From contig NZ_LUTR01000003.1 in assembly GCF_001597725.1 (NCBI RefSeq), positions 62,001-126,000 of the forward strand: 64,000 nucleotides of DNA. The letters are read 5' to 3'. This document shows positions 1 through 64,000 of this stretch, in pieces. Source of the stretch: Neptuniibacter marinus (GTDB lineage Bacteria > Pseudomonadota > Gammaproteobacteria > Pseudomonadales > Balneatricaceae). The notes under the pieces were generated by a model. The model was given only the letters and a program-made list of their open reading frames with translations, was not told the DNA's origin and searched no databases. Position numbers and translations under genes: made by a program. Position 1 is the stretch's first letter. Each line of letters begins with the position of its first letter.

Positions 1-1
1 C

Positions 2-1405
2 TATGGCTGCCCGGAAAGCACCTTAGAGCTTTATGATGTGGCGATTGATGAAGCTAGAGAAAGTGGCTTTTTGCGTGATGAGGCGACAGCATGCGAACGT
101 GCTGCCCGTTTTCTTATCGGCCTTGGCCGTAGACGATCAGCGGAAGGTTATTTGAGAGCGGCCCATCGTATTTATGATCGCTGGGGGGCACACCGTAAGG
201 TGGAATTACTTGAGCAGGAGTTCCCTATATTAACTGAGTGCTCCGCTAGTGCTTATCTGTCAACGGCCAAGCAGGAGATGACAGATCTTGATTTAGCTTC
301 AGTTATGAAAGCGTCTCGTGACATATCTGGCGAAATTTTATTAGACCGATTACTCAAAACCAGTATGAGCATTTTACTAGAAAATGCAGGTGCTCAATGG
401 GGTTGCCTCGTGGTTAAGCACGAGGGGGAATTAGTGGTGGAAGCGGTAAAACTGCCAGATCATTTGTCGGCAGAGGGATTAGCAAATCATTCACTTATTT
501 CAACGGTTGCTGGTGAGAAAATACCTTTACCTGTCACTTTACTAAGCCAAGTATTTCACAATGGTTCTGCGATCGTACTTCATAATGCACTAGACGATGG
601 CTGTTTTATCCATGATCCCTATATACAGGCATTTAAGCCTTTATCTGTGTTGTGTGTACCTATTCAAAGAGAGCGATTTGAGGCTGTGCTTTATATGGAA
701 AATAATCTTGCAAGCGGCGTTTTTAGACATGATCGTGTTGAGGTTATTCGTCTTTTAGCTGCTCAAGCATCTGTGGCCATTGAGAATGCACGCCTTTATG
801 AGCAAGTGCAGGAGCACTCTAAAACCTTGGAAGATAAAGTCGCTGAACGAACGGCTCGTTTAGAACAAGTCAATCAAGAGCTACAAGGGCTAGCTGATCG
901 GGATGGTTTGACGGGGGTAGCCAATAGACGCAGAGGTGATGCTTATCTAGCTGAAGTTTGGGAGCGTTTGCGCAGAGAAGCACACCCACTCACGATTATT
1001 ATGCTTGATGTTGATCATTTTAAGGCCTTCAATGATAACTATGGACATCAAGGTGGAGATGATTGTTTGATTGCCGTTGCCAAAGCGGTGCAATCTCAAC
1101 TTCTTAGACCTACTGATTTAGTGGCTCGTTATGGGGGAGAGGAGTTTATGCTCATTCTTCCGGATACCGATTATAAAGGCGCTGCACTTATTGGTGAGAA
1201 GGTTCGTTGTGCTGTGCAGGATATGACGATTGAGCATGCTCATTCATCAGCAAGTCATGTAGTGACGGTTAGTGTAGGTACCGCCACTATGATTCCGGTA
1301 ATAGAGCAGGGGGCTGATAGCTTGCTTCGTGAAGCGGATATTGCTTTATATCGTGCGAAGAGGATGGGGCGAAATCAATTACAACAAGCCTCTAATATTA
1401 GTTAA
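2..1405 (+). CDS. C-terminal part of a GAF-GGDEF multidomain signalling protein (5' truncated)
   Basis: The frame is open to the first bases of the window, so the gene starts upstream. A GTG at 38 is probably just an internal valine. The first ~80 residues (YGCPESTLELYDVAIDEA, later YLRAAHRIYDRWGA) look like the helical tail that precedes GAF domains in very large kinase/AAA-ATPase hybrid sensors. Roughly residues 90-255 form a GAF domain and 255-290 a coiled coil. A GGDEF domain with an intact GGEEF signature (ARYGGEEFMLILPD) follows, so diguanylate cyclase activity making c-di-GMP is expected. No EAL domain follows. The missing N-terminus may carry a Ser/Thr-kinase-like and an ATPase domain; that is known of the family and not seen here. 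Confidence 0.85.
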   Translation, partial: YGCPESTLELYDVAIDEARESGFLRDEATACERAARFLIGLGRRRSAEGYLRAAHRIYDRWGAHRKVELLEQEFPILTECSASAYLSTAKQEMTDLDLASVMKASRDISGEILLDRLLKTSMSILLENAGAQWGCLVVKHEGELVVEAVKLPDHLSAEGLANHSLISTVAGEKIPLPVTLLSQVFHNGSAIVLHNALDDGCFIHDPYIQAFKPLSVLCVPIQRERFEAVLYMENNLASGVFRHDRVEVIRLLAAQASVAIENARLYEQVQEHSKTLEDKVAERTARLEQVNQELQGLADRDGLTGVANRRRGDAYLAEVWERLRREAHPLTIIMLDVDHFKAFNDNYGHQGGDDCLIAVAKAVQSQLLRPTDLVARYGGEEFMLILPDTDYKGAALIGEKVRCAVQDMTIEHAHSSASHVVTVSVGTATMIPVIEQGADSLLREADIALYRAKRMGRNQLQQASNIS

Positions 1406-1796
1406 TTAATAGCACTAAATAACGTTCTATTAGCAACGACCGAGGACAGCACCACTTACATTTATAAGCTTCATCCTATTAAGCTCTATCGTTTTTTCTC
1501 TTAATCTCCAGTCAAAGTTCATTCACTCTGTATAGTTCGAGTCGTCTGCTGCTTGCCACTCAGTAGAGGTGAGTTTGCAAGGATAATTCGCCTTTTTTTG
1601 GGGCGCGGATGCTATTTTTGTTTTATTTTGGGGCGGGCTAAGTGTTCTTTGAGTCGATTTTATATTTTTAACTTTTTGTTTTTAAAGAATTTAGTTTGTT
1701 TGGCCCTTATTTTGCTTTTGTATAAAGCAATATGCACAAGAGCATACTTAGGTGGATGTGTACGCGAGTTAACACCGCTTATGACAATTTGATCAA
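1406..1796. other. Intergenic region upstream of the guanidine operon
   Basis: About 390 bases with no convincing gene. A 79-codon frame at 1553-1792 is rich in F, L and C, lacks a good ribosome site and overlaps the promoter region, so I do not call it. The region holds a sigma-54-like promoter (separate entry). Near 1554-1572 there is a weak CCACTC/GAGGTG inverted pair about 140 bases upstream of it, a possible but unproven activator site. Confidence 0.5.
1700..1716 (+). promoter_or_regulatory. Candidate sigma-54 promoter of the guanidine operon
   Basis: TTGGCCCTTATTTTGCT has GG (1702-1703) and GC (1714-1715) at exactly the -24/-12 spacing, with TTGGC and TTTGCT elements. It departs from the TGGCACG-N4-TTGC consensus at two -24 positions. 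It lies about 80 bases before the riboswitch, so transcription from it would include the aptamer. Nitrogen control through RpoN/NtrC would suit a nitrogen-scavenging operon; that is inference. Confidence 0.5.
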
Positions 1797-1893
1797 ATGG
1801 GTATCTAGGGTTCCGGCTACAAAGATGTAGTGACTGGACCGAGAGTTACCAACCTCACCTGAGGTCACACGGAGGGATAAAAGCCCGGGAGAA
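1797..1893 (+). promoter_or_regulatory. Guanidine-I riboswitch (ykkC class)
   Basis: The conserved ykkC blocks occur in order: TCTAGGGTTCCG at about 1803, ACTGGACCGAGAG at about 1833, a P3 hairpin with arms ACCTC (1852-1856) and GAGGT (1861-1865), then ACACGGAGGG followed by GCCCGGGAGA near 1883. This is the guanidinium-sensing aptamer. It sits about 60 bases before the first ABC gene of a guanidine pathway, which supports both identifications. I see no clear intrinsic terminator after it. The RBS (AAGGTGAAG, about 1942) can pair with TCACCT in P3, so translational control is possible. Edges are approximate. Confidence 0.93.
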
Positions 1894-1952
1894 CAAAACC
1901 TATAGGTGATGTCTCTTGTGCTTAATTTTCGTGAAACTACAAAGGTGAAGTT

Positions 1953-3035
1953 ATGATGAATACCATTCGATCTTTCATGCGAACGCTGTTGATGTGCGCT
2001 TCAGTGTTCTCCCTTCTACTCAGTTTTTCCTCAAACCTTCAAGCTGAAGAAAAAAGCGAATTTAAAGTCGCTTGGACGATCTATGTCGGTTGGATGCCAT
2101 GGGATTATGGCGCAGCGACAGGGATCGTGGATAAGTGGGCTGATAAATACGGCATTAAAATCGACGTTGTTCAGGTCAATGACTATGTGGAGTCTATTAA
2201 CCAATTCACGGCAGGCCAGTTTGATGCCACTGTAATGACTAACATGGATGCATTAACTATCCCTGCAGCGAGTGGTGTTGATTCAACTGCACTCATCGTT
2301 GGTGATTTCTCAAACGGTAACGATGGTGTCGTACTTAAAGATGCTAAAACATTGGCAGACATTAAAGGCCAGCAAGTTAACCTAGTTGAATTAAGTGTTT
2401 CCCATTATCTACTAGCACGCGGCCTTGAAACTGTTGGCATGACAGAGCAAGACGTTAAAGTGGTTAATACCTCTGATGCCGATCTTGTGGCTGCTTTTAG
2501 TGCCGATGATGTGACAGCGGTTACCACTTGGAACCCTTTGTTAAGCGAAATTACTGCTATGCCAAATGCAAGCAAAGTGTTTGACTCTTCTATGATCCCA
2601 GGTGAAATTATTGACCTAATGGTTGTTAATACTGAAACCCTTGAAGCGAACCCAAAACTGGGTAAAGCCTTAGTCGGTGCTTGGTATGAGATTATGACCA
2701 CCATGGCAGCTAATGATGAAGGCTCAATTAAAGCAAAAAGCTTTATGGCTGAAGCTTCTGGTACTGATTTAGCTGGTTATGAAGCTCAGCTTGCTTCTAC
2801 AAAAATGTTCTATACCGCAGCCTCCGCCCTAGAATTCACAAACAGCGATAGCCTGACTAAAACGATGCAAAAAGTGAGTGAATTCTCATTTGAGCATGGT
2901 CTTTTAGGTGAAGGTGCACCGGATGCGAAGTTTATCGGTATTGAAACGCCTGCAGGTGTTTACGGTAATGCGGCTAATATTAAACTACGTTTTAACCCAA
3001 CGTACATGAAAATGGCTGCCGACGGCTCTCTGTAA
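1953..3035 (+). CDS. Guanidine/urea-type ABC transporter periplasmic binding protein
   Basis: A 360-residue NitT/TauT-like solute-binding protein with an N-terminal signal peptide (a hydrophobic stretch after MNTIRSFMR, probable cleavage after LQA). Its body (AWTIYVGWMPWDYG, later TWNPLLSEI) fits the binding-protein family historically annotated as urea carboxylase-related. The RBS AAAGGTGAAG lies just before tandem ATGs at 1953 and 1956. It is the first gene after the guanidine-I riboswitch and is followed by the cognate permease and ATPase. By context the ligand is guanidine (guanidinium). The urea label in databases predates the recognition that these operons degrade guanidine. Confidence 0.88.
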   Translation: MMNTIRSFMRTLLMCASVFSLLLSFSSNLQAEEKSEFKVAWTIYVGWMPWDYGAATGIVDKWADKYGIKIDVVQVNDYVESINQFTAGQFDATVMTNMDALTIPAASGVDSTALIVGDFSNGNDGVVLKDAKTLADIKGQQVNLVELSVSHYLLARGLETVGMTEQDVKVVNTSDADLVAAFSADDVTAVTTWNPLLSEITAMPNASKVFDSSMIPGEIIDLMVVNTETLEANPKLGKALVGAWYEIMTTMAANDEGSIKAKSFMAEASGTDLAGYEAQLASTKMFYTAASALEFTNSDSLTKTMQKVSEFSFEHGLLGEGAPDAKFIGIETPAGVYGNAANIKLRFNPTYMKMAADGSL

Positions 3036-3083
3036 TCTCTTAATACACTTATTGCTTAGTCCAACAGAGAACTGGAGCCTAGA

Positions 3084-3914
3084 ATGACACGTCTTATAAA
3101 CCGTCAACCTAGCCGCTACTCGCGGTTGATGCTTGGGTTACTGCCTTTCATTGTTTTGTTTGTTATATACCTTGTGACATCCGATGCTCGATTGGCTGAA
3201 AACCCAAGTGATAAATTACTGCCCTCACTGGGTAGTTTTGCCGATGCCATTGTTCGTATGGGCTTTGAGCCTAGCAAGCGAACCGGCGAGTATCTGTTGT
3301 GGCAAGATACCTTTACCAGTTTGCAACGGTTAGGCATCGCTGTTGGATTGAGCGCAACGATCGGGCTAGTGATTGGTGTCTTTAATGGCATGATCCCTTA
3401 TGTTCGATCACCTTTATCACCCTTAGTGACTGCATTATCGCTTATCCCACCGATGGCTATTTTGCCGATCCTATTCATCACCTTTGGTTTAGGTGAACTC
3501 TCTAAAGTTGTGCTGATTGTGATTGGCATAACGCCAGTGATTATCAGGGATATTCAGTTACGTACCGATGCGCTGCCGTCAGAACAGTTGATTAAAGCGC
3601 AAACCTTAGGTGGTAATAGCTGGCAGATCATTCTTAGGGTGGTTTTACCACAGACGATGCCGCGCTTAATTGATGCAGTACGTCTGACCTTAGGGAGTGC
3701 GTGGCTCTTTCTTATTGCTGCTGAAGCGATTGCAGCGACAGAAGGGTTGGGTTACCGCATCTTCTTGGTACGACGCTACTTAGCCATGGATGTTATTTTG
3801 CCCTACGTTTTTTGGATTACAACGCTCGCGTTTGCGATGGATTGGTCTTTAAAACGCATCTCTATATTAGCTTTCCCTTGGTACCACTCAGCGCAAGGAG
3901 CTCGCAATGACTAA
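3084..3914 (+). CDS. ABC transporter permease (guanidine uptake)
   Basis: A 276-residue inner-membrane permease of the NitT/TauT type. An N-terminal helix (LGLLPFIVLFVIYLV) and several further hydrophobic segments are visible. The cytoplasmic EAA-type loop reads IKAQTLGGNSWQIILRVVLPQ, which contacts the ATPase. It lies 48 bases after the binding protein and overlaps the ATPase gene by 8 bases, so the three are translationally linked. It probably forms the homodimeric channel of the guanidine importer. Substrate comes from context only. Confidence 0.88.
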   Translation: MTRLINRQPSRYSRLMLGLLPFIVLFVIYLVTSDARLAENPSDKLLPSLGSFADAIVRMGFEPSKRTGEYLLWQDTFTSLQRLGIAVGLSATIGLVIGVFNGMIPYVRSPLSPLVTALSLIPPMAILPILFITFGLGELSKVVLIVIGITPVIIRDIQLRTDALPSEQLIKAQTLGGNSWQIILRVVLPQTMPRLIDAVRLTLGSAWLFLIAAEAIAATEGLGYRIFLVRRYLAMDVILPYVFWITTLAFAMDWSLKRISILAFPWYHSAQGARND

Positions 3915-4710
3915 AACTGAGCCCCCCATTATACAGATCAATAATCTGTGGAAAGAGTACGGCGATAACGTTGTGTTAGAGCGCGTAAACCTTAGTGTTC
4001 AAGCAGGCGAATTTGTCAGTATTGTCGGAGCCTCAGGGTGTGGGAAAACAACCTTTCTAAACCTGCTATTAGGCATTGAACAACCGAGCCAAGGCGAGAT
4101 TCTACTGGACGGCGAACCTTTAGATCCTGAACCGAGTGTCGAACGTGGCATTGTCTTTCAGAAATACTCCGTCTTTCCCCATATGACGGCACTGGAAAAT
4201 GTGATGTTAGGCCAAGAGTTTAGCGAAAGCTCTCTGAGTAGTCGCTTACTCGGTCGCTTATTTGGTTCGGCGCGCCGTGCTGCAAAAGCGGAAGCGCTGG
4301 ATATTTTAGAAAAGGTAGGTTTAGGGCCCGCCGCAGATAAATACCCTAGTGAACTATCAGGTGGGATGCAGCAGCGTTTAGCTATAGCTCAAGCGTTAAT
4401 TCGTAAACCAAGAATTTTATTACTTGATGAGCCTTTTGGCGCTCTAGATCCTGGTATTCGTAAAGATATGCACAAGCTTACCCATAGTTTGTGGGGGGAA
4501 CAGAAACTAACTGTTTTTATGATTACTCATGACCTAAGTGAAGGATTTGAGCTAGGGAGCCGCTTATGGGTGTTTGATAAAACTCGCCATGACCAACAGG
4601 CTCCAGAACGCTTTGGTGCCAATGTAACTTTTGATATTCCATTGAGTACAGGACAAGAAAACCCAGAACAACTCGCTAAATTACAGGCTGTTAAACCGAG
4701 CGCAGCTTGA
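3907..4710 (+). CDS. ABC transporter ATP-binding protein (guanidine uptake)
   Basis: A 267-residue ABC ATPase with Walker A GASGCGKTT, Q-loop FQKYSVFPH, signature LSGGMQQR, Walker B ILLLDEPFGALDP and switch histidine MITHDLSEG. The C-terminus has a short tail resembling other urea-carboxylase-associated ATPases. The start overlaps the permease stop by 8 bases and the RBS AAGGAG lies inside the permease end. It powers uptake of the substrate bound by the upstream periplasmic protein. Confidence 0.92.
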   Translation: MTKTEPPIIQINNLWKEYGDNVVLERVNLSVQAGEFVSIVGASGCGKTTFLNLLLGIEQPSQGEILLDGEPLDPEPSVERGIVFQKYSVFPHMTALENVMLGQEFSESSLSSRLLGRLFGSARRAAKAEALDILEKVGLGPAADKYPSELSGGMQQRLAIAQALIRKPRILLLDEPFGALDPGIRKDMHKLTHSLWGEQKLTVFMITHDLSEGFELGSRLWVFDKTRHDQQAPERFGANVTFDIPLSTGQENPEQLAKLQAVKPSAA

Positions 4711-4719
4711 GGAGGAAAT

Positions 4720-5451
4720 ATGAACGAAGCAATCTTTACTGATCGTATACCGGGGGCCAGCCATTGGTCCTTGGTTGTACCTGCCGGTCATAGCTTAAAA
4801 CTGACCGATTTAGAAGGTGGGGCGAATGTCAGTATGTTGTTTTATAACCCGCAAAATCTACTAGAACGCTATAACGCACCGGACTCACTTAAGTGCCAAC
4901 ACACGTTTAAATTAGCCACAGGTAACTGCCTCTACTCTGATATGGGCCGGATCTTCTGCTCTATTGTACGTGATGATACTCAGTGGATTGATACAGTGGG
5001 TGGTGTGGCCAATAAAAGCAAAGTGGCTGAAAAGTGGGGCGCACGTGATTATCAGAAAGACCGTAATGCATGGTTGCAAAACGGTTATGACAGCTTGTTG
5101 GTAGAAGTTGCTAAATATGGTTTAGGTAAACGGGATTTAGCCGCGAATCTAAACCTTTTTAGTAAGGTCTTTACTGATGACGAAGGCAACTTAAGTTTTG
5201 CCGAAGAACACAGTAAAGCAGGCGACGTGATTGAACTACGTTTTGAAATAGACACTTTAGTGGTGTTTACAACCTGCCCCCATCCTATGAATCCTGCGGC
5301 TGAATACCCTAATCATCCTATTGAAGTAAGCATGTATAAAGCGGCGCCGTTGACGTCAGACGATACCTGTTTAAATCATCGTCCAGAAAATACACGCGGA
5401 TTTGAAAACAATCAGCGTTATTTAGCAACGCCTCATGTTTGTTCGCACTAA
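4720..5451 (+). CDS. Urea-amidolyase-associated protein 1 / carboxyguanidine deiminase subunit (DUF1989)
   Basis: A 243-residue DUF1989 protein of the UAAP1 type. Recognisable blocks are LTDLEGGANVSMLFYN, LYSDMGRIFCSIV and TTCPHPMNPA, the last supplying Cys/His that may bind metal. In guanidine operons UAAP1 and UAAP2 act together as carboxyguanidine deiminase, turning carboxyguanidine into allophanate plus ammonia. An AGGAGG ribosome site precedes the ATG 9 bases after the ATPase stop. The paralogous partner starts 12 bases downstream. Confidence 0.88.
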   Translation: MNEAIFTDRIPGASHWSLVVPAGHSLKLTDLEGGANVSMLFYNPQNLLERYNAPDSLKCQHTFKLATGNCLYSDMGRIFCSIVRDDTQWIDTVGGVANKSKVAEKWGARDYQKDRNAWLQNGYDSLLVEVAKYGLGKRDLAANLNLFSKVFTDDEGNLSFAEEHSKAGDVIELRFEIDTLVVFTTCPHPMNPAAEYPNHPIEVSMYKAAPLTSDDTCLNHRPENTRGFENNQRYLATPHVCSH

Positions 5452-5463
5452 GGGAGAAATATC

Positions 5464-6102
5464 ATGATTAAAGAGAGTTCATTAGCTGCTGAACAGGCGA
5501 GTCAACGGGAAACTATTGATGCCGGTGACTACTACATGAAAGTGGTTAAAGCGGGTCAGGTTTTGCGAATCTTGGATTTAGAGGGTAACCAAGCCGCAGA
5601 TACCTTGTTTTACAACGCAGATGATCCTTCTGAGCGATACAGTGCAATAGATACGGTGCGAGAGCAGGGTAATGTTTACCTTACCGCAGGCAGTAAACTG
5701 TTATCTAATGAAGGCAATTTAATGCTGGAAATTGTTGCTGATACCTGTGGTCGTCACGATACCTTAGGCGGTGCTTGCGCAACAGAAAGTAACACGGTCC
5801 GTTATGATCTAAATAAAAAATGCATGCATGCTTGCCGCGATAGCTGGTTATTAGCGGTTGCTGAAAATGAGCAGTTTGGCATGAGCAAACGTGACATTAC
5901 TCACAACATTAACTTCTTTATGAATGTACCTGTGACAGCCGATGGCGGATTGAGCTTTGCGGACGGGATTAGTGGTGCTGGTAAGTATGTTGAGATGAAG
6001 GCTGCCATGGATGTGATTGTACTGATCTCCAACTGTCCACAATTGAATAACCCTTGTAATGCTTACAACCCAACGCCGGTCGAAGTACTGATTTGGGATT
6101 AG
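5464..6102 (+). CDS. Urea-amidolyase-associated protein 2 / carboxyguanidine deiminase subunit (DUF1989)
   Basis: A 212-residue paralogue of the preceding gene, of the UAAP2 type. It shows [34 protein letters not shown] and [14 protein letters not shown]. Conserved cysteines and a histidine are likely metal ligands. It forms the heteromeric carboxyguanidine deiminase with UAAP1, the step between guanidine carboxylase and allophanate hydrolase. It is the last gene before a 120-base gap that holds a hairpin and a second guanidine riboswitch, so the operon can be re-controlled at this point. Confidence 0.88.
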
Positions 6103-6107
6103 TTTTT

Positions 6108-6128
6108 CACTTTGTGTAGAACAAAGTG
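6108..6128. other. Perfect 8-bp hairpin between UAAP2 and the carboxylase
   Basis: CACTTTGT (6108-6115) and ACAAAGTG (6121-6128) form a perfect stem with a 5-base loop, 6 bases after the UAAP2 stop. No T-run follows on the plus strand, so it is not a standard terminator. It could be a processing or 3'-end protection structure. Confidence 0.55.
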
Positions 6129-6157
6129 CTGTCTACTTATTGGCAGATAAAATGGGC

Positions 6158-6204
6158 GGGGACGACCCCAATTAAGCCCTTAGAGTGTTGCTGGGACGAC
6201 CCAG
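6158..6204 (+). promoter_or_regulatory. Guanidine-II riboswitch (mini-ykkC class)
   Basis: Two short hairpins with ACGA tetraloops lie in tandem: GGGG-ACGA-CCCC (6158-6169) and CTGGG-ACGA-CCCAG (6191-6204), with a 21-base linker. This is the diagnostic architecture of mini-ykkC, whose paired ACGR loops each bind guanidinium and dimerise. The ribosome site AGGTGAA (about 6211) is just 7 bases beyond the second stem and the carboxylase ATG is at 6223, as expected for translational control. It is the second guanidine-sensing RNA in this operon. Confidence 0.92.
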
Positions 6205-6222
6205 ACATTCAGGTGAATACAT

Positions 6223-9200
6223 ATGTTTTCTAAAGTGCTAATTGCTAATCGTGGTGCCATTGCTTGTCGTATTATTCGCACACTTCGCAAAATGGGTGTT
6301 ACTAGTGTTGCCATTTATAGTGAAGCAGATGCGGATAGCTTACATGTACTTCAAGCGGATGAGGCCTATTCCTTAGGTGAAGGGGCTGCCACCCAAACTT
6401 ACCTTGATCAAGATAAAATTATCGCCATAGCTAAACAGAGCGGTGCTGAAGCAGTACACCCCGGTTATGGTTTTTTAAGTGAAAACCCAAATTTTGTTGC
6501 GCGCTGTGAAAGTGAAGAGATTACCTTTTTAGGGCCAACACCTGAACAGATGAATGACTTTGGTCTTAAGCATTCAGCTCGTGAGTTAGCCGAGCAAGCG
6601 AAAGTACCCCTTCTACCGGGTACAGGTCTATTAGATAGTTTAGAGCAGTCGTTAGAAGAAGCAGAGCGGGTTGGTTATCCTGTTATGTTGAAAAGCACAG
6701 CCGGTGGCGGCGGTATTGGTATGCAACGTTGTGATACTGCCCAAGAACTAACTGATGCGTACGACTCAGTGCGCCGCTTAAGTGAGAATAACTTCAGTAA
6801 TAGTGGTTTATTTATTGAAAAATTTATCCAGCATGCACGCCATATAGAGGTTCAGATTTTTGGTGATGGCGCTGGAAATGTTGTAGCGCTAGGAGAGAGG
6901 GATTGTTCCGCTCAGCGTCGCAACCAAAAAGTGATTGAGGAAACGCCAGCACCTAATCTAAGTGATGAAACACGTACAGCGTTACAAAATACAGCGGTAC
7001 GTTTAGCAGAGCAGGTTAACTACCGAAATGCAGGTACGGTTGAATTTGTACTGGATCAGACCACTGAGCGTTTCTACTTCCTTGAGGTCAATACACGCCT
7101 CCAGGTTGAGCACGGGGTAACAGAAGAGGTTTTTGGTGTCGACCTTGTTGAATGGATGGTGAAGCAGGGTGCTAATGAACTCGATCTTGTTAAAGAGGGA
7201 GCAGGATTAAGCCCTAAAGGTCATGCGATTCAGGTGCGTTTGTATGCTGAAGATGCAAATAAAGAGTTCCAACCTTGCGCCGGTTTATTAAGCCATGTGG
7301 AGTGGCCGGAGATCGACGGTCTACGAGTTGAACACTGGATTGAGGCAGGCGTCGAAGTCTCCCCATTTTTTGATCCTATGTTAGCAAAAGTGATCTTCCA
7401 TGCGCCTACGCGTCAGCAAGCCTTAACGGGTTTAATGCAGGCGCTATCGGAATCAACGATTTATGGTATTGAGCATAATTTAGGTTATCTACATCAGCTA
7501 TTAGGTAGCGAGGTTGTACAGAGCGGCCAGGTATTAACACGCTCTCTTAATGACTTTAATTATCAGCCGTACACGTTTGATGTTCTTAATGCCGGTACAC
7601 AAACAACGATCCAAGATTACCCTGGTCGTGAAGGTTATTGGGATATTGGTGTACCACCTTCAGGTCCTATGGATTCTGTTAGTTTTAGGTTAGCAAATCA
7701 GCTGCTTAATAACCCTGTGGATGCCGCTGGGCTCGAGATTATTATTAGCGGGCCAACACTGCGCTTTAACCAAGCGACTCAAGTGGTGATTACGGGGGCT
7801 GAACTTGCTGCAACCTTAGAAGATCAGGCGGTACCTATGGGCACCGTGCTAGCTATTAAAGCCGGTCAAACCTTAGCGTTGGGTGCGACAAAAGGAGATG
7901 GCGCGCGTGCTTACCTCGCGGTTGCTGGTGGTATTAAATGCCCTGATTATCTAGGCAGTAAATCGACCTTCACCTTAGGACAGTTTGGTGGGCATGCGGG
8001 TAGAGCTTTGCGTTCTGGGGATGTACTCCAGCTTGATAGTCGTTTCCAAATCTCTGCTGAGGCCGGTGCACAAGTAAAATCAGCGCCTAAGTTAACAAAT
8101 GATTGGCAGATTCGTGTTATTTACGGCCCTCATGGCGCACCGGACTTTTTCACAGATAAAGATATTTCTGAGTTTTTTGCCGCAGATTGGCAGGTTCATT
8201 TCAATTCGAGCCGCACTGGGGTTCGCCTGATTGGGCCTAAACCTGAATGGGCGAGAACTGATGGTGGTGAAGCAGGTCTGCATCCATCTAATATTCATGA
8301 TAATGCGTATGCTGTAGGTACGATCGATTTTACCGGTGATATGCCAGTGATCTTAGGTCCTGATGGTCCAAGTTTAGGTGGTTTTGTTTGCCCTGCTACG
8401 ATTATCAAAGCGGATCTGTGGAAGATGGGTCAGCTAAAAGCGGGTGATACTGTACGATTTTTACCTGTGTCTATTGCCGATGCTGCCGATGCTGAACGTG
8501 AGCAGTTACAACAAGTATCCTCTGTTTCTATTCAGGAGAGTGAGCTGCCCCAAGCGGTTATCGACTCACCGATTGTTAAAGTGTTGCCTAAAGAAACCTA
8601 TGGCGAAAACGTTGTTTATCGTCCAAGTGGTGAAGACTTTCTGCTGGTGGAGTACGGCCCGCAGCGTCTTGATATTAAATTACGCTTCCGTGTTCATGCA
8701 TTAATGCTGAAACTTCAAGCGCTGAATATCACAGGTATTAAAGAGCTCACACCGGGTATTCGTTCGCTACAAGTACATTACGATAATTTACAGCTACCTA
8801 TAGCTAAGCTGATTGAGCTGTTAGAGCACGCTGAAGCTGATCTGGGTGATATAGATAAGCTAACGGTGCCTGCACGTATAGTTTCGTTACCACTTTCTTG
8901 GGATGACGAAGCAACGCGTTTAGCGATTAAAAAATACGATGAAGTAGTACGTAAAGATGCCCCTTGGTGCCCTGACAATATTGAGTTTATCCGTCGAATT
9001 AATGGCTTAGATTCCGTCGAAGATGTTAAGAAAATTGTCTTTGATGCTAGCTACCTTGTGATGGGGTTAGGGGATGTGTATTTAGGTGCGCCGGTGGCAA
9101 CACCTATGGATCCAAGACATCGCCTAGTCACGACAAAATACAACCCAGCACGTACATGGACACCGGAAAATGCGGTCGGCATTGGGGGGGCCTACATGTG

Positions 9201-9855
9201 TGTTTACGGTATGGAAGGGCCGGGTGGTTATCAGTTTATTGGTCGTACCTTACAGATGTGGAACCGCTACCGTAAAACTGAGGCGTTTACGCAGCCTTGG
9301 TTACTGCGCTTTTTTGATCAGATCCGTTTCTATGAGGTGAGTGCAGAGGAGCTGAAGGAGATTCGTCGTGATCACCCTCGGGGTAAATACCCTGTCAAAA
9401 TAGAGGAAACTGAGTTTTCTCTTGCTGAGTATCAAGCCTTACTTGATCAGCATCAGGATGAAATTCTGCAGTGTAAAGAGCGTCAACAAACTGCGTTTGA
9501 GGAGGAACGTCAACGCTGGGTTGAGAGCGGCCAAGCTAACTTTGAAGCAGATATGATGGTTGAGTCTCAAGGGCTTGATGAGCTGCTTAGCGAACATGAA
9601 ACCGCAGTGGAAAGCCAAGTGGCAGGAAATATCTGGCAGGTCTTGGTAGAACCAGGTCAAAAGGTCAAAGCGGGTGAAGTCGTCATGATCTTAGAAGCAA
9701 TGAAGATGGAATTAGAAGTGGTTGCATCTGAATCGGGCGTTATTAGTAGTATCAGCCAAGAAACGGGGGCTCAAGTTCACTCGGGCCAGCGACTTATGGT
9801 TATTAATACTCAAGTAGAAACATCAGCAACATCACAAGACACAGGTGCCGTATGA
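6223..9855 (+). CDS. Biotin-dependent guanidine carboxylase (urea carboxylase family)
   Basis: A 1210-residue multifunctional carboxylase. Residues ~1-450 are a biotin carboxylase/ATP-grasp domain (KSTAGGGGIGMQ, EVNTRLQVEHGVTEEV). Residues ~460-770 are the KipA/AHS2-like and ~785-1000 the KipI/AHS1-like halves of the carboxyltransferase. The C-terminus is a biotin carrier domain with the biotinylated lysine in LEAMKMELE (K1161). The allophanate hydrolase domain of fungal urea amidolyase is absent and encoded by the next gene. Family members carboxylate urea or guanidine; two guanidine riboswitches and the adjacent UAAP genes argue for guanidine. The stop overlaps the next start by 4 bases. 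Confidence 0.92.
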   Translation: MFSKVLIANRGAIACRIIRTLRKMGVTSVAIYSEADADSLHVLQADEAYSLGEGAATQTYLDQDKIIAIAKQSGAEAVHPGYGFLSENPNFVARCESEEITFLGPTPEQMNDFGLKHSARELAEQAKVPLLPGTGLLDSLEQSLEEAERVGYPVMLKSTAGGGGIGMQRCDTAQELTDAYDSVRRLSENNFSNSGLFIEKFIQHARHIEVQIFGDGAGNVVALGERDCSAQRRNQKVIEETPAPNLSDETRTALQNTAVRLAEQVNYRNAGTVEFVLDQTTERFYFLEVNTRLQVEHGVTEEVFGVDLVEWMVKQGANELDLVKEGAGLSPKGHAIQVRLYAEDANKEFQPCAGLLSHVEWPEIDGLRVEHWIEAGVEVSPFFDPMLAKVIFHAPTRQQALTGLMQALSESTIYGIEHNLGYLHQLLGSEVVQSGQVLTRSLNDFNYQPYTFDVLNAGTQTTIQDYPGREGYWDIGVPPSGPMDSVSFRLANQLLNNPVDAAGLEIIISGPTLRFNQATQVVITGAELAATLEDQAVPMGTVLAIKAGQTLALGATKGDGARAYLAVAGGIKCPDYLGSKSTFTLGQFGGHAGRALRSGDVLQLDSRFQISAEAGAQVKSAPKLTNDWQIRVIYGPHGAPDFFTDKDISEFFAADWQVHFNSSRTGVRLIGPKPEWARTDGGEAGLHPSNIHDNAYAVGTIDFTGDMPVILGPDGPSLGGFVCPATIIKADLWKMGQLKAGDTVRFLPVSIADAADAEREQLQQVSSVSIQESELPQAVIDSPIVKVLPKETYGENVVYRPSGEDFLLVEYGPQRLDIKLRFRVHALMLKLQALNITGIKELTPGIRSLQVHYDNLQLPIAKLIELLEHAEADLGDIDKLTVPARIVSLPLSWDDEATRLAIKKYDEVVRKDAPWCPDNIEFIRRINGLDSVEDVKKIVFDASYLVMGLGDVYLGAPVATPMDPRHRLVTTKYNPARTWTPENAVGIGGAYMCVYGMEGPGGYQFIGRTLQMWNRYRKTEAFTQPWLLRFFDQIRFYEVSAEELKEIRRDHPRGKYPVKIEETEFSLAEYQALLDQHQDEILQCKERQQTAFEEERQRWVESGQANFEADMMVESQGLDELLSEHETAVESQVAGNIWQVLVEPGQKVKAGEVVMILEAMKMELEVVASESGVISSISQETGAQVHSGQRLMVINTQVETSATSQDTGAV

Positions 9856-11660
9856 ATATGCCAATAACAGTAATAGAACTATTAGCCGCTTATGAATCAG
9901 GGCAGTTATCACCGGCCGAGTATCTAACACAAAAATTGACTGAGACGAGAGCAGATACACGTAACTGCTGGATAGAATCTATCTCGGATGAGCAGTTAAA
10001 TGGATTTCTGAATAACCTAAAAGGTAAAACGATTAAAGAGCTACCTCTTTACGGAATACCTTTTGCGATCAAAGATAATATTGATCTTGCTGGGCTACCA
10101 ACCACTGCGGGGTGTAAAGCTTATACTTATGAGCCTGACTCCTCTGCTTATGTGGTTCAGGCTCTTATCAATGCGGGGGCTGTGCCTTTAGGTAAAACTA
10201 ATTTAGATCAGTTTGCAACGGGACTTGTCGGTACGCGTAGCCCGTGGGGCGCGGTGAAAAATAGTTTTAATGATGAGTATATCTCCGGCGGTTCAAGTTC
10301 TGGTAGTGCTGTCACGGTGGCGACGGGTCAGGTCTGTTTCTCTTTAGGTACAGATACTGCGGGTTCTGGACGGGTTCCCGCCGCGTTTAATAATATTTTG
10401 GGGATGAAGGCAACTAAAGGCATGGTCAGCTGCACAGGCTTAGTACCGGCCTGTAAAACCCTAGATTGTATTACTATTTTTGCCCACACAACGGATGATC
10501 TTAATCTACTGTTGGATATCGCCGGCGAATATGATGAGACAGATTGCTATGCAAGGCCTAATGTAGCTTCTAACGATGCCTCAGCTTACCAACCTGAAAA
10601 CGCGCTTAAAGGTCGTAAGATTGGTGTGCCAGCGCCTGAGCAGTTAGCATTTTTTGGTAATAAGAGTGCCGAAGCGCTGTTTAACGCATCGCTGGATAAA
10701 CTGCGAGAGCAAGGTGTTGAACTGACCGAGATCGATTTTGATCCTTTTGCCCAAGCAGCATTGCTGCTCTATGAAGGCCCTTGGGTTGCTGAACGCTATG
10801 CTGCGATTGAGTCTTTCTTCGAGGAAGATTCCAGCCGTTGCCTGCCTGTAATAGAAACCATTATTGGCGGTGCTGCAGGGAAAACTGCGGTAGATGCGTT
10901 TAAGGCGATCTATCAATTACAGGCTTATAAAGTGCAGTGTGATGCGATCTTATCTACTGTCGATGCAGTGGTGATCCCTACCGCGGGTACTATCTATACC
11001 ATTGATGAAGTTAATGCAGATCCCATTAAGCTAAATTCAAATGTGGGTTACTACACTAACTTTATGAACCTGCTGGATTACACCGCTATTGCGTTACCTG
11101 CAGGTATACAAACATCTGGGTTGCCGTTTGGTATTACGCTTTTTGGTCCGGCATGGTCAGATAGAAAACTATTAAGTTTTGGTGGATCTTGGCAGCAAAG
11201 TTTAGGCTTACCTTTAGGTGCGACAAATACACCTCTCCCTAAGCTTTTACCTGCGGCGACAATACAAGAGGGCTGGGTAGAACTAGCTGTTTGTGGCGCA
11301 CACCTTGAAGGCTTACCGCTGAATTTCCAACTGCAGGAGAGGGGAGCACGCCTAGTTCAAACAACGCAAACATCTGCTAATTATAAGTTATACGCACTGG
11401 CGGGAGGTCCTCCCTTTCGTCCCGGTTTGATTCGGTCTGAAGGTGAAGGAAGCGCAATTGATGTGGAAGTGTGGACTTTCCCCCAAACAGAATTAGGTAG
11501 CTTTCTACAAGGGATTCCGCAACCGCTAGGTTTAGGCAAAGTGGAATTAGCGGATGGCCGTTGGGTGACGAGCTTTATCTGTGAAGGTTATGCGATCGAA
11601 ACGGCTGAAGATATAACTCATCATGGTGGCTGGCGTAACTATATGCAGGCGAAATCCTAG
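9852..11660 (+). CDS. atzF: Allophanate hydrolase
   Basis: A 602-residue amidase-signature enzyme. The Ser-cisSer-Lys triad is visible: K74 in FAIKDNID, the serine cluster GGSSSGSAV (~146-154) and nucleophile S172 in GTDTAGSGR. Residues after ~465 form the extra C-terminal domain typical of allophanate hydrolases (ALAGGPPFRPGLIR). It hydrolyses allophanate to ammonia and CO2, the last step of guanidine breakdown. Its ATG overlaps the carboxylase stop (ATGA), so the two are translationally coupled. It ends the operon; I see no strong terminator in the 69 bases before the convergent LysR gene. Confidence 0.92.
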   Translation: MNMPITVIELLAAYESGQLSPAEYLTQKLTETRADTRNCWIESISDEQLNGFLNNLKGKTIKELPLYGIPFAIKDNIDLAGLPTTAGCKAYTYEPDSSAYVVQALINAGAVPLGKTNLDQFATGLVGTRSPWGAVKNSFNDEYISGGSSSGSAVTVATGQVCFSLGTDTAGSGRVPAAFNNILGMKATKGMVSCTGLVPACKTLDCITIFAHTTDDLNLLLDIAGEYDETDCYARPNVASNDASAYQPENALKGRKIGVPAPEQLAFFGNKSAEALFNASLDKLREQGVELTEIDFDPFAQAALLLYEGPWVAERYAAIESFFEEDSSRCLPVIETIIGGAAGKTAVDAFKAIYQLQAYKVQCDAILSTVDAVVIPTAGTIYTIDEVNADPIKLNSNVGYYTNFMNLLDYTAIALPAGIQTSGLPFGITLFGPAWSDRKLLSFGGSWQQSLGLPLGATNTPLPKLLPAATIQEGWVELAVCGAHLEGLPLNFQLQERGARLVQTTQTSANYKLYALAGGPPFRPGLIRSEGEGSAIDVEVWTFPQTELGSFLQGIPQPLGLGKVELADGRWVTSFICEGYAIETAEDITHHGGWRNYMQAKS

Positions 11661-11729
11661 GACAGACAAGGGTTAGGCGAATAGGGAAGCCCTGTAAGGA
11701 TTATTGTCACTTTAGGGCTACTTCGATTG

Positions 11730-12602
11730 TTAATGCCATTGGTTGCTGAGTAAGTTTTTAATTAATTGGTAACGTCGGGGAAGCACGCGGTGCTTCTTCG
11801 TAATAAGGTAAATGGTCTCTTTTATCGGCGTATCGATAGCAGCACTTTGTATGCGATCAGGATAGGGACAGGCATTCAGCGAGGATTTTGGAATGACAGT
11901 AAAACCTAAGCCCATGGAAACCGGCAATAATATTTGGCTTAATTGATTGATATAGCCGGAGTGGGGAATCTGATCCATAGCTGTAAACCTATCAGGAAAA
12001 TTCTTTTCGAGCAGTTGGCTCGCATAGTGATGGCCATCAGGATGGTTAATAAAACCGAGTGCTAATAATCCTTGCCAGTCAGATTCTGCTTGAGCCGGTA
12101 GAACTAAGCAAAGGGCATCCTCGCCTAGTTGTTCTTGTATAAATAAAGGGTCATTGACCTGTTGGGTGATAATTCCTATATCCGATAGATTGGTTTTAAC
12201 CCGTTCGATAATAGTGCTATTGGGTGCAGCTTCAATATGGATACTTAGCTTAGGGAATACCTGTTGGAGATCGAGTAGCTTAGGATAGAGTTTCATCGCA
12301 ATGGAGCCCGAGCAGGCTAAAGAGCAACAGCCACTATTGATATCATCATCGGCAACAATAGCCAGTAATTCAGATTCAGATTGAGCTTGTTGCAATCCGT
12401 ATTTATAGAGGTGTTCACCAGCGACGGTTAATTCGAACTTTTTCCCATAACGGCTAAGCAGTGGCTTACCGATTTGCGCTTCTAGCTTTTTGATATGTTG
12501 GCTTACACCCGGTTGGGTCATGTTTAAGCGTTCGGCAGTTTGAGTGAAGTGATTGGTCTCCACTAAACTCATAAATGTACGCAGATATAAGGTATTTATC
12601 AT
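11730..12602 (-). CDS. LysR family transcriptional regulator
   Basis: A 290-residue LysR protein. The N-terminal winged helix-turn-helix includes FTQTAERLNMTQPGVSQHIK, followed by the periplasmic-binding-like effector domain. It converges on the allophanate hydrolase gene and diverges from the broken VOC gene across about 100 AT-rich bases, which include AATTATCAAAATAATC, a T-N11-A-like candidate site. Position suggests control of the VOC/EamA side more than the riboswitch-driven guanidine operon. The effector is not recognisable. Confidence 0.85.
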   Translation of the reverse strand: MINTLYLRTFMSLVETNHFTQTAERLNMTQPGVSQHIKKLEAQIGKPLLSRYGKKFELTVAGEHLYKYGLQQAQSESELLAIVADDDINSGCCSLACSGSIAMKLYPKLLDLQQVFPKLSIHIEAAPNSTIIERVKTNLSDIGIITQQVNDPLFIQEQLGEDALCLVLPAQAESDWQGLLALGFINHPDGHHYASQLLEKNFPDRFTAMDQIPHSGYINQLSQILLPVSMGLGFTVIPKSSLNACPYPDRIQSAAIDTPIKETIYLITKKHRVLPRRYQLIKNLLSNQWH

Positions 12603-12701
12603 AACTTTAAATTATCAAAATAATCGCTAATTATAATTTAATATTAACATAGAAGCTTTGTAAACTGATCCCAATTACTAACAACTTTGGAGTTGTCCCT
12701 G

Positions 12702-13246
12702 ATGACGGATACCCGCTTGCAAACTAACAATTCACTACCAACAGAGATGAAAACTTATCCACGGGCGTTTTCCCATATTGGTATCTCAGTGCCTGACCTT
12801 GAGGCTGCAGTAAATTTTTACACTGAAGTACTCGGTTGGTATCTGATAATGGAACCCACCGATGTAGTTGAAGATGACAGCCCTATTGGAGAGATGTGTA
12901 TAGATGTGTTTGGTGCTAATTGGGGACATTTCGAATTGCTCATATGTCCACCGGTGATCGAATAGGGGTTGAGCTATTTCAATTTAAGAACCAAGAAAAT
13001 CCAGTAAATAACTTTGAATATTGGAAAACAGGTGTCTTTCATTTTTGCGTACAAGACCCCGATGTGGAAGGGCTTGCAGAGAAGATTGTTGCGGCCGGTG
13101 GTAAAAAACGTATGGCGAAACCCCGTTATTACTATCCGGGCGAAAAGCCTTACCGCATGATCTATATGGAAGATCCGTTTGGTAATATTTTAGAAATCTA
13201 TAGCCACAGCTATGAGCTGCACTATGCCTCAGGTGCCTATAACTAA
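12702..13246 (+). pseudogene. VOC (glyoxalase-fold) protein interrupted by a -1 base frameshift
   Basis: Frame one gives an N-terminal VOC half (FSHIGISVPDLEAAVNFY to FGANWGHF) and then runs out at 12965. A second frame entered near 12932 continues the same domain (RIAHMSTGDRIGVELFQF to MEDPFGNILEIYSHS). One extra base in TTCGA near 12932 would join them into one protein of about 181 residues. The best start is ATG 12702 with GGAG nine bases upstream; an upstream TTG (12687) is less likely. No canonical slippery heptamer is present, so this is a real lesion or a sequencing error. Such proteins are metal-dependent lactoylglutathione-lyase relatives; substrate unknown. Confidence 0.8.
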
Positions 13247-13265
13247 ACGGACAGAATCATACTTA

Positions 13266-13293
13266 AACGGCCATCATTGATGGCCGTTTTTTT
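13266..13293 (+). terminator. Intrinsic terminator after the VOC gene
   Basis: The inverted repeat ACGGCCATCA/TGATGGCCGT is followed immediately by a run of seven T. It ends transcription from the VOC gene about 20 bases after its stop. Confidence 0.9.
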
Positions 13294-13343
13294 GTTAGTG
13301 ATAGATATATTAATCGCGGCTCAAACGCCCCAAAAAAGTAATA

Positions 13344-13577
13344 CTAAACCTGCACTGACAACCTAGCCAGCGCGGTGATCACGGCAGCGATCGCCAACGA
13401 TGAACCCCATTGTGCATGTTGGATCAGTTGCCAAAGGACATAAGGGCCGAGCAATACACAGTGTGAAAGTAATCCCCACCAAAGGTAGTTTGCTTTAAGG
13501 CTCACATGACGAGCCAACAGATTCCAAGTCACGTGCATAATCACTGACAACCCGATTAACACATAAGGGTTATCCAT
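13344..13577 (-). pseudogene. N-terminal stump of an EamA/DMT-family transporter
   Basis: About 77 residues with the look of the first helices of a drug/metabolite transporter: PYVLIGLSVIMHVTWNLLAR and ANYLWWGLLSHCVLLGPYVL. EamA proteins normally have about 280-300 residues and ten helices, so the rest is missing. The frame ends at 13344 just before the VOC terminator. GGGA precedes ATG 13577. Deletion between this gene and the VOC gene probably removed the 3' end. It lies at the edge of the repeat-rich region. Confidence 0.6.
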
Positions 13578-13702
13578 TATTCCCAAAACTTATCCCTTCG
13601 ATATAATATTTTTTATTTTTGACAGTATCATCCACTGAGTATTTTCAACTATAGGCGACAGTGACAGAATTATCTTCTTCCCTCACTCCGCATACCACAT
13701 AT

Positions 13703-13837
13703 CCTTCCCACTCTCCGCATGCAACATATCCTTCCCACTCTCCGCATGCAACATATCCTTCCCACTCTCCGCATGCCACATCTCATTCCCACGCTCCGCA
13801 TGCCACATCTCGTTCCCACGCTCTGCGTGGTAATGCG
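13703..13837. repeat. 27-bp tandem repeat, five copies
   Basis: Units start at 13703, 13730, 13757, 13784 and 13811, exactly 27 bases apart, with core TTCCCACTCTCCGCATGC drifting to TTCCCACGCTCTGCGTGG in the last copy. A degenerate copy precedes the first. The last copy is a REP half-palindrome and leads into the longer repeat array. There are no unique spacers, so this is not CRISPR. Open frames across it are periodic artefacts. Confidence 0.9.
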
Positions 13838-14354
13838 GCTGTATAGCACTCATCGATGCCCCGCGCAGGAGTACGATGCCGAGTGGAAATATCAGCCCCC
13901 ACGCAGGAGCATGGGGGCTAGCGTGGTGTTCTCCTCGGCGTACACTACTCGTTTCCACTCACATCTCGTTCCCACGCTCTGCATATTACTTCTCGTTCCC
14001 ACGCTCTGCGTGGTAATGCGGCTGTGTAGCACATCATCGATGTACCCGCGCAGGAGTACGATGCCGAGTGGAAATATCAGCCCCACGCAGGAGCATGGGG
14101 GCTAGCGTGGTGTGCTCCTCGGCGTACACTACTCGTTTCCACTCACATCTCGTTCCCACGCTCTGCATATTACTTCTCGTTCCCACGCTCTGCGTGGTAA
14201 TGCGGCTGTGTAGCACATCATCGATGTACCCGCGCAGGAGTACGATGCCGAGTGGAAATATCAGCCCCACGCAGGAGCATGGGGGCTAGCGTGGTGTGCT
14301 CCTCGGCGTACACTACTCGTTTCCACGCACATCTCGTTCCCACGCTCTGCGTGG
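13831..14354. repeat. ~184-bp tandem repeat array of REP-like units, three copies
   Basis: The landmark TAATGCGGCTGT recurs at 13831, 14014 and 14198, and TAATGC again at 14355, giving units of 183, 184 and 157 bases. Copies two and three are nearly identical. Each unit carries TTCCCACGCTCTGCGTGG, a half or full REP palindrome, and GCCCCACGCAGGAGCATGGGGGC, so the array resembles an amplified BIME. The third copy lacks the internal TCTGCATATTACTT segment. It sits directly before the RAYT gene, which fits amplification by that enzyme. Confidence 0.88.
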
Positions 14355-14469
14355 TAATGCAGTCGGAGATTCGTTAATGTGCAGATGTGGCTAGATGTAC
14401 CCAAGCAGGAGCATGGGTACAAGAATAAGCTCCCACGCATTGCGTGGTAATTAACAAGGAGGTTAATTA

Positions 14470-15000
14470 ATGGGTCGAAGTCGTTATGTCTTTACTGCAC
14501 CAGAACAACCACACTTTCTAACGCTAACTGTGTTGCACTGGTTACCAATTTTTACGCGTCCTGATGCGGTTGATATCGTTTTTAATTCATTACGCTACTT
14601 AATGGGTGAAGACTTTAAGGTTTACGCCTATGTGATTTTAGAAAACCACCTACATCTTGTAGCGCAAAGCGACCAGCTAGATAAGGATATCGCACGTCTT
14701 AAATCATTTACGGCAAGGCAGTTGATTGCTTATCTACAAACCAAAAAAGCAAAAACTATCTTGGATCAACTAGCGTTTTATAAAAAAGCGCATAAACGTG
14801 ATCGTACTTATCAATTGTGGCAAGAGGGTGTGCATCCTGAACTGATACAGAGTGAGGAGATGATGCGCCAGAAGATTGAGTATATTCATCATAATCCAGT
14901 TAAACGGGGTTATGTTGATGAAGCCGTACATTGGCGCTATTCCAGTGCAAGAGATTATGCCGGAATGGTGGGGTTGTTGGATGTTTATAAAGCGTGGTGA
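14470..15000 (+). CDS. REP-associated tyrosine transposase (RAYT)
   Basis: A 176-residue Y1/HUH nuclease-like protein. The HUH pair is H60/H62 in ENHLHLVA, and the conserved C-terminal block is YIHHNPVKRGYV followed by WRYSSARDY. Length and motifs match RAYTs (TnpA-REP), single-copy domesticated relatives of IS200/IS605 transposases that act on REP palindromes. I cannot place the catalytic tyrosine with certainty. A strong AAGGAGG site precedes the ATG. REP palindromes lie directly on both sides, with the tandem arrays upstream. Confidence 0.9.
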   Translation: MGRSRYVFTAPEQPHFLTLTVLHWLPIFTRPDAVDIVFNSLRYLMGEDFKVYAYVILENHLHLVAQSDQLDKDIARLKSFTARQLIAYLQTKKAKTILDQLAFYKKAHKRDRTYQLWQEGVHPELIQSEEMMRQKIEYIHHNPVKRGYVDEAVHWRYSSARDYAGMVGLLDVYKAW

Positions 15001-15028
15001 GGGAGATGTTTTATACGCAGGCTCTTAA

Positions 15029-15053
15029 CGTTCCCACGCTCTGCGTGGGAACG
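15029..15053. repeat. REP palindrome downstream of the RAYT gene
   Basis: CGTTCCCACGC and GCGTGGGAACG form a perfect 11-bp inverted repeat with a TCT loop, 29 bases after the RAYT stop. It is the complete form of the palindrome scattered through the upstream array. Confidence 0.9.
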
Positions 15054-15115
15054 AGATGTAGATAAACTCCTAGGGATATGTGCCTTGTTTCGTCACCCCG
15101 GTGTTAACGCATATC

Positions 15116-15376
15116 TTAATGTGCAAAGATTCCCTCACCCTTTTGATCAATTAACTTTTTTGCTTTTGTATGCGTCATTTTTACACAGCTCTGCTTGTCA
15201 GCAACGCGATCAATTAGCGTATAGCTACGGTGCTGATCTTTTCTGCTGATAACTGCATTTAATCTATAACGGCCAAATTCTTCTTCTGGAAGTGCTGCAA
15301 TCGTATACCCTTTATAGCGAATAGAGCCTTCAGGTAGAGGGGAAAACAAAGATTTAATTGATCCTAGCAAACTCAT
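15116..15376 (-). CDS. HlyU-like small protein
   Basis: An 86-residue protein with the layout of the HlyU family: a hydrophobic start (MSLLGSIKSLFS), a YKGYTIAALPEEE strand, a middle YRLNAVISRKD and a C-terminal KAKKLIDQKGEGIF. HlyU relatives are described as small transcriptional regulators; this one is slightly short. It is a single gene between two REP palindromes. Function here is uncertain. Confidence 0.65.
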   Translation of the reverse strand: MSLLGSIKSLFSPLPEGSIRYKGYTIAALPEEEFGRYRLNAVISRKDQHRSYTLIDRVADKQSCVKMTHTKAKKLIDQKGEGIFAH

Positions 15377-15513
15377 TAAGGGTGCTCCTAAATTTATTAT
15401 TTTTCACACTATGAGCAATATTAGAGGGAAGTGGAATAACCTCAGTACCAAATGACTATTTTTTGTACAACTGGATATAGACTTAAGTTGCAGTGTTTCT
15501 GTCTCGTATCTCG

Positions 15514-15534
15514 TTACCACGCTCGGCGTGGTAA
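15514..15534. repeat. Degenerate REP palindrome
   Basis: TTACCACGC and GCGTGGTAA form a perfect 9-bp inverted repeat with a TCG loop, a variant of the TTCCCACGC REP. It lies 19 bases left of a sequence block shared with the region at 30.1 kb, which also has a REP beside it. Confidence 0.8.
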
Positions 15535-15552
15535 TTAACAACAATGCTTCCT

Positions 15553-15594
15553 GATAACATATTTACTTGCTCTAAACGAAAAATGGGCCGTCAG
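15553..15594. repeat. Truncated copy of the terminator region at 30135-30176
   Basis: From GATAACATATTTACTTG through AAAAATGGGCC, 37 bases are identical to 30135-30171 and 41 of 42 match overall. At 30 kb this is the left arm of a complete terminator. Here the right arm (GGCCCATTTTT) is missing, so a breakpoint lies near 15594. Confidence 0.88.
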
Positions 15595-15636
15595 TGTAGA
15601 TTTACAATAAAGATTGTGAAAATGAGGGGGTTAAAT

Positions 15637-16011
15637 ATGACCTATCAAACAAATAAAGTTTGTGAAAGCACCTTTGGTAGCAGGGAGGCTACTTATCCTT
15701 ATTACAATAAAGATTGTGATAAGTATACCGTGAAGCTTGATTTCAATGAAGGTGGATCAATTCCTACTATATTTGAATCATTGCTTTGGAGTGGCATTGT
15801 TGAAAAGCAGTCTCAATTCATGGAGGATTACCAAAATGCTGACAGTAACTTTAAAGGAAGGACAATAAACTCTACTTTGGTGACGATATTATTGGCACCT
15901 CCCTCTGAATCAGTTGGGTCCAATCAAGTAAAGTTCTCTGTTGACGCTCCTAGATATTTAAAAATACTCCGATACACACAAGGCCTTGGAAGATTTAGCC
16001 TCCTCACTTAA
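15637..16011 (+). CDS. Hypothetical protein, 124 aa
   Basis: I do not recognise this protein. The open frame extends to 15544, but GAGGGGG before ATG 15637 makes that the likelier start. The upstream part also lies on the duplicated terminator fragment. No signal peptide or membrane helix is visible. The 18-base sequence TTACAATAAAGATTGTGA occurs at 15602-15619 and again inside the gene at 15702-15719, exactly 100 bases apart. The reverse of its core recurs three times at 30.24-30.29 kb. The frame may be a fragment of a rearranged gene. Confidence 0.45.
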   Translation: MTYQTNKVCESTFGSREATYPYYNKDCDKYTVKLDFNEGGSIPTIFESLLWSGIVEKQSQFMEDYQNADSNFKGRTINSTLVTILLAPPSESVGSNQVKFSVDAPRYLKILRYTQGLGRFSLLT

Positions 16012-16053
16012 CGAATAATGCAATTAAGAATAATACTCTTTGAAACACATTGC

Positions 16054-16158
16054 TTCAGCTGTACACCGTACTCTTTTATTACTTCGTTACGTGTAGTAAA
16101 AGCAAAAGAAATGTTAACACAAAGCGACATCATGCTAAGGAAACGAAAAGAGCCATAG
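16054..16158 (+). pseudogene. Remnant of an AraC-type HTH domain
   Basis: The frame reads FSCTPYSFITSLRVVKAKEML and then diverges to a stop at 16156. It aligns base for base with codons of the intact AraC gene at about 29832-29895, with only a few mismatches over some 64 bases. Such DNA identity points to a duplicated and decayed copy, not to chance similarity of HTH domains. The rest of the gene is gone. Confidence 0.75.
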
Positions 16159-16182
16159 GTAAAAACCATATGACTCTTTTTT
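16146..16182. terminator. Probable bidirectional terminator
   Basis: AAAAGAG (16146-16152) pairs with CTCTTTT (16174-16180), with partial CCATAGG/CCATATG pairing inside and a T-run after it. It lies downstream of the convergent hydrolase gene and overlaps the AraC remnant. Confidence 0.55.
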
Positions 16183-16316
16183 ATGCTTTTACAACCAGCA
16201 ACACGATAGCGTAATAACTTGGTTAAACCTCCCATTGCTTTAACTATGAGGTCTTACTAATGTTTTAGAAGGTTCCTGTTACCAGAAGTTAAGTTGGAAT
16301 TGCTTCCTTTAAAAAG

Positions 16317-17363
16317 TTAGAGGTCAATACTCAATAGTTCATCAAGATATTCATCCACTTGATTTATCATCTGTTCGTCAGTACCAAAAAGGCCAAGGTG
16401 TCCATCAATGGATATTATCGGTCGCAATTCACTTCCTGGAATCATTTGCTGTTCAGTACGGCAATCATCTACAGTGAAGAACATATCATGACTGATAGGC
16501 ATTACATACGTTTTGGCTTTGATCCTGCCTAGCGCAGCGGTAAGGTCACCTGCTGTATGACGACTGACATCACCTCTTTGCCATTTCCAAATCATTCTAA
16601 GTAGATTGTTCGGATCCATTTGCGCGAAGTATTCAATCATGAAATCATTAACAAAGCCCCTGATGTTGGCGTGCCCAAGATCTTTATGCCTCTTTTTCGC
16701 AAAAAAATCAGTGCTCCACCCCATTACTGTCCACAGTTTTGAATGGCGTTCTAAACCTTCAGCCACTTCGGAGCCTAGATTGTAAAAACCATCCTTAAAG
16801 TTAGGGTCTGATTCGATGGCTTCAATCAACGTTTCAGCAAAGATGAAGTCATGTTCTGTGTTTTTAGCTGTTCCAGCCAAAGGCGCTGCACGTTTCACAA
16901 AATCAGGATAGCGAACGGCCCATTCATAGCTTTGTTGAGCTCCCATTGAACCACCAAAGACTAAAGCAAGGCTCTCTAAGCCATAATGCTCCGTAAGAAG
17001 TTTATGTTGGGCTCTAACATCGTCTCCAATGCGCACGAGTGGAAAAAGAGGTCCTTTCAGGTTCTCAGGAGAGTTACTGGGAGAGCTTGAAAGACCACTA
17101 CCTATTTGGTTGACAATAATGATGAAATATTCAGAGGGGTCTAGAGGTCGACCTTCACCGATATACACTTGCTCCATAATTTTATTGGTACCTGAGTACC
17201 AAGTCGGTATAAGTATAGCGTTATCTTTTTCTGAATTGAGTTCACCAAATGTGGCTACAGCCAGCATACAGTCGGGAATATTTCCACCTTCCTCAAGCTG
17301 TAAGTTTCCAATATTGATTAATTCATAAGGGCCATGAACTTCTTGGGTGTAATAAATACTCAT
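16317..17363 (-). CDS. MetX-like alpha/beta hydrolase
   Basis: A 348-residue alpha/beta-fold protein of the homoserine O-acetyltransferase-like branch. The nucleophile elbow is GGSMGAQQSYEWA, a likely catalytic Asp is in PISHDMFFT and the His is in DGHLGLFG. MetX itself is slightly longer and uses homoserine; this context does not suggest methionine synthesis. The gene lies 37 bases after a flavin monooxygenase on the same strand. A lactone or ester made by a Baeyer-Villiger reaction could be cleaved by such a hydrolase, so an esterase role is inferred. Confidence 0.82.
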   Translation of the reverse strand: MSIYYTQEVHGPYELINIGNLQLEEGGNIPDCMLAVATFGELNSEKDNAILIPTWYSGTNKIMEQVYIGEGRPLDPSEYFIIIVNQIGSGLSSSPSNSPENLKGPLFPLVRIGDDVRAQHKLLTEHYGLESLALVFGGSMGAQQSYEWAVRYPDFVKRAAPLAGTAKNTEHDFIFAETLIEAIESDPNFKDGFYNLGSEVAEGLERHSKLWTVMGWSTDFFAKKRHKDLGHANIRGFVNDFMIEYFAQMDPNNLLRMIWKWQRGDVSRHTAGDLTAALGRIKAKTYVMPISHDMFFTVDDCRTEQQMIPGSELRPIISIDGHLGLFGTDEQMINQVDEYLDELLSIDL

Positions 17364-17400
17364 TTAAATCACCTACTTTAATATGTGTGTAGAACAGCCA

Positions 17401-19029
17401 TTAATCTATTTTAAAACCTGGGTAGCCTTTCTCTGCTACTTCATCACATCTTTTGTGGTAGTCATTAACACCGCCAATATATGATAATAAACGACGAGGC
17501 TTGCCTTCTACATTCGAACCCATGTACCAAGAATCAGTTTTTACAACAAGTGTTTTTGAAGCAACTTCATCGTGATGTTCCACCCATGCATTTTCTACTT
17601 CTTTGGATACTTCTATTGTTTTCTTGCCGTTTTTTAATGCAAAATCGATACAATTTGTGATCCAGTCAACTTGATACTGAAGACAAGTTGTCATGTTGCA
17701 GAGCGCAGCTGATGGGGCAAGAGGTGCGCCAGTGGTAAATAGATTTGGATATCCATGTACTTGGAGGCCCATTGCCGTGGTAATTTCTTGTTGCCATTGA
17801 TCTTTCAATGAACGGTTATCTCGACCTCGAAAATCAATACGGCTAAGGGCGCCTGAGCCTGCATCAAAACCGGTCGCTAAAATAATCACATCGAATTCAT
17901 GAATAGTTCCATCTTCAGTTTTGATACCTTCAGGAACAAATTCTTGGATGGGGGTAGTTCTGCAATCTACCGGCTCTACATTATCTTGTAAATAGACTTC
18001 AAGATAGTTTGATTCTAATGGAACGCGGTGAGTACCGAAGGTGTAATCATCTTTCGTTGGAATTAAAAGGTTACAAAGTTTTTCGTCATTTCCTAAGCGT
18101 TGACGCATTTTATTTCGTACGAATTCTGAGACTTCTTCAGCAATATCTTCATCAAAGAAAATTTCCGAGTAACTAGCTAACCATAATGAAAGTGAGCCCT
18201 CTTCCCAATGTTCCTCAAGGACCGCGAGTCTCTCCTCTTCAGTAGATTCATGCCATGGTTTTGCTGTGAAATCATAGTCAAAACCGGCAAAAGAGTTCAT
18301 TACTTTGTCTTTTGTCTCATCATAACGGTCACACCAATAGGTCCAGTCTTGTTCAGAATATTTCGGGTTTTTCATTGGGATGGCGTATTGAGGGGTTCGA
18401 CAAAAAACTTTCATCGAGCTAACTTCTGGAGCTATTGTCTGAATTACCTGTATACCTGTAGCTCCCGTACCAATTACAGCTACGCGTTTTCCAGTTAAAC
18501 TTTTCGCGTCTTTCGGCCATTTTCCGGTTAGATATGTTTCACCTTGGAACGTTTCTTGGCCCTTAAAGCGGTTCTCGATTGGAGCTGACAGCATGCCGCA
18601 GCAAGCAAGTAAAAACTGAGTATTGATTAGTTCTCCTGAATCAGTAACTACATTCCATCTATTAGTCTCTTCGTCATAGTGAGCAGACTTAATACGAGTA
18701 CTGAATTGGATGTCTTTTTTCAGTTCGTGACGGTCGGCAACATAATTTAGCCATTCTTCAGTTTCAGGTTGAGCTGGGAAGCGCTCGCTGGGTTTCCAGG
18801 ACTTATACATCTCTTCATCAAACCAGTATTGATAGATCTCTGCTTGAGAATCAAAACGAGCACCTGGGTAGCGATTCCAATACCAAGTACCTCCTACACC
18901 GGTAGCTGTTTCGTAAGCGCGTACTTTTAGGCCCATTTTTCTTAAATTATAAAGTTGGTACATACCTGCAACACCAGCACCAATCACCATTGCATCTAAT
19001 ACAGTTACTTTATCAGCTGCTGCATTCAT
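17401..19029 (-). CDS. Baeyer-Villiger-type flavin monooxygenase
   Basis: A 542-residue class B flavoprotein monooxygenase. The FAD Rossmann motif GAGVAGMYQLYNL is near the N-terminus and the NADPH motif GTGATGIQVI lies in the middle, with ATGFDAG late. Between the dinucleotide motifs is FQGETYLTGKWP, the position of the BVMO fingerprint FxGxxxHxxxWP, but with Leu where His is expected. The enzyme would insert oxygen next to a ketone, or act as a more divergent monooxygenase. It heads a two-gene unit with the hydrolase. The start is ATG 19029; GGAG lies 6 bases upstream. Confidence 0.88.
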   Translation of the reverse strand: MNAAADKVTVLDAMVIGAGVAGMYQLYNLRKMGLKVRAYETATGVGGTWYWNRYPGARFDSQAEIYQYWFDEEMYKSWKPSERFPAQPETEEWLNYVADRHELKKDIQFSTRIKSAHYDEETNRWNVVTDSGELINTQFLLACCGMLSAPIENRFKGQETFQGETYLTGKWPKDAKSLTGKRVAVIGTGATGIQVIQTIAPEVSSMKVFCRTPQYAIPMKNPKYSEQDWTYWCDRYDETKDKVMNSFAGFDYDFTAKPWHESTEEERLAVLEEHWEEGSLSLWLASYSEIFFDEDIAEEVSEFVRNKMRQRLGNDEKLCNLLIPTKDDYTFGTHRVPLESNYLEVYLQDNVEPVDCRTTPIQEFVPEGIKTEDGTIHEFDVIILATGFDAGSGALSRIDFRGRDNRSLKDQWQQEITTAMGLQVHGYPNLFTTGAPLAPSAALCNMTTCLQYQVDWITNCIDFALKNGKKTIEVSKEVENAWVEHHDEVASKTLVVKTDSWYMGSNVEGKPRRLLSYIGGVNDYHKRCDEVAEKGYPGFKID

Positions 19030-20025
19030 ATAGATTCTCCATTTTTTATGCTTATTTAGAGTTATTTATAAAAGGGGAAATGTTTATTAAGATAACTTGA
19101 ATAAATATATAGACCTGTAGAAAGGAGATATTGAATAAAAAGTGTTTTTTTTGGATAATTGAGTGGCTTATGTTGTAAAAAAAAAGCGGACTGGTTAAGT
19201 GATAAAATCAGATAACGCAGCCCGCAAAAACAGGGAAAACTAAGTGTTTTATTTCCTGTAGAGGATGTGCAAAGCTAAAACAATGCTAGTGTTTTCAATT
19301 AGAATTTAGTTTAAATGTCTTCTAGCGTAGAAATGCTTGAATACGAAAAATAAATCTAACCTTATTTTAGAGCTAGTTTTAAAGGGTGGCAGGCCAGAAA
19401 ACCGGGGGCGACCGAATATCCCGACCCACCATAAATTAAAGCTAGTAACATAAGGAATTATTTATCTCCTTATCTCTAAACTCGTAATAAATGATGCTCT
19501 TTTTTTTAAGAGTATTATTGAATAATAAAATGTATATATTGAAAAATGCGGGAGCTTTCTGATATTTGATAGATATTTAAATAAACTCTGTTGTGCCCGA
19601 AATATAAGGCCTAAGCGTTTAGTAAATAACATCGGAGGTTTGCTTCCGTTTTTCATCATTCTATTCAGTCTATGTAGTGTCTTCGAGTAAAACTGACATA
19701 TGATTTGAGATGAGCGGTCGACCAACCGAATTCTAACTTTAAGGTCCTACGCTTGATGACGGATTGTTTGGGGAGATTTTAAGTATATTAACTCGCGGTA
19801 ATATTAGTAATAGAACAAGGACTTGAGTGTCTACAAAAGCCTTTGTTATCAAATGATGAGCACAGTAAATGAGGTTAGTTTCCTGTTTTCTATGTAGGTT
19901 ATATGTTTCGTTTATGGGGAAGCTGTCGTAACAAATAAAAACTTATGAGCCATAAAAAATCTCCGATATTTGGGAGAGCACACTGCTGTATGGTGCTTCT
20001 TAGTAACCGGTTTGTATTATTCTGA
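19030..20025. other. 1-kb gap without a convincing gene
   Basis: The monooxygenase 5' region and the 3' side of the sigma-54 regulator. Frames such as 19462-19725 (minus) are low-complexity and have no family resemblance. I searched by eye for a -24/-12 promoter reading into the monooxygenase and found none with the GG-N10-GC spacing. A short G/C-rich patch around 19384-19430 (GGCAGGCCAGAAAACCGGGGGC) stands out in otherwise AT-rich DNA. It may be decayed coding sequence. Confidence 0.5.
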
Positions 20026-22038
20026 TTATAAATCATACTTTTTTACTTTCTGGTATAAAGTACTTTTAGCTATACCAAGTAGTTTAGATGCTTTGGTCAT
20101 ATTTCCATTACTTGCTTGTATTGCTGCTGCAATACTAGATTTTTCGGCATTTTCCAAACTAATGAATCTAGTGTTGTTTAATGTTGTTGAACCTTGCTCC
20201 GTAGGTTCTTCGTTAATGCTTTCATTACCAGTTAAGTATTCAGGAGGAAGGTCTTCAGGTACGAGTATATTTCCCGTTGACATAAACGTCATATATTCAA
20301 GGACATTAGATAGCTCTCTAATGTTCCCAGGCCAGGACATCAATTTCAGCTTTTCGGTAAGTTCTTTTGATGCCTGCTTTCGTTCTGTTTGATAGGTTGC
20401 ACTAATCCTATCTAGAATTGACTCAATTAAGCTAGGAATCTCTTCGTTCCGTTCTGAAAGGGGTTTAAGCGTTATTACAATATTAGCGATTCTATAGTAA
20501 AGGTCTTTTCTGAAATTACCTTTGAGTACCGCGAGCTTTAGATCAATATTGGTCGCTGCGATAAGTTTGAAATTTACAGCTCGTGGTTTTGTTTCACCCA
20601 CGCGATAAATTTCCATTTCTTGAAGAACACGTAAAAATACAGGTTGTATCTCTAATGGCATTTCTCCTATTTCATCCAGAAATAGAACCCCTCCATTAGC
20701 AGCTTCAATCTTTCCGATCATGCCGCCCTTTTTTGCACCAGTAAAAGCGCCTTCTACATAACCGAATAATTCGCCATTAAGTAGATCTTTTGAAAATGCA
20801 CCGCAATTTAAAGCAATAAAAGGGGACTCAGAACTAGTGTATTCCGTATGAATAGCTTTTGCTGCATACTCCTTACCGGAACCAGTATCACCTAATAATA
20901 GAATGGGTAAAGGTGATTTTGCCGCTAGTTTTATTTTGTCGTTTTCATGTGATGGCCCTAGGTTTAGGGTACTTATGTTTGGTGAAACGCTCAATGATGT
21001 CGTTGTACTTTGCGTATTACCGTTGTGATTAATTATTTGTGATGTACCGTCCCTAGGAATATTTACTTTGAACCCTAGTAGCTTATTTCTCTGTTTTGGA
21101 TCTAAGATAGGTTGAATATAATCATCCATTGATTGGTAAAAGGCTAGGTGTTCTAAGTCAGGCTTATCACCGCCATACCTTTCTAAATTCAGCCTAAATT
21201 TCCTACCGTCTTTATATCTAGGTATAAAGCTTTTTAGTAGTTTTTCATCGTTGGTGTTTGATCTTATAAAACGACCCTGTTTATCGAATAGAAGGAAATT
21301 ATTAGAACCATTGAATTTAGTGCTTGAAATAAGTGCTTCTTCAATTTTCGACCAACGCAGTATCGTCAATGTTTGAAGTTGAGATTGAATAGTATTTGCC
21401 CAAGAAGTAACTAGGGGTAAGTGGAAACGGTTAAAGCTATCTGATAACCCTGAAATATCAATAACCCCGATTCTTTGCATGTCATAAGGGTCATAAATAC
21501 AAGCAGCAGTACAACTCCAGGGTTTAAAACCTTCACAAAAATGTTCTTGGCCATGCACTTGTGTTGGTTGATTAGATTCTATGGCTGTCCCTACTGCATT
21601 TGATCCAGTTACCACTTCCCTCCAAAAACTTCCTGGAAGCAAACTGATATCTTTGGCGCGGTCTATAGTCCTCGGGTCACCTGTGATTGTAAGGTTTAGC
21701 GCATTCCTGTCAGTAATAAATAGAACGGTTTCTAAGTCGTTTAATAGTAGTTTCGACTCTTCAATGGTTGAGCGTGAGCACCTTAGCAAGTCTTCATTTT
21801 GACTGAGGGTTATATTCATATCATCCTCAGAAGCAACAACTGGTGCAATCTTTGTTGAGGGGTCCACACCGATTGACTGGCAACGTTCCCATGAATTTAT
21901 GATGCTGCCTCTTACTTTTATGATTTCATGTTTTTCAGTACCACAAAGAAATCGCTCCCAAGCCATATCAATTTCTTTTTGGGAAAAGTCCGCAGGGTTT
22001 TTATTGTTAGATGCATATTTCTGCTGAGTACGGGGCAT
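20026..22038 (-). CDS. AcoR-type sigma-54-dependent activator
   Basis: A 670-residue enhancer-binding protein. The N-terminus (SIINSWERCQSIGVDP) and the GAF-like sensor region match the AcoR group. The AAA+ core has Walker A GDTGSGKEYAAKA, the sigma-54 contact loop GAFTGA in YVEGAFTGAKKGG, and Walker B LFLDEIGEMPLE. The C-terminus is a Fis-type HTH (NGNMTKASKLLGIAKSTLY). It lies between the monooxygenase pair and the divergent DUF1302 cassette and likely activates one or both with RpoN. The inducer is unknown. Confidence 0.92.
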   Translation of the reverse strand: MPRTQQKYASNNKNPADFSQKEIDMAWERFLCGTEKHEIIKVRGSIINSWERCQSIGVDPSTKIAPVVASEDDMNITLSQNEDLLRCSRSTIEESKLLLNDLETVLFITDRNALNLTITGDPRTIDRAKDISLLPGSFWREVVTGSNAVGTAIESNQPTQVHGQEHFCEGFKPWSCTAACIYDPYDMQRIGVIDISGLSDSFNRFHLPLVTSWANTIQSQLQTLTILRWSKIEEALISSTKFNGSNNFLLFDKQGRFIRSNTNDEKLLKSFIPRYKDGRKFRLNLERYGGDKPDLEHLAFYQSMDDYIQPILDPKQRNKLLGFKVNIPRDGTSQIINHNGNTQSTTTSLSVSPNISTLNLGPSHENDKIKLAAKSPLPILLLGDTGSGKEYAAKAIHTEYTSSESPFIALNCGAFSKDLLNGELFGYVEGAFTGAKKGGMIGKIEAANGGVLFLDEIGEMPLEIQPVFLRVLQEMEIYRVGETKPRAVNFKLIAATNIDLKLAVLKGNFRKDLYYRIANIVITLKPLSERNEEIPSLIESILDRISATYQTERKQASKELTEKLKLMSWPGNIRELSNVLEYMTFMSTGNILVPEDLPPEYLTGNESINEEPTEQGSTTLNNTRFISLENAEKSSIAAAIQASNGNMTKASKLLGIAKSTLYQKVKKYDL

Positions 22039-22183
22039 TTTTTTGCTCTCATTATTATTTTTAGATTGGTCTAACGAGCATTCAATTTAGGAATTAAAAA
22101 ATAACACATTACTCAAATCAGGGTAATAGGTCGCATCATTTTCATATGCTGCCAGTTAGCCGTCGTACAATCCATGTAGAAAT

Positions 22184-22220
22184 TTCATAGTTAATCCAAC
22201 TGATTTGGTTTAACTATGAA
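22184..22220. promoter_or_regulatory. 16-bp inverted repeat, candidate activator site
   Basis: TTCATAGTTAATCCAA (22184-22199) and TTGGTTTAACTATGAA (22205-22220) form arms matching at 15 of 16 positions around a 5-base spacer. The site lies about 145 bases upstream of the regulator start and about 300 bases upstream of a sigma-54-like promoter reading the other way, typical for an enhancer. A short A-run follows, so an RNA structure is the alternative. Confidence 0.5.
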
Positions 22221-22522
22221 TAAAAAATATTGCCACGCTTTACCAGTGTAAAACAGTAAACCTTTTTTTAGGCTATTGAAAAGCTAACACATTGGTATGA
22301 TTCTATATAACTATTTTGTTGGAACTAAATGATTAGTTCCTAAGTTTGCATCACCAAGCCCCTGTTTTTATTGGCAATATTCCTAGATAAACAGCCTTCT
22401 GTAAATTGCGTTTGAAAGTCGAACGTAGCGTTTGATTCTCAAACTATATCTGGAAAACTAATCTTTAATAATTGTTTATAAATTCCTTTTTATTCAAATG
22501 CTTATTGTTTTTTATTTGTCTT

Positions 22523-22537
22523 TGGCACGGTAATTGA
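22523..22537 (+). promoter_or_regulatory. Candidate sigma-54 promoter of the DUF1302 cassette
   Basis: TGGCACG-GTAA-TTGA has a perfect -24 element and correct spacing, but the -12 box is TTGA where TTGC is normal. It lies 110 bases upstream of the DUF1302 start and faces it. An AcoR-type activator is encoded divergently, which supports the call. The A at the near-invariant C is a weakness. Confidence 0.5.
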
Positions 22538-22646
22538 TTGCTCTGTTTATGCCAAAGCTCATGAATGTGAAAGTTCATTCAAGTGCTTGGGCGAATGAAG
22601 TTTTAGTTTGTCAAAACATAACAAATATAAAATGTAGGCAATCATT

Positions 22647-24233
22647 GTGAAAAAAAATCAAAAGAAAACCAGTTCTCTACTGGTCGGTGCAGGACTATTA
22701 CTGGGCAGCTTAGCTCATGCAGATGATGACTATAGTGTCAATTTTAGTGGGTACGTTCGTGCCCAAACCTCCATATTTCTTGAAGATCAAGAAGAAACAG
22801 CAGGCAATGACAAGTGGGATGTAGGCATGGCAAGGACATCCTTACAGCTAGAGATGGATGCTCAAGCAGGGGACGTGTTTTGGAAAGCTGTTGGTCGTCT
22901 CGACAAAGAGTATCAGACAAGCTATCTGGATGATCTTGAACAGCTGACACAAACGCAGACCCCAGGAGGTTTTGCTACAACTCAGGATTACTTGGATCAG
23001 TATCAAACAGACAGTTTGGGGGATTTTTTACGTGAGTTTTACGTAGATTTTTCTCTGAATGATCGTGTTGATGTGCGTTTAGGCAAACAACAATTAGTTT
23101 GGGGTGAAAGTGATTTCTTTCAGGCTCTCGACGTGGTTCATGGTTTTGATTATAGGAAACGGCTTTTCTTCGAGAATAATGAAGATTGGCGTAAACCGCT
23201 AATTCTGGCGAACTTTAATGTTGATGTACCAGAACTGGACGGTAACCTGAACTTTTATGTACGTCCTGGTTGGGATCGTGCTGAGGACATGGGTAGTAAT
23301 TTCAACATCGAGGGTGGACGTTGGATTCCTCACCCATATCGGGGCGTAGATTTCACTGCATTTACTGACTACAACGAAGATAATCCAAATGGTGATTGGG
23401 ATGATCCTACCTTTGGTTTACGCTGGAATGGTACGGCAGGCTCAATTGGTTACTCATTTGCGTACTTAAAAACCTTTAATCCTCAACCGATCATAAACCC
23501 TGCGGCCAATTCTGCAGTGCCAGGTGCGTTTGGTGTAACGTCTATGCAGTCTTACGGTGAGCTTGCAAAGAATCAGGTTCTTGGTGACTGGGTGTTCCCT
23601 GAAATAGATGTATTTGGCTTTACAGCGAATACATATAGCCAAAGCATTGATTCTACACTCAGTGCCGAATTCGCATTTATTCCTGACAAACCATATAACT
23701 ATGGTGCTCTGCAATCATCATTACCTGGTTGGGCTGGGGTAAAAGAAAAAGATACTTTGGTCACTATGGTGCGCTTAGATAAAGAATTAGATTTATCTAG
23801 CTGGCTTGGTACCAATCGTCCTTCGCTTACAAGTATCCAACTGTTTGATACCTGGATTGTCGATTATGATGAAAATGATGAAATCGTAGAATTTGCTTCT
23901 TTCGGAGCGAAAAAGAAAGAACATACAACCTACCTAACCTTCTTCACTTTACTCAATTTCAACCGCGACACAATTAATCCGTCTTTAGTTCTGGGTACCG
24001 ACCTTAGTAATGGCGGTGGGTTTGCTATTCCTGCTGTTGAAATGGTCTTTGGCGATAATTGGAGATTCAAAGGCGAAGCTAACCTTTGGTGGACAGATGG
24101 TGATCAGAAGCATGTTGCTGCTGGAAGTGTACCAGGTAGAAACCCACTGGGTGCTCTTGAAAACTCAGCTTCATTCTTCGACTGGTTCGGTGACGATAAT
24201 CAGTTGACCTTTACCCTAACTCGCCAATTCTAG
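22647..24233 (+). CDS. DUF1302 family outer-membrane protein
   Basis: A 528-residue secreted protein with a GTG start and a signal peptide (KTSSLLVGAGLLLGSLAHA). The rest is rich in aromatic-ending beta strands (VDVRLGKQQLVWGESDFFQ, WIVDYDENDEI) and ends in F (LTFTLTRQF), the usual signal for outer-membrane barrels. The family is uncharacterised. It commonly accompanies DUF1329 and RND proteins near genes for degradation or transport of hydrophobic compounds, which is the arrangement here. It is probably an outer-membrane channel. Confidence 0.85.
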   Translation: MKKNQKKTSSLLVGAGLLLGSLAHADDDYSVNFSGYVRAQTSIFLEDQEETAGNDKWDVGMARTSLQLEMDAQAGDVFWKAVGRLDKEYQTSYLDDLEQLTQTQTPGGFATTQDYLDQYQTDSLGDFLREFYVDFSLNDRVDVRLGKQQLVWGESDFFQALDVVHGFDYRKRLFFENNEDWRKPLILANFNVDVPELDGNLNFYVRPGWDRAEDMGSNFNIEGGRWIPHPYRGVDFTAFTDYNEDNPNGDWDDPTFGLRWNGTAGSIGYSFAYLKTFNPQPIINPAANSAVPGAFGVTSMQSYGELAKNQVLGDWVFPEIDVFGFTANTYSQSIDSTLSAEFAFIPDKPYNYGALQSSLPGWAGVKEKDTLVTMVRLDKELDLSSWLGTNRPSLTSIQLFDTWIVDYDENDEIVEFASFGAKKKEHTTYLTFFTLLNFNRDTINPSLVLGTDLSNGGGFAIPAVEMVFGDNWRFKGEANLWWTDGDQKHVAAGSVPGRNPLGALENSASFFDWFGDDNQLTFTLTRQF

Positions 24234-24252
24234 TTATAAGAGGCTCAAAATT

Positions 24253-25530
24253 ATGAATATTGGTTATTTAAAGAAAATATCTCAGGCCGCTGTGTTGTGT
24301 TGGGCTGTTGTTGGAACAGTACAAGCAGCGGAACTACCAGCAGGTACTGTGATTTCTAAAGCTAACTTTGATGCGGTAAAAGATGCACAGTTTGAAGGAA
24401 AGCGTGTAGGAGACATGATTCCTGAAAGACTTGAGTGGATGATTAAAGAACGTGGCTTAACCATGAAGATTCGTCACTCTGAAAAAATTGATGTTGATCC
24501 TAAATACATAGAGGCAACCCAGCAAGGTAAGGGTAAGGTTAAGTTTGATCCGGCTACTAGACAGGTATCGGGTTGGACTTCTGGAATGTTTTTTGATCCT
24601 CAGGATATAGATCCAAATGATCCTCATGCCGGTGATAAACTGATTTGGAACCTTCGATCTCCAACCTATGGCGCAACTATGGATTTACGTGATCTGTCAT
24701 TTGTATTTATCGATGGCGAAGATGGTGTAGAACGTATCCAGCGTTGGTGGTCACGCCGTTATTATATGGAAGGTCGTTTAGACGGTGGTCCTGTTCAGGA
24801 AGGTGATGGCGATATTATGCAGAAGACTATTCTTGTCGCTCAAAGCCCTCAGGATATAAAAGGATTAGGTACTTTTTCGATTAGATACAATGACCCTAGT
24901 GCCGCAAAGCCGGATGATACATGGGCTTATCTGAAATCTGTTAGACGTGCAAGACGTCTTACTGGTAGTGCTTGGATGGATCCAATTGGCGGAACAGTTC
25001 AGCTTTATGATGACTGGGATATTTGGGATGCGGTTCCTACCAAGTATCAATCAACTAAGTTGGTAGATACGCGTTGGGTTTTTGCAATTGCTCACAGCCC
25101 AGAGCTGAGTGTTGATAAAAGTAAAGAGGGCACTAACGCAGAATTCCCAAGCGTTGGCCTTGATGAGAAGCCGTTTTATTACCCTGCGAAACATATTGAA
25201 TGGGAGCCGCGTGAAGTCTACGTAATTGAAGGTACTCCACCTGAGGGGCATCCGTATAGCAAAAAAGTGGTGTATATGGAGAAAGACTGGCCGCGTCCAT
25301 ACCTTGGTGAGGCGTATGACCAAAATGGTAAATTCTGGAAGTTCTTTATCTTCCAGAATCGACCTGAGGTTGCAGACGATGGTTATAAAGCCGTAATTCC
25401 AGTGATTGGTCATGTAATCGATTATAAGGCTAATTTCTCGACTACATGGTCTGCGAATATGAAATCAAATCCGGCTGGCGTGAAAGAGAATAACGTTAGC
25501 TTGAAGCAATTACTAAAAATTGCGAGATAA
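24253..25530 (+). CDS. DUF1329 family periplasmic protein
   Basis: A 425-residue protein with a clear signal peptide (AAVLCWAVVGTVQAAELPAG). DUF1329 proteins have a LolA-like lipid-binding fold, so a role carrying a hydrophobic ligand through the periplasm is plausible. Recognisable stretches include DPQDIDPNDPHAGDKLIWNL and RWWSRRYYMEG. It follows the DUF1302 gene by 19 bases, so the two form one transcription unit. A strong hairpin terminator sits just downstream. Confidence 0.85.
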   Translation: MNIGYLKKISQAAVLCWAVVGTVQAAELPAGTVISKANFDAVKDAQFEGKRVGDMIPERLEWMIKERGLTMKIRHSEKIDVDPKYIEATQQGKGKVKFDPATRQVSGWTSGMFFDPQDIDPNDPHAGDKLIWNLRSPTYGATMDLRDLSFVFIDGEDGVERIQRWWSRRYYMEGRLDGGPVQEGDGDIMQKTILVAQSPQDIKGLGTFSIRYNDPSAAKPDDTWAYLKSVRRARRLTGSAWMDPIGGTVQLYDDWDIWDAVPTKYQSTKLVDTRWVFAIAHSPELSVDKSKEGTNAEFPSVGLDEKPFYYPAKHIEWEPREVYVIEGTPPEGHPYSKKVVYMEKDWPRPYLGEAYDQNGKFWKFFIFQNRPEVADDGYKAVIPVIGHVIDYKANFSTTWSANMKSNPAGVKENNVSLKQLLKIAR

Positions 25531-25557
25531 ATTAACAGAAATATTTCCTTTAATTGA

Positions 25558-25597
25558 CTGCTAGGCAGTGATTGTATCGCTGCTTAGCAGATTTTTT
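25558..25597 (+). terminator. Intrinsic terminator/attenuator after the DUF1329 gene
   Basis: CTGCTAGGCAGTG and CGCTGCTTAGCAG pair over 13 positions with wobble pairs, followed by a T-run (ATTTTTTCC). The next gene starts only 14 bases later, so it may act as a partial terminator lowering expression of the downstream transporter genes. Confidence 0.8.
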
Positions 25598-25610
25598 CCT
25601 GGTTCATAGT

Positions 25611-26675
25611 ATGTCTAATAATAATTACAAATGTGATTTACCACAGAAAAATAAATTTAGTATTAGTAAAACGATTATTTCAATCATACCTTGGATGATA
25701 GTTAGTGGTTTATTGTGGGCAGGGGTTTTTGTTAAGCCAACTGTGACAATTGAGAAAGTTGAAACGCCGGCTATCGAGCCAAGAGATAATATATATGGAG
25801 TTGATGTTGTAGATAGTGAGAATATCTGGTTAGTAGGAAGCTACGGGAAAATTTTACGATCAAATGATTCCGGTTCCACATGGCGTCTTCAAAAAACTAA
25901 GGAAACCAATCATTTTCAAGATGTATCCGCTTGGAATAATAATAAAGCAGTTTCTGTAGGTAATACAGGTGTTGTTTTAATAACTGAAGATTCAGGAGAA
26001 ACTTGGAAAGAAATTATTGTTCCTAAAAATGAAGTTGCAAATAAGTTACTCCGCGTTCATACGTATATTAATGGTGAAGCTTGGTCCGTGGGTGAGTTTG
26101 GTGCAATCCTTAAAACAAATGATTATGGGCGCTCTTGGGGGAAAATGCGTGAAGATGAAGATGTTATCTTAAATGACATTATTAAAATTAATGATAGTAA
26201 AGTTATTGCTGTAGGTGAGTTTGGAACAATTTTAATTAGTGATAACGATGGCGATTCGTGGAGCTTAGTTGAATTAGATTTTGATATTGAAAGTAGTTTA
26301 ATGGCTATAGAGTTCAAAGATCAATTCAATGGTCTGGCTGTAGGTTTAGATGGACTAATCATCAAAACCGAAGATGGTGGTATAACTTGGCAAAGAGTAG
26401 AAACCAGTGGAGGAAAAGTTTCTGAGCATTTAATGGATATAATTTGGGATGAAAATAGAAATGTTTGGTTCTCTGTCGGGAATAAAGGTGTCTGGGTCGA
26501 AATTGATAATAGCTTAGAAAACCTAAAAAGCGGCATTTTCGATAAAATGGATTTGTCTTGGCATACAGAAATTAATCTGGTTGATGGTGAATATGTTGCA
26601 GTTGGGGCAAATGTTGGAAAATTTAGCCCGAAATATAACAAATTCGTTGAGTTAAGTGATAAGTTGGTTTGGTGA
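25611..26675 (+). CDS. Ycf48/BNR-repeat protein, membrane anchored
   Basis: About 354 residues. An N-terminal membrane helix (ISIIPWMIVSGLLWAGVF) is followed by repeated beta-propeller units ending in Ycf48/BNR-type motifs: WLVGSYGKILRSNDSGSTW, VGNTGVVLITEDSGETW, VGEFGAILKTNDYGRSW and VGEFGTILISDNDGDSW. The frame extends to a TTG at 25572, but that codon lies in the terminator loop, so ATG 25611 is preferred. The propeller probably sits in the periplasm as an assembly or accessory factor for the RND protein encoded next. Ligand unknown. Confidence 0.82.
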   Translation: MSNNNYKCDLPQKNKFSISKTIISIIPWMIVSGLLWAGVFVKPTVTIEKVETPAIEPRDNIYGVDVVDSENIWLVGSYGKILRSNDSGSTWRLQKTKETNHFQDVSAWNNNKAVSVGNTGVVLITEDSGETWKEIIVPKNEVANKLLRVHTYINGEAWSVGEFGAILKTNDYGRSWGKMREDEDVILNDIIKINDSKVIAVGEFGTILISDNDGDSWSLVELDFDIESSLMAIEFKDQFNGLAVGLDGLIIKTEDGGITWQRVETSGGKVSEHLMDIIWDENRNVWFSVGNKGVWVEIDNSLENLKSGIFDKMDLSWHTEINLVDGEYVAVGANVGKFSPKYNKFVELSDKLVW

Positions 26676-26680
26676 TCACT

Positions 26681-29023
26681 ATGGAAAAGTTTGCGCTAGC
26701 GTGTATAAATAAAAGAAAAATCGTATTAGCTATTGTATGTTTTTTTACACTACTTTTGTCATATCCTGCATTTAATATTGATGTAAAAACTATTTTCGAA
26801 GATCTTCAGCCAACATCTCATAAATATATTAAAACCCATGAGGAATTTAAAAATACTTTTGGTGGCACAAATATCATTACTTTTATGGTTGTGGCAAAAG
26901 ATAAGGATATTTTTAATCTCAATGTTTTGGGAAAAGTTCAAGGTATAACGCAAGGGCTTTTAAAAATTGATGCTATTAATGAATTCCAAATTTATTCATT
27001 GGCTGGTAAAAAGCTGAAGGAAGTTAAAGCATCAACCGAGGGTATCGAAAGTAGGCCTTATATGTGGCCAAATCTTCCTCAGTCGGAAAAAGAAATTAGT
27101 GAACTCAAACAGGCGATTCTTAAAAATCCGTTGGTTTACGGCCCTTATGTATCTAAGGATTTGAAAGCTACACTGATTACAGTCGACTTCTTTGATGATC
27201 TTCTGAATTATAATCTAGCTTTTGATCAGGCATATGAGCTGGCTAAACAATTTGAAGATGAATCTGTTGAAGTCAGCGTAGTTGGTAACCCTATTCTCTA
27301 TGGGTGGGTAAACCACTACCTACCTGAAACGATGAATTTAGTATTGCTAGCATTATCTATTTTTCTAGTCCTACTGTTCATTATCAATCGTACATGGAGG
27401 GGTACACTTTTACCTCTTATTTCTGGAGCTGTTAGCGCAATTTGGGCATTAGGTATTTCGCAACTGTGTGGAATTCACTTTGATCCTTTAGTAGTTGTAA
27501 TTGCAATGTTGATCACTGCGAGAGCAGTCTCGCATTCAGTGCAAATGATTACCCGGTTCCACGAAGAAATTGATCTGTTAGGCGATAATTTGTGTTCAAA
27601 AATTGCGGCACGCCTTACTCTTAAAGATCTCCTTCGTCCAGGATTGCTAGGCATTGCGACAGATGCGGGTTGTGTCGCGGTGGTAGCGATTAGTCCCATC
27701 CCTTTGTTACAAAAGTTAGTTATATTAGCGGTTGTGTGGGTATCTACTGTAGCTGTAAGTGCAGTGATACTGACACCTGTTTTGCTCTCATGGGTCAAAA
27801 AACCAAACTCTTATGCTCATGGTTTAAATTTGGATGTGATTTTAATTCGTCCGGTTCTTAATCTTTGTGTGAAAGTTGTTGAAACAAGAGCGCGTTATGC
27901 AGTGGTTTTTATAGCTGTGACATTATTCATGGTTTGCGGTTATTACTCTCTCGGATTGAAAGTGGGTGACGCAAATCCCGGTAGCCCAATCTTATGGCCT
28001 GAATCAGAGTACAACGAAGATTCAGCGAAGATAAACAAAAAATTCCCCGGTGCTGATCGAATGTTCGTTGTCGTGGGAGGAGAAAGAGAGAATCAAGTTA
28101 AAGAAGTTGAAGTACTTAACACTATGCTACGTTTCCAAACACACATGGAAGCGCAGCCTCAGATAGGTGGAACTTTATCAATTGCTGATATTCTACCTGA
28201 AGTTAATAAAACCCTTCGTGAGGGTAATACTCGTTATCACGAACTAGGTGAAAATACATTAGTGAATGGTGAGCTGATGTATATGTTTGAGAATGCGGCT
28301 GAGCCTGGTGATCTTGACCGGTTTGTTGATACGGAACGCCGAAATGCCTCTGTTACTTTGTTCTTCACAGATCGTAAAGGGGAGACAATTCAGACAGCGA
28401 TCGCGAGAATTAACCAATTTATTACAGACAATCCTCTAGTTAATCAGGTCCAGATACATTTGGCTGGTGGAGTTATTGGTGTAATAGCTGCTGTAAATGA
28501 AGTCATTTTGTCAGGGCAAATTCAATCAATTGCTTTGGCTCTGTTTATTCTGGTCATTATGTGTATTGCTGTATATCGCTCCAGCATTGCCGGTATGTTC
28601 TTTATGGCACCTGTTATCCTGTCGAATCTGGTTACATTTGCATTTATGTCTTGGCAGGGAATAGGGATGAATATCAATACGGTTCCTGTAGCTGCACTAG
28701 GCATCGGTTTAGGGGTAGATTACGCTCTCTACATCTGTGATCGAATTAAAAGTGAATATGAAAAAGGACATTCGTACATAGAATCAATTTCTACTTCTAT
28801 TCATTGTGCTGGTAGAGGGGTTTTGGTTACTGCGCTTGTACTCATTGCAAGTGTATGTGTTTGGTTTTATTCATCATTACGCTTTCAGGCGGAAATGGGG
28901 CTCTTGATAGGAATTTGGCTATCAGTGTCTGCACTGAGTGCTTTGTTCTTAATGCCAGCCTTGGCTTATATTTTTAAACCTAAATTTATTTTTAGCGAAG
29001 AGAAAAGGCGGCCAGCCTTATAG
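26681..29023 (+). CDS. RND/MMPL family transporter
   Basis: About 780 residues, with two sets of membrane helices around large periplasmic loops. The first set starts at AIVCFFTLLLSYPAF and the second at ARYAVVFIAVTLFMVCGYYSL. The repeat contains LGIGLGVDYALYICDRI, where the Asp-Tyr pair matches the proton-relay helix of RND exporters. MMPL-type RND proteins move lipids and other hydrophobic molecules. GTG 26669 is an alternative start that overlaps the Ycf48-like stop; ATG 26681 is the likelier one. It is the last gene of the DUF1302-DUF1329-Ycf48-RND cassette. Confidence 0.85.
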   Translation: MEKFALACINKRKIVLAIVCFFTLLLSYPAFNIDVKTIFEDLQPTSHKYIKTHEEFKNTFGGTNIITFMVVAKDKDIFNLNVLGKVQGITQGLLKIDAINEFQIYSLAGKKLKEVKASTEGIESRPYMWPNLPQSEKEISELKQAILKNPLVYGPYVSKDLKATLITVDFFDDLLNYNLAFDQAYELAKQFEDESVEVSVVGNPILYGWVNHYLPETMNLVLLALSIFLVLLFIINRTWRGTLLPLISGAVSAIWALGISQLCGIHFDPLVVVIAMLITARAVSHSVQMITRFHEEIDLLGDNLCSKIAARLTLKDLLRPGLLGIATDAGCVAVVAISPIPLLQKLVILAVVWVSTVAVSAVILTPVLLSWVKKPNSYAHGLNLDVILIRPVLNLCVKVVETRARYAVVFIAVTLFMVCGYYSLGLKVGDANPGSPILWPESEYNEDSAKINKKFPGADRMFVVVGGERENQVKEVEVLNTMLRFQTHMEAQPQIGGTLSIADILPEVNKTLREGNTRYHELGENTLVNGELMYMFENAAEPGDLDRFVDTERRNASVTLFFTDRKGETIQTAIARINQFITDNPLVNQVQIHLAGGVIGVIAAVNEVILSGQIQSIALALFILVIMCIAVYRSSIAGMFFMAPVILSNLVTFAFMSWQGIGMNINTVPVAALGIGLGVDYALYICDRIKSEYEKGHSYIESISTSIHCAGRGVLVTALVLIASVCVWFYSSLRFQAEMGLLIGIWLSVSALSALFLMPALAYIFKPKFIFSEEKRRPAL

Positions 29024-29036
29024 GCCGCTCTTTCTT
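29008..29036 (+). terminator. Intrinsic terminator at the end of the RND gene
   Basis: GCGGCC (29008-29013) and GGCCGC (29023-29028) pair around a 9-base loop and are followed by TCTTTCTT. The stem begins inside the last codons of the RND gene. Confidence 0.75.
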
Positions 29037-29138
29037 ATGATGTAAGTAATCAAGGTCTAAGAATAATAGAGTTTTAAGGATGATCTTAATCTATTGTTTT
29101 TTTATTAATCACAAATAATGACCTCCAGAGGTTGTGAT

Positions 29139-30020
29139 ATGAATAATATAATTAAGCCCCAAGAGCTTCCAGAATGGGTTCCAGGTAGATTATTAAGTTC
29201 AAGTGAAAATTTAGGGTGGGAAGGTATTTCCCATCGGGCCTACCATTATAGAGGTCAGGATGTTCCCATCCCTCCAATTGATCACTACATGATTGTTAAA
29301 TACACAAATGCTCATACCCTAATGCAAAGATGCTTTGATGGTAAATGGACAAAAAAAACATGCTCATCAGGTGATATTTCGTTACTGACTACGCTATCGG
29401 ATTCTCATTGGCATTGGACTCAAGATATTGATGTATCTCATGTCTACATCACTAATGAGCTCATGTCTAAAGTTGCTTGTGAGGTTTTAGATAGGCCAAT
29501 TAAAGATGTTTTCCTTCATGATGAATTACAGCTTCGTGATCCTGTATTGTTAAATCTGGTTGACTCAGTTCAGAACGAGGCTGCTGGAGGAAGTATGGGT
29601 GGAACTTTATATGCGGAGTCACTAGCGATACAGCTAGCAGTTCATTTGCTTAGGAATTATGCGAATGTGATAGTCAAAGAATGCTCGTTAGCCAACCTGC
29701 TTTCCAATCATCAAAAAAGGTTATTAATCGATTACATAAATAGCCATATACACGTTAAATTTAGAGTTGAAGATTTAGCAAATTTACTAGGTATGGGATT
29801 ATGGACTTTTACCAAAAAATTCAGTGAATCTTTCAGCTGTACACCGCACTCTTTTATTACTTCGTTACGTGTAGAAAAAGCAAAAAAAATGTTAATGGAA
29901 GGAAATTATGCTATCAAAGAAGTTGCCTATGACTGCGGATTTTCAGATCAAGCGCATCTAACGCGTGTGGTTCGAGCGAGTCTTGGGGTAACACCAGGTC
30001 AGCTTAAGAGGTCAGCTTAG
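29139..30020 (+). CDS. AraC family transcriptional regulator
   Basis: About 293 residues with a divergent sensor half and a C-terminal double HTH: FRVEDLANLLGMGLWTFTKKF, then AIKEVAYDCGFSDQAHLTR. ATG 29139 with AGAGG upstream is preferred over ATG 29118. It follows the RND cassette in the same direction and may regulate it alongside the sigma-54 activator. Its 3' half shares near-identical DNA with the remnant at 16.05-16.12 kb, and the terminator after it is duplicated in truncated form at 15.55 kb. Confidence 0.88.
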   Translation: MNNIIKPQELPEWVPGRLLSSSENLGWEGISHRAYHYRGQDVPIPPIDHYMIVKYTNAHTLMQRCFDGKWTKKTCSSGDISLLTTLSDSHWHWTQDIDVSHVYITNELMSKVACEVLDRPIKDVFLHDELQLRDPVLLNLVDSVQNEAAGGSMGGTLYAESLAIQLAVHLLRNYANVIVKECSLANLLSNHQKRLLIDYINSHIHVKFRVEDLANLLGMGLWTFTKKFSESFSCTPHSFITSLRVEKAKKMLMEGNYAIKEVAYDCGFSDQAHLTRVVRASLGVTPGQLKRSA

Positions 30021-30134
30021 CGATTTATGTGAATTAAGGTACTATGCTTGAAATTTGAACAGGCAAATTTTGTAGGTTTTAGAGGTGAATTTGCTAATTG
30101 ACGTTGATAAATATCCCATCACAGAATTTCTCTC

Positions 30135-30176
30135 GATAACATATTTACTTGCTCTAAACGAAAAATGGGCCTTCAG
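30135..30176. repeat. Partner of the sequence block at 15553-15594
   Basis: Forty-one of 42 bases match the block at 15.55 kb, in the same orientation. Here it forms the 5' flank and left arm of an intact terminator after the AraC gene. Confidence 0.88.
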
Positions 30177-30187
30177 GCCCATTTTTT
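30161..30187 (+). terminator. Intrinsic terminator after the AraC gene
   Basis: AAAAATGGGCC and GGCCCATTTTT form a perfect 11-bp stem with a 4-base loop and a T-run, 140 bases after the AraC stop. The flanking A- and T-runs let it work for both strands, which suits the convergent gcvP gene. Confidence 0.88.
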
Positions 30188-30236
30188 AATTTCAATGCCA
30201 TTGTAAACATTTTCCTAATTTATCCGGAGATGTTTG

Positions 30237-30303
30237 CACAATCTTTATTGAAATTCACAATCTTTAATGTCGATTCACAATCTTTATTCGAAATCGACAT
30301 TAA
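30237..30303. repeat. Three CACAATCTTTATT repeats and a 12-bp inverted repeat
   Basis: CACAATCTTTATTG begins at 30237, CACAATCTTTAATG at 30256 and CACAATCTTTATTC at 30276, one every 19-20 bases. TTAATGTCGATT (30264-30275) and AATCGACATTAA (30292-30303) form a perfect 12-bp inverted repeat around the third copy. The reverse-complement core also occurs twice at 15.6-15.7 kb. Clustered repeats with short inverted ends resemble the ends of IS21-like elements, but no transposase is nearby. Confidence 0.75.
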
Positions 30304-30329
30304 CGCTCCCACGCCGGAGCGTGGGAACG
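30304..30329. repeat. REP palindrome beside gcvP
   Basis: CGCTCCCACGC and GCGTGGGAACG pair at 10 of 11 positions around CGGA. It is the same family as the REPs next to the RAYT gene at 15 kb and lies 21 bases from the gcvP stop. Confidence 0.85.
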
Positions 30330-30350
30330 AGCTGTTGTAAACCGACAGAA

Positions 30351-33254
30351 TTAACCCTCAGCGTAATCCTCTACTGGAAGGCATGAGCAAAATAGGTTGC
30401 GGTCGCCGTATACGTTGTCGATACGGTTAACGGTTGGCCAGATTTTGCTGTCTTTTAGGCGTCTAACAGGGAAGGCGGCTTGAGCCAAGCTGTAAGGGCG
30501 ATCCCAGTTTGGATCGATAAGGTCTTCCATTGTGTGAGGCGCGTGTTTCAAAGGGTTGTTGTCTGAATCCAATGTACCCTCTTGCACTTGGCGGATCTCT
30601 TCGCGAATGGTGGCCATGGCTTCGATAAAACGGTCCAGTTCTGCTTTTGATTCAGATTCTGTCGGTTCGATCATTAAGGTGCCGGCCACAGGGAACGACA
30701 TAGTTGGGGCATGGAAACCAAAGTCCATTAGACGTTTAGAAACATCTTCTTCGGTAATGCCGGAAAGTTCTTTTAGTGGGCGCATATCGATGATGCACTC
30801 GTGGGCAACCCGACCATTGCGGCCTGCGTAAAGTACAGGGTAGTGTTCGCCTAGTTTTTTCGCTAAGTAGTTAGCGTTCAGGATGGCGTTTTCTGTTGCT
30901 GCACGAAGGCCAGCGCCGCCCATTAAGGCGATATAGACCCAAGAGATTGGCAGAATCGATGCGCTACCCCAAGGTGCTGCGGAGACCGCACTGTTTTCAG
31001 GGTTTGGCCCTTCAATTGGCTGTATAGGGTGGTTTGCCACAAAAGGTGCAAGGTGCGCTTTAATACCGATTGGCCCCATGCCTGGGCCGCCACCACCGTG
31101 TGGAATACAGAATGTTTTGTGTAAGTTCATATGGGAGACATCGGCACCAATGGCAGCAGGTTGGCTGATCGCTACTTGTGCGTTTAGGTTAGCGCCGTCC
31201 ATGTAAACTTGTCCGCCGTTCTCATGGATGATATCGCATATCTCACAAATACTTTCCTCATACACACCGTGTGTAGATGGGTAGGTAATCATTAGGCAGG
31301 CAAGGTCATCTTTATGTTGTTCCGCTTTAGCGCGCATATCCGCAACATCAACGTTACCTTTATCATCACAGCTAACCAGTACCACTTTCATATCTGCAAG
31401 GGCCGCAGACGCAGGGTTTGTACCGTGAGCAGAAGTTGGGATTAGGCAGATGTTGCGGTGGTGATCGCCATTTGATTGATGATATTTTCGAATGGCTAAG
31501 AGGCCCGCATACTCCCCTTGGGCACCGGAGTTAGGTTGCATGCAGATGGCATCAAACCCAGTGATCGCTTTTAGCTGATCTTCCAATTCATCAATCAGTT
31601 GTTTGTAGCCTTGCGCCTGATCTATAGGGGCAAAGGGGTGTAGTTGACCAAATTCAGGCCAAGTCACTGGGATCATCTCGGCAGTTGCGTTGAGTTTCAT
31701 GGTGCATGAACCTAACGCGATCATGCTGTGAGCTAGGGAGATATCTTTGTTTTCCAGTTTCTTAAGGTAGCGCAGCATCTCAGTTTCACTGTGGTAGCTG
31801 TTAAAGACTGGGTGCTGAAGAATCGCTGATTCGCGTACGAGTGCGGTGGGTATAGAGTCAGAGCCGTTGGTGGTTAGAGCGGTGTCGATTGCTTCAATAT
31901 CAAGCCCATGGCCTTCACCTAAAATGCAGTTCCATAAGGTATTGATAATTTCACGGTTGGTGCATTCGTCACAGGTAATACCGATCTCAGTCTCGCTGAC
32001 TTTTCGCAGGTTAATACTTGCGTCAAGGGCTGCTTGGTAGACCAATTCTGCATTGTCTAATTGCAGGGTGATGGTATCAAACCAGCTGTTATTTACTAGC
32101 TTAACACCTTTAGATTTCAGGCCTGTAGCGAGAATGTCAGTTAGACGGTGGATACGGCCAGCAATACTTTTAAGCCCGTCTGGGCCGTGGTAGACCGCAT
32201 AAAATGAGGCCATATTGGCCAGCAGTACTTGTGCAGTACAGATATTTGACGTGGCTTTCTCGCGGCGAATATGTTGTTCACGGGTTTGCATCGCCATACG
32301 TAGGGCTTTATTACCGCGGGCATCGATAGAAACACCGATAATACGGCCGGGTACAGAACGTTTGTAAGCATCACGGGTTGCAAAGTAAGCCGCATGTGGG
32401 CCACCGTATCCCATAGGTACACCAAAACGTTGAGCACAACCAAATACCACGTCAGCACCAAGTTCGCCGGGTGATTTAAGTAGGACTAAGCTCATGATGT
32501 CTGCCGCTGCACAGAACAGCGCTTTCTTCGCGTGTACTTTTTCAACCAGTTCTGCGTAGTCGTTGATGTCGCCTGTTGTGCCAGGGTACTGAACTAGTAC
32601 ACCAAAAAATTCATGTTGATCGACCAGTTCAGCTACATCACCTACAACTACGTCATAACCGAGTGGTTCGGCGCGGGTTTGTATAACGCTGATATTTTGT
32701 GGGTGTACGTTTTTGTCAACGAGGAAGGTATTTGCCTTTTTCGCTTTTGACATACGTTTACACAGTGTCATCGCTTCAGCGGCCGCGGTTGCTTCATCAA
32801 GCAGAGAGGCGTTTGCTAGATCTAAACCGGTAAGGTCAAGAATCATGGTTTGGAAGTTAAGAATCGCTTCTAAACGGCCTTGGGATACTTCCGGTTGGTA
32901 GGGAGTATAGGCGGTATACCAACCCGGATTTTCCAATACATTACGTAAAATTACATTAGGCACGATGGTATCGGTGTAACCCATACCTATCATTGATGTG
33001 TTGATCTTATTCTTTTGGGCAACGGATTTAAGGTAAGCCAGAACTTCATCTTCGGTACGGCTATCATCAAGTGCGATCGGGGACGTTACTTTGATCGACT
33101 CGGGAACGGTCTGCTCTATTAACTGATCAAGGTCAGCTACACCGAGTTCGTCCAGCATAGCCTTTTGTTCTGCGGCAGAGGGGCCAATATGACGTGCGAT
33201 GAACGCATCTTTTTGCTCCAGCGTAGATAGTGGAGTCTGATTCTGTAACGGCAT
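30351..33254 (-). CDS. gcvP: Glycine dehydrogenase (decarboxylating), P-protein
   Basis: A 967-residue single-chain P-protein of the glycine cleavage system. It decarboxylates glycine with PLP and passes the aminomethyl group to GcvH. The PLP lysine lies in [17 protein letters not shown]. The N-terminal half starts [17 protein letters not shown] and both pseudo-repeat halves are present at full length. No gcvT or gcvH is in the window; gcvP can be separate from them. No glycine riboswitch signature is visible in the 240 bases upstream. The neighbour is a divergent TonB receptor. Confidence 0.97.
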
Positions 33255-33442
33255 CTTTTAATTACCTGTAATCAGTTGCTTATTTATTTAGAAAAAAGTG
33301 CTCAAAATTTGGGCTAATCATACCTGTTTTTTTCTATGCTTGTGAGAGGTAAACGACAAAAGTTTACTTTAGGAAACTTTTTTCTCTTATTCGGAATATT
33401 TCGGAATATTGTTGTTAAGGTCAATTTACGGCTTAAGTCTGC

Positions 33443-33453
33443 GACACTGTGTC
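33443..33453. promoter_or_regulatory. GACAC-T-GTGTC palindrome upstream of the copper receptor
   Basis: A perfect 11-base palindrome about 80 bases upstream of the receptor start, in the gap between divergent gcvP and the receptor. A direct repeat TTCGGAATATT x2 lies near 33390-33412. Either may be an operator. I cannot match them to a known metal regulator. Confidence 0.35.
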
Positions 33454-33531
33454 ACATCCCTTTTTTGACTCTGTTCTATTAGAATTCGCGCAATTTAGTT
33501 GTTTCTAATGAAAGTTTATGAAGGTGAACCT

Positions 33532-35517
33532 GTGAAAAAGAAAATTATATCGTTGATGGTGGCAGCGTCTGTCTCCCAATTGGCTCAGGCGGGCCATGAG
33601 TCTGATCAAAATATGGTTATTGAGATTAACCAAGGTTTACCTTCATTAGAGACAACGGTTAGTAAGTCTACTTCAGGTGTTAAAGCTTCGCCTGTATCCG
33701 ATGGTGGTGAGCTACTACAAAGTATTACCGGTGTGTCGGCTGTACGTATGGGCGGGCGAGCTTTAGATCCGGTAATTCGTGGACAAAAAGAAACTCAGTT
33801 AAATATCTTGCTAGACGGTGGTTATATTCATGGCGGTTGTCCAAACCGTATGGATCCGCCAACCGCTTATACCTCCGTTGATAGTTATGATCGTGTAACG
33901 GTAATAAAAGGTAACCGCACTGTGATTTATGGTGGCGGTGGTTCAGGCGGTACGGTCTTGTTTGAACGTGATTGGCCGATGATTGATGATAAGGGTTATA
34001 ACGCGGATATTTCTGGTAGTTATCGTGGTAATGGTGAGCAGTGGGAGCTAGGTGCAGATATTAAGGCGGGTAATGATAATGGTTATATCCGCTTTATTGC
34101 TCATGAAGGCGAATCTGAGAATTATGAGGATGGTGCGGGTAACGAAGTTGAGTCTAAATATGACAGCCAATCAAATGCGATTTTGGCGGGAATTCGTTTA
34201 GGTGAAAATACAACGTTGCAAGCGAGCTTTGAAAAAGTTGATGAGGAAGATGTACTTTTCCCCGGCGCACAGATGGATAGCCCTTATGCCGATGCGGAAA
34301 ATTCGCGTATCAAACTTGAACATCAATTTACGCACGGGACATTGCGTCAGTTAAAAGTAGAAGCGTATAAATCCGATGTTATACATTTAATGGAAAACAG
34401 TATGATGGGGGTGCCTTCAAGCTCAGATACAGAAGGTATGCGCATTGTTTTTGATGCTAATGCTGCCGATATTGATTGGACCTTTGGTGCTGATATCCAG
34501 AATAATGATCGTACAGCCATTGGTTATATGAAGATGAATGGTATGGCTGCGTTTAGTCAGTGGCCGGGTGTCTCTATTGATCAAACGGGTCTATTTGTTG
34601 AAGGTGAAAAGGCGCTGACTCGTGATGATGTATTAAAAGCGGGTGTACGTTATGACCGTGTAGAAGCGTCTGCATCTAGAGCCGGTGAAACTTTTGGTAT
34701 GGCAACGCCTGCGTCCCGTTATGCGGCGGTGTATGGCACGACAGATATTGATAGTAATGAAAATAATGTCGGTGGTTTTGCCTCGTGGACACACCGTTTA
34801 AATGATCAATATACCATTGAGACAACCTTCTCTCGTAGTGTCCGTACGGCTGATGCAACAGAACGTTATATTGCTAAAATCAGTGGTACGCCTTGGATCG
34901 GTAATCCTCAGCTAGACCCTGAAAAACATCACCAATTAGAAGCCGTATTGGCCAGTGATCAAGGGGATTTGAACTGGACATTAACGGGTTGGTATAACCG
35001 TGTTGATGATTATATTTTACGCTTTAAATCAGGCGGTACTGAGCAGTATAAAAACGTTGATGCGACTTTGTATGGTTTAGAAGCTGGGCTCTCATACAAA
35101 CTGACAGGTACACTAGAGTTCGGGTCTTCTCTTGCTTGGTTGGAAGGTGAAAATACAACCGATGACACAAACCTATCGCGCATCTCTCCACTTGAGTTGA
35201 ATACATCGCTTAATTACCAGAAGCAGCAGTGGAAAGCAGGTGTTGAATGGAAACTGGTCGCTCAGCAAAATGATGTATGTTTAAGTAACGATGCTTGTGG
35301 TGGACAGGACGTCCGTAAAACACTGGGTTATGGTCTAGTGAACCTGCACGGTGAGTATGAGGCGAGTAATGGTTTCGTGGTTGCGATGGGTGTAGATAAC
35401 CTGTTTGATAAAGACTATACACTGCATGAAAGCCGCGATTATCTGCTAGATACTGATCCTGTACAGGTTGCTGAGCCGGGTCAAAATATCTGGGTTAAAG
35501 TGAGCGCTCATTTCTAA
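33532..35517 (+). CDS. TonB-dependent copper receptor, OprC/NosA type
   Basis: About 662 residues. The GTG at 33532 follows AAGGTGA and starts a typical signal peptide (KKKIISLMVAASVSQLAQA); the frame itself extends to 33499. The plug domain reads GGELLQSITGVSAVRMGGRALDP, then LNILLDGGYIHGGCPNRMDPP. The CxxxM in GGCPNRMD corresponds to the Cys/Met copper site of OprC. RVTVIKGNRTVIYGGGGSGGTVLFERD is the end of the plug. The barrel ends in F. It would import copper with TonB-ExbBD energy. Confidence 0.9.
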   Translation: MKKKIISLMVAASVSQLAQAGHESDQNMVIEINQGLPSLETTVSKSTSGVKASPVSDGGELLQSITGVSAVRMGGRALDPVIRGQKETQLNILLDGGYIHGGCPNRMDPPTAYTSVDSYDRVTVIKGNRTVIYGGGGSGGTVLFERDWPMIDDKGYNADISGSYRGNGEQWELGADIKAGNDNGYIRFIAHEGESENYEDGAGNEVESKYDSQSNAILAGIRLGENTTLQASFEKVDEEDVLFPGAQMDSPYADAENSRIKLEHQFTHGTLRQLKVEAYKSDVIHLMENSMMGVPSSSDTEGMRIVFDANAADIDWTFGADIQNNDRTAIGYMKMNGMAAFSQWPGVSIDQTGLFVEGEKALTRDDVLKAGVRYDRVEASASRAGETFGMATPASRYAAVYGTTDIDSNENNVGGFASWTHRLNDQYTIETTFSRSVRTADATERYIAKISGTPWIGNPQLDPEKHHQLEAVLASDQGDLNWTLTGWYNRVDDYILRFKSGGTEQYKNVDATLYGLEAGLSYKLTGTLEFGSSLAWLEGENTTDDTNLSRISPLELNTSLNYQKQQWKAGVEWKLVAQQNDVCLSNDACGGQDVRKTLGYGLVNLHGEYEASNGFVVAMGVDNLFDKDYTLHESRDYLLDTDPVQVAEPGQNIWVKVSAHF

Positions 35518-35542
35518 TTAGTCTAGCTAGACGCTGCAGTAT

Positions 35543-35580
35543 ACTGGATCAGGTCGTTTGTATTTACGAGCTGATCCAGT
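35543..35580. terminator. Hairpin terminator between the receptor and lpxR genes
   Basis: ACTGGATCAG and CTGATCCAGT form a perfect 10-bp stem with an 18-base loop, followed by CCTTTCTGTTT. It lies between convergent genes and probably ends the receptor transcript. Confidence 0.7.
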
Positions 35581-35606
35581 CCTTTCTGTTTGCCCGTAAG
35601 TTCGCC

Positions 35607-36668
35607 TTATATACTGTATGAGTAGCTTAGGCTGAGTGAGCCAAAAGAGTGCCCCTCATCTTGTGCTTTAAATTCTCGACTGCGATGAACTTGTGCAAAT
35701 GAAATTTTCCAGCCATGGTAAAGGGCTGCGATCCCAAAGGCGGTATCACCAACGAGGCTTTTTTTATCAACCGAATGGCTGTCCCTGAAGGTATTTCCAT
35801 CTAAGAAAATATCTTGTACAACCCAGCGTCCATCCATAGATACAAAAGCGTGTACCCCAATATTGTGGTTGCGACTACCGCGCTGGTAGCGACCATCCCC
35901 TAAGCCGGGAGCACTATTATCACCACCGCTGCGTAAGGCGGATGTGCCGAAATCTTGTGGTAGATTCCAGCCGAATCTGACTTCCGCGCCAGCGTTAAGG
36001 TAAGTTGCAACATTACCTAAGCTACCGCCTGCATGGATAATGGTATCGTATTCAAAAAAGGGCGAAAGCTGGCCTTTTACAATACGGTTTTTATGTTCAT
36101 AGACTAGCTGGAAGCCCAGTTCATTTTTAAGTTGGTTATCCCAGCCTTTAAATTTTTTAAAGCCGCGAATGTCATGGATAAAGTCTTGCGCTTCTTGCCC
36201 TAAGGCAAGGGGGCCGACAATACCTAAATTCAGCTCAGCTGTATTCATCTTGTTTTTTGTTCGGCTATGGTAGGCCAAACCACCGTATAGCCATGCGGCA
36301 TAAGGTCTATCATTAGGGTCAATAGTGGTGCGATTGATGTCTTGCGGTGTATACATCTGTTGTCCAAGGCTAATAACTACGTTGCGTTGTAGTTGATTGG
36401 ACGTTTTATCGCTTGGATCAAACAGAGGAAGATATGGGGTGATATCTCTGACCCAACTAGGAAGACTTTCATCATGGAGGTAATCATTCACATTGGGTGA
36501 AACCCAAGCTGCTCTTATACCATTGGTATAGTCCTGATCGGTTTCAGCGAATAGGTCATTTTCAAAATATAAATTAAACGTCCAAGGTGCATTGGACTCC
36601 GCTAAGGCGGTCTGTGTCGTTAGTAATAAAAAACAGGTCGCGGATGCTACGCGGGGTGAAAATATCAC
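35607..36668 (-). CDS. lpxR: Lipid A 3'-O-deacylase-like protein (LpxR family)
   Basis: A 353-residue outer-membrane protein with a signal peptide (ASATCFLLLTTQTALA). The family motif is FENDLFAETDQDYTNGIRAAW; LpxR uses an Asn-Asp pair here and a His, here probably the H in LAYHSRTKNK. It removes the 3'-acyloxyacyl group of lipid A at the outer leaflet in a calcium-dependent manner. The C-terminus (SLSLSYSYSI) fits a barrel end. The start overlaps the stop of the upstream DsbB-like gene by 4 bases (ATGA), so the two are co-translated. Confidence 0.88.
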   Translation of the reverse strand: MIFSPRVASATCFLLLTTQTALAESNAPWTFNLYFENDLFAETDQDYTNGIRAAWVSPNVNDYLHDESLPSWVRDITPYLPLFDPSDKTSNQLQRNVVISLGQQMYTPQDINRTTIDPNDRPYAAWLYGGLAYHSRTKNKMNTAELNLGIVGPLALGQEAQDFIHDIRGFKKFKGWDNQLKNELGFQLVYEHKNRIVKGQLSPFFEYDTIIHAGGSLGNVATYLNAGAEVRFGWNLPQDFGTSALRSGGDNSAPGLGDGRYQRGSRNHNIGVHAFVSMDGRWVVQDIFLDGNTFRDSHSVDKKSLVGDTAFGIAALYHGWKISFAQVHRSREFKAQDEGHSFGSLSLSYSYSI

Positions 36669-37195
36669 AGAAATAGCCCTTTATTTTTTGTGCGGTGGAT
36701 CAGTATTTTCCAACTGATGAAAAAAAGTGCGGCAAATACGATTAGGCATTGTTCTACAATCCCTAGGCCAATAAAGCTTATTTGTTCTACAGGGCACTGG
36801 ATCGCCGCATTAATCAATTCTGTTAGTTTACCAGTTATTGTTGTCTGTTTACTTAAAAGTAGTTCTATAGGTTGTTCGCAGAAAGAGGGTGGAGGCTCCG
36901 TTGACCCGATGGTGTGTTTCCATAAGTGATAACTGGTTGAGGTTATGCCGATAGTGGACAGCAAGAAACTAACAGTTCCGTAAGCCCGTTGCCCAAAGGT
37001 GCGAGGATTGTGAATTAAAGCTATAAAAAAGATTAGGGCGCTGCTTAAAACTAAGAGTTTGGAGATAGAAACTAGTGGACTGCTAATATGAGTAGTGGGG
37101 TCTTGTAGGTTGTAGACAGCATAGATAAAAGCGGCTACACACAATGAAAAGCCTAGGAAGTTAAAGCGGCGATAGATGGGATCTTTAGTACTCAT
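36665..37195 (-). CDS. DsbB-like membrane protein lacking the first CxxC
   Basis: A 176-residue protein with four hydrophobic segments arranged as in DsbB. RRFNFLGFSLCVAAFIYAVY matches the DsbB first helix and FCEQPIELLLSKQ...INAAIQCPVEQ the second periplasmic loop with its redox Cys pair. The first loop, where DsbB has CPLCxxQR, reads SSPLVSISKLL and holds no cysteine. It therefore cannot pass electrons to quinone as DsbB does. It is translationally coupled to lpxR, so it may serve that enzyme. Homology is inferred from layout and weak motifs. Confidence 0.55.
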   Translation of the reverse strand: MSTKDPIYRRFNFLGFSLCVAAFIYAVYNLQDPTTHISSPLVSISKLLVLSSALIFFIALIHNPRTFGQRAYGTVSFLLSTIGITSTSYHLWKHTIGSTEPPPSFCEQPIELLLSKQTTITGKLTELINAAIQCPVEQISFIGLGIVEQCLIVFAALFFISWKILIHRTKNKGLFL

Positions 37196-37274
37196 CTTAT
37201 TCTCTTTAAGTGTTCTACGAACAAGCGCGCCTTAAAAGAACGCTTTCATGTTCGTAGATGTGTAGATTCGCCGG

Positions 37275-37622
37275 TTATTTCTTTTGCCAATTACCGTTTT
37301 GAAGCTGGATATATTGTCCGGCAGGAGTTCGTTGCTGTAAGCGTTGCCCCATACGAATTTCAAAAACGGATCTTTCGACGCCCGCTTTAGATGCTCTATC
37401 TTCGTAAGCAGAGCGACGTTTGTTGTTAATGTTATCCACAAGCTTACGGACATCTGCGGGTGCACTTGAGGTTACAACACCAAGGTAGCCGTTGCTTCTC
37501 TCCCCAATCAAGCCCTGTGATTTGGCGTCATCCATAGAAATCGCCCAAACAGGTGTCGCCATAATTGAGAGCATGAGTGCGAATAGTGCTATAAAATTAC
37601 GTAGGTTTAACTGTTTCATCAC
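37275..37622 (-). CDS. ydbL: YdbL family periplasmic protein
   Basis: 115 residues with a signal peptide (FIALFALMLSIMATPVWA). DUF1318/YdbL features are DAKSQGLIGERSNGYLGVV and ADVRKLVDNINNKRRSAYEDRA. In E. coli, YdbL works with YdbH and YnbE in lipid transport between membranes and is proposed to control YnbE assembly. It is the third gene of that conserved set, 10 bases after ynbE. Confidence 0.93.
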   Translation of the reverse strand: MMKQLNLRNFIALFALMLSIMATPVWAISMDDAKSQGLIGERSNGYLGVVTSSAPADVRKLVDNINNKRRSAYEDRASKAGVERSVFEIRMGQRLQQRTPAGQYIQLQNGNWQKK

Positions 37623-37632
37623 TTAAGCTCCC

Positions 37633-37833
37633 TTAAAAAATATCGCTGTTTTCAGATAGAAGGTCATCAATCTCTCGATCAACTTTAACAAGAATTTCAT
37701 GTTCTATCTTAACATTAAGATTAATTGTGATGGGTTCGCTAGGAACGGCGACTTCAACACGGGGTGAGCATCCGCTAACACCAGCTAACGCAATCAATAG
37801 CGCTATGGGTGGAAGTAAAGAAGTTAGTTTCAT
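37633..37833 (-). CDS. ynbE: YnbE family outer-membrane lipoprotein
   Basis: A 66-residue lipoprotein with lipobox LAGVSGCSP (Cys at ~22) and the conserved SEPITINLNVKIEHEILVKV strand. In E. coli it forms beta-stranded stacks that continue the YdbH bridge to the outer membrane. It lies between ydbH and ydbL as in other gammaproteobacteria. Confidence 0.93.
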   Translation of the reverse strand: MKLTSLLPPIALLIALAGVSGCSPRVEVAVPSEPITINLNVKIEHEILVKVDREIDDLLSENSDIF

Positions 37834-37878
37834 GATCCTTCCTCAATAGTAGCTTATGTAACTTAAGTCTTAATTGCC

Positions 37879-40254
37879 TTAACGATAACGCTTCTCAATT
37901 GTTCTCGTCAATTTATCTGCAAATTGAAGTGTTTTAAGCAGTTTAGGAATATTTTCTTCAACATTAATAGTGAAATCGATGGGGTGGCCGTTATGCCAAT
38001 CTGGATTACTACCTTTTAGACGCGTTGTTAGTAACGCAGTACCATCGGGTTCATAATTAAGTTGAATATTTAATAATTCAAAATGGAAGTTTTCTAAAGC
38101 GTCTATTGCTGTTTTGAGGCCAACGTTAGTGGCCGCGTAAGCTGCAACTGAAGCACTTGGTGAAAATATTATTTTACCTCCAGGTGCTAAACTAAGTAGC
38201 TTGCCATTATTGATGCTTATTTCGCCATCTTTATAACGTAAGGGAAAACTACCTGAGAGTTTCCCCTCGCCTGATAATCCCTGTTGTTGTTCAAGTTTAA
38301 GTACTTCGCCCAAATCAAGCTGTTCAATATCAAGTTGTGTTGCTAGGTCTGGGTTTAACGGATCAAACTCCAGATCCTTTACTTTTATACGTCCACCGAG
38401 TATTTCAGCGGTAAGCGTTTTTAAAGAGACGAGATCACGCCTTTTGCTACGCTCTTGCGTGTAGCTGTAATTTGTACTGACCTTTGTGATCTCAATGCCA
38501 TTTGTAACCTTTCCAAGCTTAATGTTGCCTGTATCAGTTAAGCGTCCAGAGGGGGTAAGTGCTGTTTTGGAATCCAGATCTAGTTGTTCAATAAGTGATT
38601 CGCCCCAGCCAATTGTCGCTGTTCGGATGCTCGTGTTGGCATTGATTGATAGTTGGTTGTTTTTAAATTGACCACTACCCTTATGAAAAAGGCTGCCTGC
38701 TTTAAGGCTAAGTTCTGCTGGTATAGTGAAATATTTCCGCAGGGGCGTGTCGACTGTCGCTAAGCTGATAGGTTTAATTTCCCAGTTAAAGCGGCTGTTG
38801 AACGTTGTTATATCTGTTGCTGTTGTACCATTTATGACGACAGGTAAGTCTGGTGAGCTGAGTGTGTAGTTATGACTGAGTTGTTGTTTGCTTAGTTTGA
38901 ATTCGGTTGACAGATTGATTAGCGGTTGCTGTTTTTTTTGTAGTTGTATATCGACCTTTTGAAGTTCTGCATGGCCTTGTAAGTTGCCTTGCATTAAGTC
39001 TAGTTTTTGCAGATTTAAATTAAGCTCCAGCGGCGCTATAGCTACATCAGGTAAGTTTACCGATGTGGTATTGATCTTGATTTTTAACGGTTGTATTTGT
39101 GGCGATAGGGGAGCTTTCAGTGTTTCTTTTGCAAGGTTTAAATCTACATCAACTGTATTTTGAAACTGGATGTTGAGCTTTTGAATAGGCTGGTTTAAGG
39201 CAGCATGATTGATATTGAGCAGGGTGAGCGTGCTTGTTTTATCGATGGATGCCTTTAAGTGACTGAGCGAAAAATTTATATGCCCATTAATTTCAGCTTT
39301 CGCTTGCTCGATCTCTGGTGTCGGGTTAACAACGCTTAGGTTCGCATTTATCTGTTGCTGCGTTTGTATACTGCCTAGAAGGGCGTCAGGGGTGAACTGG
39401 GTGCGTAGTGGGAAGCTGGTAATTCCTTGGGTTTTAAGTTGACCATTGATTATTAAAGGGTTCTCTGCGCTACGCTGTTTAGCAATAGTGCTGGTTAGTG
39501 TGGGGAATAGTTTGTTTTTCCAGCGCTGTAATCCCGCGACATCTATATGCTGGGTTGAATTCAATTGGAGTTGGTCGGTATAAGAAAGTGCGCCATCTAT
39601 AGTGATAAATGGATTATCATTTTCCAGAAGCCGTAGGTAAAAATGGTTATCGTAACCGAGTTTTAGATCGCCCCAGCCTAGGTTTTTATTGTTGCGGTAG
39701 TGCTTTACGCGGCTATAGAGTTCTTCGCCATCAAAAAGTAGCGCACCGCTAAAATGCCAATCAGCCGTATCGGAGGGGTAATCTAGGTTGAGATTAAGCT
39801 CGCCCACTTGGATAAGATCAACAGGTATTTTTTTGAACCATTGTTGAGGTAGACGATTACTTAGGTCGATAAGATCGTTACTTTCTTCTGTTGTTTCAAT
39901 GCTATCTGTTAAGTAAGTGATAGTAATATCAGATTGGGGTAACTGTACTAAGCTCAGGCGCTGATGTAGATACAGATCAACAGGGTTAAAGCGGACTAAA
40001 ATATTTTCTGTTGATAAGGTGATGAGCTTGTCGGTTTGGTTTTTTTGTAATTTGAGCTTTTCTATCCGTAATGTGTCCCAGCTTGGCGGCTCCATCACTA
40101 ACTCAATATGGGAGAAATTCTGTTCTTGTAACCAGTGTTCCAGCCCTTTTTGCGCGAGTATAGGTGACAGGAAATAGAGGGCAACAGGGAGAATAAGCAG
40201 AAAAGTTAAACAGGAAGACAGTAGCCACCAAAGTAGCTTAGTGCGCTTTCGCAT
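37879..40254 (-). CDS. ydbH: YdbH family AsmA-like intermembrane phospholipid transport protein
   Basis: A 791-residue protein with a single N-terminal membrane helix (LLWWLLSSCLTFLLILPVALYF) and a long periplasmic beta-rich body, as in TamB/YhdP/YdbH. The C-terminal part (EGKLSGSFPLRYKDGEISINNG) is characteristic of YdbH. It is slightly shorter than the E. coli protein. It forms a hydrophobic groove for phospholipid movement to the outer membrane, partly redundant with TamB and YhdP. It starts the ydbH-ynbE-ydbL unit. Confidence 0.92.
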   Translation of the reverse strand: MRKRTKLLWWLLSSCLTFLLILPVALYFLSPILAQKGLEHWLQEQNFSHIELVMEPPSWDTLRIEKLKLQKNQTDKLITLSTENILVRFNPVDLYLHQRLSLVQLPQSDITITYLTDSIETTEESNDLIDLSNRLPQQWFKKIPVDLIQVGELNLNLDYPSDTADWHFSGALLFDGEELYSRVKHYRNNKNLGWGDLKLGYDNHFYLRLLENDNPFITIDGALSYTDQLQLNSTQHIDVAGLQRWKNKLFPTLTSTIAKQRSAENPLIINGQLKTQGITSFPLRTQFTPDALLGSIQTQQQINANLSVVNPTPEIEQAKAEINGHINFSLSHLKASIDKTSTLTLLNINHAALNQPIQKLNIQFQNTVDVDLNLAKETLKAPLSPQIQPLKIKINTTSVNLPDVAIAPLELNLNLQKLDLMQGNLQGHAELQKVDIQLQKKQQPLINLSTEFKLSKQQLSHNYTLSSPDLPVVINGTTATDITTFNSRFNWEIKPISLATVDTPLRKYFTIPAELSLKAGSLFHKGSGQFKNNQLSINANTSIRTATIGWGESLIEQLDLDSKTALTPSGRLTDTGNIKLGKVTNGIEITKVSTNYSYTQERSKRRDLVSLKTLTAEILGGRIKVKDLEFDPLNPDLATQLDIEQLDLGEVLKLEQQQGLSGEGKLSGSFPLRYKDGEISINNGKLLSLAPGGKIIFSPSASVAAYAATNVGLKTAIDALENFHFELLNIQLNYEPDGTALLTTRLKGSNPDWHNGHPIDFTINVEENIPKLLKTLQFADKLTRTIEKRYR

Positions 40255-40281
40255 ACTGCCTCCACTTTGTTTTCATCGTTA

Positions 40282-40692
40282 TTAGGCCGATTCGAGATCT
40301 AAATCGTACAGTCTCTCGACCGCATCTTTTAGATGAAAAATAATTTGAGTGTATTGATCGGTATCGTTTTCAATATCTATGTCACCAAGTCTATCCGCGG
40401 TTTCTTCAAGAGATTCACCGCGATTATCTATGCCTTTATCACCCAACAACCAATACATTAGGCCATATATCTCTTTAACGGAGCCAACTTGATCAAGATC
40501 TTCTATTATTTCATCACGAAGTTTAGTCAACAGTGCCATTAAAGGGGCGCTGTTGTCAGTTTCTAAATATAGTTCTAAAAGTTCAGCGGCGGTTGATATC
40601 CCATAATCTTCTGAGTTGATCATAGTGATCCCCCCATCTATTTTTTCTAGGGTGGGGGAATCTGTTTGGTAGTTTTTAATTAAATACGACAT
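40282..40692 (-). CDS. Hypothetical acidic protein
   Basis: 136 residues from ATG 40692, or 114 from ATG 40623, which has GGGGGG upstream. It is strongly acidic and mostly helical (AELLELYLETDNSAPLMALL, TQIIFHLKDAVERLYDLD), with no signal or membrane helix. I do not recognise it. The longer form overlaps the methyltransferase stop by one base, which suggests coupling. It lies 27 bases before ydbH on the same strand. Confidence 0.65.
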   Translation of the reverse strand: MSYLIKNYQTDSPTLEKIDGGITMINSEDYGISTAAELLELYLETDNSAPLMALLTKLRDEIIEDLDQVGSVKEIYGLMYWLLGDKGIDNRGESLEETADRLGDIDIENDTDQYTQIIFHLKDAVERLYDLDLESA

Positions 40693-41330
40693 TATCGAAT
40701 TTTCCTCACCACATTCATTCCATCTCTTACGGTAAGGAATAAGTTTTCAACATTAGGGTCTGAGGCAATCTCTTTGTTAAGATCAACTAGCACATCATCT
40801 ATATCGGACTCGGGTTGTAATACCTTACCTGACCACAGCATATTATCTAAAACAATAAGTCCGCCTGGGCGAGTCATTTCTAGCACTTTATGATAGTAAT
40901 TTAGGTAGTTACGTTTATCAGCATCAATAAAGGTAAAGTCTAACGGGGTGTCGAGAGTCTCTATAGTTTCCAGCGCTTTACCAAATATAACTTCAATTTT
41001 ATGACCGTGAGGGCTGCGGTCAAAAAAGGTCTGTGCAAATTCTATGGCGCGTGGGTTTGTTTCACAGCAGATTATTTTGCCATCTTCAGGCATCCCCTCA
41101 GCAATAGATAATGCTGAGTAACCGGTAAACATGCCAATCTCTAATACATTTTTAGGCTGGTGGAGCTGAGCTAATAATTTAAGCGTACGCCCCACTAGAC
41201 GGCCCGATAGCTTTTGCGGCCAACCCATATTTTTATTAGTTTCATCAATTAACTCCTGTAAAAGTTCAGGTTCAGGAGTTGTACTTTGAAAGGCATAATC
41301 TTCAACGGCTTCGTTTACCAGAAATTCCAC
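40692..41330 (-). CDS. SAM-dependent O-methyltransferase (catechol/caffeoyl-CoA type)
   Basis: A 212-residue class I methyltransferase of the family of catechol and caffeoyl-CoA O-methyltransferases. The SAM motif is VLEIGMFTGYSALSIAEGMP. The metal/substrate motif DFTFIDADKRNYLNYY and IVLDNMLWSG complete the domain. It is cytosolic and Mg-dependent by family. Substrate unknown; such enzymes methylate small catechols. It lies 15 bases after a small secreted-protein gene. Confidence 0.9.
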   Translation of the reverse strand: MEFLVNEAVEDYAFQSTTPEPELLQELIDETNKNMGWPQKLSGRLVGRTLKLLAQLHQPKNVLEIGMFTGYSALSIAEGMPEDGKIICCETNPRAIEFAQTFFDRSPHGHKIEVIFGKALETIETLDTPLDFTFIDADKRNYLNYYHKVLEMTRPGGLIVLDNMLWSGKVLQPESDIDDVLVDLNKEIASDPNVENLFLTVRDGMNVVRKIR

Positions 41331-41345
41331 GTATATCTTCTCTGT

Positions 41346-41681
41346 CTATGGCTTTTCAGCCCTTAATATCACTTTACTGGCCCAGACATTTAGCAGGGGA
41401 CTGCCGTCAACAGGGCTCAATTCAAATTGGCAGATAATAATATCACTTTCTGGGCACTGCTTGATAATGGCTTTTGCATTGGCAGGGGCTGGGCGGCAGC
41501 CTGTTTTTGGTGGCGTTCCTACAGCATACAGTGACCAGTGTAGAAGTTGCTTATATTGATCGAGGGTATCGCAGACGGTATAGCTGTCTTCAATAACACT
41601 ATAAGTGGGCGTAGGCTCAGAATATGTTGGCAGCGGTAACACGAGAAAAAGCCATAAGAACCAGATTACTTTTAGCATCAA
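41346..41681 (-). CDS. Hypothetical exported protein
   Basis: 111 residues with a signal peptide (IWFLWLFLVLPLPTYS). The mature part has four cysteines (CDTLDQ, TGCRPAP, KQCPES, IICQF), fitting two disulfides in the periplasm. I recognise no family. It is probably the first gene of the minus-strand run through the methyltransferase to ydbL. Confidence 0.6.
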   Translation of the reverse strand: MMLKVIWFLWLFLVLPLPTYSEPTPTYSVIEDSYTVCDTLDQYKQLLHWSLYAVGTPPKTGCRPAPANAKAIIKQCPESDIIICQFELSPVDGSPLLNVWASKVILRAEKP

Positions 41682-41856
41682 AATTCCTCTAGAGCATAAG
41701 TTTGCATCTTCATTATAGAGCGCTGAGTGGTAGAAAGCCTGATCGATTTTTACATTTATGGCTTGTGCTTTTGTATCCGTACCAACAGTCAGTTAACAGC
41801 TATAGATAAAAGCCTTACAATGCGATCTGATTTATTACTTTTATTGGAGTATCGGC

Positions 41857-42216
41857 GTGCCTATTATTGATCCACTGATTATTTTCTTAGTGACAGGGGT
41901 TGTTTCTATGTCTGCTGCATTGAGTGCAGGGGCGTTAAATAAACTGTCTGAAGAGGAGAAACCCCCGTTTGCGAGTACGCGTAACGGTATGGTGACTATT
42001 GTTATGTTGGGCAATATTGCAGCCTTAACTCTTGTTTTCTCTGCTGCTTACGGATTTATCAATTTGGAATGGTGGATCGCATTACTTTGTGTCTTTATCT
42101 CCTTCCCTGTTGTTCATGTCATAGTGATTCAACAGATGTTTGGTGAATTTAAGGCATTAATGTTGACCTCGCCTTTAGTTATTCTTTCTATCCCTGTTTT
42201 ATATTTATATTGGTAA
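41857..42216 (+). CDS. Hypothetical inner-membrane protein
   Basis: 119 residues with four predicted membrane helices (PLIIFLVTGVVSMSAALSAG, MVTIVMLGNIAALTLVFSAA, WWIALLCVFISFPVVHVIVI, LVILSIPVLYLYW). The start is GTG 41857 with TTGGAG seven bases upstream. It lies 4 bases before rmuC and is probably cotranscribed. No family recognised. Confidence 0.7.
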   Translation: MPIIDPLIIFLVTGVVSMSAALSAGALNKLSEEEKPPFASTRNGMVTIVMLGNIAALTLVFSAAYGFINLEWWIALLCVFISFPVVHVIVIQQMFGEFKALMLTSPLVILSIPVLYLYW

Positions 42217-42220
42217 TTTA

Positions 42221-43708
42221 ATGATGCCATCGCTAACACAGCTTGATGTAGGAAATTTGTTAATAGGTACTGTAGCTGGGTTGGTTGTGGCGGTTGTTGT
42301 TGCCAAATTAATATTTTCTTCGTTGCGCCGCCAATTGAGTGAGCGTAATGAGCAGTTAGAACAAACGCTGCTGCAAGCTCAAGGGACACTAGAAACTGAG
42401 CGACAGGAGCATACCCAGCTTAATTCTGAGTTTCAGCAACTGAATGAACGTCATCATCGTTTGGATATGCAGCGGGCTCGGTTAGAGGAGCGTTTGGCCT
42501 ATATAGAACCTTTGCTAGACAACTTAGTGACAGAAAAAAACAAATTAGAAAAAAAGTTGGAACAAACTGTTTTCCAGTTATCAGATCGTTGCGAAGTGGT
42601 TGCGGAGTTGGAAACGCGTTTAGATGCAGAAAGAGAGGCGCAAGCAGAGAAACTAGCGACATTAGAAAAAGCGCGCGAGCAGTTAAAGCAAGAATTTCAA
42701 AATCTGGCCAACCGTATTTTTGATGAAAAAACCCAGCGTTTTTCTGAGACGAGTAAAGAAAACTTAGGCCATCTCTTAACCCCCTTACGTGAGCAGCTTG
42801 GCGATTTTAAGCGCCGTGTCGAAGATGTGTACGATAAAGAAACGAAAGACAGACAAGCCTTATACACACAAATTAGCCAGCTGAAACAGCTTAATCAGCA
42901 GATGAGTGAAGATGCGGTTAACCTGACGAATGCTTTAAAAGGCGAGAGTAAGACCCAAGGGAACTGGGGTGAAGTCATCTTAGAGAGAGTCCTAGAAGAG
43001 TCTGGCTTACGCAAAGGGAGTGAGTTCGAATTACAGGTAAATGCATCACAGGAGGGTAAGCGCTACCAGCCAGATGCAATTATCCATCTACCTGATGGTA
43101 AAGATGTGATTGTGGATTCTAAAGTCTCTTTAACTGCCTACGAGCAGTATTGCTCTGCCGATACATCTAAAGGTGAGAATGACCCAAGGCAGCGTTTTTT
43201 AAGAGAGCACCTTCTGTCGATTCGGGGCCATATTAAAGGCTTGAGTGATAAGGCTTACCAAACGCTAGAGGGTGTTCGCTCTCTTGATTTTGTACTGCTG
43301 TTTGTTCCTATCGAAGGCGCATTTCTATTGGCTTTAGAGAAAGAGCCTAATCTTTTTAAAGAAGCTTTTGACCGAAATATCATGTTAGTTAGTCCATCCA
43401 CATTGATGGTTACGCTACGTACAATTCATAATATTTGGCGTTATGAACATCAAAATCAAAATGCGAAAGAGATTGCACAGCGGGGTGGGGAACTGCATGA
43501 TAAGTTTGTCGGCTTTGTTGAATCTATTGACGATATAGGTCGTAACCTACATAAAACTCAACAGGCTTTTGATACAGCTCATAAACGTCTTAGCAGTGGG
43601 CGAGGTAATTTAGTGAATCAAGTGGCTATGCTGCAAAAGCTGGGAGCTGAAGGGAAGAAAAAACTCAGTTCCGATCTATTGGCGCGGGCATCAGAAACGG
43701 ATCAATAA
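42221..43708 (+). CDS. rmuC: DNA recombination protein RmuC
   Basis: A 495-residue protein with an N-terminal membrane helix (LIGTVAGLVVAVVVAKLIF), a long coiled coil (~35-190) and the RmuC nuclease-like domain: GNWGEVILERVLEESGL, YQPDAIIHLPDGKDVIVDSK and FVLLFVPIEGAFLLAL. RmuC limits DNA inversions at short inverted repeats. It overlaps the next gene by one base (TAATG). Confidence 0.96.
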   Translation: MMPSLTQLDVGNLLIGTVAGLVVAVVVAKLIFSSLRRQLSERNEQLEQTLLQAQGTLETERQEHTQLNSEFQQLNERHHRLDMQRARLEERLAYIEPLLDNLVTEKNKLEKKLEQTVFQLSDRCEVVAELETRLDAEREAQAEKLATLEKAREQLKQEFQNLANRIFDEKTQRFSETSKENLGHLLTPLREQLGDFKRRVEDVYDKETKDRQALYTQISQLKQLNQQMSEDAVNLTNALKGESKTQGNWGEVILERVLEESGLRKGSEFELQVNASQEGKRYQPDAIIHLPDGKDVIVDSKVSLTAYEQYCSADTSKGENDPRQRFLREHLLSIRGHIKGLSDKAYQTLEGVRSLDFVLLFVPIEGAFLLALEKEPNLFKEAFDRNIMLVSPSTLMVTLRTIHNIWRYEHQNQNAKEIAQRGGELHDKFVGFVESIDDIGRNLHKTQQAFDTAHKRLSSGRGNLVNQVAMLQKLGAEGKKKLSSDLLARASETDQ

Positions 43709-44343
43709 TGAAATCAATCATTGGTTACGGCTCACTGCTGTCTGAACGCTCTGCACGGGAAACGGTACCGAGTCTAGAAAACTTCCGCATTGTTGAAGTA
43801 TCAGGTTATAAACGAGTTTTTAATAAGGTTGGGGTGGTTTTCTTTAGCCGCCACAATGCCACGGCGGATTCACAAGAGATTGCTTGCTGTTCTACGCTTG
43901 AAGCTAGGGATTCAACGATCATCTGTTCACAGTTTGAATGTAGTGATGATGCTTATTATGCGCTCTATGAGCGAGAGCATCGTTATGATTGGTTGGAAGT
44001 CGATACGTTTCATCCCGAAGAGGGAGTTTCGAGAGGCTTTATGTGCACGACCAATACAGATACTGCATATAGGAAAACTAAATGCGCCTCTGAGCAGGAA
44101 TATTATGAGCGTGTCGGCCAATACTACAGTGGCCAATTATGGCGTAATGATATTTTGCCTTTCCCCCGTTATTTAGCTTTCTGTTTGCAAGCTGCTGAGG
44201 GGCAAGGTGCCGAAGTGCTCGATAACTTTTTAGACTCTTCCTTTCTTGCGGATGGGAATACCTCCATAAGAGCCTACCTGAAAGAAGCGCCCCATCTTGA
44301 AAACTGGCGCGAAATGGATACAGGTTATAGTTACCGTCGTTAA
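43708..44343 (+). CDS. Gamma-glutamylcyclotransferase-fold protein
   Basis: A 211-residue protein beginning MKSIIGYGSLLS, the signature of the GGCT/AIG2 fold. An acidic region (CSDDAYYALYEREHRYDW) holds the probable catalytic Glu. The family includes gamma-glutamylcyclotransferases and glutathione-degrading enzymes. Substrate is not determined by sequence. It shares TAATG with the rmuC stop, so it is translationally coupled to it. Confidence 0.75.
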   Translation: MKSIIGYGSLLSERSARETVPSLENFRIVEVSGYKRVFNKVGVVFFSRHNATADSQEIACCSTLEARDSTIICSQFECSDDAYYALYEREHRYDWLEVDTFHPEEGVSRGFMCTTNTDTAYRKTKCASEQEYYERVGQYYSGQLWRNDILPFPRYLAFCLQAAEGQGAEVLDNFLDSSFLADGNTSIRAYLKEAPHLENWREMDTGYSYRR

Positions 44344-45004
44344 GTGCTGCCCTTGTAGTAGATCTTAGTTCTCTTTGTCTTGATGGCTCACGGCATAGGA
44401 GTGAGCTATTTCTATTGTGTTGGCGGGACTTGCCTTGTGCTTCTAGAACTGAACGAGTGTGTATTGGGCTAACTCAGATCCTTTTTACCTGCATTACTGT
44501 GATGGAATGCTCCGACCTATTGCCTGAAAAAATGGTGTTTTTCTCGGCAAACTGAAACTGATTCATAGTTAAAAGCCGGAATTAAAATTTAATTTAAGTG
44601 TCCTTTAATTTTTTAAAAATAATCAAAACCTAATTTTGATAATTGTGCGAATATTCAATATTTAAATTTGATATTTACGTGAATAATCAAATTTGGATTT
44701 TGATCTCTGTTGGATTATTCAAAAATTGATTTTGATTTGTTGTTAAAATATCAATATTAAATTTTGATTTTTAATATATTTTTAACCTGTTGAATAAGCA
44801 GTGTATATTTATTGTACGATTTTGTTTTATCTGTTTAGATTGCGCTAGTGTTTTGAAATATTTGAATTTTTTTCCTAATATATATTTTTGTTTGGCCGAT
44901 AAGTAAAATAGAGTGAATTTATTGCGATGCTTTATAGATATAAAATAAAGAGTCAAAATATAAAAAAATTCATCGAAAATAGGTTGGTTTATTAATGGTA
45001 ATAA
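44344..45004. other. AT-rich intergenic region with TTTTGAT palindromes upstream of ftsA
   Basis: 660 bases without a convincing gene. From about 44581 to 44790 the DNA is almost all A and T and carries repeated ATTTTGAT/ATCAAAAT motifs. ATCAAAA (44622-44628) and TTTTGAT (44634-44640) make one palindrome. AAATTTGAT at about 44664 and ATCAAATTT at about 44686 make another. Further TTTTGAT copies occur near 44699, 44731 and 44762. It may bind an H-NS/MvaT-like silencer or a cell-cycle regulator of ftsA, but no such link is known to me. Confidence 0.7.
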
Positions 45005-45046
45005 GTGAAAATAAGGCAGCCTATAATTAATGTACGGCGTGTGAAT

Positions 45047-46288
45047 ATGGTAGCTAACTCAAATATGATTGTTGCACTCGATATTGGTACCTCCAAAGTG
45101 GTTTGTTTGGTCGGGGAAGTTAATGTCGACAGTACAATTGATATTGTTGGAATTGGATCCCATCCCTCTAAAGGTCTTAAAAAAGGGGTGGTGGTCAATA
45201 TCGAGTCCACGGTGAGCTCTATTCAACGTGCGGTCGAAGAAGCTGAATTGATGGCCGGCTGTAAAATCCACTCTGTTGCTGTTGGAATTGCGGGTAATCA
45301 TATTAGCAGTTTGAACTCACATGGCATTGTTGCTGTGAGAGATGGTGAAGTAACCGAGTTTGATCTAGAGCGGGTAATTGATGCTGCACGGGCTGTTGCT
45401 ATTCCTGCCGATCAAAAAATTCTACATATCTTGCCACAAGAGTATGAGATTGATAGTTCAGAGGGTATTCGTGAGCCTTTAGGTATGTCCGGTGTACGTT
45501 TGGAAGCCAAAGTTCACTTAGTAACGGGTTCTGTCAATGCCGCTCAAAATATAGAGAAGTGCGTCCGCCGCTGTGGTCTTGAAGTGGACAATGTTGTTTT
45601 AGAACAGTTGGCATCTAGTTACTCCGTATTGACGGAAGACGAAAAAGAACTAGGTGTATGCATGGTAGATATTGGTGGCGGTACTTCTGATATCGCCATT
45701 TTTACGGGTGGTTCTATACGTCATACGGCAGTTATCCCGATTGCAGGGGATCAAGTCACTAATGATATTGCAATGGCGTTGCGCACGCCTATGCAGCATG
45801 CAGAAGATATAAAAATTAAGTACGCCTGTGCATTGGCTCAGTTAGCCGCACCGGATGAAATGATTAATGTTCCTGGTGTAGGTGATCGTCCGGCACGGAC
45901 TTTATCTCGTCAATCACTAGCTGAAGTTGTAGAGCCTCGCTACGAAGAATTATTCAATATGATTCAAGCTGAGCTTCGACGCAGTGGTTTCGAAGAGTTA
46001 GTGGCTGCGGGCATTGTGTTGACGGGAGGCACATCCAAGATGGAGGGTGCCGTTGAATTGGCTGAAGAGATCTTCCATATGCCTGTTCGCTTAGCGTCTC
46101 CTCAAGGTACGCGAGGAATGGAAGATATTTTAGGTAATCCTGTTTATGCAACAAGTATGGGGTTACTGCAGTACGCCTGTGATGATCAAGGCGGAGAGTC
46201 TGGCGCTCAATTAGCTGAGGTAGAAGTGATTGAGCAGCAAGAGAATATGTTGAATAAAATGAAAACATGGTTTCAAGGTAACTTTTGA
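45047..46288 (+). CDS. ftsA: Cell division protein FtsA
   Basis: About 413 residues from ATG 45047 (MVANSNMIVALDIGTSK), a better fit to FtsA length than GTG 45005. It is an actin-fold ATPase: phosphate-1 DIGTSKVVCLVGE, the SHS2/1C region PSKGLKKGVVVNIE, phosphate-2 MVDIGGGTSDIAIF and GIVLTGGTSKMEGA. The C-terminal helix MLNKMKTWFQGNF anchors it to the membrane. FtsA tethers FtsZ. No ftsQ, ddl or murC lies upstream, which is unusual; instead there is an AT-rich region. Confidence 0.97.
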   Translation: MVANSNMIVALDIGTSKVVCLVGEVNVDSTIDIVGIGSHPSKGLKKGVVVNIESTVSSIQRAVEEAELMAGCKIHSVAVGIAGNHISSLNSHGIVAVRDGEVTEFDLERVIDAARAVAIPADQKILHILPQEYEIDSSEGIREPLGMSGVRLEAKVHLVTGSVNAAQNIEKCVRRCGLEVDNVVLEQLASSYSVLTEDEKELGVCMVDIGGGTSDIAIFTGGSIRHTAVIPIAGDQVTNDIAMALRTPMQHAEDIKIKYACALAQLAAPDEMINVPGVGDRPARTLSRQSLAEVVEPRYEELFNMIQAELRRSGFEELVAAGIVLTGGTSKMEGAVELAEEIFHMPVRLASPQGTRGMEDILGNPVYATSMGLLQYACDDQGGESGAQLAEVEVIEQQENMLNKMKTWFQGNF

Positions 46289-46368
46289 AGCCCTGTTTAT
46301 TAAACGGATGAATCATTAAATAAACGCTAAGTAATTAAAATAAGCGTAAAAACTGGAAGGAGATCGGT

Positions 46369-47589
46369 ATGTTTGAGTTAGCAGATAATATTCCTCAAAG
46401 CGCCGTAATTAAAGTAATTGGTATTGGTGGTGGCGGCGGTAACGCTGTACAGCACATGGTTAATTCTGAAGTTGATGGTGTTGAGTTCATCTGTGCAAAC
46501 ACGGATGCGCAAGCATTAGATAACATGCACTCGAAAACAGTTATTCAGATCGGTGGTGAGTTGACCAAAGGTTTGGGTGCGGGTGCAAACCCTGAAGTAG
46601 GTCGTCATGCAGCGATTGAAGATCGTGAACGTATCGGCGAAATGCTTGAAGGGGCCGATATGGTTTTTATCACTGCCGGTATGGGTGGCGGTACAGGTAC
46701 AGGTGCTGCACCTATTATTGCTGAAGTGGCCAAAGAGATGGGAATCTTAACGGTCGCTGTTGTGACAAAACCGTTTTCTTTTGAAGGCCGTAAACGCCTT
46801 AAAATTGCTGATGAAGGGATTAATGAGCTTAAAGAGAATGTAGATTCTCTTATCATCATTCCAAATGAAAAATTACTGCCAGTGCTAGGTAAAAATACCA
46901 GTCTGCTTAATGCCTTCAATACATGTAATGATGTTTTGAAAGGTGCTGTACAAGGTATCGCTGATCTTATTATCCGCCCGGGTATGATTAACGTCGACTT
47001 TGCAGATGTCCGTACCGTTATGTCTGAAATGGGCATGGCGATGATGGGTAGCGGTAGTGGCCGTGGTGAAGAGCGTGCAACTGAAGCGACGGAAGCTGCG
47101 ATCAAAAGTCCATTACTTGAAGATGTAGATCTGAAGGGGGCGAGTGGTATTTTGGTTAATATCACCGCGGGTCTTGATCTTAGTTTGGGCGAGTTCTCAG
47201 AAGTGGGTAATATTGTTGAAGAGTACGCTTCTGAGAACGCTACTATCGTTGTCGGTACAGTAATTGATCCAGAGTTGACTGATGAATTAACAGTCACTGT
47301 TGTTGCAACAGGTCTTGGACGTGCAGGCCAGCAACAGGTGGATGTGGTTAATACAGGTACAGGGCGCGTTTCAGCGGCAGCTGCTTCGGGCGCTGTTTCT
47401 GATTTTGATCAGCTGGAACTACCTGCGGTTATGCGTTCCGCACGCAAAGATAGCGCTCCAAGAGCGAAAGCAGAACCGATTGAAATACATAGAGAGATAG
47501 AACAGGAACAGCCTGTTCTGCAAAAGACAGGTACGGATGACATGGAGTTCTTAGATATTCCAGCATTCTTACGTCGTCAAGCGGACTAA
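46369..47589 (+). CDS. ftsZ: Cell division GTPase FtsZ
   Basis: A 406-residue tubulin homologue with start GGIGGGGGNAVQHM, tubulin signature GGGTGTGAAPIIAE, T7 loop NVDFADVRTVMSEMG and C-terminal FtsA/ZipA-binding peptide LDIPAFLRRQAD. It assembles the division ring. It follows ftsA by 80 bases, with AAGGAG before the ATG. The usual downstream neighbour lpxC is absent and a terminator and tRNA-Ser follow, so the gene pair stands apart from the rest of the dcw cluster. Confidence 0.98.
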   Translation: MFELADNIPQSAVIKVIGIGGGGGNAVQHMVNSEVDGVEFICANTDAQALDNMHSKTVIQIGGELTKGLGAGANPEVGRHAAIEDRERIGEMLEGADMVFITAGMGGGTGTGAAPIIAEVAKEMGILTVAVVTKPFSFEGRKRLKIADEGINELKENVDSLIIIPNEKLLPVLGKNTSLLNAFNTCNDVLKGAVQGIADLIIRPGMINVDFADVRTVMSEMGMAMMGSGSGRGEERATEATEAAIKSPLLEDVDLKGASGILVNITAGLDLSLGEFSEVGNIVEEYASENATIVVGTVIDPELTDELTVTVVATGLGRAGQQQVDVVNTGTGRVSAAAASGAVSDFDQLELPAVMRSARKDSAPRAKAEPIEIHREIEQEQPVLQKTGTDDMEFLDIPAFLRRQAD

Positions 47590-47636
47590 GTTAATTAAGT
47601 CTACTTGATAGTTTTATACCTTCCAGGTATTACTTT

Positions 47637-47664
47637 GGCCCAGTTTTAAGCTGGGCTTTTTTTC
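47637..47664 (+). terminator. Intrinsic terminator after ftsZ
   Basis: GCCCAG and CTGGGC pair around TTTTAAG and are followed by TTTTTTTC, about 50 bases after the ftsZ stop. Confidence 0.9.
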
Positions 47665-47841
47665 TTCTCCTGTTAGTTAGCACTCCTCTTTTAATTTAAT
47701 CCTCCAGTGACTTTAGAAAATATGATCGTTGCATCTAGGCATTAATCGATTTATTTTCTCTTTTCTTGCACCGTCTAATCCGTTTATTTTGCGACAAATA
47801 CCTGAAGATAAAACGATCACTGAATTTTTCCGTTAAATACC

Positions 47842-47869
47842 TTGCGGATAGGGGAGTCTATGTTACAAT
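47842..47869 (+). promoter_or_regulatory. Promoter of tRNA-Ser
   Basis: TTGCGG (47842-47847) and TACAAT (47864-47869) are spaced by 16 bases and stand about 45 bases upstream of the tRNA. A GC-rich CGCGCCGCG follows the -10 box, like the discriminator of stringently controlled stable-RNA promoters. Confidence 0.65.
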
Positions 47870-47915
47870 TCGCGCCGCGTTGATGAGCAGCTTTATGCCG
47901 CACTCAATGCAGGAT

Positions 47916-48003
47916 GGTCAGGTGTCCGAGTGGCCGAAGGAGCACGCCTGGAAAGCGTGTATACCGCAAGGTATCGAGGGTTCGAATCCCTCCCTGACCG
48001 CCA
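47916..48003 (+). tRNA. tRNA-Ser (anticodon GGA)
   Basis: Acceptor arms GGTCAGG (47916-47922) and CCTGACC (47993-47999) pair perfectly, followed by G and encoded CCA. The anticodon stem-loop CACGC-CTGGAAA-GCGTG holds GGA. A long variable arm (TATACCGCAAGGTATC) and T-loop GGTTCGAATCC confirm a class II serine tRNA reading UCC/UCU. Its 3' end is the start of the tandem repeats that follow. Confidence 0.97.
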
Positions 48004-48493
48004 TCTATTTAAAACGAAAAAGCCTTGCTTAGCGCAGGGCTTTTTTGTGTCTGCGATTTAGAGGGATGAGAACCCGAGAAGAGGGTTTGAGCCGAGCGAA
48101 GCGAGACAACGTGGGAGCCTGCGACCACGGCCCTGAAGGGGTGAAATAATCCCTCCCTGACCGCCATCTATTAAAACGAAAAAGCCTTGCTTAGCGCAGG
48201 GCTTTTTTGTGTCTTCGATTTAGAGGGATGAGAACACGAGAAGAGGGTTTGAGCCGAGCGAAGCGAGACAACGTGGGAGCCTGCGAGCACGGCCCCGAAG
48301 GGGTGAAATAATCCCTCCCTGACCGCCATCTATTTAAAACGAAAAAGCCTTGCTTAGCGCAGGGCTTTTTTGTGTTTGCGATTTAGAGGGATGAGAACCC
48401 GAGAAGAGGGTTTGAGCCGAGCGAAGCGAGACAACGTGGGAGCTTGCGACCACGGCCCCGAAGGGGTGAAATAATCCTTCCCTGACTGCCATT
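47987..48493. repeat. Three tandem ~163-bp copies of the tRNA-Ser 3' end plus terminator
   Basis: Units begin at 47987, 48150 and 48312 (163 and 162 bases) with TCCCTCCCTGACCGCCAT, the last 17 bases of the tRNA. A truncated fourth copy begins at 48475. Each unit contains a terminator (AGCCTTGC/GCAGGGCT plus T-run), then GAGCCGAGCGAAGCGAGAC and a CCCGAAGGGG hairpin. Copies differ by only a few bases. A related degenerate copy lies at 52624-52701, so the set looks like attachment-site scars. From 48494 to 48677 I see nothing else. Confidence 0.92.
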
Positions 48494-48677
48494 AATGATT
48501 TATTTGTTAAAAATAATGCGTTATGAATGGTTTCTTTATCTAAAGTTGACGTTAATCTTGACATCTTTTCTTTTTACAAACTTCCTTAGATTATCCTCTC
48601 CTTGTATAAATTATGTGCAGTGGTAATGTCGTACGGTGATCCCTAATGTTTATAGCTGAGGTGAGGGAATGCAAAGA

Positions 48678-49076
48678 TTACTTGAATACTTGGCGAATAT
48701 CATAAAATTCAAAGGACTTACTCTCTCTTCGAATATCATCGAAAGCTTCGTCTAAACTTGTAAACCTTAATAGTGGGAATGTTTCGTTGTTACTGATGTT
48801 TGGATTACACCACGTGTTTGTGCTCGTAAGAGTAACATGCCTTCTACATACAAATGGCCTTACATCATAAATAGAGCAGCTTCCATTCTTTAGAAAAGGG
48901 CATGGAGTTCCATGAAAGTCAGCTTTGGATGAAAAGGTCTTTTGCCTCTTTACTCGTGTAAATTTCTCAATAAATGCAATTTCTACTTCACTAACTGTAA
49001 CTGCATAATGACAGCAGTCAGAGCAGCCCTTCTTACAAGGTGTGTAGCGTGACGCATATTCATAAAGCTCATTCAT
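48678..49076 (-). CDS. YkgJ family cysteine-cluster protein
   Basis: 132 residues with the YkgJ pattern: CKKGCSDCCHYAV near the N-terminus, then CPFLKNGSCSIYDVRPFVCRRH. Eight or so cysteines could bind zinc or an iron-sulfur cluster; the family's role is uncertain. Its start overlaps the stop of the small upstream gene by 8 bases. It is the last gene of the minus-strand operon in the tRNA-Ser island. Confidence 0.85.
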   Translation of the reverse strand: MNELYEYASRYTPCKKGCSDCCHYAVTVSEVEIAFIEKFTRVKRQKTFSSKADFHGTPCPFLKNGSCSIYDVRPFVCRRHVTLTSTNTWCNPNISNNETFPLLRFTSLDEAFDDIRRESKSFEFYDIRQVFK

Positions 49077-49236
49077 GAAGGCGTAAAGAGTCGACAGTTT
49101 TTTTTTCGTGGCTTTTTTTAGCTTTTTTTAGTTGTGTTGAAAACTTATCTTCTTTTTCTGATAGGTGGGTTGGCGCATTTGCTACTAATTGTTCAAAGTT
49201 CCTTTGGGCCGCTTTCTTCTCTTTGTCTAATTCCAT
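49069..49236 (-). CDS. Small charged protein, 55 aa
   Basis: MELDKEKKAAQRNFEQLVAN begins a 55-residue, lysine/glutamate-rich helical peptide ending VDSLRLHE. AAGGA lies 6 bases before the ATG. The stop codon TGA at 49069-49071 overlaps the YkgJ start, so the two are probably co-translated. It is 55 bases after the flavoprotein stop. I recognise no family; a regulatory or adaptor peptide is possible. Confidence 0.65.
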   Translation of the reverse strand: MELDKEKKAAQRNFEQLVANAPTHLSEKEDKFSTQLKKAKKSHEKKTVDSLRLHE

Positions 49237-49290
49237 GAGTTAATCCTTGTTTGTACGTCCCAGTTATTTTTTAAAATAGAATGGCTTAAC

Positions 49291-50334
49291 TTAATGATTT
49301 AGCTTTGGGTTTACTTTACAACTTAAATAACTCTTCCCTTGAGTAAAATAATGGCAATAACCGGATCTATTGCAATGATTAATGTTGTTAAGATCACCTG
49401 TTAAACTCTTCTTAACAAAATCGGGGTCTGCGATTAGGGGACGGCAGACACCGAATGTTAATCTTTCTTCCGCATCTATCAGAGGGGATAAATTCCAGAA
49501 ATTACCAGAAACATTAATAGCTACATCTGTACAGTCTAGCAACTCTTTTGCGAAGTTGATGTATACTCCATATCCATCATTTTTTGATGGATATATTAAC
49601 TTCCTTGATAGGTCATACATACCGGCAGATAAGCTTATTATATCTAAACCAGCTTGCTCTAATGTCATGATCTGGGACTTCCGCATAGCCCACTCATGAT
49701 TATCATTACTTATTCCTTCAATGCATGAAAACCTCATATCTATAAGGTATTCGCTGGATAAACTTCGTAAGTCTTGTATTAGTTGAAATAAGCCACCATG
49801 GTTATCAATGGAGTATTGATCTTTCCTAGTATTTATTTTTTCGTTGAGGAGAAGAGATAGAAAGTAACCATGGGCAGCATGTATCTGTATAACATCAAAG
49901 CCATAGACTAATGCAGTTTGAGCTGACTCTATAAAGCTTTTAAAAATCTTATCAATCTGTTTTTTTTCAAGGGAGGATATGAATTCGCGAAGTTTGTGGA
50001 TGGTTAAGGTTTTATTTTCTACTCTCCAGCTTCTTTGTGCATCGTTCTTGTAGTACCTGCAGGCTAGCTGTATTCCAGAAAGGCAACCATCATACTTAAT
50101 ATTGTTAACTAGACTTTTCCATTCTGGCGTATTGGGCTGAAGTGTTAGCGTGCCTCCATTACTTTTATACTGCTCCCCAACTGCAATGTTGCCAACATAA
50201 TTTATACCCATGTATGAGCTCGATCTTTCTTGATGAAAATCAATTAGCTTTTCTGTGGGTAGGTTGTTTTCAGTAAAGCCCGTGTTTACAGGTGCAAAAA
50301 AAAAACGGCTGTTGAGTTTTTTGCCCCGGATCAT
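49291..50334 (-). CDS. Old Yellow Enzyme-like NADH:flavin oxidoreductase
   Basis: About 347 residues from ATG 50334, which lies 7 bases after the MazG-like stop. The open frame reaches 50412 but would overlap that gene by 70 bases. TIM-barrel FMN features are RFFFAPVNTGFT, DVIQIHAAHGYFLSLLLN and VCRPLIADPDFVKK. The C-terminal Cys region HCNRSGYCHYF...LSCKVNP resembles the iron-sulfur site of 2,4-dienoyl-CoA reductase-type members but has one fewer Cys. The second half of such reductases is absent. Substrate unknown; it lies in a nucleotide-enzyme operon. Confidence 0.82.
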   Translation of the reverse strand: MIRGKKLNSRFFFAPVNTGFTENNLPTEKLIDFHQERSSSYMGINYVGNIAVGEQYKSNGGTLTLQPNTPEWKSLVNNIKYDGCLSGIQLACRYYKNDAQRSWRVENKTLTIHKLREFISSLEKKQIDKIFKSFIESAQTALVYGFDVIQIHAAHGYFLSLLLNEKINTRKDQYSIDNHGGLFQLIQDLRSLSSEYLIDMRFSCIEGISNDNHEWAMRKSQIMTLEQAGLDIISLSAGMYDLSRKLIYPSKNDGYGVYINFAKELLDCTDVAINVSGNFWNLSPLIDAEERLTFGVCRPLIADPDFVKKSLTGDLNNINHCNRSGYCHYFTQGKSYLSCKVNPKLNH

Positions 50335-50341
50335 CAGTTGA

Positions 50342-50701
50342 TTATTTTTCAAAACTCTTAAACTTCCTGTCATTGAAGTTGTACTTCTTTTGGTATTCCT
50401 TGCCGATATCAACTTTAAAAAGGTTGAACAGCCTTAACATATATATAAATGAGTCTATTAGTTCTTCATTCATTTCAGCTTTATGGCTTAAAATGAAAGA
50501 GTCTAGTGATTCTTGATCATTTTTAATTAAAGCTGCTTTTTTAACTAAATTTGAGAATTCACCAATTTCTCCAATCAGCCCTACAATATCAGATGATGCT
50601 ATATTAATGAGTTCGGCATTGTTCTTAGCATCGCTTGACCATCCATGTTTAGAATCAAATTCCTTCTGTGTTTTTAAAAGCTCATCTATATTCATTATCA
50701 T
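50342..50701 (-). CDS. MazG-like nucleotide pyrophosphohydrolase
   Basis: 119 residues with the all-alpha NTP-PPase pattern: a first helix carrying EIGEFSNLVKKA (metal-binding ExxE) and a second, EELIDSFIYMLRL (ExxD). Family members cleave (d)NTPs to monophosphate plus pyrophosphate. The ATG overlaps the stop of the upstream deaminase-fold gene (ATGA). A second ATG at 50695 is possible. It might lower nucleotide pools or clean a modified nucleotide. Confidence 0.8.
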   Translation of the reverse strand: MIMNIDELLKTQKEFDSKHGWSSDAKNNAELINIASSDIVGLIGEIGEFSNLVKKAALIKNDQESLDSFILSHKAEMNEELIDSFIYMLRLFNLFKVDIGKEYQKKYNFNDRKFKSFEK

Positions 50702-51507
50702 TTTTTCCTATAGCTGGTAACTAAATGGGTTAGACCCATGAAAATTATGTTGGATACGATGCCTATAGATATTGATATTGTTGTATCAATTTTATCTCCA
50801 TCTGCAATGGTTATAATCAGTGCAAACATAAGAATGAAATAAATACATGTTAGAAAAGTTACGCTTTTAAGTGTGTAGCTTAAATTTTTGTATAGCTTTC
50901 CGATATTTTTACCGTGTGTATTCTTAACTTCAGAATACTCATTTCCTATACGCCTATCTTGCTTGATTTCTTCTTCTGTAAGGAACATATCTTCAGGAAT
51001 TGGCCACATGTTTGTTTGGTAGCCATGCTGACCGTGATATGGGTATTCCACTTCTTTATCAAGTTGGTAAAACTCTACTTTAGCAATTGCTTCATTGGGC
51101 TTTATTTTGATATATCGATTAGAGGAATTATGGAAAACAATACCTAGATTTCCGTAAAATCCGGGGTCTGCATAAGTATTGACGGGCAGAAGCCCGATTG
51201 AGAATAGTTTTCCTTTGCTTAATATTCTAGCTAATAAATCACTTTTAATATTAAGTGACTCTTTTGATATTATGACAACACTTTGCCTTGGTTTTATCAG
51301 GATGTAATCGTTATCGGAAAGTGTATGTTTTATGGAGTTGGCTGGGTCTGATAAATCATAGTAAATATTGCTTGCTCTGAGTTCATAGCAGCATTGTTTT
51401 ATGTTTTCAGGGGAGTAGTTATCTTTGATCAATACTCCGTTTTTACAAAGTTCTCTTATTCTAGAGTCGGAGAGTGTACCAATGTGATTTGTTTCCTTAA
51501 CATCCAT
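50698..51507 (-). CDS. dCTP deaminase/dUTPase-fold protein with two C-terminal membrane helices
   Basis: 269 residues. Residues ~10-170 show the trimeric dCTP deaminase/dUTPase fold: CCYELRAS, SKGKLFSIGLLPVNTYADPG, and FYGNLGIVFHNSSNRYIKIK. Aligned on ADPGF/IDPGW, the catalytic Glu138 of E. coli Dcd corresponds to Val124 here, and the Ser111/Arg115 region is not clearly conserved. Deaminase activity is therefore doubtful; nucleotide binding or dUTPase-like chemistry remains possible. Residues ~213-235 and ~244-264 are membrane helices, absent from housekeeping Dcd. It is 10 bases after the dTMP kinase gene. Confidence 0.8.
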   Translation of the reverse strand: MDVKETNHIGTLSDSRIRELCKNGVLIKDNYSPENIKQCCYELRASNIYYDLSDPANSIKHTLSDNDYILIKPRQSVVIISKESLNIKSDLLARILSKGKLFSIGLLPVNTYADPGFYGNLGIVFHNSSNRYIKIKPNEAIAKVEFYQLDKEVEYPYHGQHGYQTNMWPIPEDMFLTEEEIKQDRRIGNEYSEVKNTHGKNIGKLYKNLSYTLKSVTFLTCIYFILMFALIITIADGDKIDTTISISIGIVSNIIFMGLTHLVTSYRKK

Positions 51508-51517
51508 GTTTATTTTG

Positions 51518-52282
51518 TTACTCCGTGTGGTATTTTAAAGCCTGAAATTTAGTTTGCTTAGGTAAAGGCTTCAAAAGTACTGATTTCAGATTTGACCATT
51601 GGCACGTATTGGTCATCCTGAAGCTACAGTGATACTCATCATCACATCCATAATCTTTAGCGCAGAGCTTGTCTTTCAATACGCCATCTACGAGTATATT
51701 GACTATGGTGGTATGAAGCTGATCGATTGTGTTGTTAGAGTCAAGTTCATAAAGTGAAGAATCTTCTCGGCATAGCCAATGGTAAACTTTACGTACTTCA
51801 GTTAAGTAATCGATATTTTCGAAAGAATTAGGGGCGCCGTCACGAACCTCAATCCTTTCTTGAGAGATATGAGGGTTCACATCCATTATGAAAGAAATAT
51901 CAGGCTTTAATGCTGACTCCATCACGTCTTGACGTAGTTTTACTTTGTCTTCGCCTCTTGCTCCTTGATAACAAATGGTTGAATAGTAATACCTATCTAA
52001 GATTACTATTTTCCCACGATCTAGAGCTGGTTGAACTAAGGTCTCTATGTGTTCTTTTCTATCCATGATGAAGGCGTGTAATTCTTCATCAAGAGGCATT
52101 CTTTCAGTGGTGGCAGATTGACGAATTTTCTGGCCCCATTGGCCATCTGTTGGTTCTTTAGAAGTAACAACAGTTACTCCCGCATTTCGAAGTGCTTGAG
52201 AAAGTAAGTCAACCTGTGTGGTCTTGCCAGCTCCATCGATACCGTCAAAAACGATTAATATACCTGTGTTTTCTTGCGGCAT
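51518..52282 (-). CDS. Thymidylate kinase-like protein with Cys-rich C-terminal tail
   Basis: About 254 residues from ATG 52282, with GGAG upstream; a TTG at 52297 is less likely. The P-loop is FDGIDGAGKTTQ, the DR(Y/F)-type motif ILDRYYYSTICYQG, and a lid-like KVKLRQDVMESAL follows. The core phosphorylates dTMP to dTDP. After residue ~195 comes an extension with CAKDYGCDDEYHCSF and a further Cys (TNTCQW), perhaps a zinc site, not found in ordinary Tmk. It heads the operon; a housekeeping tmk is expected elsewhere. Confidence 0.85.
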   Translation of the reverse strand: MPQENTGILIVFDGIDGAGKTTQVDLLSQALRNAGVTVVTSKEPTDGQWGQKIRQSATTERMPLDEELHAFIMDRKEHIETLVQPALDRGKIVILDRYYYSTICYQGARGEDKVKLRQDVMESALKPDISFIMDVNPHISQERIEVRDGAPNSFENIDYLTEVRKVYHWLCREDSSLYELDSNNTIDQLHTTIVNILVDGVLKDKLCAKDYGCDDEYHCSFRMTNTCQWSNLKSVLLKPLPKQTKFQALKYHTE

Positions 52283-52297
52283 TCGATCAGGCTCCAA

Positions 52298-52728
52298 TTC
52301 TTAGAGTTATAATTCTATGTAAAACAAAGTGTTAGACATAATAGTCTTTATTAAAATAGATTTTATCATACAGGAATGCACAAGTAATGTATCAGGGAAT
52401 AATAGAAGCACTATTTTAAATCATAAAGTGATTATGTCCCTTACTTTGACTGCGAGTTAGGTTGTCAGTTGAACAAGTTATCACCCATATGTAAATCCTC
52501 AGATTTGTAGGATTAGGATTGAGTTTGACGATTATTAATTTGGTTGCAGTTTCATATGACAGTTGTACAGTGACCTAGGCTCTCTTTAGAAGGTAACTTA
52601 TTGTTTGTACGTGGTCGCCAGTTGAGGGTTTCAGCCCCCCCCCTGACCGCCATCTATTAAAACGAAAAAGCCTTGCTTAATCGCAGGGCTTTTTTGTGTC
52701 TAGCTCGTGGCGTTCGCTTTGGCTTCTC
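52298..52728. other. Gap upstream of the nucleotide operon with tRNA-derived scar
   Basis: About 430 bases. The left two thirds (52298-52620) are AT-rich, show no gene and presumably hold the operon promoter; I cannot place -35/-10 boxes with confidence. The right part is the tRNA-Ser 3'-end remnant described separately. Confidence 0.6.
52624..52701. repeat. Degenerate copy of the tRNA-Ser 3' end and terminator (right boundary)
   Basis: GAGGGTTTCAGCCCCCCCCC and then TGACCGCCA follow the T-arm and acceptor of tRNA-Ser(GGA), with changes. After it ATCTATTAAAACGAAAAAGC leads to the same terminator as in the left repeats, with two extra bases in the loop. The copy lies 4.1 kb from the tandem set and in the same orientation, as expected for an attachment site at the far end of an integrated element. 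Confidence 0.85.
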
Positions 52729-53319
52729 TTACTGTTTCAAAGTTTCTTCAAGTAGTTCTAGCCGATCTTGCCCCCAGAACTGTTCGCCATTAAGTAGATA
52801 AGAGGGTACGCCTAACGCACCGGCGTTAATGGTGTCATTGGTGTTGTTTGTGTAGATATTTTCAATAGCTTGAGATTGTGCGCTCGCGAGTAGTGCATCC
52901 GCATCAATAGTGTGTGCCTTGAGTATCTCTCTGAGGGTGCTTTCATCGGCAATGTCTTTTTCGTGTTCCCAGCAGGCGGCTAAAATCTGGCCAATGACTG
53001 CTCCGGCTTCTGCCCCTGAGGCTTGAAGCGCAATAATGCACTTGTCAGCTAAAACGGGGCTGGTTGGGAAAAAGCTTGGTTGCTTGTTGATCGGCAGGCC
53101 GCGTTTCTTCGCCCAACGACCAAGTTCAATTAAGCGGTAGTCTAGTCTGCTTTTTGGGCGTTGCGGTAAGGGCGTTGCGCCGGATTCAGCAAACACTTCA
53201 CCTAGTTTGACGGGTTTAAAATTTACCTGTGCGCCAGCTTCTTTGGCTATCTGTAAAAAATGAGAATGACCTAGATAGGTAAAAGGTGAAATACTGGTGA
53301 AGTAGTAGTCGATTTCCAT
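52729..53319 (-). CDS. 2-hydroxychromene-2-carboxylate isomerase family protein (DsbA superfamily)
   Basis: 196 residues with the kappa-GST/HCCA isomerase layout: MEIDYYFTSISPFTYLGHSHF carrying the Ser in SPFTYLG, then KPVKLGEVF, and the cis-Pro segment LGVPSYLLNGEQFWGQDRL. Such enzymes isomerise hydroxychromene carboxylates with glutathione, in naphthalene-type degradation, but many are of unknown substrate. It is divergent from the following AraC gene. Confidence 0.88.
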   Translation of the reverse strand: MEIDYYFTSISPFTYLGHSHFLQIAKEAGAQVNFKPVKLGEVFAESGATPLPQRPKSRLDYRLIELGRWAKKRGLPINKQPSFFPTSPVLADKCIIALQASGAEAGAVIGQILAACWEHEKDIADESTLREILKAHTIDADALLASAQSQAIENIYTNNTNDTINAGALGVPSYLLNGEQFWGQDRLELLEETLKQ

Positions 53320-53483
53320 GCTGCAATATTCCTAAGGCTAAGTTGATTCGTGAGTCATATGGGTTATTCATCACAACTCCAGTGATTAGATTCATATGAT
53401 AATGGATAAATTATCTTGAAAAATCTCTTTTGTATGACTTATAGTCCGGTATTGTTTGGCTTTTAATAGGTATTAAGTCCTCA

Positions 53484-54233
53484 ATGAGTAAACCGGATCG
53501 TCTTTCTGCATTGATATCTCGCTTTGATTTAAGGGCAGATATTGTTAACGATTTAAGCGCTGCCAATCTATTTCTATTCGGCTGTGTTGAAAGCGGGGAG
53601 ATTAGGCGTATAGAGTTTTGGCCTCTCAAGTCAGAAGTGGTTCACTCGACTAGGGATGAGCTGATTGTTGCAGCGTCAATTGATATGGGGGGCGAGGCGA
53701 ACCCTCTTGTGCAGGCTCTACCTAAGAAGATCGTTTTAGCTGTTGATCAAGCGCGTTCGATTCAAGACCTTAGTCAGCTAATATTGAGTGAGATTGTTGA
53801 GGCGCGTTGTGGCCGTGCAACGACTATCCGGCGTTTGTTTGAGGTCTTGGTCGTTATTTTATTAAGGCATGCGATTCAATCAGATATTGAGAAAACAGGG
53901 CTGATTGCTGGTTTGGCGGATGACCGGATTTGTAAGGCGATTGTGGCTATTCATGAGCGTCCTGAATTTGAATGGCATATCGAAGATCTTGCTGATATTG
54001 CTGGATTATCTAGAAGCCAATTTATGGAGTGTTTTAAAACCTGTGTTGGCCAGAATCCAGCTCAGTATCTTCGGGAGTGGCGCTTAGCTTTAGTGCGTAA
54101 AGACCTGGAAAGGGGAGAGCGTGTTAAGACGGTTGCTTCCCGTTATGGCTACAAAAGTCAGGAAGCGATTAGCCGAGCTTTTAGTAAACATTTTCACTGT
54201 ACGCCCTCGCAATACCGCTTGCAGGCGCGTTGA
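53484..54233 (+). CDS. AraC family regulator with N-terminal cupin-type sensor
   Basis: 249 residues. The N-terminal half (RADIVNDLSAANLFLFGCVESG) matches the cupin sensor seen in some AraC regulators. The C-terminus has a double HTH: WHIEDLADIAGLSRSQFMECF and VKTVASRYGYKSQEAISRAF. It is 80 bases before an AEC transporter gene on the same strand and diverges from the HCCA isomerase gene, so it may regulate both. Confidence 0.85.
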   Translation: MSKPDRLSALISRFDLRADIVNDLSAANLFLFGCVESGEIRRIEFWPLKSEVVHSTRDELIVAASIDMGGEANPLVQALPKKIVLAVDQARSIQDLSQLILSEIVEARCGRATTIRRLFEVLVVILLRHAIQSDIEKTGLIAGLADDRICKAIVAIHERPEFEWHIEDLADIAGLSRSQFMECFKTCVGQNPAQYLREWRLALVRKDLERGERVKTVASRYGYKSQEAISRAFSKHFHCTPSQYRLQAR

Positions 54234-54313
54234 TTTTTAGTTGCGTTAAGGCTGTGCATATTATTCTTAACGCCTTAAATTTAATTTGTTAAAACGTCTT
54301 AGGTTATAGATTT

Positions 54314-55189
54314 ATGTTTTCAGAAATTTTTTCCATTCTAGCGCCCGTCTTTGTCTGTGTAGCTATTGGCTATGGTTGGTCGAAGAGTGGTAAAGATTTT
54401 GATACCGGATTGGTGACATCTATAGTCACCTATTTTGGCACCCCTAGTTTAGTCTTTTATGCTTTAGCAACAGTGGAGTTGGAAATATCTCATTTATGGA
54501 AAATGGGCCTCTCTGCACTTATTGCCAACCTAGCTTTTGTTGTGATTGGGGGAGTTATTCTTACGCTTCTTAAACTGCCCCATCGTGCCTTTCTGCAAGC
54601 GTTGAGCTGGCCTAATGTTGGTAATGTCGGTCTACCTCTTTGTCTGTTAGCTTTTGGTGATGAAGGGCTAGCCCTAGCGATTGCTTTCTTTACGGTTTAT
54701 GTAGTGTTGCAGTTAACGGTGGGGGTTGCGTTTGTCTCTGGAAAATTTACCTTAATGTCGTTGCTAAAAATGCCGATTATTCCAGCGACCTTGCTAGCCT
54801 CTTTGTTTCTCTTTACCGGTTTAACTGTACCTAAGTGGTTATTCAATACGACTAAGTTAATTGGTGATCTAACCATTCCTTTGATGTTGTTTACGCTGGG
54901 GGTTTCCCTTGCGAGCCTTAAAATTAGAGGGCTGAAAACTGCTTTCGGTTTGTCTTTTTTAAGATTAGGTATGGGGGTCGGTGTTGGACTAGGTATTGTC
55001 TGGGGTATGGGACTGAGTGGCGCCGCTGCGGGTGTTGTTATTCTACAGTGTTCTCTGCCTGCTGCTGTCTTTAGTTATCTGTTTGCGCAGCTCTATGATC
55101 AAAGGCCACAAGAGGTGGCTGGGTTGGTTATTGTATCGACCTTTATGGGCTTTGCCTCACTGCCAATGTTACTTTGGTATGTGCTGTAA
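54314..55189 (+). CDS. AEC family transporter (auxin efflux carrier-like)
   Basis: 291 residues with about ten hydrophobic segments in two inverted halves, starting FSILAPVFVCVAIGYGWSKSG. LSWPNVGNVGLPLCLLAFG and LQCSLPAAVFSYLFAQLYD are the Asn/Pro-rich broken helices typical of AEC carriers. Bacterial members move organic acids such as malate or malonate. Substrate here unknown. Confidence 0.88.
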   Translation: MFSEIFSILAPVFVCVAIGYGWSKSGKDFDTGLVTSIVTYFGTPSLVFYALATVELEISHLWKMGLSALIANLAFVVIGGVILTLLKLPHRAFLQALSWPNVGNVGLPLCLLAFGDEGLALAIAFFTVYVVLQLTVGVAFVSGKFTLMSLLKMPIIPATLLASLFLFTGLTVPKWLFNTTKLIGDLTIPLMLFTLGVSLASLKIRGLKTAFGLSFLRLGMGVGVGLGIVWGMGLSGAAAGVVILQCSLPAAVFSYLFAQLYDQRPQEVAGLVIVSTFMGFASLPMLLWYVL

Positions 55190-55282
55190 AAACCCTCTAC
55201 CTATATAGATAGAGGATTTAGTGGAGGTTTTGTGCCCCTCGGTGCCTGTGATGGGGCTGACTGCACCTTAACTATACCTAGA

Positions 55283-56149
55283 CTACACCTTAGGTTTTAA
55301 CTGTAGAATTTGGTCGATGTCAGAGGCGCTATGTCGATTAGCTAGATTTTCCCAAGGCTCTCCCCAGGTTCTATTGACGATTCGGCCCCGTTGAACGGCC
55401 GGACGTTGTGAAACCTCTTCAGCCCAGCGTTTAACATGTTGGTAGCTATCTACCTCGAGAAATTCTCCCGCATCATATTGCTTGCCGAGTACAAGATTAC
55501 CGTACCAAGGCCAAATGGCTATATCTGCAATGGTATAGCTGTCTCCCGCGATAAACTTGTTGTCCGCTAGTTGCTTGTCGAGCAGGTCGAGTTGGCGCTT
55601 AACTTCCATAGTGAAACGGTTGATAGGGTATTCAAACTTTTCTGGCGCATAAGCGTAAAAGTGACCGAATCCGCCGCCAAGGTAAGGGGCTGAACCTTGT
55701 AACCAGAAGAGCCAATTAAGTACTTCTGTACGCTCTGTTACATTCTTGGATAGTAGCTTGCCAAATTTCTCTGCGAGGTATAACAGAATCGCTCCAGATT
55801 CGAATACTCTAGTGGAAGAGTTGCTTTCTGAGTGATCCATTAATGCAGGGATTTTTGAGTTAGGGTTTACGGCGACAAAGCCAGAGGAAAACTGATCCCC
55901 TTCACCAATATTGATTAGGTGAGCATCATATTCTGCGTCGGTGACGCCTAAAGCTAATAGCTCTTCAAGCATGATGGTCACTTTCTGGCCGTTGGGTGTT
56001 GCTATTGAGTAAAGCTGAAAAGGGTGCTCGCCTATGGGGAGTTCTGCAGAATGTGTAGCGCCAGATACAGGGCGATTGACTTTAGCCCAAGTTCCGCCGC
56101 TTTCTTCATCAAACTGCCAAACTTTTGGTGGCGTATATGTATTTGTCAT
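55283..56149 (-). CDS. yghU: YghU-type glutathione S-transferase / disulfide-bond reductase
   Basis: 288 residues with the long N-terminal segment of YghU (YTPPKVWQFDEESGGTWAKVN) before the thioredoxin domain (QLYSIATPNGQKVTIMLEEL) and the all-alpha GST domain (YLGGGFGHFYAYAPEKFEYP). The family reduces disulfides and organic peroxides with two glutathiones. It starts 40 bases from the haloacid dehalogenase stop and may be cotranscribed with it. Confidence 0.92.
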   Translation of the reverse strand: MTNTYTPPKVWQFDEESGGTWAKVNRPVSGATHSAELPIGEHPFQLYSIATPNGQKVTIMLEELLALGVTDAEYDAHLINIGEGDQFSSGFVAVNPNSKIPALMDHSESNSSTRVFESGAILLYLAEKFGKLLSKNVTERTEVLNWLFWLQGSAPYLGGGFGHFYAYAPEKFEYPINRFTMEVKRQLDLLDKQLADNKFIAGDSYTIADIAIWPWYGNLVLGKQYDAGEFLEVDSYQHVKRWAEEVSQRPAVQRGRIVNRTWGEPWENLANRHSASDIDQILQLKPKV

Positions 56150-56188
56150 ATTAATTTTCTGAGGAGTTATTAAACATTATTTTTTAAA

Positions 56189-56863
56189 TTAAGCGTCTAT
56201 TTCTTCGCTTAACTCGACTAAGTTTTTGACGATTAGGTCAGGTTCAATATCCCAAGGGTCAAAGATCTCTCCTACGCCTCGTTTTATCCACGCGGCTTTT
56301 AAACCAGCGGCTTTCCCGCCAATCACATCCCAAGGATTGCTAGACACAATCCAACTATTTTCTGTGTTGGCTTGGGTGCGTTTCATTAAATATTGATAGA
56401 CCTGAGGATTCGGTTTATAGGTATTTAGGTCATCTACGCTGATAACATGGTCTAAAAGGGGTAATACGGCTGCATTGTTAAGCAGTTTGCGAACGGCGAT
56501 TTCTGGGCCATTGGAAAAAGCAGATAACAGGTGCTTTTTTTCCTGCAGGTTAATTAAGCCGGGAATAACATCATCAAAGGCTTTAAGGTTTGCAAACTCG
56601 CTTACTAAATGGCGTTGCTCGTCTTCAGTTAATTCGATATTAAAAGTGGCCATGCAGTAGCGTAATGCTTGTAACGTACAAACACTAAAGTCTTCGTACT
56701 GTTGCATTAAAGCACGACGGAAGGCGTACTCTACTTTTTTATCATGCCATAGCTGACCAAAGGCTTTTGCCTTAGTGCCAGTGAGTTGCTCTAAGTGTTG
56801 GCCCATATCAACAGGGTCAACAAGGGTTCCATAAACATCAAAACCGATTGATTGTTGTATCAT
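56189..56863 (-). CDS. Haloacid dehalogenase type II
   Basis: 224 residues of the HAD superfamily. The nucleophile Asp is in GFDVYGTLVDPVDM; motif II SAFSNGPEIAV and motif III KPNPQVYQY...SNPWDVIGGKAAG follow. The helical cap after the first motif matches L-2-haloacid dehalogenases, which hydrolyse 2-haloacids to 2-hydroxyacids. The exact substrate is not certain. It probably forms a unit with the GST-like gene. Confidence 0.88.
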   Translation of the reverse strand: MIQQSIGFDVYGTLVDPVDMGQHLEQLTGTKAKAFGQLWHDKKVEYAFRRALMQQYEDFSVCTLQALRYCMATFNIELTEDEQRHLVSEFANLKAFDDVIPGLINLQEKKHLLSAFSNGPEIAVRKLLNNAAVLPLLDHVISVDDLNTYKPNPQVYQYLMKRTQANTENSWIVSSNPWDVIGGKAAGLKAAWIKRGVGEIFDPWDIEPDLIVKNLVELSEEIDA

Positions 56864-56956
56864 GCCTGTCCCACCCTTTAGCCACCCTTTAAGAGCATTC
56901 TACAGACTGCTTTTGTGGAATACTCTGAATTAATCGACTAGGTTTATTAACTTGTT

Positions 56957-57496
56957 TTAAACAAAGGCTTTGAACATGTCGTCAACGGGCGTTTTAGCAA
57001 TATGGTTTGTGTAATTACTGATAACTTTTTGTGATAAGCCGAGCAGAATGCCAAGGATGTGTTTTTGCTCATAACCTGCAGTATAGAATTTTTCTAGTTC
57101 TTCAGTCGTTAAGTGGCCGCGGTTACGTAGGATTGAAAGCGTTGTTTCATGGAGTACTTGCAGTTTATCTGTAGGCATTTTTGTCTGATTTCTTAATGCT
57201 TGATCTACCGCAGGATCAACTTTCATCATATCAGCAATCATGCTGTGGGCAGGAACACAATAGGCGCAATCATGTTCTACATTAATGGTTTGCCAAACGA
57301 CAGTTAGTTCTGCTGCATCAAAAGCTGTTTGTTGAAATAGGTCATGTAAACGCTGGTAAGCTTCGAGTGTTGCTGGATCTTCACCAAGAACTGCATGTAA
57401 GTTGGGAATCATGCCAAAGTTTTTTAATGATGTTTCATAAAGAGTTTTGCTACCTTCAGGCGCGGATTCCATGGTGTGCAAAGTAAAGGTTTTCAT
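56957..57496 (-). CDS. Carboxymuconolactone decarboxylase-like protein (CMD/AhpD family)
   Basis: 179 residues from ATG 57496 with TCTGGAGAAAAT upstream; the frame itself reaches 57520. The redox/active-site motif is EHDCAYCVPAHSMI, that is E...CxxCxxxH, as in AhpD-like peroxidase partners. Such proteins reduce peroxides or act in stress response. It diverges from a TetR gene through an operator region, so that repressor very likely controls it. Confidence 0.88.
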   Translation of the reverse strand: MKTFTLHTMESAPEGSKTLYETSLKNFGMIPNLHAVLGEDPATLEAYQRLHDLFQQTAFDAAELTVVWQTINVEHDCAYCVPAHSMIADMMKVDPAVDQALRNQTKMPTDKLQVLHETTLSILRNRGHLTTEELEKFYTAGYEQKHILGILLGLSQKVISNYTNHIAKTPVDDMFKAFV

Positions 57497-57566
57497 ATTT
57501 TCTCCAGAAAAAAGTTCCATTAAAAAATAGTGCGTAATTGCAGTTATTTTCTCGTGGTAAAGTTAT

Positions 57567-57638
57567 TGAACGTTTGTTCATTTTCAGCTTAACTGGACTT
57601 GAATTAATGTTCAAGTTAAAATTTGAACAAATGTTCAA
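57567..57638. promoter_or_regulatory. Paired TGAAC-N4-GTTCA operators of the TetR/CMD region
   Basis: TGAACGTTTGTTCA (57567-57580) and TTGAACAAATGTTCAA (57623-57638) are palindromes with the same half-site, 57 bases apart in the divergent promoter region. A third partial copy, TGTTCAAGTTAAAATTTGAACA, overlaps the second. They are the likely binding sites of the adjacent TetR repressor. Confidence 0.7.
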
Positions 57639-57654
57639 CTGGTGATGAAAGACG

Positions 57655-58236
57655 ATGGTTAATCAAATAAAGCATGATAGGGACGTGGTGATTCAGAAAG
57701 CTACTAACCTATTTTGGGAAAAAGGCTTTCATGCCACATCTATGCGGAATCTACAGGATCATATAGATATGCGACCTGGCAGTATCTATGCCGCTTTTGG
57801 TAGTAAAGAGGGTTTGTTTAAAGAGGCATTAAAGTGCTATACAGATGCTAATATTCGACATATGCAAAAGTGCCAAGAGCAAACCTCCTCACCATTAGAA
57901 GCACTTAAGTTGTTTATTAGATCGATTGTTAAGCGTCAGCAAGATAATGCACACAGTGAAGTGTGTATGTTGGTTAAAACTGTGTCAGAGCTTACTGAAG
58001 ATAATGCTGAGCTTTTAGCTGAATCTAAGCGCCTGTTAAATATGATGGAGGATGGTCTGGAAGCTGTGCTTATTCGGGCTCAGGACGCAGGTGAGATTAG
58101 TTCCTCAAGCGATACTCGTCGTTTGGCGCAGTTTTTACAGATTCAATTAATAGGGTTTCGCGCCTATATACGGATAAATAAAGATAATCAGTGTATCGAT
58201 CAGTTTATAGAAGATACCTTTCTGCGTTTGCATTGA
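57655..58236 (+). CDS. TetR family transcriptional regulator
   Basis: 193 residues with N-terminal TetR HTH (KATNLFWEKGFHATSMRNLQ, then MRPGSIYAAFGSKEGLFKEAL). The C-terminal domain carries a Cys in SEVCMLVKTVSELTE and resembles the regulators of electrophile/peroxide detoxification genes. It starts 17 bases after the second operator, which suggests autorepression. The target is probably the divergent CMD gene. Confidence 0.9.
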   Translation: MVNQIKHDRDVVIQKATNLFWEKGFHATSMRNLQDHIDMRPGSIYAAFGSKEGLFKEALKCYTDANIRHMQKCQEQTSSPLEALKLFIRSIVKRQQDNAHSEVCMLVKTVSELTEDNAELLAESKRLLNMMEDGLEAVLIRAQDAGEISSSSDTRRLAQFLQIQLIGFRAYIRINKDNQCIDQFIEDTFLRLH

Positions 58237-58469
58237 ATTCGGCCAGTATCTTAAGAGCTGGTTTTTTGTACAGAATTCAGCACATTAGCCTTATACCGGT
58301 TTCTTTAGTGGTTTTTGTAGCTCTTTTGCTTTTGGTAGTCGTAAATTTAGCCGTTTTTATAGGTTAATTTTATTTATGTGATGCGGGTCATGATTAAGTC
58401 TGACTTATGGCTGTTTTTTATGCGTCATTAATCTACACTTATATTGTTCTTTCTCGTTAAGTGATAAAT

Positions 58470-59432
58470 ATGAAAAAACGGAAGTTTCGACAGGGGCTAT
58501 TTACGGCGTTTTTTATCTTTTTGCTCACATTACTTAATGGTTGTTCTAGTTCGAAAGATCCATTGGTTGTTGCTACTCATATTTGGCCCGGTTATACGTT
58601 TATGTATCTCGCTGATCAATTGGGCTGGGTGGATACTGCACAGATAAGCTTTCAAAATACTTATTCTGCCAGTGAATCACTGGAATTAATCAAAGAGGGT
58701 AAAGTCGAAGCTGCGACTTTAACGTTTGATGAAGTGATACGAGCTAGGTCAGAAGGGATAGAACTCACAGTTGTTGCTATCTTAGATATATCGGCTGGCG
58801 CGGATCAAGTTATTTCGCGTACAAGGTTATCTCAACTCTCTGATATAAAAGGCAAACGCATAGGTGTTGAAATCTCAGCTTTAGGTGCGGTTGTATTAAG
58901 CCATCTATTAGATCAAGCCGGCCTCACTAAGGATGATATTACCGTTGTGGATATCACTATAGATGATCAAGAGACTGCTTGGCTTGACGGAAAAATTGAT
59001 TGCGTTATCACTTACGAGCCTGTGGCCAGAAAGTTAATCATGGCGGGTGGGTATAAAGTTTTTGATAGTCGATCAATGCCGGAAATAATTTTAGATGTTT
59101 TGGCGGTAAAAACAGCAACTTTACATAAGCGTGAGCAAATTACTCATCTGATTGATGCGCATTTTAAGGCGCTGCGTCATTTTGATGTACAGCGAGAAGA
59201 TGCTCTATACCGTATGGCCCCTCGTTTAGGAATGGAGCCGGATTTAATACCTTTTTTGTTTGAAGGCTTACTTCTACCCAACCGATCGAATAACCAGCGC
59301 TTAATGGTAGGGTCTCCTTCTAAAGTTGAGCGAGTGGGAAATAAAATAATAGAGGTTATGGCTCAATCAGGCTTGCTTAATGCGCCTGTTAATACTGATA
59401 ACCTTGTTGACTCACGCTTTGTTAGCCCATGA
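58470..59432 (+). CDS. NitT/TauT-type solute-binding lipoprotein
   Basis: About 320 residues. ATG 58470 is preferred over GTG 58461. A lipobox (LTLLNGCSSS, Cys at ~24) anchors it to a membrane. The fold resembles ABC substrate-binding proteins of the sulfonate/nitrate/thiamine-precursor type (WPGYTFMYLADQLGW, LSDIKGKRIGVEI). No permease or ATPase gene is nearby. It overlaps the next gene, a diguanylate cyclase with its own binding domain, by 4 bases, so it probably works as a sensor with it, not in import. Confidence 0.8.
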   Translation: MKKRKFRQGLFTAFFIFLLTLLNGCSSSKDPLVVATHIWPGYTFMYLADQLGWVDTAQISFQNTYSASESLELIKEGKVEAATLTFDEVIRARSEGIELTVVAILDISAGADQVISRTRLSQLSDIKGKRIGVEISALGAVVLSHLLDQAGLTKDDITVVDITIDDQETAWLDGKIDCVITYEPVARKLIMAGGYKVFDSRSMPEIILDVLAVKTATLHKREQITHLIDAHFKALRHFDVQREDALYRMAPRLGMEPDLIPFLFEGLLLPNRSNNQRLMVGSPSKVERVGNKIIEVMAQSGLLNAPVNTDNLVDSRFVSP

Positions 59433-61399
59433 TGAATCGACTGTCGGGATTGTTAGTAGGTTTTTGTATAGCGCTGAGTTGCTATAGTTCTACGTTGTTT
59501 GCAATGATTCCTGAACAAATAACGATTGGGGTCTTGGCTGTTAGAGATAAATCGGTTGTGAAGCAACGCTGGGGAGCCTTGGCTGATCTACTGAATGAAA
59601 AGAGCGATAAGTATTTATTTACAGTGAAAGCTTATTATTTTGATGAGTTAGAACGCGCGGTAGCTAACCGGAGTGTGGCGTATATACTGGCAAATCCCAG
59701 TTTCTATTTATATTTACAGGAAGTTTATGGGCTCTCCTCTCCTATTTTGACTAGGGTAAATAAAACAGGTGAGCGGCTTCTTAAATCCTTTGGTGGCGTT
59801 ATTTTCACTAAAGCGGGTAATTCTTCAATCACCAATTTAGAGAGTTTACAGAATAAAAAAGTGGCCATTGTTAGCACTTTTTCTTTGGGTGGGTATCAAA
59901 TGCAAGCCTCTGTGTTGGATAATCAGCTCGAAGGTTTGCATAATAGCCTTGAACTTGTTGAATTAGGTATGCCCCATGATCAAGTTGTGAAAAAGGTTCT
60001 CTCGGGTGATGTAGATGCTGGGTTTGTTAGAACGGGGATTTTGGAACAGATGGTGGCCGAAGGTGAGTTGTCACTTGAGCAGGTTTATATTATTAACCAG
60101 CAATCTCTTACATCATTTCCTCTTATATCATCGACAACCCTTTACCCTGAATGGCCTTTTGCCGCTTTGCCCTACATCGATAAGAATATCACAAAATTTG
60201 TAGTCGCTGAGTTACTTAAATTAACACCCGCTGATCGTTCTTCTAGGGCAATGAAAATAGGCGGTTTCGATATTCCTGCCAATTATTCCAGTATCTCTCA
60301 TTTACTACGTAGACAGCGCTTTCCTCCTTTTGAGCAAGACCTACCAATTTCACTCGTAGATATTTGGACGCAGTATAAATTGTCGATTGTTCTTGCGGTT
60401 GCATTACTCTTATCGTTAATAATCAGTTATCTCTTTTTATTAAGAAGTCACCGCAAACTATCTGATACACAAAATGAATTGTCTATCGAGCGAGGACGGT
60501 TAGAGGAGGTTATTTGGGCAACTCATATTGGTACTTGGGTTTGGGATTGCACCACTGAAAAGGTGCAATTAAATGAGCGTTGGGCAAGTATGCTTGGGTA
60601 TAAGCTCTCAGAATTAATGCCGACCTCTTTTGAAACATGGCGTTCTTTAGTTCACTCTGATGATCTTGCTCAGGTCGAAGAGGCTTTGCAAAAGCATCTT
60701 TTGGGTTACTCTGCTCATTTTCAGTATGAATTAAGAATGAGGCATAAGAGTGGAAGATGGGTTTGGATCTTGACGCAAGGAACGGTTGTGGAACGAGATA
60801 GGCAGGGGAATCCCCGAAGGGTTTCGGGGTTTCATATGGATATTGACTCTCGTAAAAGTCGCGAAGTTGAGAAAGAGGCTTATAGTCAACGGTTAGAGGT
60901 TTTAGCAACGAAAGACAGTCTTACCTATTTATATAACCGGCGTAGCTTTTTAGAGTTTGGTTACACATTGTTTGAACAGGCGAAAGCAAACAACAAAGCA
61001 TTAAGCTTTTTGATGATTGATGCGGATCACTTTAAGCGAATTAATGATCAATATGGACATTATTCGGGTGACCAAGTATTAAAAAGTATGGCCGCATTTC
61101 TAGAGAGAAATATACGCCAAGGAGATCTTTTAGCTCGTTTAGGTGGTGAAGAGTTTGGTGTCTTGATGCCGGAGACTGAAAGAAATACAGCCTTAATGAT
61201 TGCGAACCGGATTTCAGAACTCGCAAAATTTGAAGTGGTTGCTGTAGAAACCGAGAAACTTCATTTTAGTTTAAGCATTGGTGTAGCCGAGTTAGATGAT
61301 GATATTCAGACTTTGAGCCAATTGATGGCCGAGGCAGATAGGGCGTTGTACGAAGTGAAAGCATCAGGTCGCGGTTTTGCTAAAGCTCTTACAAAGTGA
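59429..61399 (+). CDS. PhnD-like sensor / PAS / GGDEF diguanylate cyclase
   Basis: A 656-residue membrane protein. A signal helix (LLVGFCIALSCYSSTLFA) leads to a periplasmic PhnD-like binding domain (~25-300: EQITIGVLAVRDKSVVKQRW, VVKKVLSGDVDAGFVRTG). A membrane helix (SIVLAVALLLSLIISYLFLL), a PAS domain with PAC (WVWDCTTEKVQLNERWASML) and a GGDEF domain with intact GGEEF (ARLGGEEFGVLMPETE) follow. It makes c-di-GMP in response to a ligand and shares its start with the preceding lipoprotein gene, so that protein may deliver the ligand. Confidence 0.9.
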   Translation: MMNRLSGLLVGFCIALSCYSSTLFAMIPEQITIGVLAVRDKSVVKQRWGALADLLNEKSDKYLFTVKAYYFDELERAVANRSVAYILANPSFYLYLQEVYGLSSPILTRVNKTGERLLKSFGGVIFTKAGNSSITNLESLQNKKVAIVSTFSLGGYQMQASVLDNQLEGLHNSLELVELGMPHDQVVKKVLSGDVDAGFVRTGILEQMVAEGELSLEQVYIINQQSLTSFPLISSTTLYPEWPFAALPYIDKNITKFVVAELLKLTPADRSSRAMKIGGFDIPANYSSISHLLRRQRFPPFEQDLPISLVDIWTQYKLSIVLAVALLLSLIISYLFLLRSHRKLSDTQNELSIERGRLEEVIWATHIGTWVWDCTTEKVQLNERWASMLGYKLSELMPTSFETWRSLVHSDDLAQVEEALQKHLLGYSAHFQYELRMRHKSGRWVWILTQGTVVERDRQGNPRRVSGFHMDIDSRKSREVEKEAYSQRLEVLATKDSLTYLYNRRSFLEFGYTLFEQAKANNKALSFLMIDADHFKRINDQYGHYSGDQVLKSMAAFLERNIRQGDLLARLGGEEFGVLMPETERNTALMIANRISELAKFEVVAVETEKLHFSLSIGVAELDDDIQTLSQLMAEADRALYEVKASGRGFAKALTK

Positions 61400-61475
61400 C
61401 GCCTATCTATAATCTGTTTGGAGAGATACCTTAGTTGTTTTTTGCCCGAGCTGTAGCGCGGCACGATAAAACAAC

Positions 61476-61508
61476 AACAAATTCAAGATATTTTGAATTT
61501 TGTTTTTT
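61476..61508 (+). terminator. Intrinsic terminator after the diguanylate cyclase
   Basis: AACAAATTCAA and TTGAATTTTGTT pair with one bulge and run into TTTTTT, 75 bases after the stop. Confidence 0.75.
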
Positions 61509-61521
61509 ACGTTTAGTGTAA

Positions 61522-61550
61522 GTTATCAGTCACTACACGTAACTGATAAC
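61522..61550 (-). terminator. Inverted repeat after the minus-strand gene at 61561
   Basis: GTTATCAGT and ACTGATAAC form a perfect 9-bp stem with an 11-base spacer, just beyond the stop of the minus-strand gene. There is no long T-run, so termination is uncertain; a protein-binding site is the alternative. Confidence 0.4.
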
Positions 61551-61560
61551 CGATTTAGAG

Positions 61561-62640
61561 TTATATTGCTTTAAATCCAACGACCTTACTTAACTCTTCG
61601 AATTTTTGTTGCTCTTTCAGTGATAAGGTCTTCTCCCCCCCCAGACTCCTCCACTGAAACATGGTAGAACGCCGACTAAAATTAAAACAAGCATTTGGTG
61701 ACCCAGGAGAATGATTTCCCACCCTATACCCCAAATGCAAAGCGGCGCAGATAAAAGCACCGTTCGAGATATAGTGATCCTCAGCACCAAATAAAGCTCT
61801 GTAGTATTTCTCAGCACCGTGTTTGCATCCATAACTAGTTCTTACCCAATCAATAGTTTTACGGGGTTTGATATGATGTAGGTATTGGCATGCGCGATTA
61901 CATTCATTTTCGGCATTCAATAAACTAGCTCTGCTTTTAACAAATCTATTTTCGCGGCTTGATCTTGACTCGCCAGCTATATAATTGAGAGTTAGTCCAA
62001 AATAATTTAGTTGGGGAAAAGTATCCATTACAACTCGAATTTCATCCAGTGTCATCACTGTACAGGGGACTGGTGATAACCAGAAAGGCTTACCTTCATT
62101 CATAAGCACTCGAGCTGGCTTAGTATATAAATGCTGTAGAAAGCGAAGTACGCCCTGCGACTCAGAAAAAAGGCTTCTGTTAGAATACAACCAATGATTA
62201 AAATAGATAGTGAACAATGGATGATGTCTTTTCTGGTTATCAGCGCTTATAGCGGATCGATAGTAATGGCTTAGCGCTATAAGCCCGTAACCCTTAGCAG
62301 CGTTTTTGTCATCTGCGGATCTAATGCAGTTCAAACCTTCCTCTTTAATCAAACCACATTGATAGTCACTCAAACGGTCTTGTTGTAAACACTTAACCTT
62401 CAGTAGAGTTTCAGTGATTTGAAATAACTCGTTTTCAAACATTCTGGTATCTATAGCAAATGGTTTGTTACGAATAAGCTTAAGAGCCTGATCCCAGTTA
62501 ACAGCCAGTTCTTTCTGAGCGATAGCGTTTAATGCGTGCGAATGGCACGGATAGTCTCCCGCCTTTTTTGCGTCTTTTGCTTGTTGTCGGTAACGTTTAA
62601 CTGAAATGCCTGAGGGGAAACGAAGAGTGTTGTTATTCAT
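61561..62640 (-). CDS. Accessory protein with N-terminal glyoxalase-related domain
   Basis: About 359 residues from ATG 62640; an open extension reaches 62688. The first ~60 residues (NNTLRFPSGISVKRYRQQAK, then CHSHALNAIAQKEL) look like a small domain called glyoxalase-related that occurs in accessory-region proteins. The rest, with WFLW-poor but Cys/His-rich stretches such as NECNRACQYLHHIKPRKTID and SYGCKHGAEKYYRA, I do not recognise. No membrane segment is visible. Neighbours suggest a mobile or accessory region. Confidence 0.5.
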   Translation of the reverse strand: MNNNTLRFPSGISVKRYRQQAKDAKKAGDYPCHSHALNAIAQKELAVNWDQALKLIRNKPFAIDTRMFENELFQITETLLKVKCLQQDRLSDYQCGLIKEEGLNCIRSADDKNAAKGYGLIALSHYYRSAISADNQKRHHPLFTIYFNHWLYSNRSLFSESQGVLRFLQHLYTKPARVLMNEGKPFWLSPVPCTVMTLDEIRVVMDTFPQLNYFGLTLNYIAGESRSSRENRFVKSRASLLNAENECNRACQYLHHIKPRKTIDWVRTSYGCKHGAEKYYRALFGAEDHYISNGAFICAALHLGYRVGNHSPGSPNACFNFSRRSTMFQWRSLGGEKTLSLKEQQKFEELSKVVGFKAI

Positions 62641-62835
62641 GGTTACATGTCCAAAATTAGATCTAAAATATGCCAGCCCACTAAACATACTTGATCAATT
62701 TAGGATGCACCAAAATTGACTTTCTAAAAACTGCCATCACATGGGATGTCTGCCTACTCAATTGAGTGATGGGCTATCAGGCTTGCAGTAAACCTAACAC
62801 TAAGAATATTGTATGTATACTCTGATTGTCTAGGA

Positions 62836-63747
62836 CTAATTCAATGCAATTTCATCCAAAAATTTAGCGAATAGCTTCCTCTCTTTTGGATCTAAACCAA
62901 CTGATAGTAACTTTTTCAGATTATCGGCTCTAAGGAACCTACGTCCTCTTTGAATAACGCTTTCTGCCTTGTCCATATTTGGCTCAATAACTGCTTTCCA
63001 TTTTACCCAATGCTTTAACTCTCTATGACTTAAAGCATCGATATTCAACTCATTGAATGTTTTCAACTCTTGCTCAATATCCAACACAAGTAACTGCCTA
63101 AGGCTATTTTCAGGGTAATATACCTCTAAGCCGTCTAGCTCCGCTTTTTTTACTTCTATGTAATGAGGTCGCTCGATATTTCTATTTTCAATTACTTCTA
63201 ACTCAGCTATTTCTGTTTCAGTTGCGGCTTTTTGTGTCCAAAGAATAGGAGAACGAGTTTTAATGGCTCGACTAAGTGCAGTAAATACAGGTGATGGGCT
63301 CTTACCGTTAGACTTAATTAAAAGTTGAGAACGCTTATAAATTTGATCTGCTCCAAAATCTCCTTCTCTCATATTTCTGAGTCTTGATTCAAGCTCATCA
63401 AGTTGAAACATCAGCGCCCACAGACTTTCACGGTGATTTGAGGCAGTAAAATCCCTATCATATTTCCTTGACATGGTTTCAAAGTCCACCCCAAAATATT
63501 TTTTGCCGCAGTGTTGACCAATATTAGTTTCACGACCATCAGTAGTAACCACTAAATACCCTTTCGAGTGAGGGGTATGGCAAGTAGATAAACCACATTT
63601 AATCCACTCTTTAAAGCCATAACTACCGATTATCGTTTCTAGCTTAGAGCTATTAGGATCTAAATCATCATGGAATCCAGGTCTTGATAAAATATCATCC
63701 CAAGACTCAATTTTAACTAGGCCCTTTTCTGTATTGAGTATGATCAT
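62836..63747 (-). CDS. Hypothetical protein with Cys/His metal site
   Basis: 303 residues. The N-terminal third has KCGLSTCHTPHSKGYLVVTT and NIGQHCGKKYFGVDFE, so two CxxxxC/HC groups could bind zinc. The rest is long helical segments rich in Glu/Lys (RESLWALMFQLDELESRLRN). Proteins of this layout occur in prophages and integrative elements, as far as I recall, but function is unknown. It is monocistronic or follows the partial gene upstream. Confidence 0.6.
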   Translation of the reverse strand: MIILNTEKGLVKIESWDDILSRPGFHDDLDPNSSKLETIIGSYGFKEWIKCGLSTCHTPHSKGYLVVTTDGRETNIGQHCGKKYFGVDFETMSRKYDRDFTASNHRESLWALMFQLDELESRLRNMREGDFGADQIYKRSQLLIKSNGKSPSPVFTALSRAIKTRSPILWTQKAATETEIAELEVIENRNIERPHYIEVKKAELDGLEVYYPENSLRQLLVLDIEQELKTFNELNIDALSHRELKHWVKWKAVIEPNMDKAESVIQRGRRFLRADNLKKLLSVGLDPKERKLFAKFLDEIALN

Positions 63748-63838
63748 AGTGTAGCTACCTTACTTAAACGTAAAAATATTAGTTTAGTCGCTAAATTATA
63801 GATACCTCCATATTTAGAGCAACTAGGAAACACACCAT

Positions 63839-64000
63839 CTATGGGTTGATCATTGAGCCGCCGTAGGCGTCTACATCCATATTTTCAGACTGAACAACTT
63901 TAGCTTTTAAATCTTCGCTTAGCTCAACCTTGAGTAAAGCTTGAGATCGGTTTTCAATATCTAGTGCTTTTTGTGCGTCAGACCAACCGAATATATCAAC
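63839..64000 (-). CDS. C-terminal end of an unidentified protein (cut by the window)
   Basis: The last 53 codons of a minus-strand frame entering from beyond the window, ending MDVDAYGGSMINP. Sequence such as DIFGWSDAQKALDIENR and LLKVELSEDLKAKVV looks like real coding sequence. No family can be assigned from this fragment. It lies 91 bases upstream of the hypothetical gene and is in the same orientation. Confidence 0.5.
   Translation of the reverse strand, partial: VDIFGWSDAQKALDIENRSQALLKVELSEDLKAKVVQSENMDVDAYGGSMINP

What the first reader, a model, noticed from the sequence alone, without database searches (positions are those of the whole stretch)
48678..52282. Six-gene nucleotide-enzyme operon in a tRNA-Ser island: candidate new defence or nucleotide-signalling system
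On the minus strand, a dTMP kinase with a Cys-rich tail, a dCTP-deaminase/dUTPase-fold protein with two membrane helices, a MazG-like pyrophosphohydrolase, an OYE-like flavoprotein, a 55-aa charged peptide and a YkgJ-type Cys-cluster protein follow each other with gaps of 10, -4, 7, 54 and -8 bases. dCTP deaminases and dNTP hydrolases are established antiviral effectors that deplete nucleotides. Pairing such a fold with a kinase, pyrophosphohydrolase and redox proteins in a site-specific island is not a combination I know. The membrane helices suggest an effector or anchoring role.
Basis: partly seen in the sequence, partly recalled or inferred. Interest (0 to 1): 0.87.

Follow-up and report, generated by a model that had tools for sequence, protein, structure and literature searches.

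The report
Mobile nucleotide-enzyme gene cassette, probably anti-phage
A small mobile DNA element carries a set of nucleotide-processing genes whose three-gene core turns up in unrelated bacteria, often in the same order and sometimes beside known anti-virus genes, so it may well be an undescribed bacterial defence system built around an unusual flavin enzyme.

Summary
In detail: six minus-strand ORFs with the stated spacing lie in a ~4.15-kb, low-GC insert after tRNA-Ser, flanked by copies of the tRNA 3' end, without an integrase. The site is empty in a close relative. The six-gene "operon" shrinks. The real unit is DCD-like membrane protein > MazG > OYE-like flavoprotein, with an optional dTMP kinase; the 55-aa and YkgJ-type ORFs had no homologue in loci L024-L058. 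The core recurs on Priestia and rhizobial plasmids, in three viral-collection contigs and, whole or in part, at 24 loci from many phyla; one genome fuses DCD to MazG. Marinobacterium litorale has the same kinase-DCD-MazG-OYE set. Nearest neighbours match PADLOC models in 8 of 28 cases against 1 of 28 controls; Gabija and CBASS adjoin two plasmid copies. The DCD-like protein lacks the deaminase glutamate in all 29 aligned sequences, so it is not a dCTP deaminase; MazG and OYE keep their catalytic residues. Best reading: a horizontally transferred nucleotide-remodelling defence system in which MazG makes a monophosphate that the flavoprotein acts on. Transfer and linkage are shown computationally; defence is supported by association only; chemistry is inferred. 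Ten full-text searches of an open-access library found no description.

The parts
47916..48003 (+). tRNA-Ser (GGA), integration site of the island
   Evidence: ARAGORN
47985..48492 (+). three tandem copies of a ~162-bp unit that begins with the tRNA 3' end; the last ends in a degenerate tRNA 3' end (about 48476-48492), the left boundary of the insert
   Evidence: the relative has fewer units
52637..52701 (+). fourth copy of the tRNA 3'-end repeat, right boundary of the insert
51518..52282 (-). dTMP-kinase-like protein with a Cys-rich C-terminal tail; optional kinase of the cassette (second tmk of this genome)
   Evidence: Pfam 7.7e-44; same tail in Marinobacterium and Massilia; another, higher-scoring tmk elsewhere in the genome
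50698..51507 (-). DCD/dUTPase-fold protein with two C-terminal membrane helices; core gene 1
50342..50701 (-). MazG-like (dCTP-pyrophosphatase-1-like) pyrophosphohydrolase; core gene 2
49291..50334 (-). divergent Old-Yellow-Enzyme flavoprotein with an invariant three-Cys C-terminal motif; core gene 3
49069..49236 (-). 55-aa charged ORF; passenger, no phmmer match in loci L024-L058
48678..49076 (-). YkgJ-type CxxCxxCC metal-binding protein; passenger or local accessory
   Evidence: Pfam 1.6e-10; no phmmer match in loci L024-L058

Best explanation
A horizontally transferred nucleotide-remodelling system, most likely anti-phage, with a three-gene core. MazG cuts a pyrimidine deoxynucleoside triphosphate (dCTP or a relative) to the monophosphate. 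The OYE-type flavoprotein then acts on that nucleotide, most simply by reducing its base, so that it cannot return to the normal pool; where a dTMP kinase or other nucleoside kinase is present, the altered nucleotide can be phosphorylated again into an analogue. The DCD/dUTPase-fold protein, usually anchored to the membrane, binds or hydrolyses the triphosphate and so senses or steers the pool; it is not a deaminase. Shown by computation: recurrence, synteny, fusion, transfer, intact MazG and OYE residues, missing deaminase Glu. Supported by association: defence. Inferred: substrate, order of steps, reduction of the base, sensor role.
For: Core recurs on the 5 plasmids with good DCD matches (MazG found in 4 of 5, OYE cut short by an IS in one). 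Of 24 genome loci, OYE is found beside DCD in 20 and MazG in 13. DCD-MazG fusion followed by OYE in G703. Replacements by like function: NUDIX where MazG would be (L035), Flavin_Reduct where OYE would be (L050, L052), dNK-type kinase (L034), 5'-nucleotidase next to L047. tmk beside the core in the window, L029, L031, L042, L043 and L044, and 2.65 kb beyond OYE in L047: a kinase in 7 of 24 genome loci with L034. Identity matrices correlate at 0.87-0.91. Neighbours: PADLOC match in 8 of 28 versus 1 of 28 controls (Fisher p = 0.025); Gabija and CBASS adjoin plasmid copies. Rare and scattered: at E 1e-40, 1 of 397 other genomes of the phylum; MazG gene in 0 of 10 other same-genus genomes. MazG profile is closest to dCTP pyrophosphatase 1; MazG catalytic E/E/E/D in 20 of 20.
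Against: No activity or phage data. The enrichment is modest (p = 0.025) on 14 of 24 loci chosen for contig length. Three of the eight positives (L032, L047, L050) had been scanned before the test, one (L045 downstream) looks like a relaxase, and the first gene-picking rule was dropped. The nearest genes of L030, L034, L037, L038, L041, L044 and L051 had no match. No MazG was found by profile in 11 of 24 loci (one of them a truncated DCD, one with NUDIX) and no kinase in 17 of 24, so the full route is not universal. I know of no OYE enzyme acting on nucleotides. In L036 one of the OYE active-site His is Gln.
Confidence: 0.42

Rival explanations
1. Plain nucleotide depletion with a membrane effector: the DCD-like protein is a dUTPase-type hydrolase or nucleotide-gated membrane effector, MazG removes dCTP, and the flavoprotein is only a redox sensor.
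For: Closest solved structures of the DCD model are dUTPases and dCTP deaminases; Asp of the dUTPase-like motif invariant in 29 of 29 and two hydrophobic C-terminal segments in most rows.
Against: The DCD-MazG fusion has no hydrophobic C-terminal segment that I can see in its sequence. The R-S-S phosphate-binding residues (recalled) are replaced by K-G-x. OYE keeps its active-site His pair in 25 of 26 and is the most constant partner (20 of 24), odd for a mere sensor.
Confidence: 0.25
2. Stress or house-cleaning cassette: it removes damaged or non-canonical nucleotides and travels on mobile elements without a role in phage defence.
For: MazG and NUDIX proteins are classic sanitising enzymes (recalled); OYE enzymes handle oxidised compounds (recalled); the two Priestia plasmid copies lie next to a gene annotated 'damage repair protein'.
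Against: Rare, scattered distribution and defence-gene neighbours.
Confidence: 0.2
3. A small biosynthetic pathway for a nucleoside natural product or signalling nucleotide unrelated to phage.
For: Kinase, pyrophosphatase and reductase make a chemically sensible route; 5'-nucleotidase next to one copy.
Against: In the listings that I read by eye (partly cut) I saw no transporter or transferase that recurs beside the core; location beside defence genes and on mobile elements.
Confidence: 0.1
4. Chance gathering of unrelated genes in an island.
For: The 55-aa and YkgJ-type ORFs do look local.
Against: Same order across phyla, gene overlap, fusion.
Confidence: 0.01

Closest known systems
dCTP deaminase / dUTPase superfamily (Dcd, bifunctional Dcd-Dut, dUTPases 9ln0 and 8y1w)
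   Same: Fold (Foldseek 8.1e-12 to 9ln0), invariant DPG motif, GQxG-type lid
   Different: Deaminase Glu replaced by V/I/T in 29 of 29; K-G-x in place of R-S-S; two added membrane helices in most
DCTPP1 / MazG all-alpha pyrophosphohydrolases
   Same: ExxE and ExxD invariant in 20 of 20; best profile match dCTP pyrophosphatase 1
   Different: The window's protein is too divergent for the Pfam MazG model; sits in a fixed cluster with DCD and OYE, once fused to DCD
Old Yellow Enzymes: XenA, YqjM, 2,4-dienoyl-CoA reductase 1ps9
   Same: Fold and sequence family; FMN-site Gln, His pair, Arg; a C-terminal Cys cluster, as I recall for the dienoyl-CoA-reductase branch
   Different: Three Cys invariant, the middle fourth present in 9 of 26, spacing C-x2-C-x2-C-H-Y-x9/10-C; no FAD/NADPH domain; lives in a nucleotide operon
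Viperin-type, dCTP-deaminase, dGTPase and Kongming defence (recalled)
   Same: Immunity by altering deoxynucleotides or nucleotides; kinase partners in some
   Different: No radical SAM domain in the six ORFs; no PADLOC match of the window's DCD, MazG or OYE
Z-genome pathway with MazZ, PurZ, DatZ (recalled)
   Same: Logic: MazG-type enzyme supplies a monophosphate, base is altered, kinases restore the triphosphate
   Different: Different enzymes; MazZ is only a weak profile match (E 0.028); the reductive step is inferred

Membership tests
dCTP deaminase (Dcd) | Dcd/dUTPase fold | tested here: met
   (monomer fold; trimer not tested)
dCTP deaminase (Dcd) | catalytic Glu (E138 in E. coli, recalled; PDB titles of E138 variants) | tested here: not met
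   V/I/T in 29 of 29 rows; aligned with VTLEF of the genome's own Dcd
dUTPase | catalytic Asp of motif 3 and aromatic after it (recalled) | tested here: met
   D114 and F117 invariant in 29 of 29
dUTPase | Arg-Ser phosphate-binding motif (recalled) | tested here: not met
   K98 in 27 of 29, G99 in 29 of 29
MazG-type pyrophosphohydrolase | ExxE ... ExxD metal site | tested here: met
   20 of 20
MazG-type pyrophosphohydrolase | hydrolysis of a dNTP | not testable with these tools
   needs assay
Old Yellow Enzyme | FMN TIM barrel with His pair | tested here: met
   Gln115 26/26, His178 25/26, His181 26/26; fold; FMN binding itself not tested
2,4-dienoyl-CoA reductase branch | four-Cys 4Fe-4S motif with its usual spacing (recalled) | tested here: not met
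   three Cys invariant in 26 of 26, fourth in 9 of 26, changed spacing
Known defence system in PADLOC v2 | match of core proteins to a defence model | tested here: not met
   window DCD, MazG, OYE: none at E 0.1; tmk matches PDC-M51B 2.5e-16 and VakA 2.1e-6, which I take for kinase-family cross-matches
Viperin-type system | radical SAM protein | tested here: not met
   no such domain in the six ORFs
Anti-phage defence system | protection against phage | not testable with these tools
   needs plating assay
Anti-phage defence system | neighbourhood with known defence genes above control | tested here: met
   8/28 versus 1/28, p = 0.025; modest, with the limits told in the report
Integrative island | tRNA 3'-end direct repeats and empty site | tested here: met
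Integrative island | own integrase | tested here: not met
   besides the six genes only short overlapping ORFs (at most 105 aa) between 48493 and 52637

The most novel reading that the evidence does not exclude
The cassette makes an antiviral nucleotide by flavin chemistry: MazG yields a pyrimidine dNMP, the OYE-type enzyme reduces its base (for example to a 5,6-dihydro form), and a dTMP kinase (own or host) turns it into a dNTP analogue that poisons phage DNA synthesis or is read by the membrane-bound DCD-like protein. That would be a flavin-based counterpart of viperin.
Probability: 0.15. Interest if true: 0.92.

Novelty: new variant of a known kind. Interest (0 to 1): 0.72.

Why it matters
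Defence by altering nucleotides is a known kind, but an ene-reductase-type flavoprotein tied by synteny and parallel divergence to a MazG and a deaminase-dead DCD protein, themselves fused once, would be a new chemistry. The core is about 2.2 kb, occurs in many phyla and can be tested directly by cloning and metabolomics. It also suggests a role for proteins now labelled 'hypothetical' on rhizobial and Priestia plasmids.

Tried and rejected
Rejected: six-gene operon (the 55-aa and YkgJ-type ORFs have no match among ORFs of at least 50 aa of loci L024-L058, single-sequence phmmer, E 0.01; those ORFs were not scanned for the Pfam CxxCxxCC model). Rejected: functional dCTP deaminase. Rejected: housekeeping set; the genome has a separate tmk and dcd.

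Led nowhere: viral-contig scan with the single DCD protein (none). The 369-genome class scan with the DCD protein matched 269 genomes, but apart from the window all listed matches are weak (best 44 bits); I take them for ordinary Dcd proteins without checking each. The best of them, L005, sits in a different gene set. Phage records: 3 with weak DCD matches. BFVD: the top 50 of 762 are, where named, nearly all viral dCTP deaminases, dUTPases and Pol proteins. Literature: ten searches found no paper on this combination. The library lacks most subscription papers and bioRxiv; Burroughs 2015 (PMC4678834, cited by DefensePredictor) and doi 10.1093/nar/gkt573 are not held, supplements could not be opened, so an earlier prediction cannot be excluded.

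Dropped rows: for the structure alignments the three plasmid-derived rows were left out (26 of 29 and 23 of 26 kept). L028, L024 and L043 were left out of A4 as near-copies, and L049 as truncated. For the neighbour test 14 of 24 genome loci were used, chosen for long contigs; genes counted by me as part of the cassette (L034 dNK, L037 P-loop protein, L044 tmk and the next ORF, L047 nucleotidase, L050 Flavin_Reduct) were excluded as neighbours. A first, GC-filtered gene caller was discarded because it lost the known L047 neighbours; the unfiltered rule was then applied to both sets. Some ORFs picked by it are probably spurious (for example L041:6721-9312). One search also scanned four ORFs outside the test: one (L051:6006-9014) matched a type IIG restriction enzyme at 4e-25, three (L046:13100, L046:14908, L048:7019) matched nothing; they are not in the 28.
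Full report
What is there. They sit between the tRNA-Ser gene 47916-48003 and a fourth copy of a 65-bp sequence that begins with the tRNA 3' end, at 52637-52701. Three tandem copies of a ~162-bp unit with the same start follow the tRNA. In a same-genus genome (G371, flanks 94-97% identical) the tRNA side and the next gene are contiguous through the same repeat, so the window carries an insert of about 4.15 kb. Its GC is 35.9% against 41.7-41.8% in the flanks. No integrase was seen inside it. None of the 10 other same-genus genomes searched has the MazG gene; among the 57 genomes of that search only the window's own and one family member had it. That member's contig has the same length (95,615) as that of locus L029, so it is evidently Marinobacterium litorale.

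The genes. Pfam names the kinase, the DCD-like protein, the OYE-like protein and the CxxCxxCC protein. The genome has another, better-scoring tmk and an ordinary dcd (L004), so these are not its housekeeping copies.

The conserved unit. Searching plasmids with the DCD-like protein gave six records: two Priestia megaterium plasmids at 54% identity over 97%, a Rhizobium beringeri and two Sinorhizobium meliloti plasmids at 40-43% over 81% and 68%, and one weak Priestia filamentosa match, which I did not open. In the five good ones a MazG-like and an OYE-like protein, the latter labelled hypothetical, follow; MazG was found by profile in 4 of 5 (not in L024) and the OYE gene is cut short by an IS in L028. 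In a plasmid search with the OYE protein (limit 1e-15), 5 of 9 records were these five; the other four hold annotated oxidoreductases at about 26% identity. A pattern scan of 84,980 species genomes gave 24 loci (a lower bound, since exact short patterns are needed). By their record titles they belong to Pseudomonadota, Bacillota, Bacteroidota, Actinomycetota, Planctomycetota, Verrucomicrobiota, Desulfuromonadaceae and Nitrospinaceae. OYE is beside DCD in 20 of 24 and MazG in 13 of 24 by profile; the order DCD-MazG-OYE holds in 12, L037 has MazG last, L038 has OYE before DCD, and L049 is a truncated DCD. Three viral-collection contigs carry all three genes; two of them have it next to a repressor-like gene (my reading). 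In 398 genomes of the phylum a strict profile search (E 1e-40; at most six candidates scored in most genomes) found the window and one other. That other, G703, encodes DCD and MazG as one 367-aa ORF without a visible membrane segment, followed by the OYE gene. Pairwise identities of DCD, MazG and OYE correlate at 0.87-0.91 (permutation p 0.0001); shared history of neighbouring genes explains this as well as interaction does.

Accessories and substitutions. The kinase-DCD-MazG-OYE set is the same in Marinobacterium (L029), including the Cys-rich kinase tail, which recurs in Massilia (L047) 2.65 kb beyond OYE on the other strand, with a 5'-nucleotidase directly after OYE and a transposase-like ORF between. 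tmk also adjoins L031, L042, L043 and L044. L034 has a dNK-type kinase and no OYE found, L035 a NUDIX protein where MazG would be, and the two most divergent loci, L050 and L052, a Flavin_Reduct protein where OYE would be. L037 has a P-loop protein that Pfam does not place among nucleotide kinases. In all, a kinase was found in 7 of 24 genome loci. Loss or swap of one enzyme for another of like chemistry points to a pathway. The 55-aa and YkgJ-type ORFs had no match in loci L024-L058.

Residues and folds. The position of the dCTP-deaminase Glu is V, I or T in 29 of 29 DCD-like proteins, whereas the Asp and aromatic of the dUTPase-like motif are invariant (aligned to the genome's own Dcd). The model (mean pLDDT 87) is closest to dUTPases and dCTP deaminases. 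MazG has E45, E48, E80 and D83 in 20 of 20, closest to dCTP pyrophosphatase 1. The OYE protein (pLDDT 90) is closest to XenA, 2,4-dienoyl-CoA reductase and YqjM and keeps Gln115, His181, Tyr183, Arg227 and Arg324 in 26 of 26, His178 in 25 of 26 (Gln in L036), and three Cys in 26 of 26, with a fourth in 9; a metal or Fe-S site is likely but inferred.

Defence association. On plasmids Gabija (GajA 1.4e-279, GajB 6.9e-248) adjoins L026 and a CBASS cyclase with a phospholipase effector adjoins L028. In a paired test the nearest ORF of at least 150 aa on each side of 14 loci matched a PADLOC model at 1e-10 in 8 of 28 cases: L032, L033, L039, L045 (both sides), L046, L047, L050. The two ORFs nearest the middle of a 15-kb stretch of the same contigs matched in 1 of 28, an ABC-type ATPase by my reading. 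Fisher p = 0.025; by locus 7 of 14 against 1 of 14, p = 0.033. Limits: three of the positives (L032, L047, L050) had been scanned before the test was set up, one L045 match is probably a relaxase, the loci were picked for contig length, and the gene-picking rule was changed once. Seven of the 14 loci had no match in these two genes, and L041 lies among housekeeping genes.

Mechanism. Two proteins of pyrimidine dNTP metabolism plus a reductase suggest that a dNTP is taken to the monophosphate and then altered. The dTMP kinase of some copies would restore a triphosphate. This resembles in logic the Z-genome pathway and viperin with its kinase (both recalled), but no substrate has been tested. 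A simpler depletion or sensing role, or nucleotide house-cleaning, remains possible.

Literature. DefensePredictor (PMC13092281; section 8 and passages read) lists MazG and dUTPase domains among predicted but unvalidated defence domains and cites an earlier bioinformatic prediction. Passages of PMC10853773 and PMC12839542 mention sensing of modified nucleotides by kinase domains; PMC5512222 has none of the terms asked. PMC11084316 and the other papers were seen only in search listings. Ten full-text searches found no description of this cassette, which does not exclude unheld papers or supplements.

Noticed in passing
window 47985-48492: Three tandem ~162-bp units, each starting with the tRNA-Ser 3' end and holding, by eye, a terminator-like hairpin; a same-genus relative has one unit plus the final copy, so the unit number varies.
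   Followed up: partly
window 51518-51700: The kinase has a tail with a C-x-K-x-YGCD-x4-C-x4-[TS]-x-x-C-x-W-type pattern shared only with the Marinobacterium and Massilia kinases among six aligned; possibly a metal site.
   Followed up: partly
L005 839-3254: A different set: 196-aa protein, DCD-like protein with a possible membrane segment, and a protein that from memory resembles 5-hmdU DNA kinase helical domains; perhaps a sister nucleotide system.
   Followed up: no
L027 9151-13917, L045 4288-9747, L046 12180-17114: By eye a recurrent four-gene set (CARF-like protein, P-loop ATPase, metallophosphoesterase, DNA methyltransferase) next to three copies of the cassette; PADLOC matched the L046 CARF-like protein and the L045 methyltransferase, not the L046 ATPase and phosphoesterase.
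   Followed up: partly
L050 9959-11375 and L052 4185-5665: Divergent DCD-membrane proteins paired with a Flavin_Reduct protein instead of OYE, which may be a second subtype.
   Followed up: partly
L098 8780-9883: DCD-MazG fusion ORF beside an OYE gene, with what reads by eye as a 5-methylcytosine DNA methyltransferase about 1.2 kb away.
   Followed up: partly
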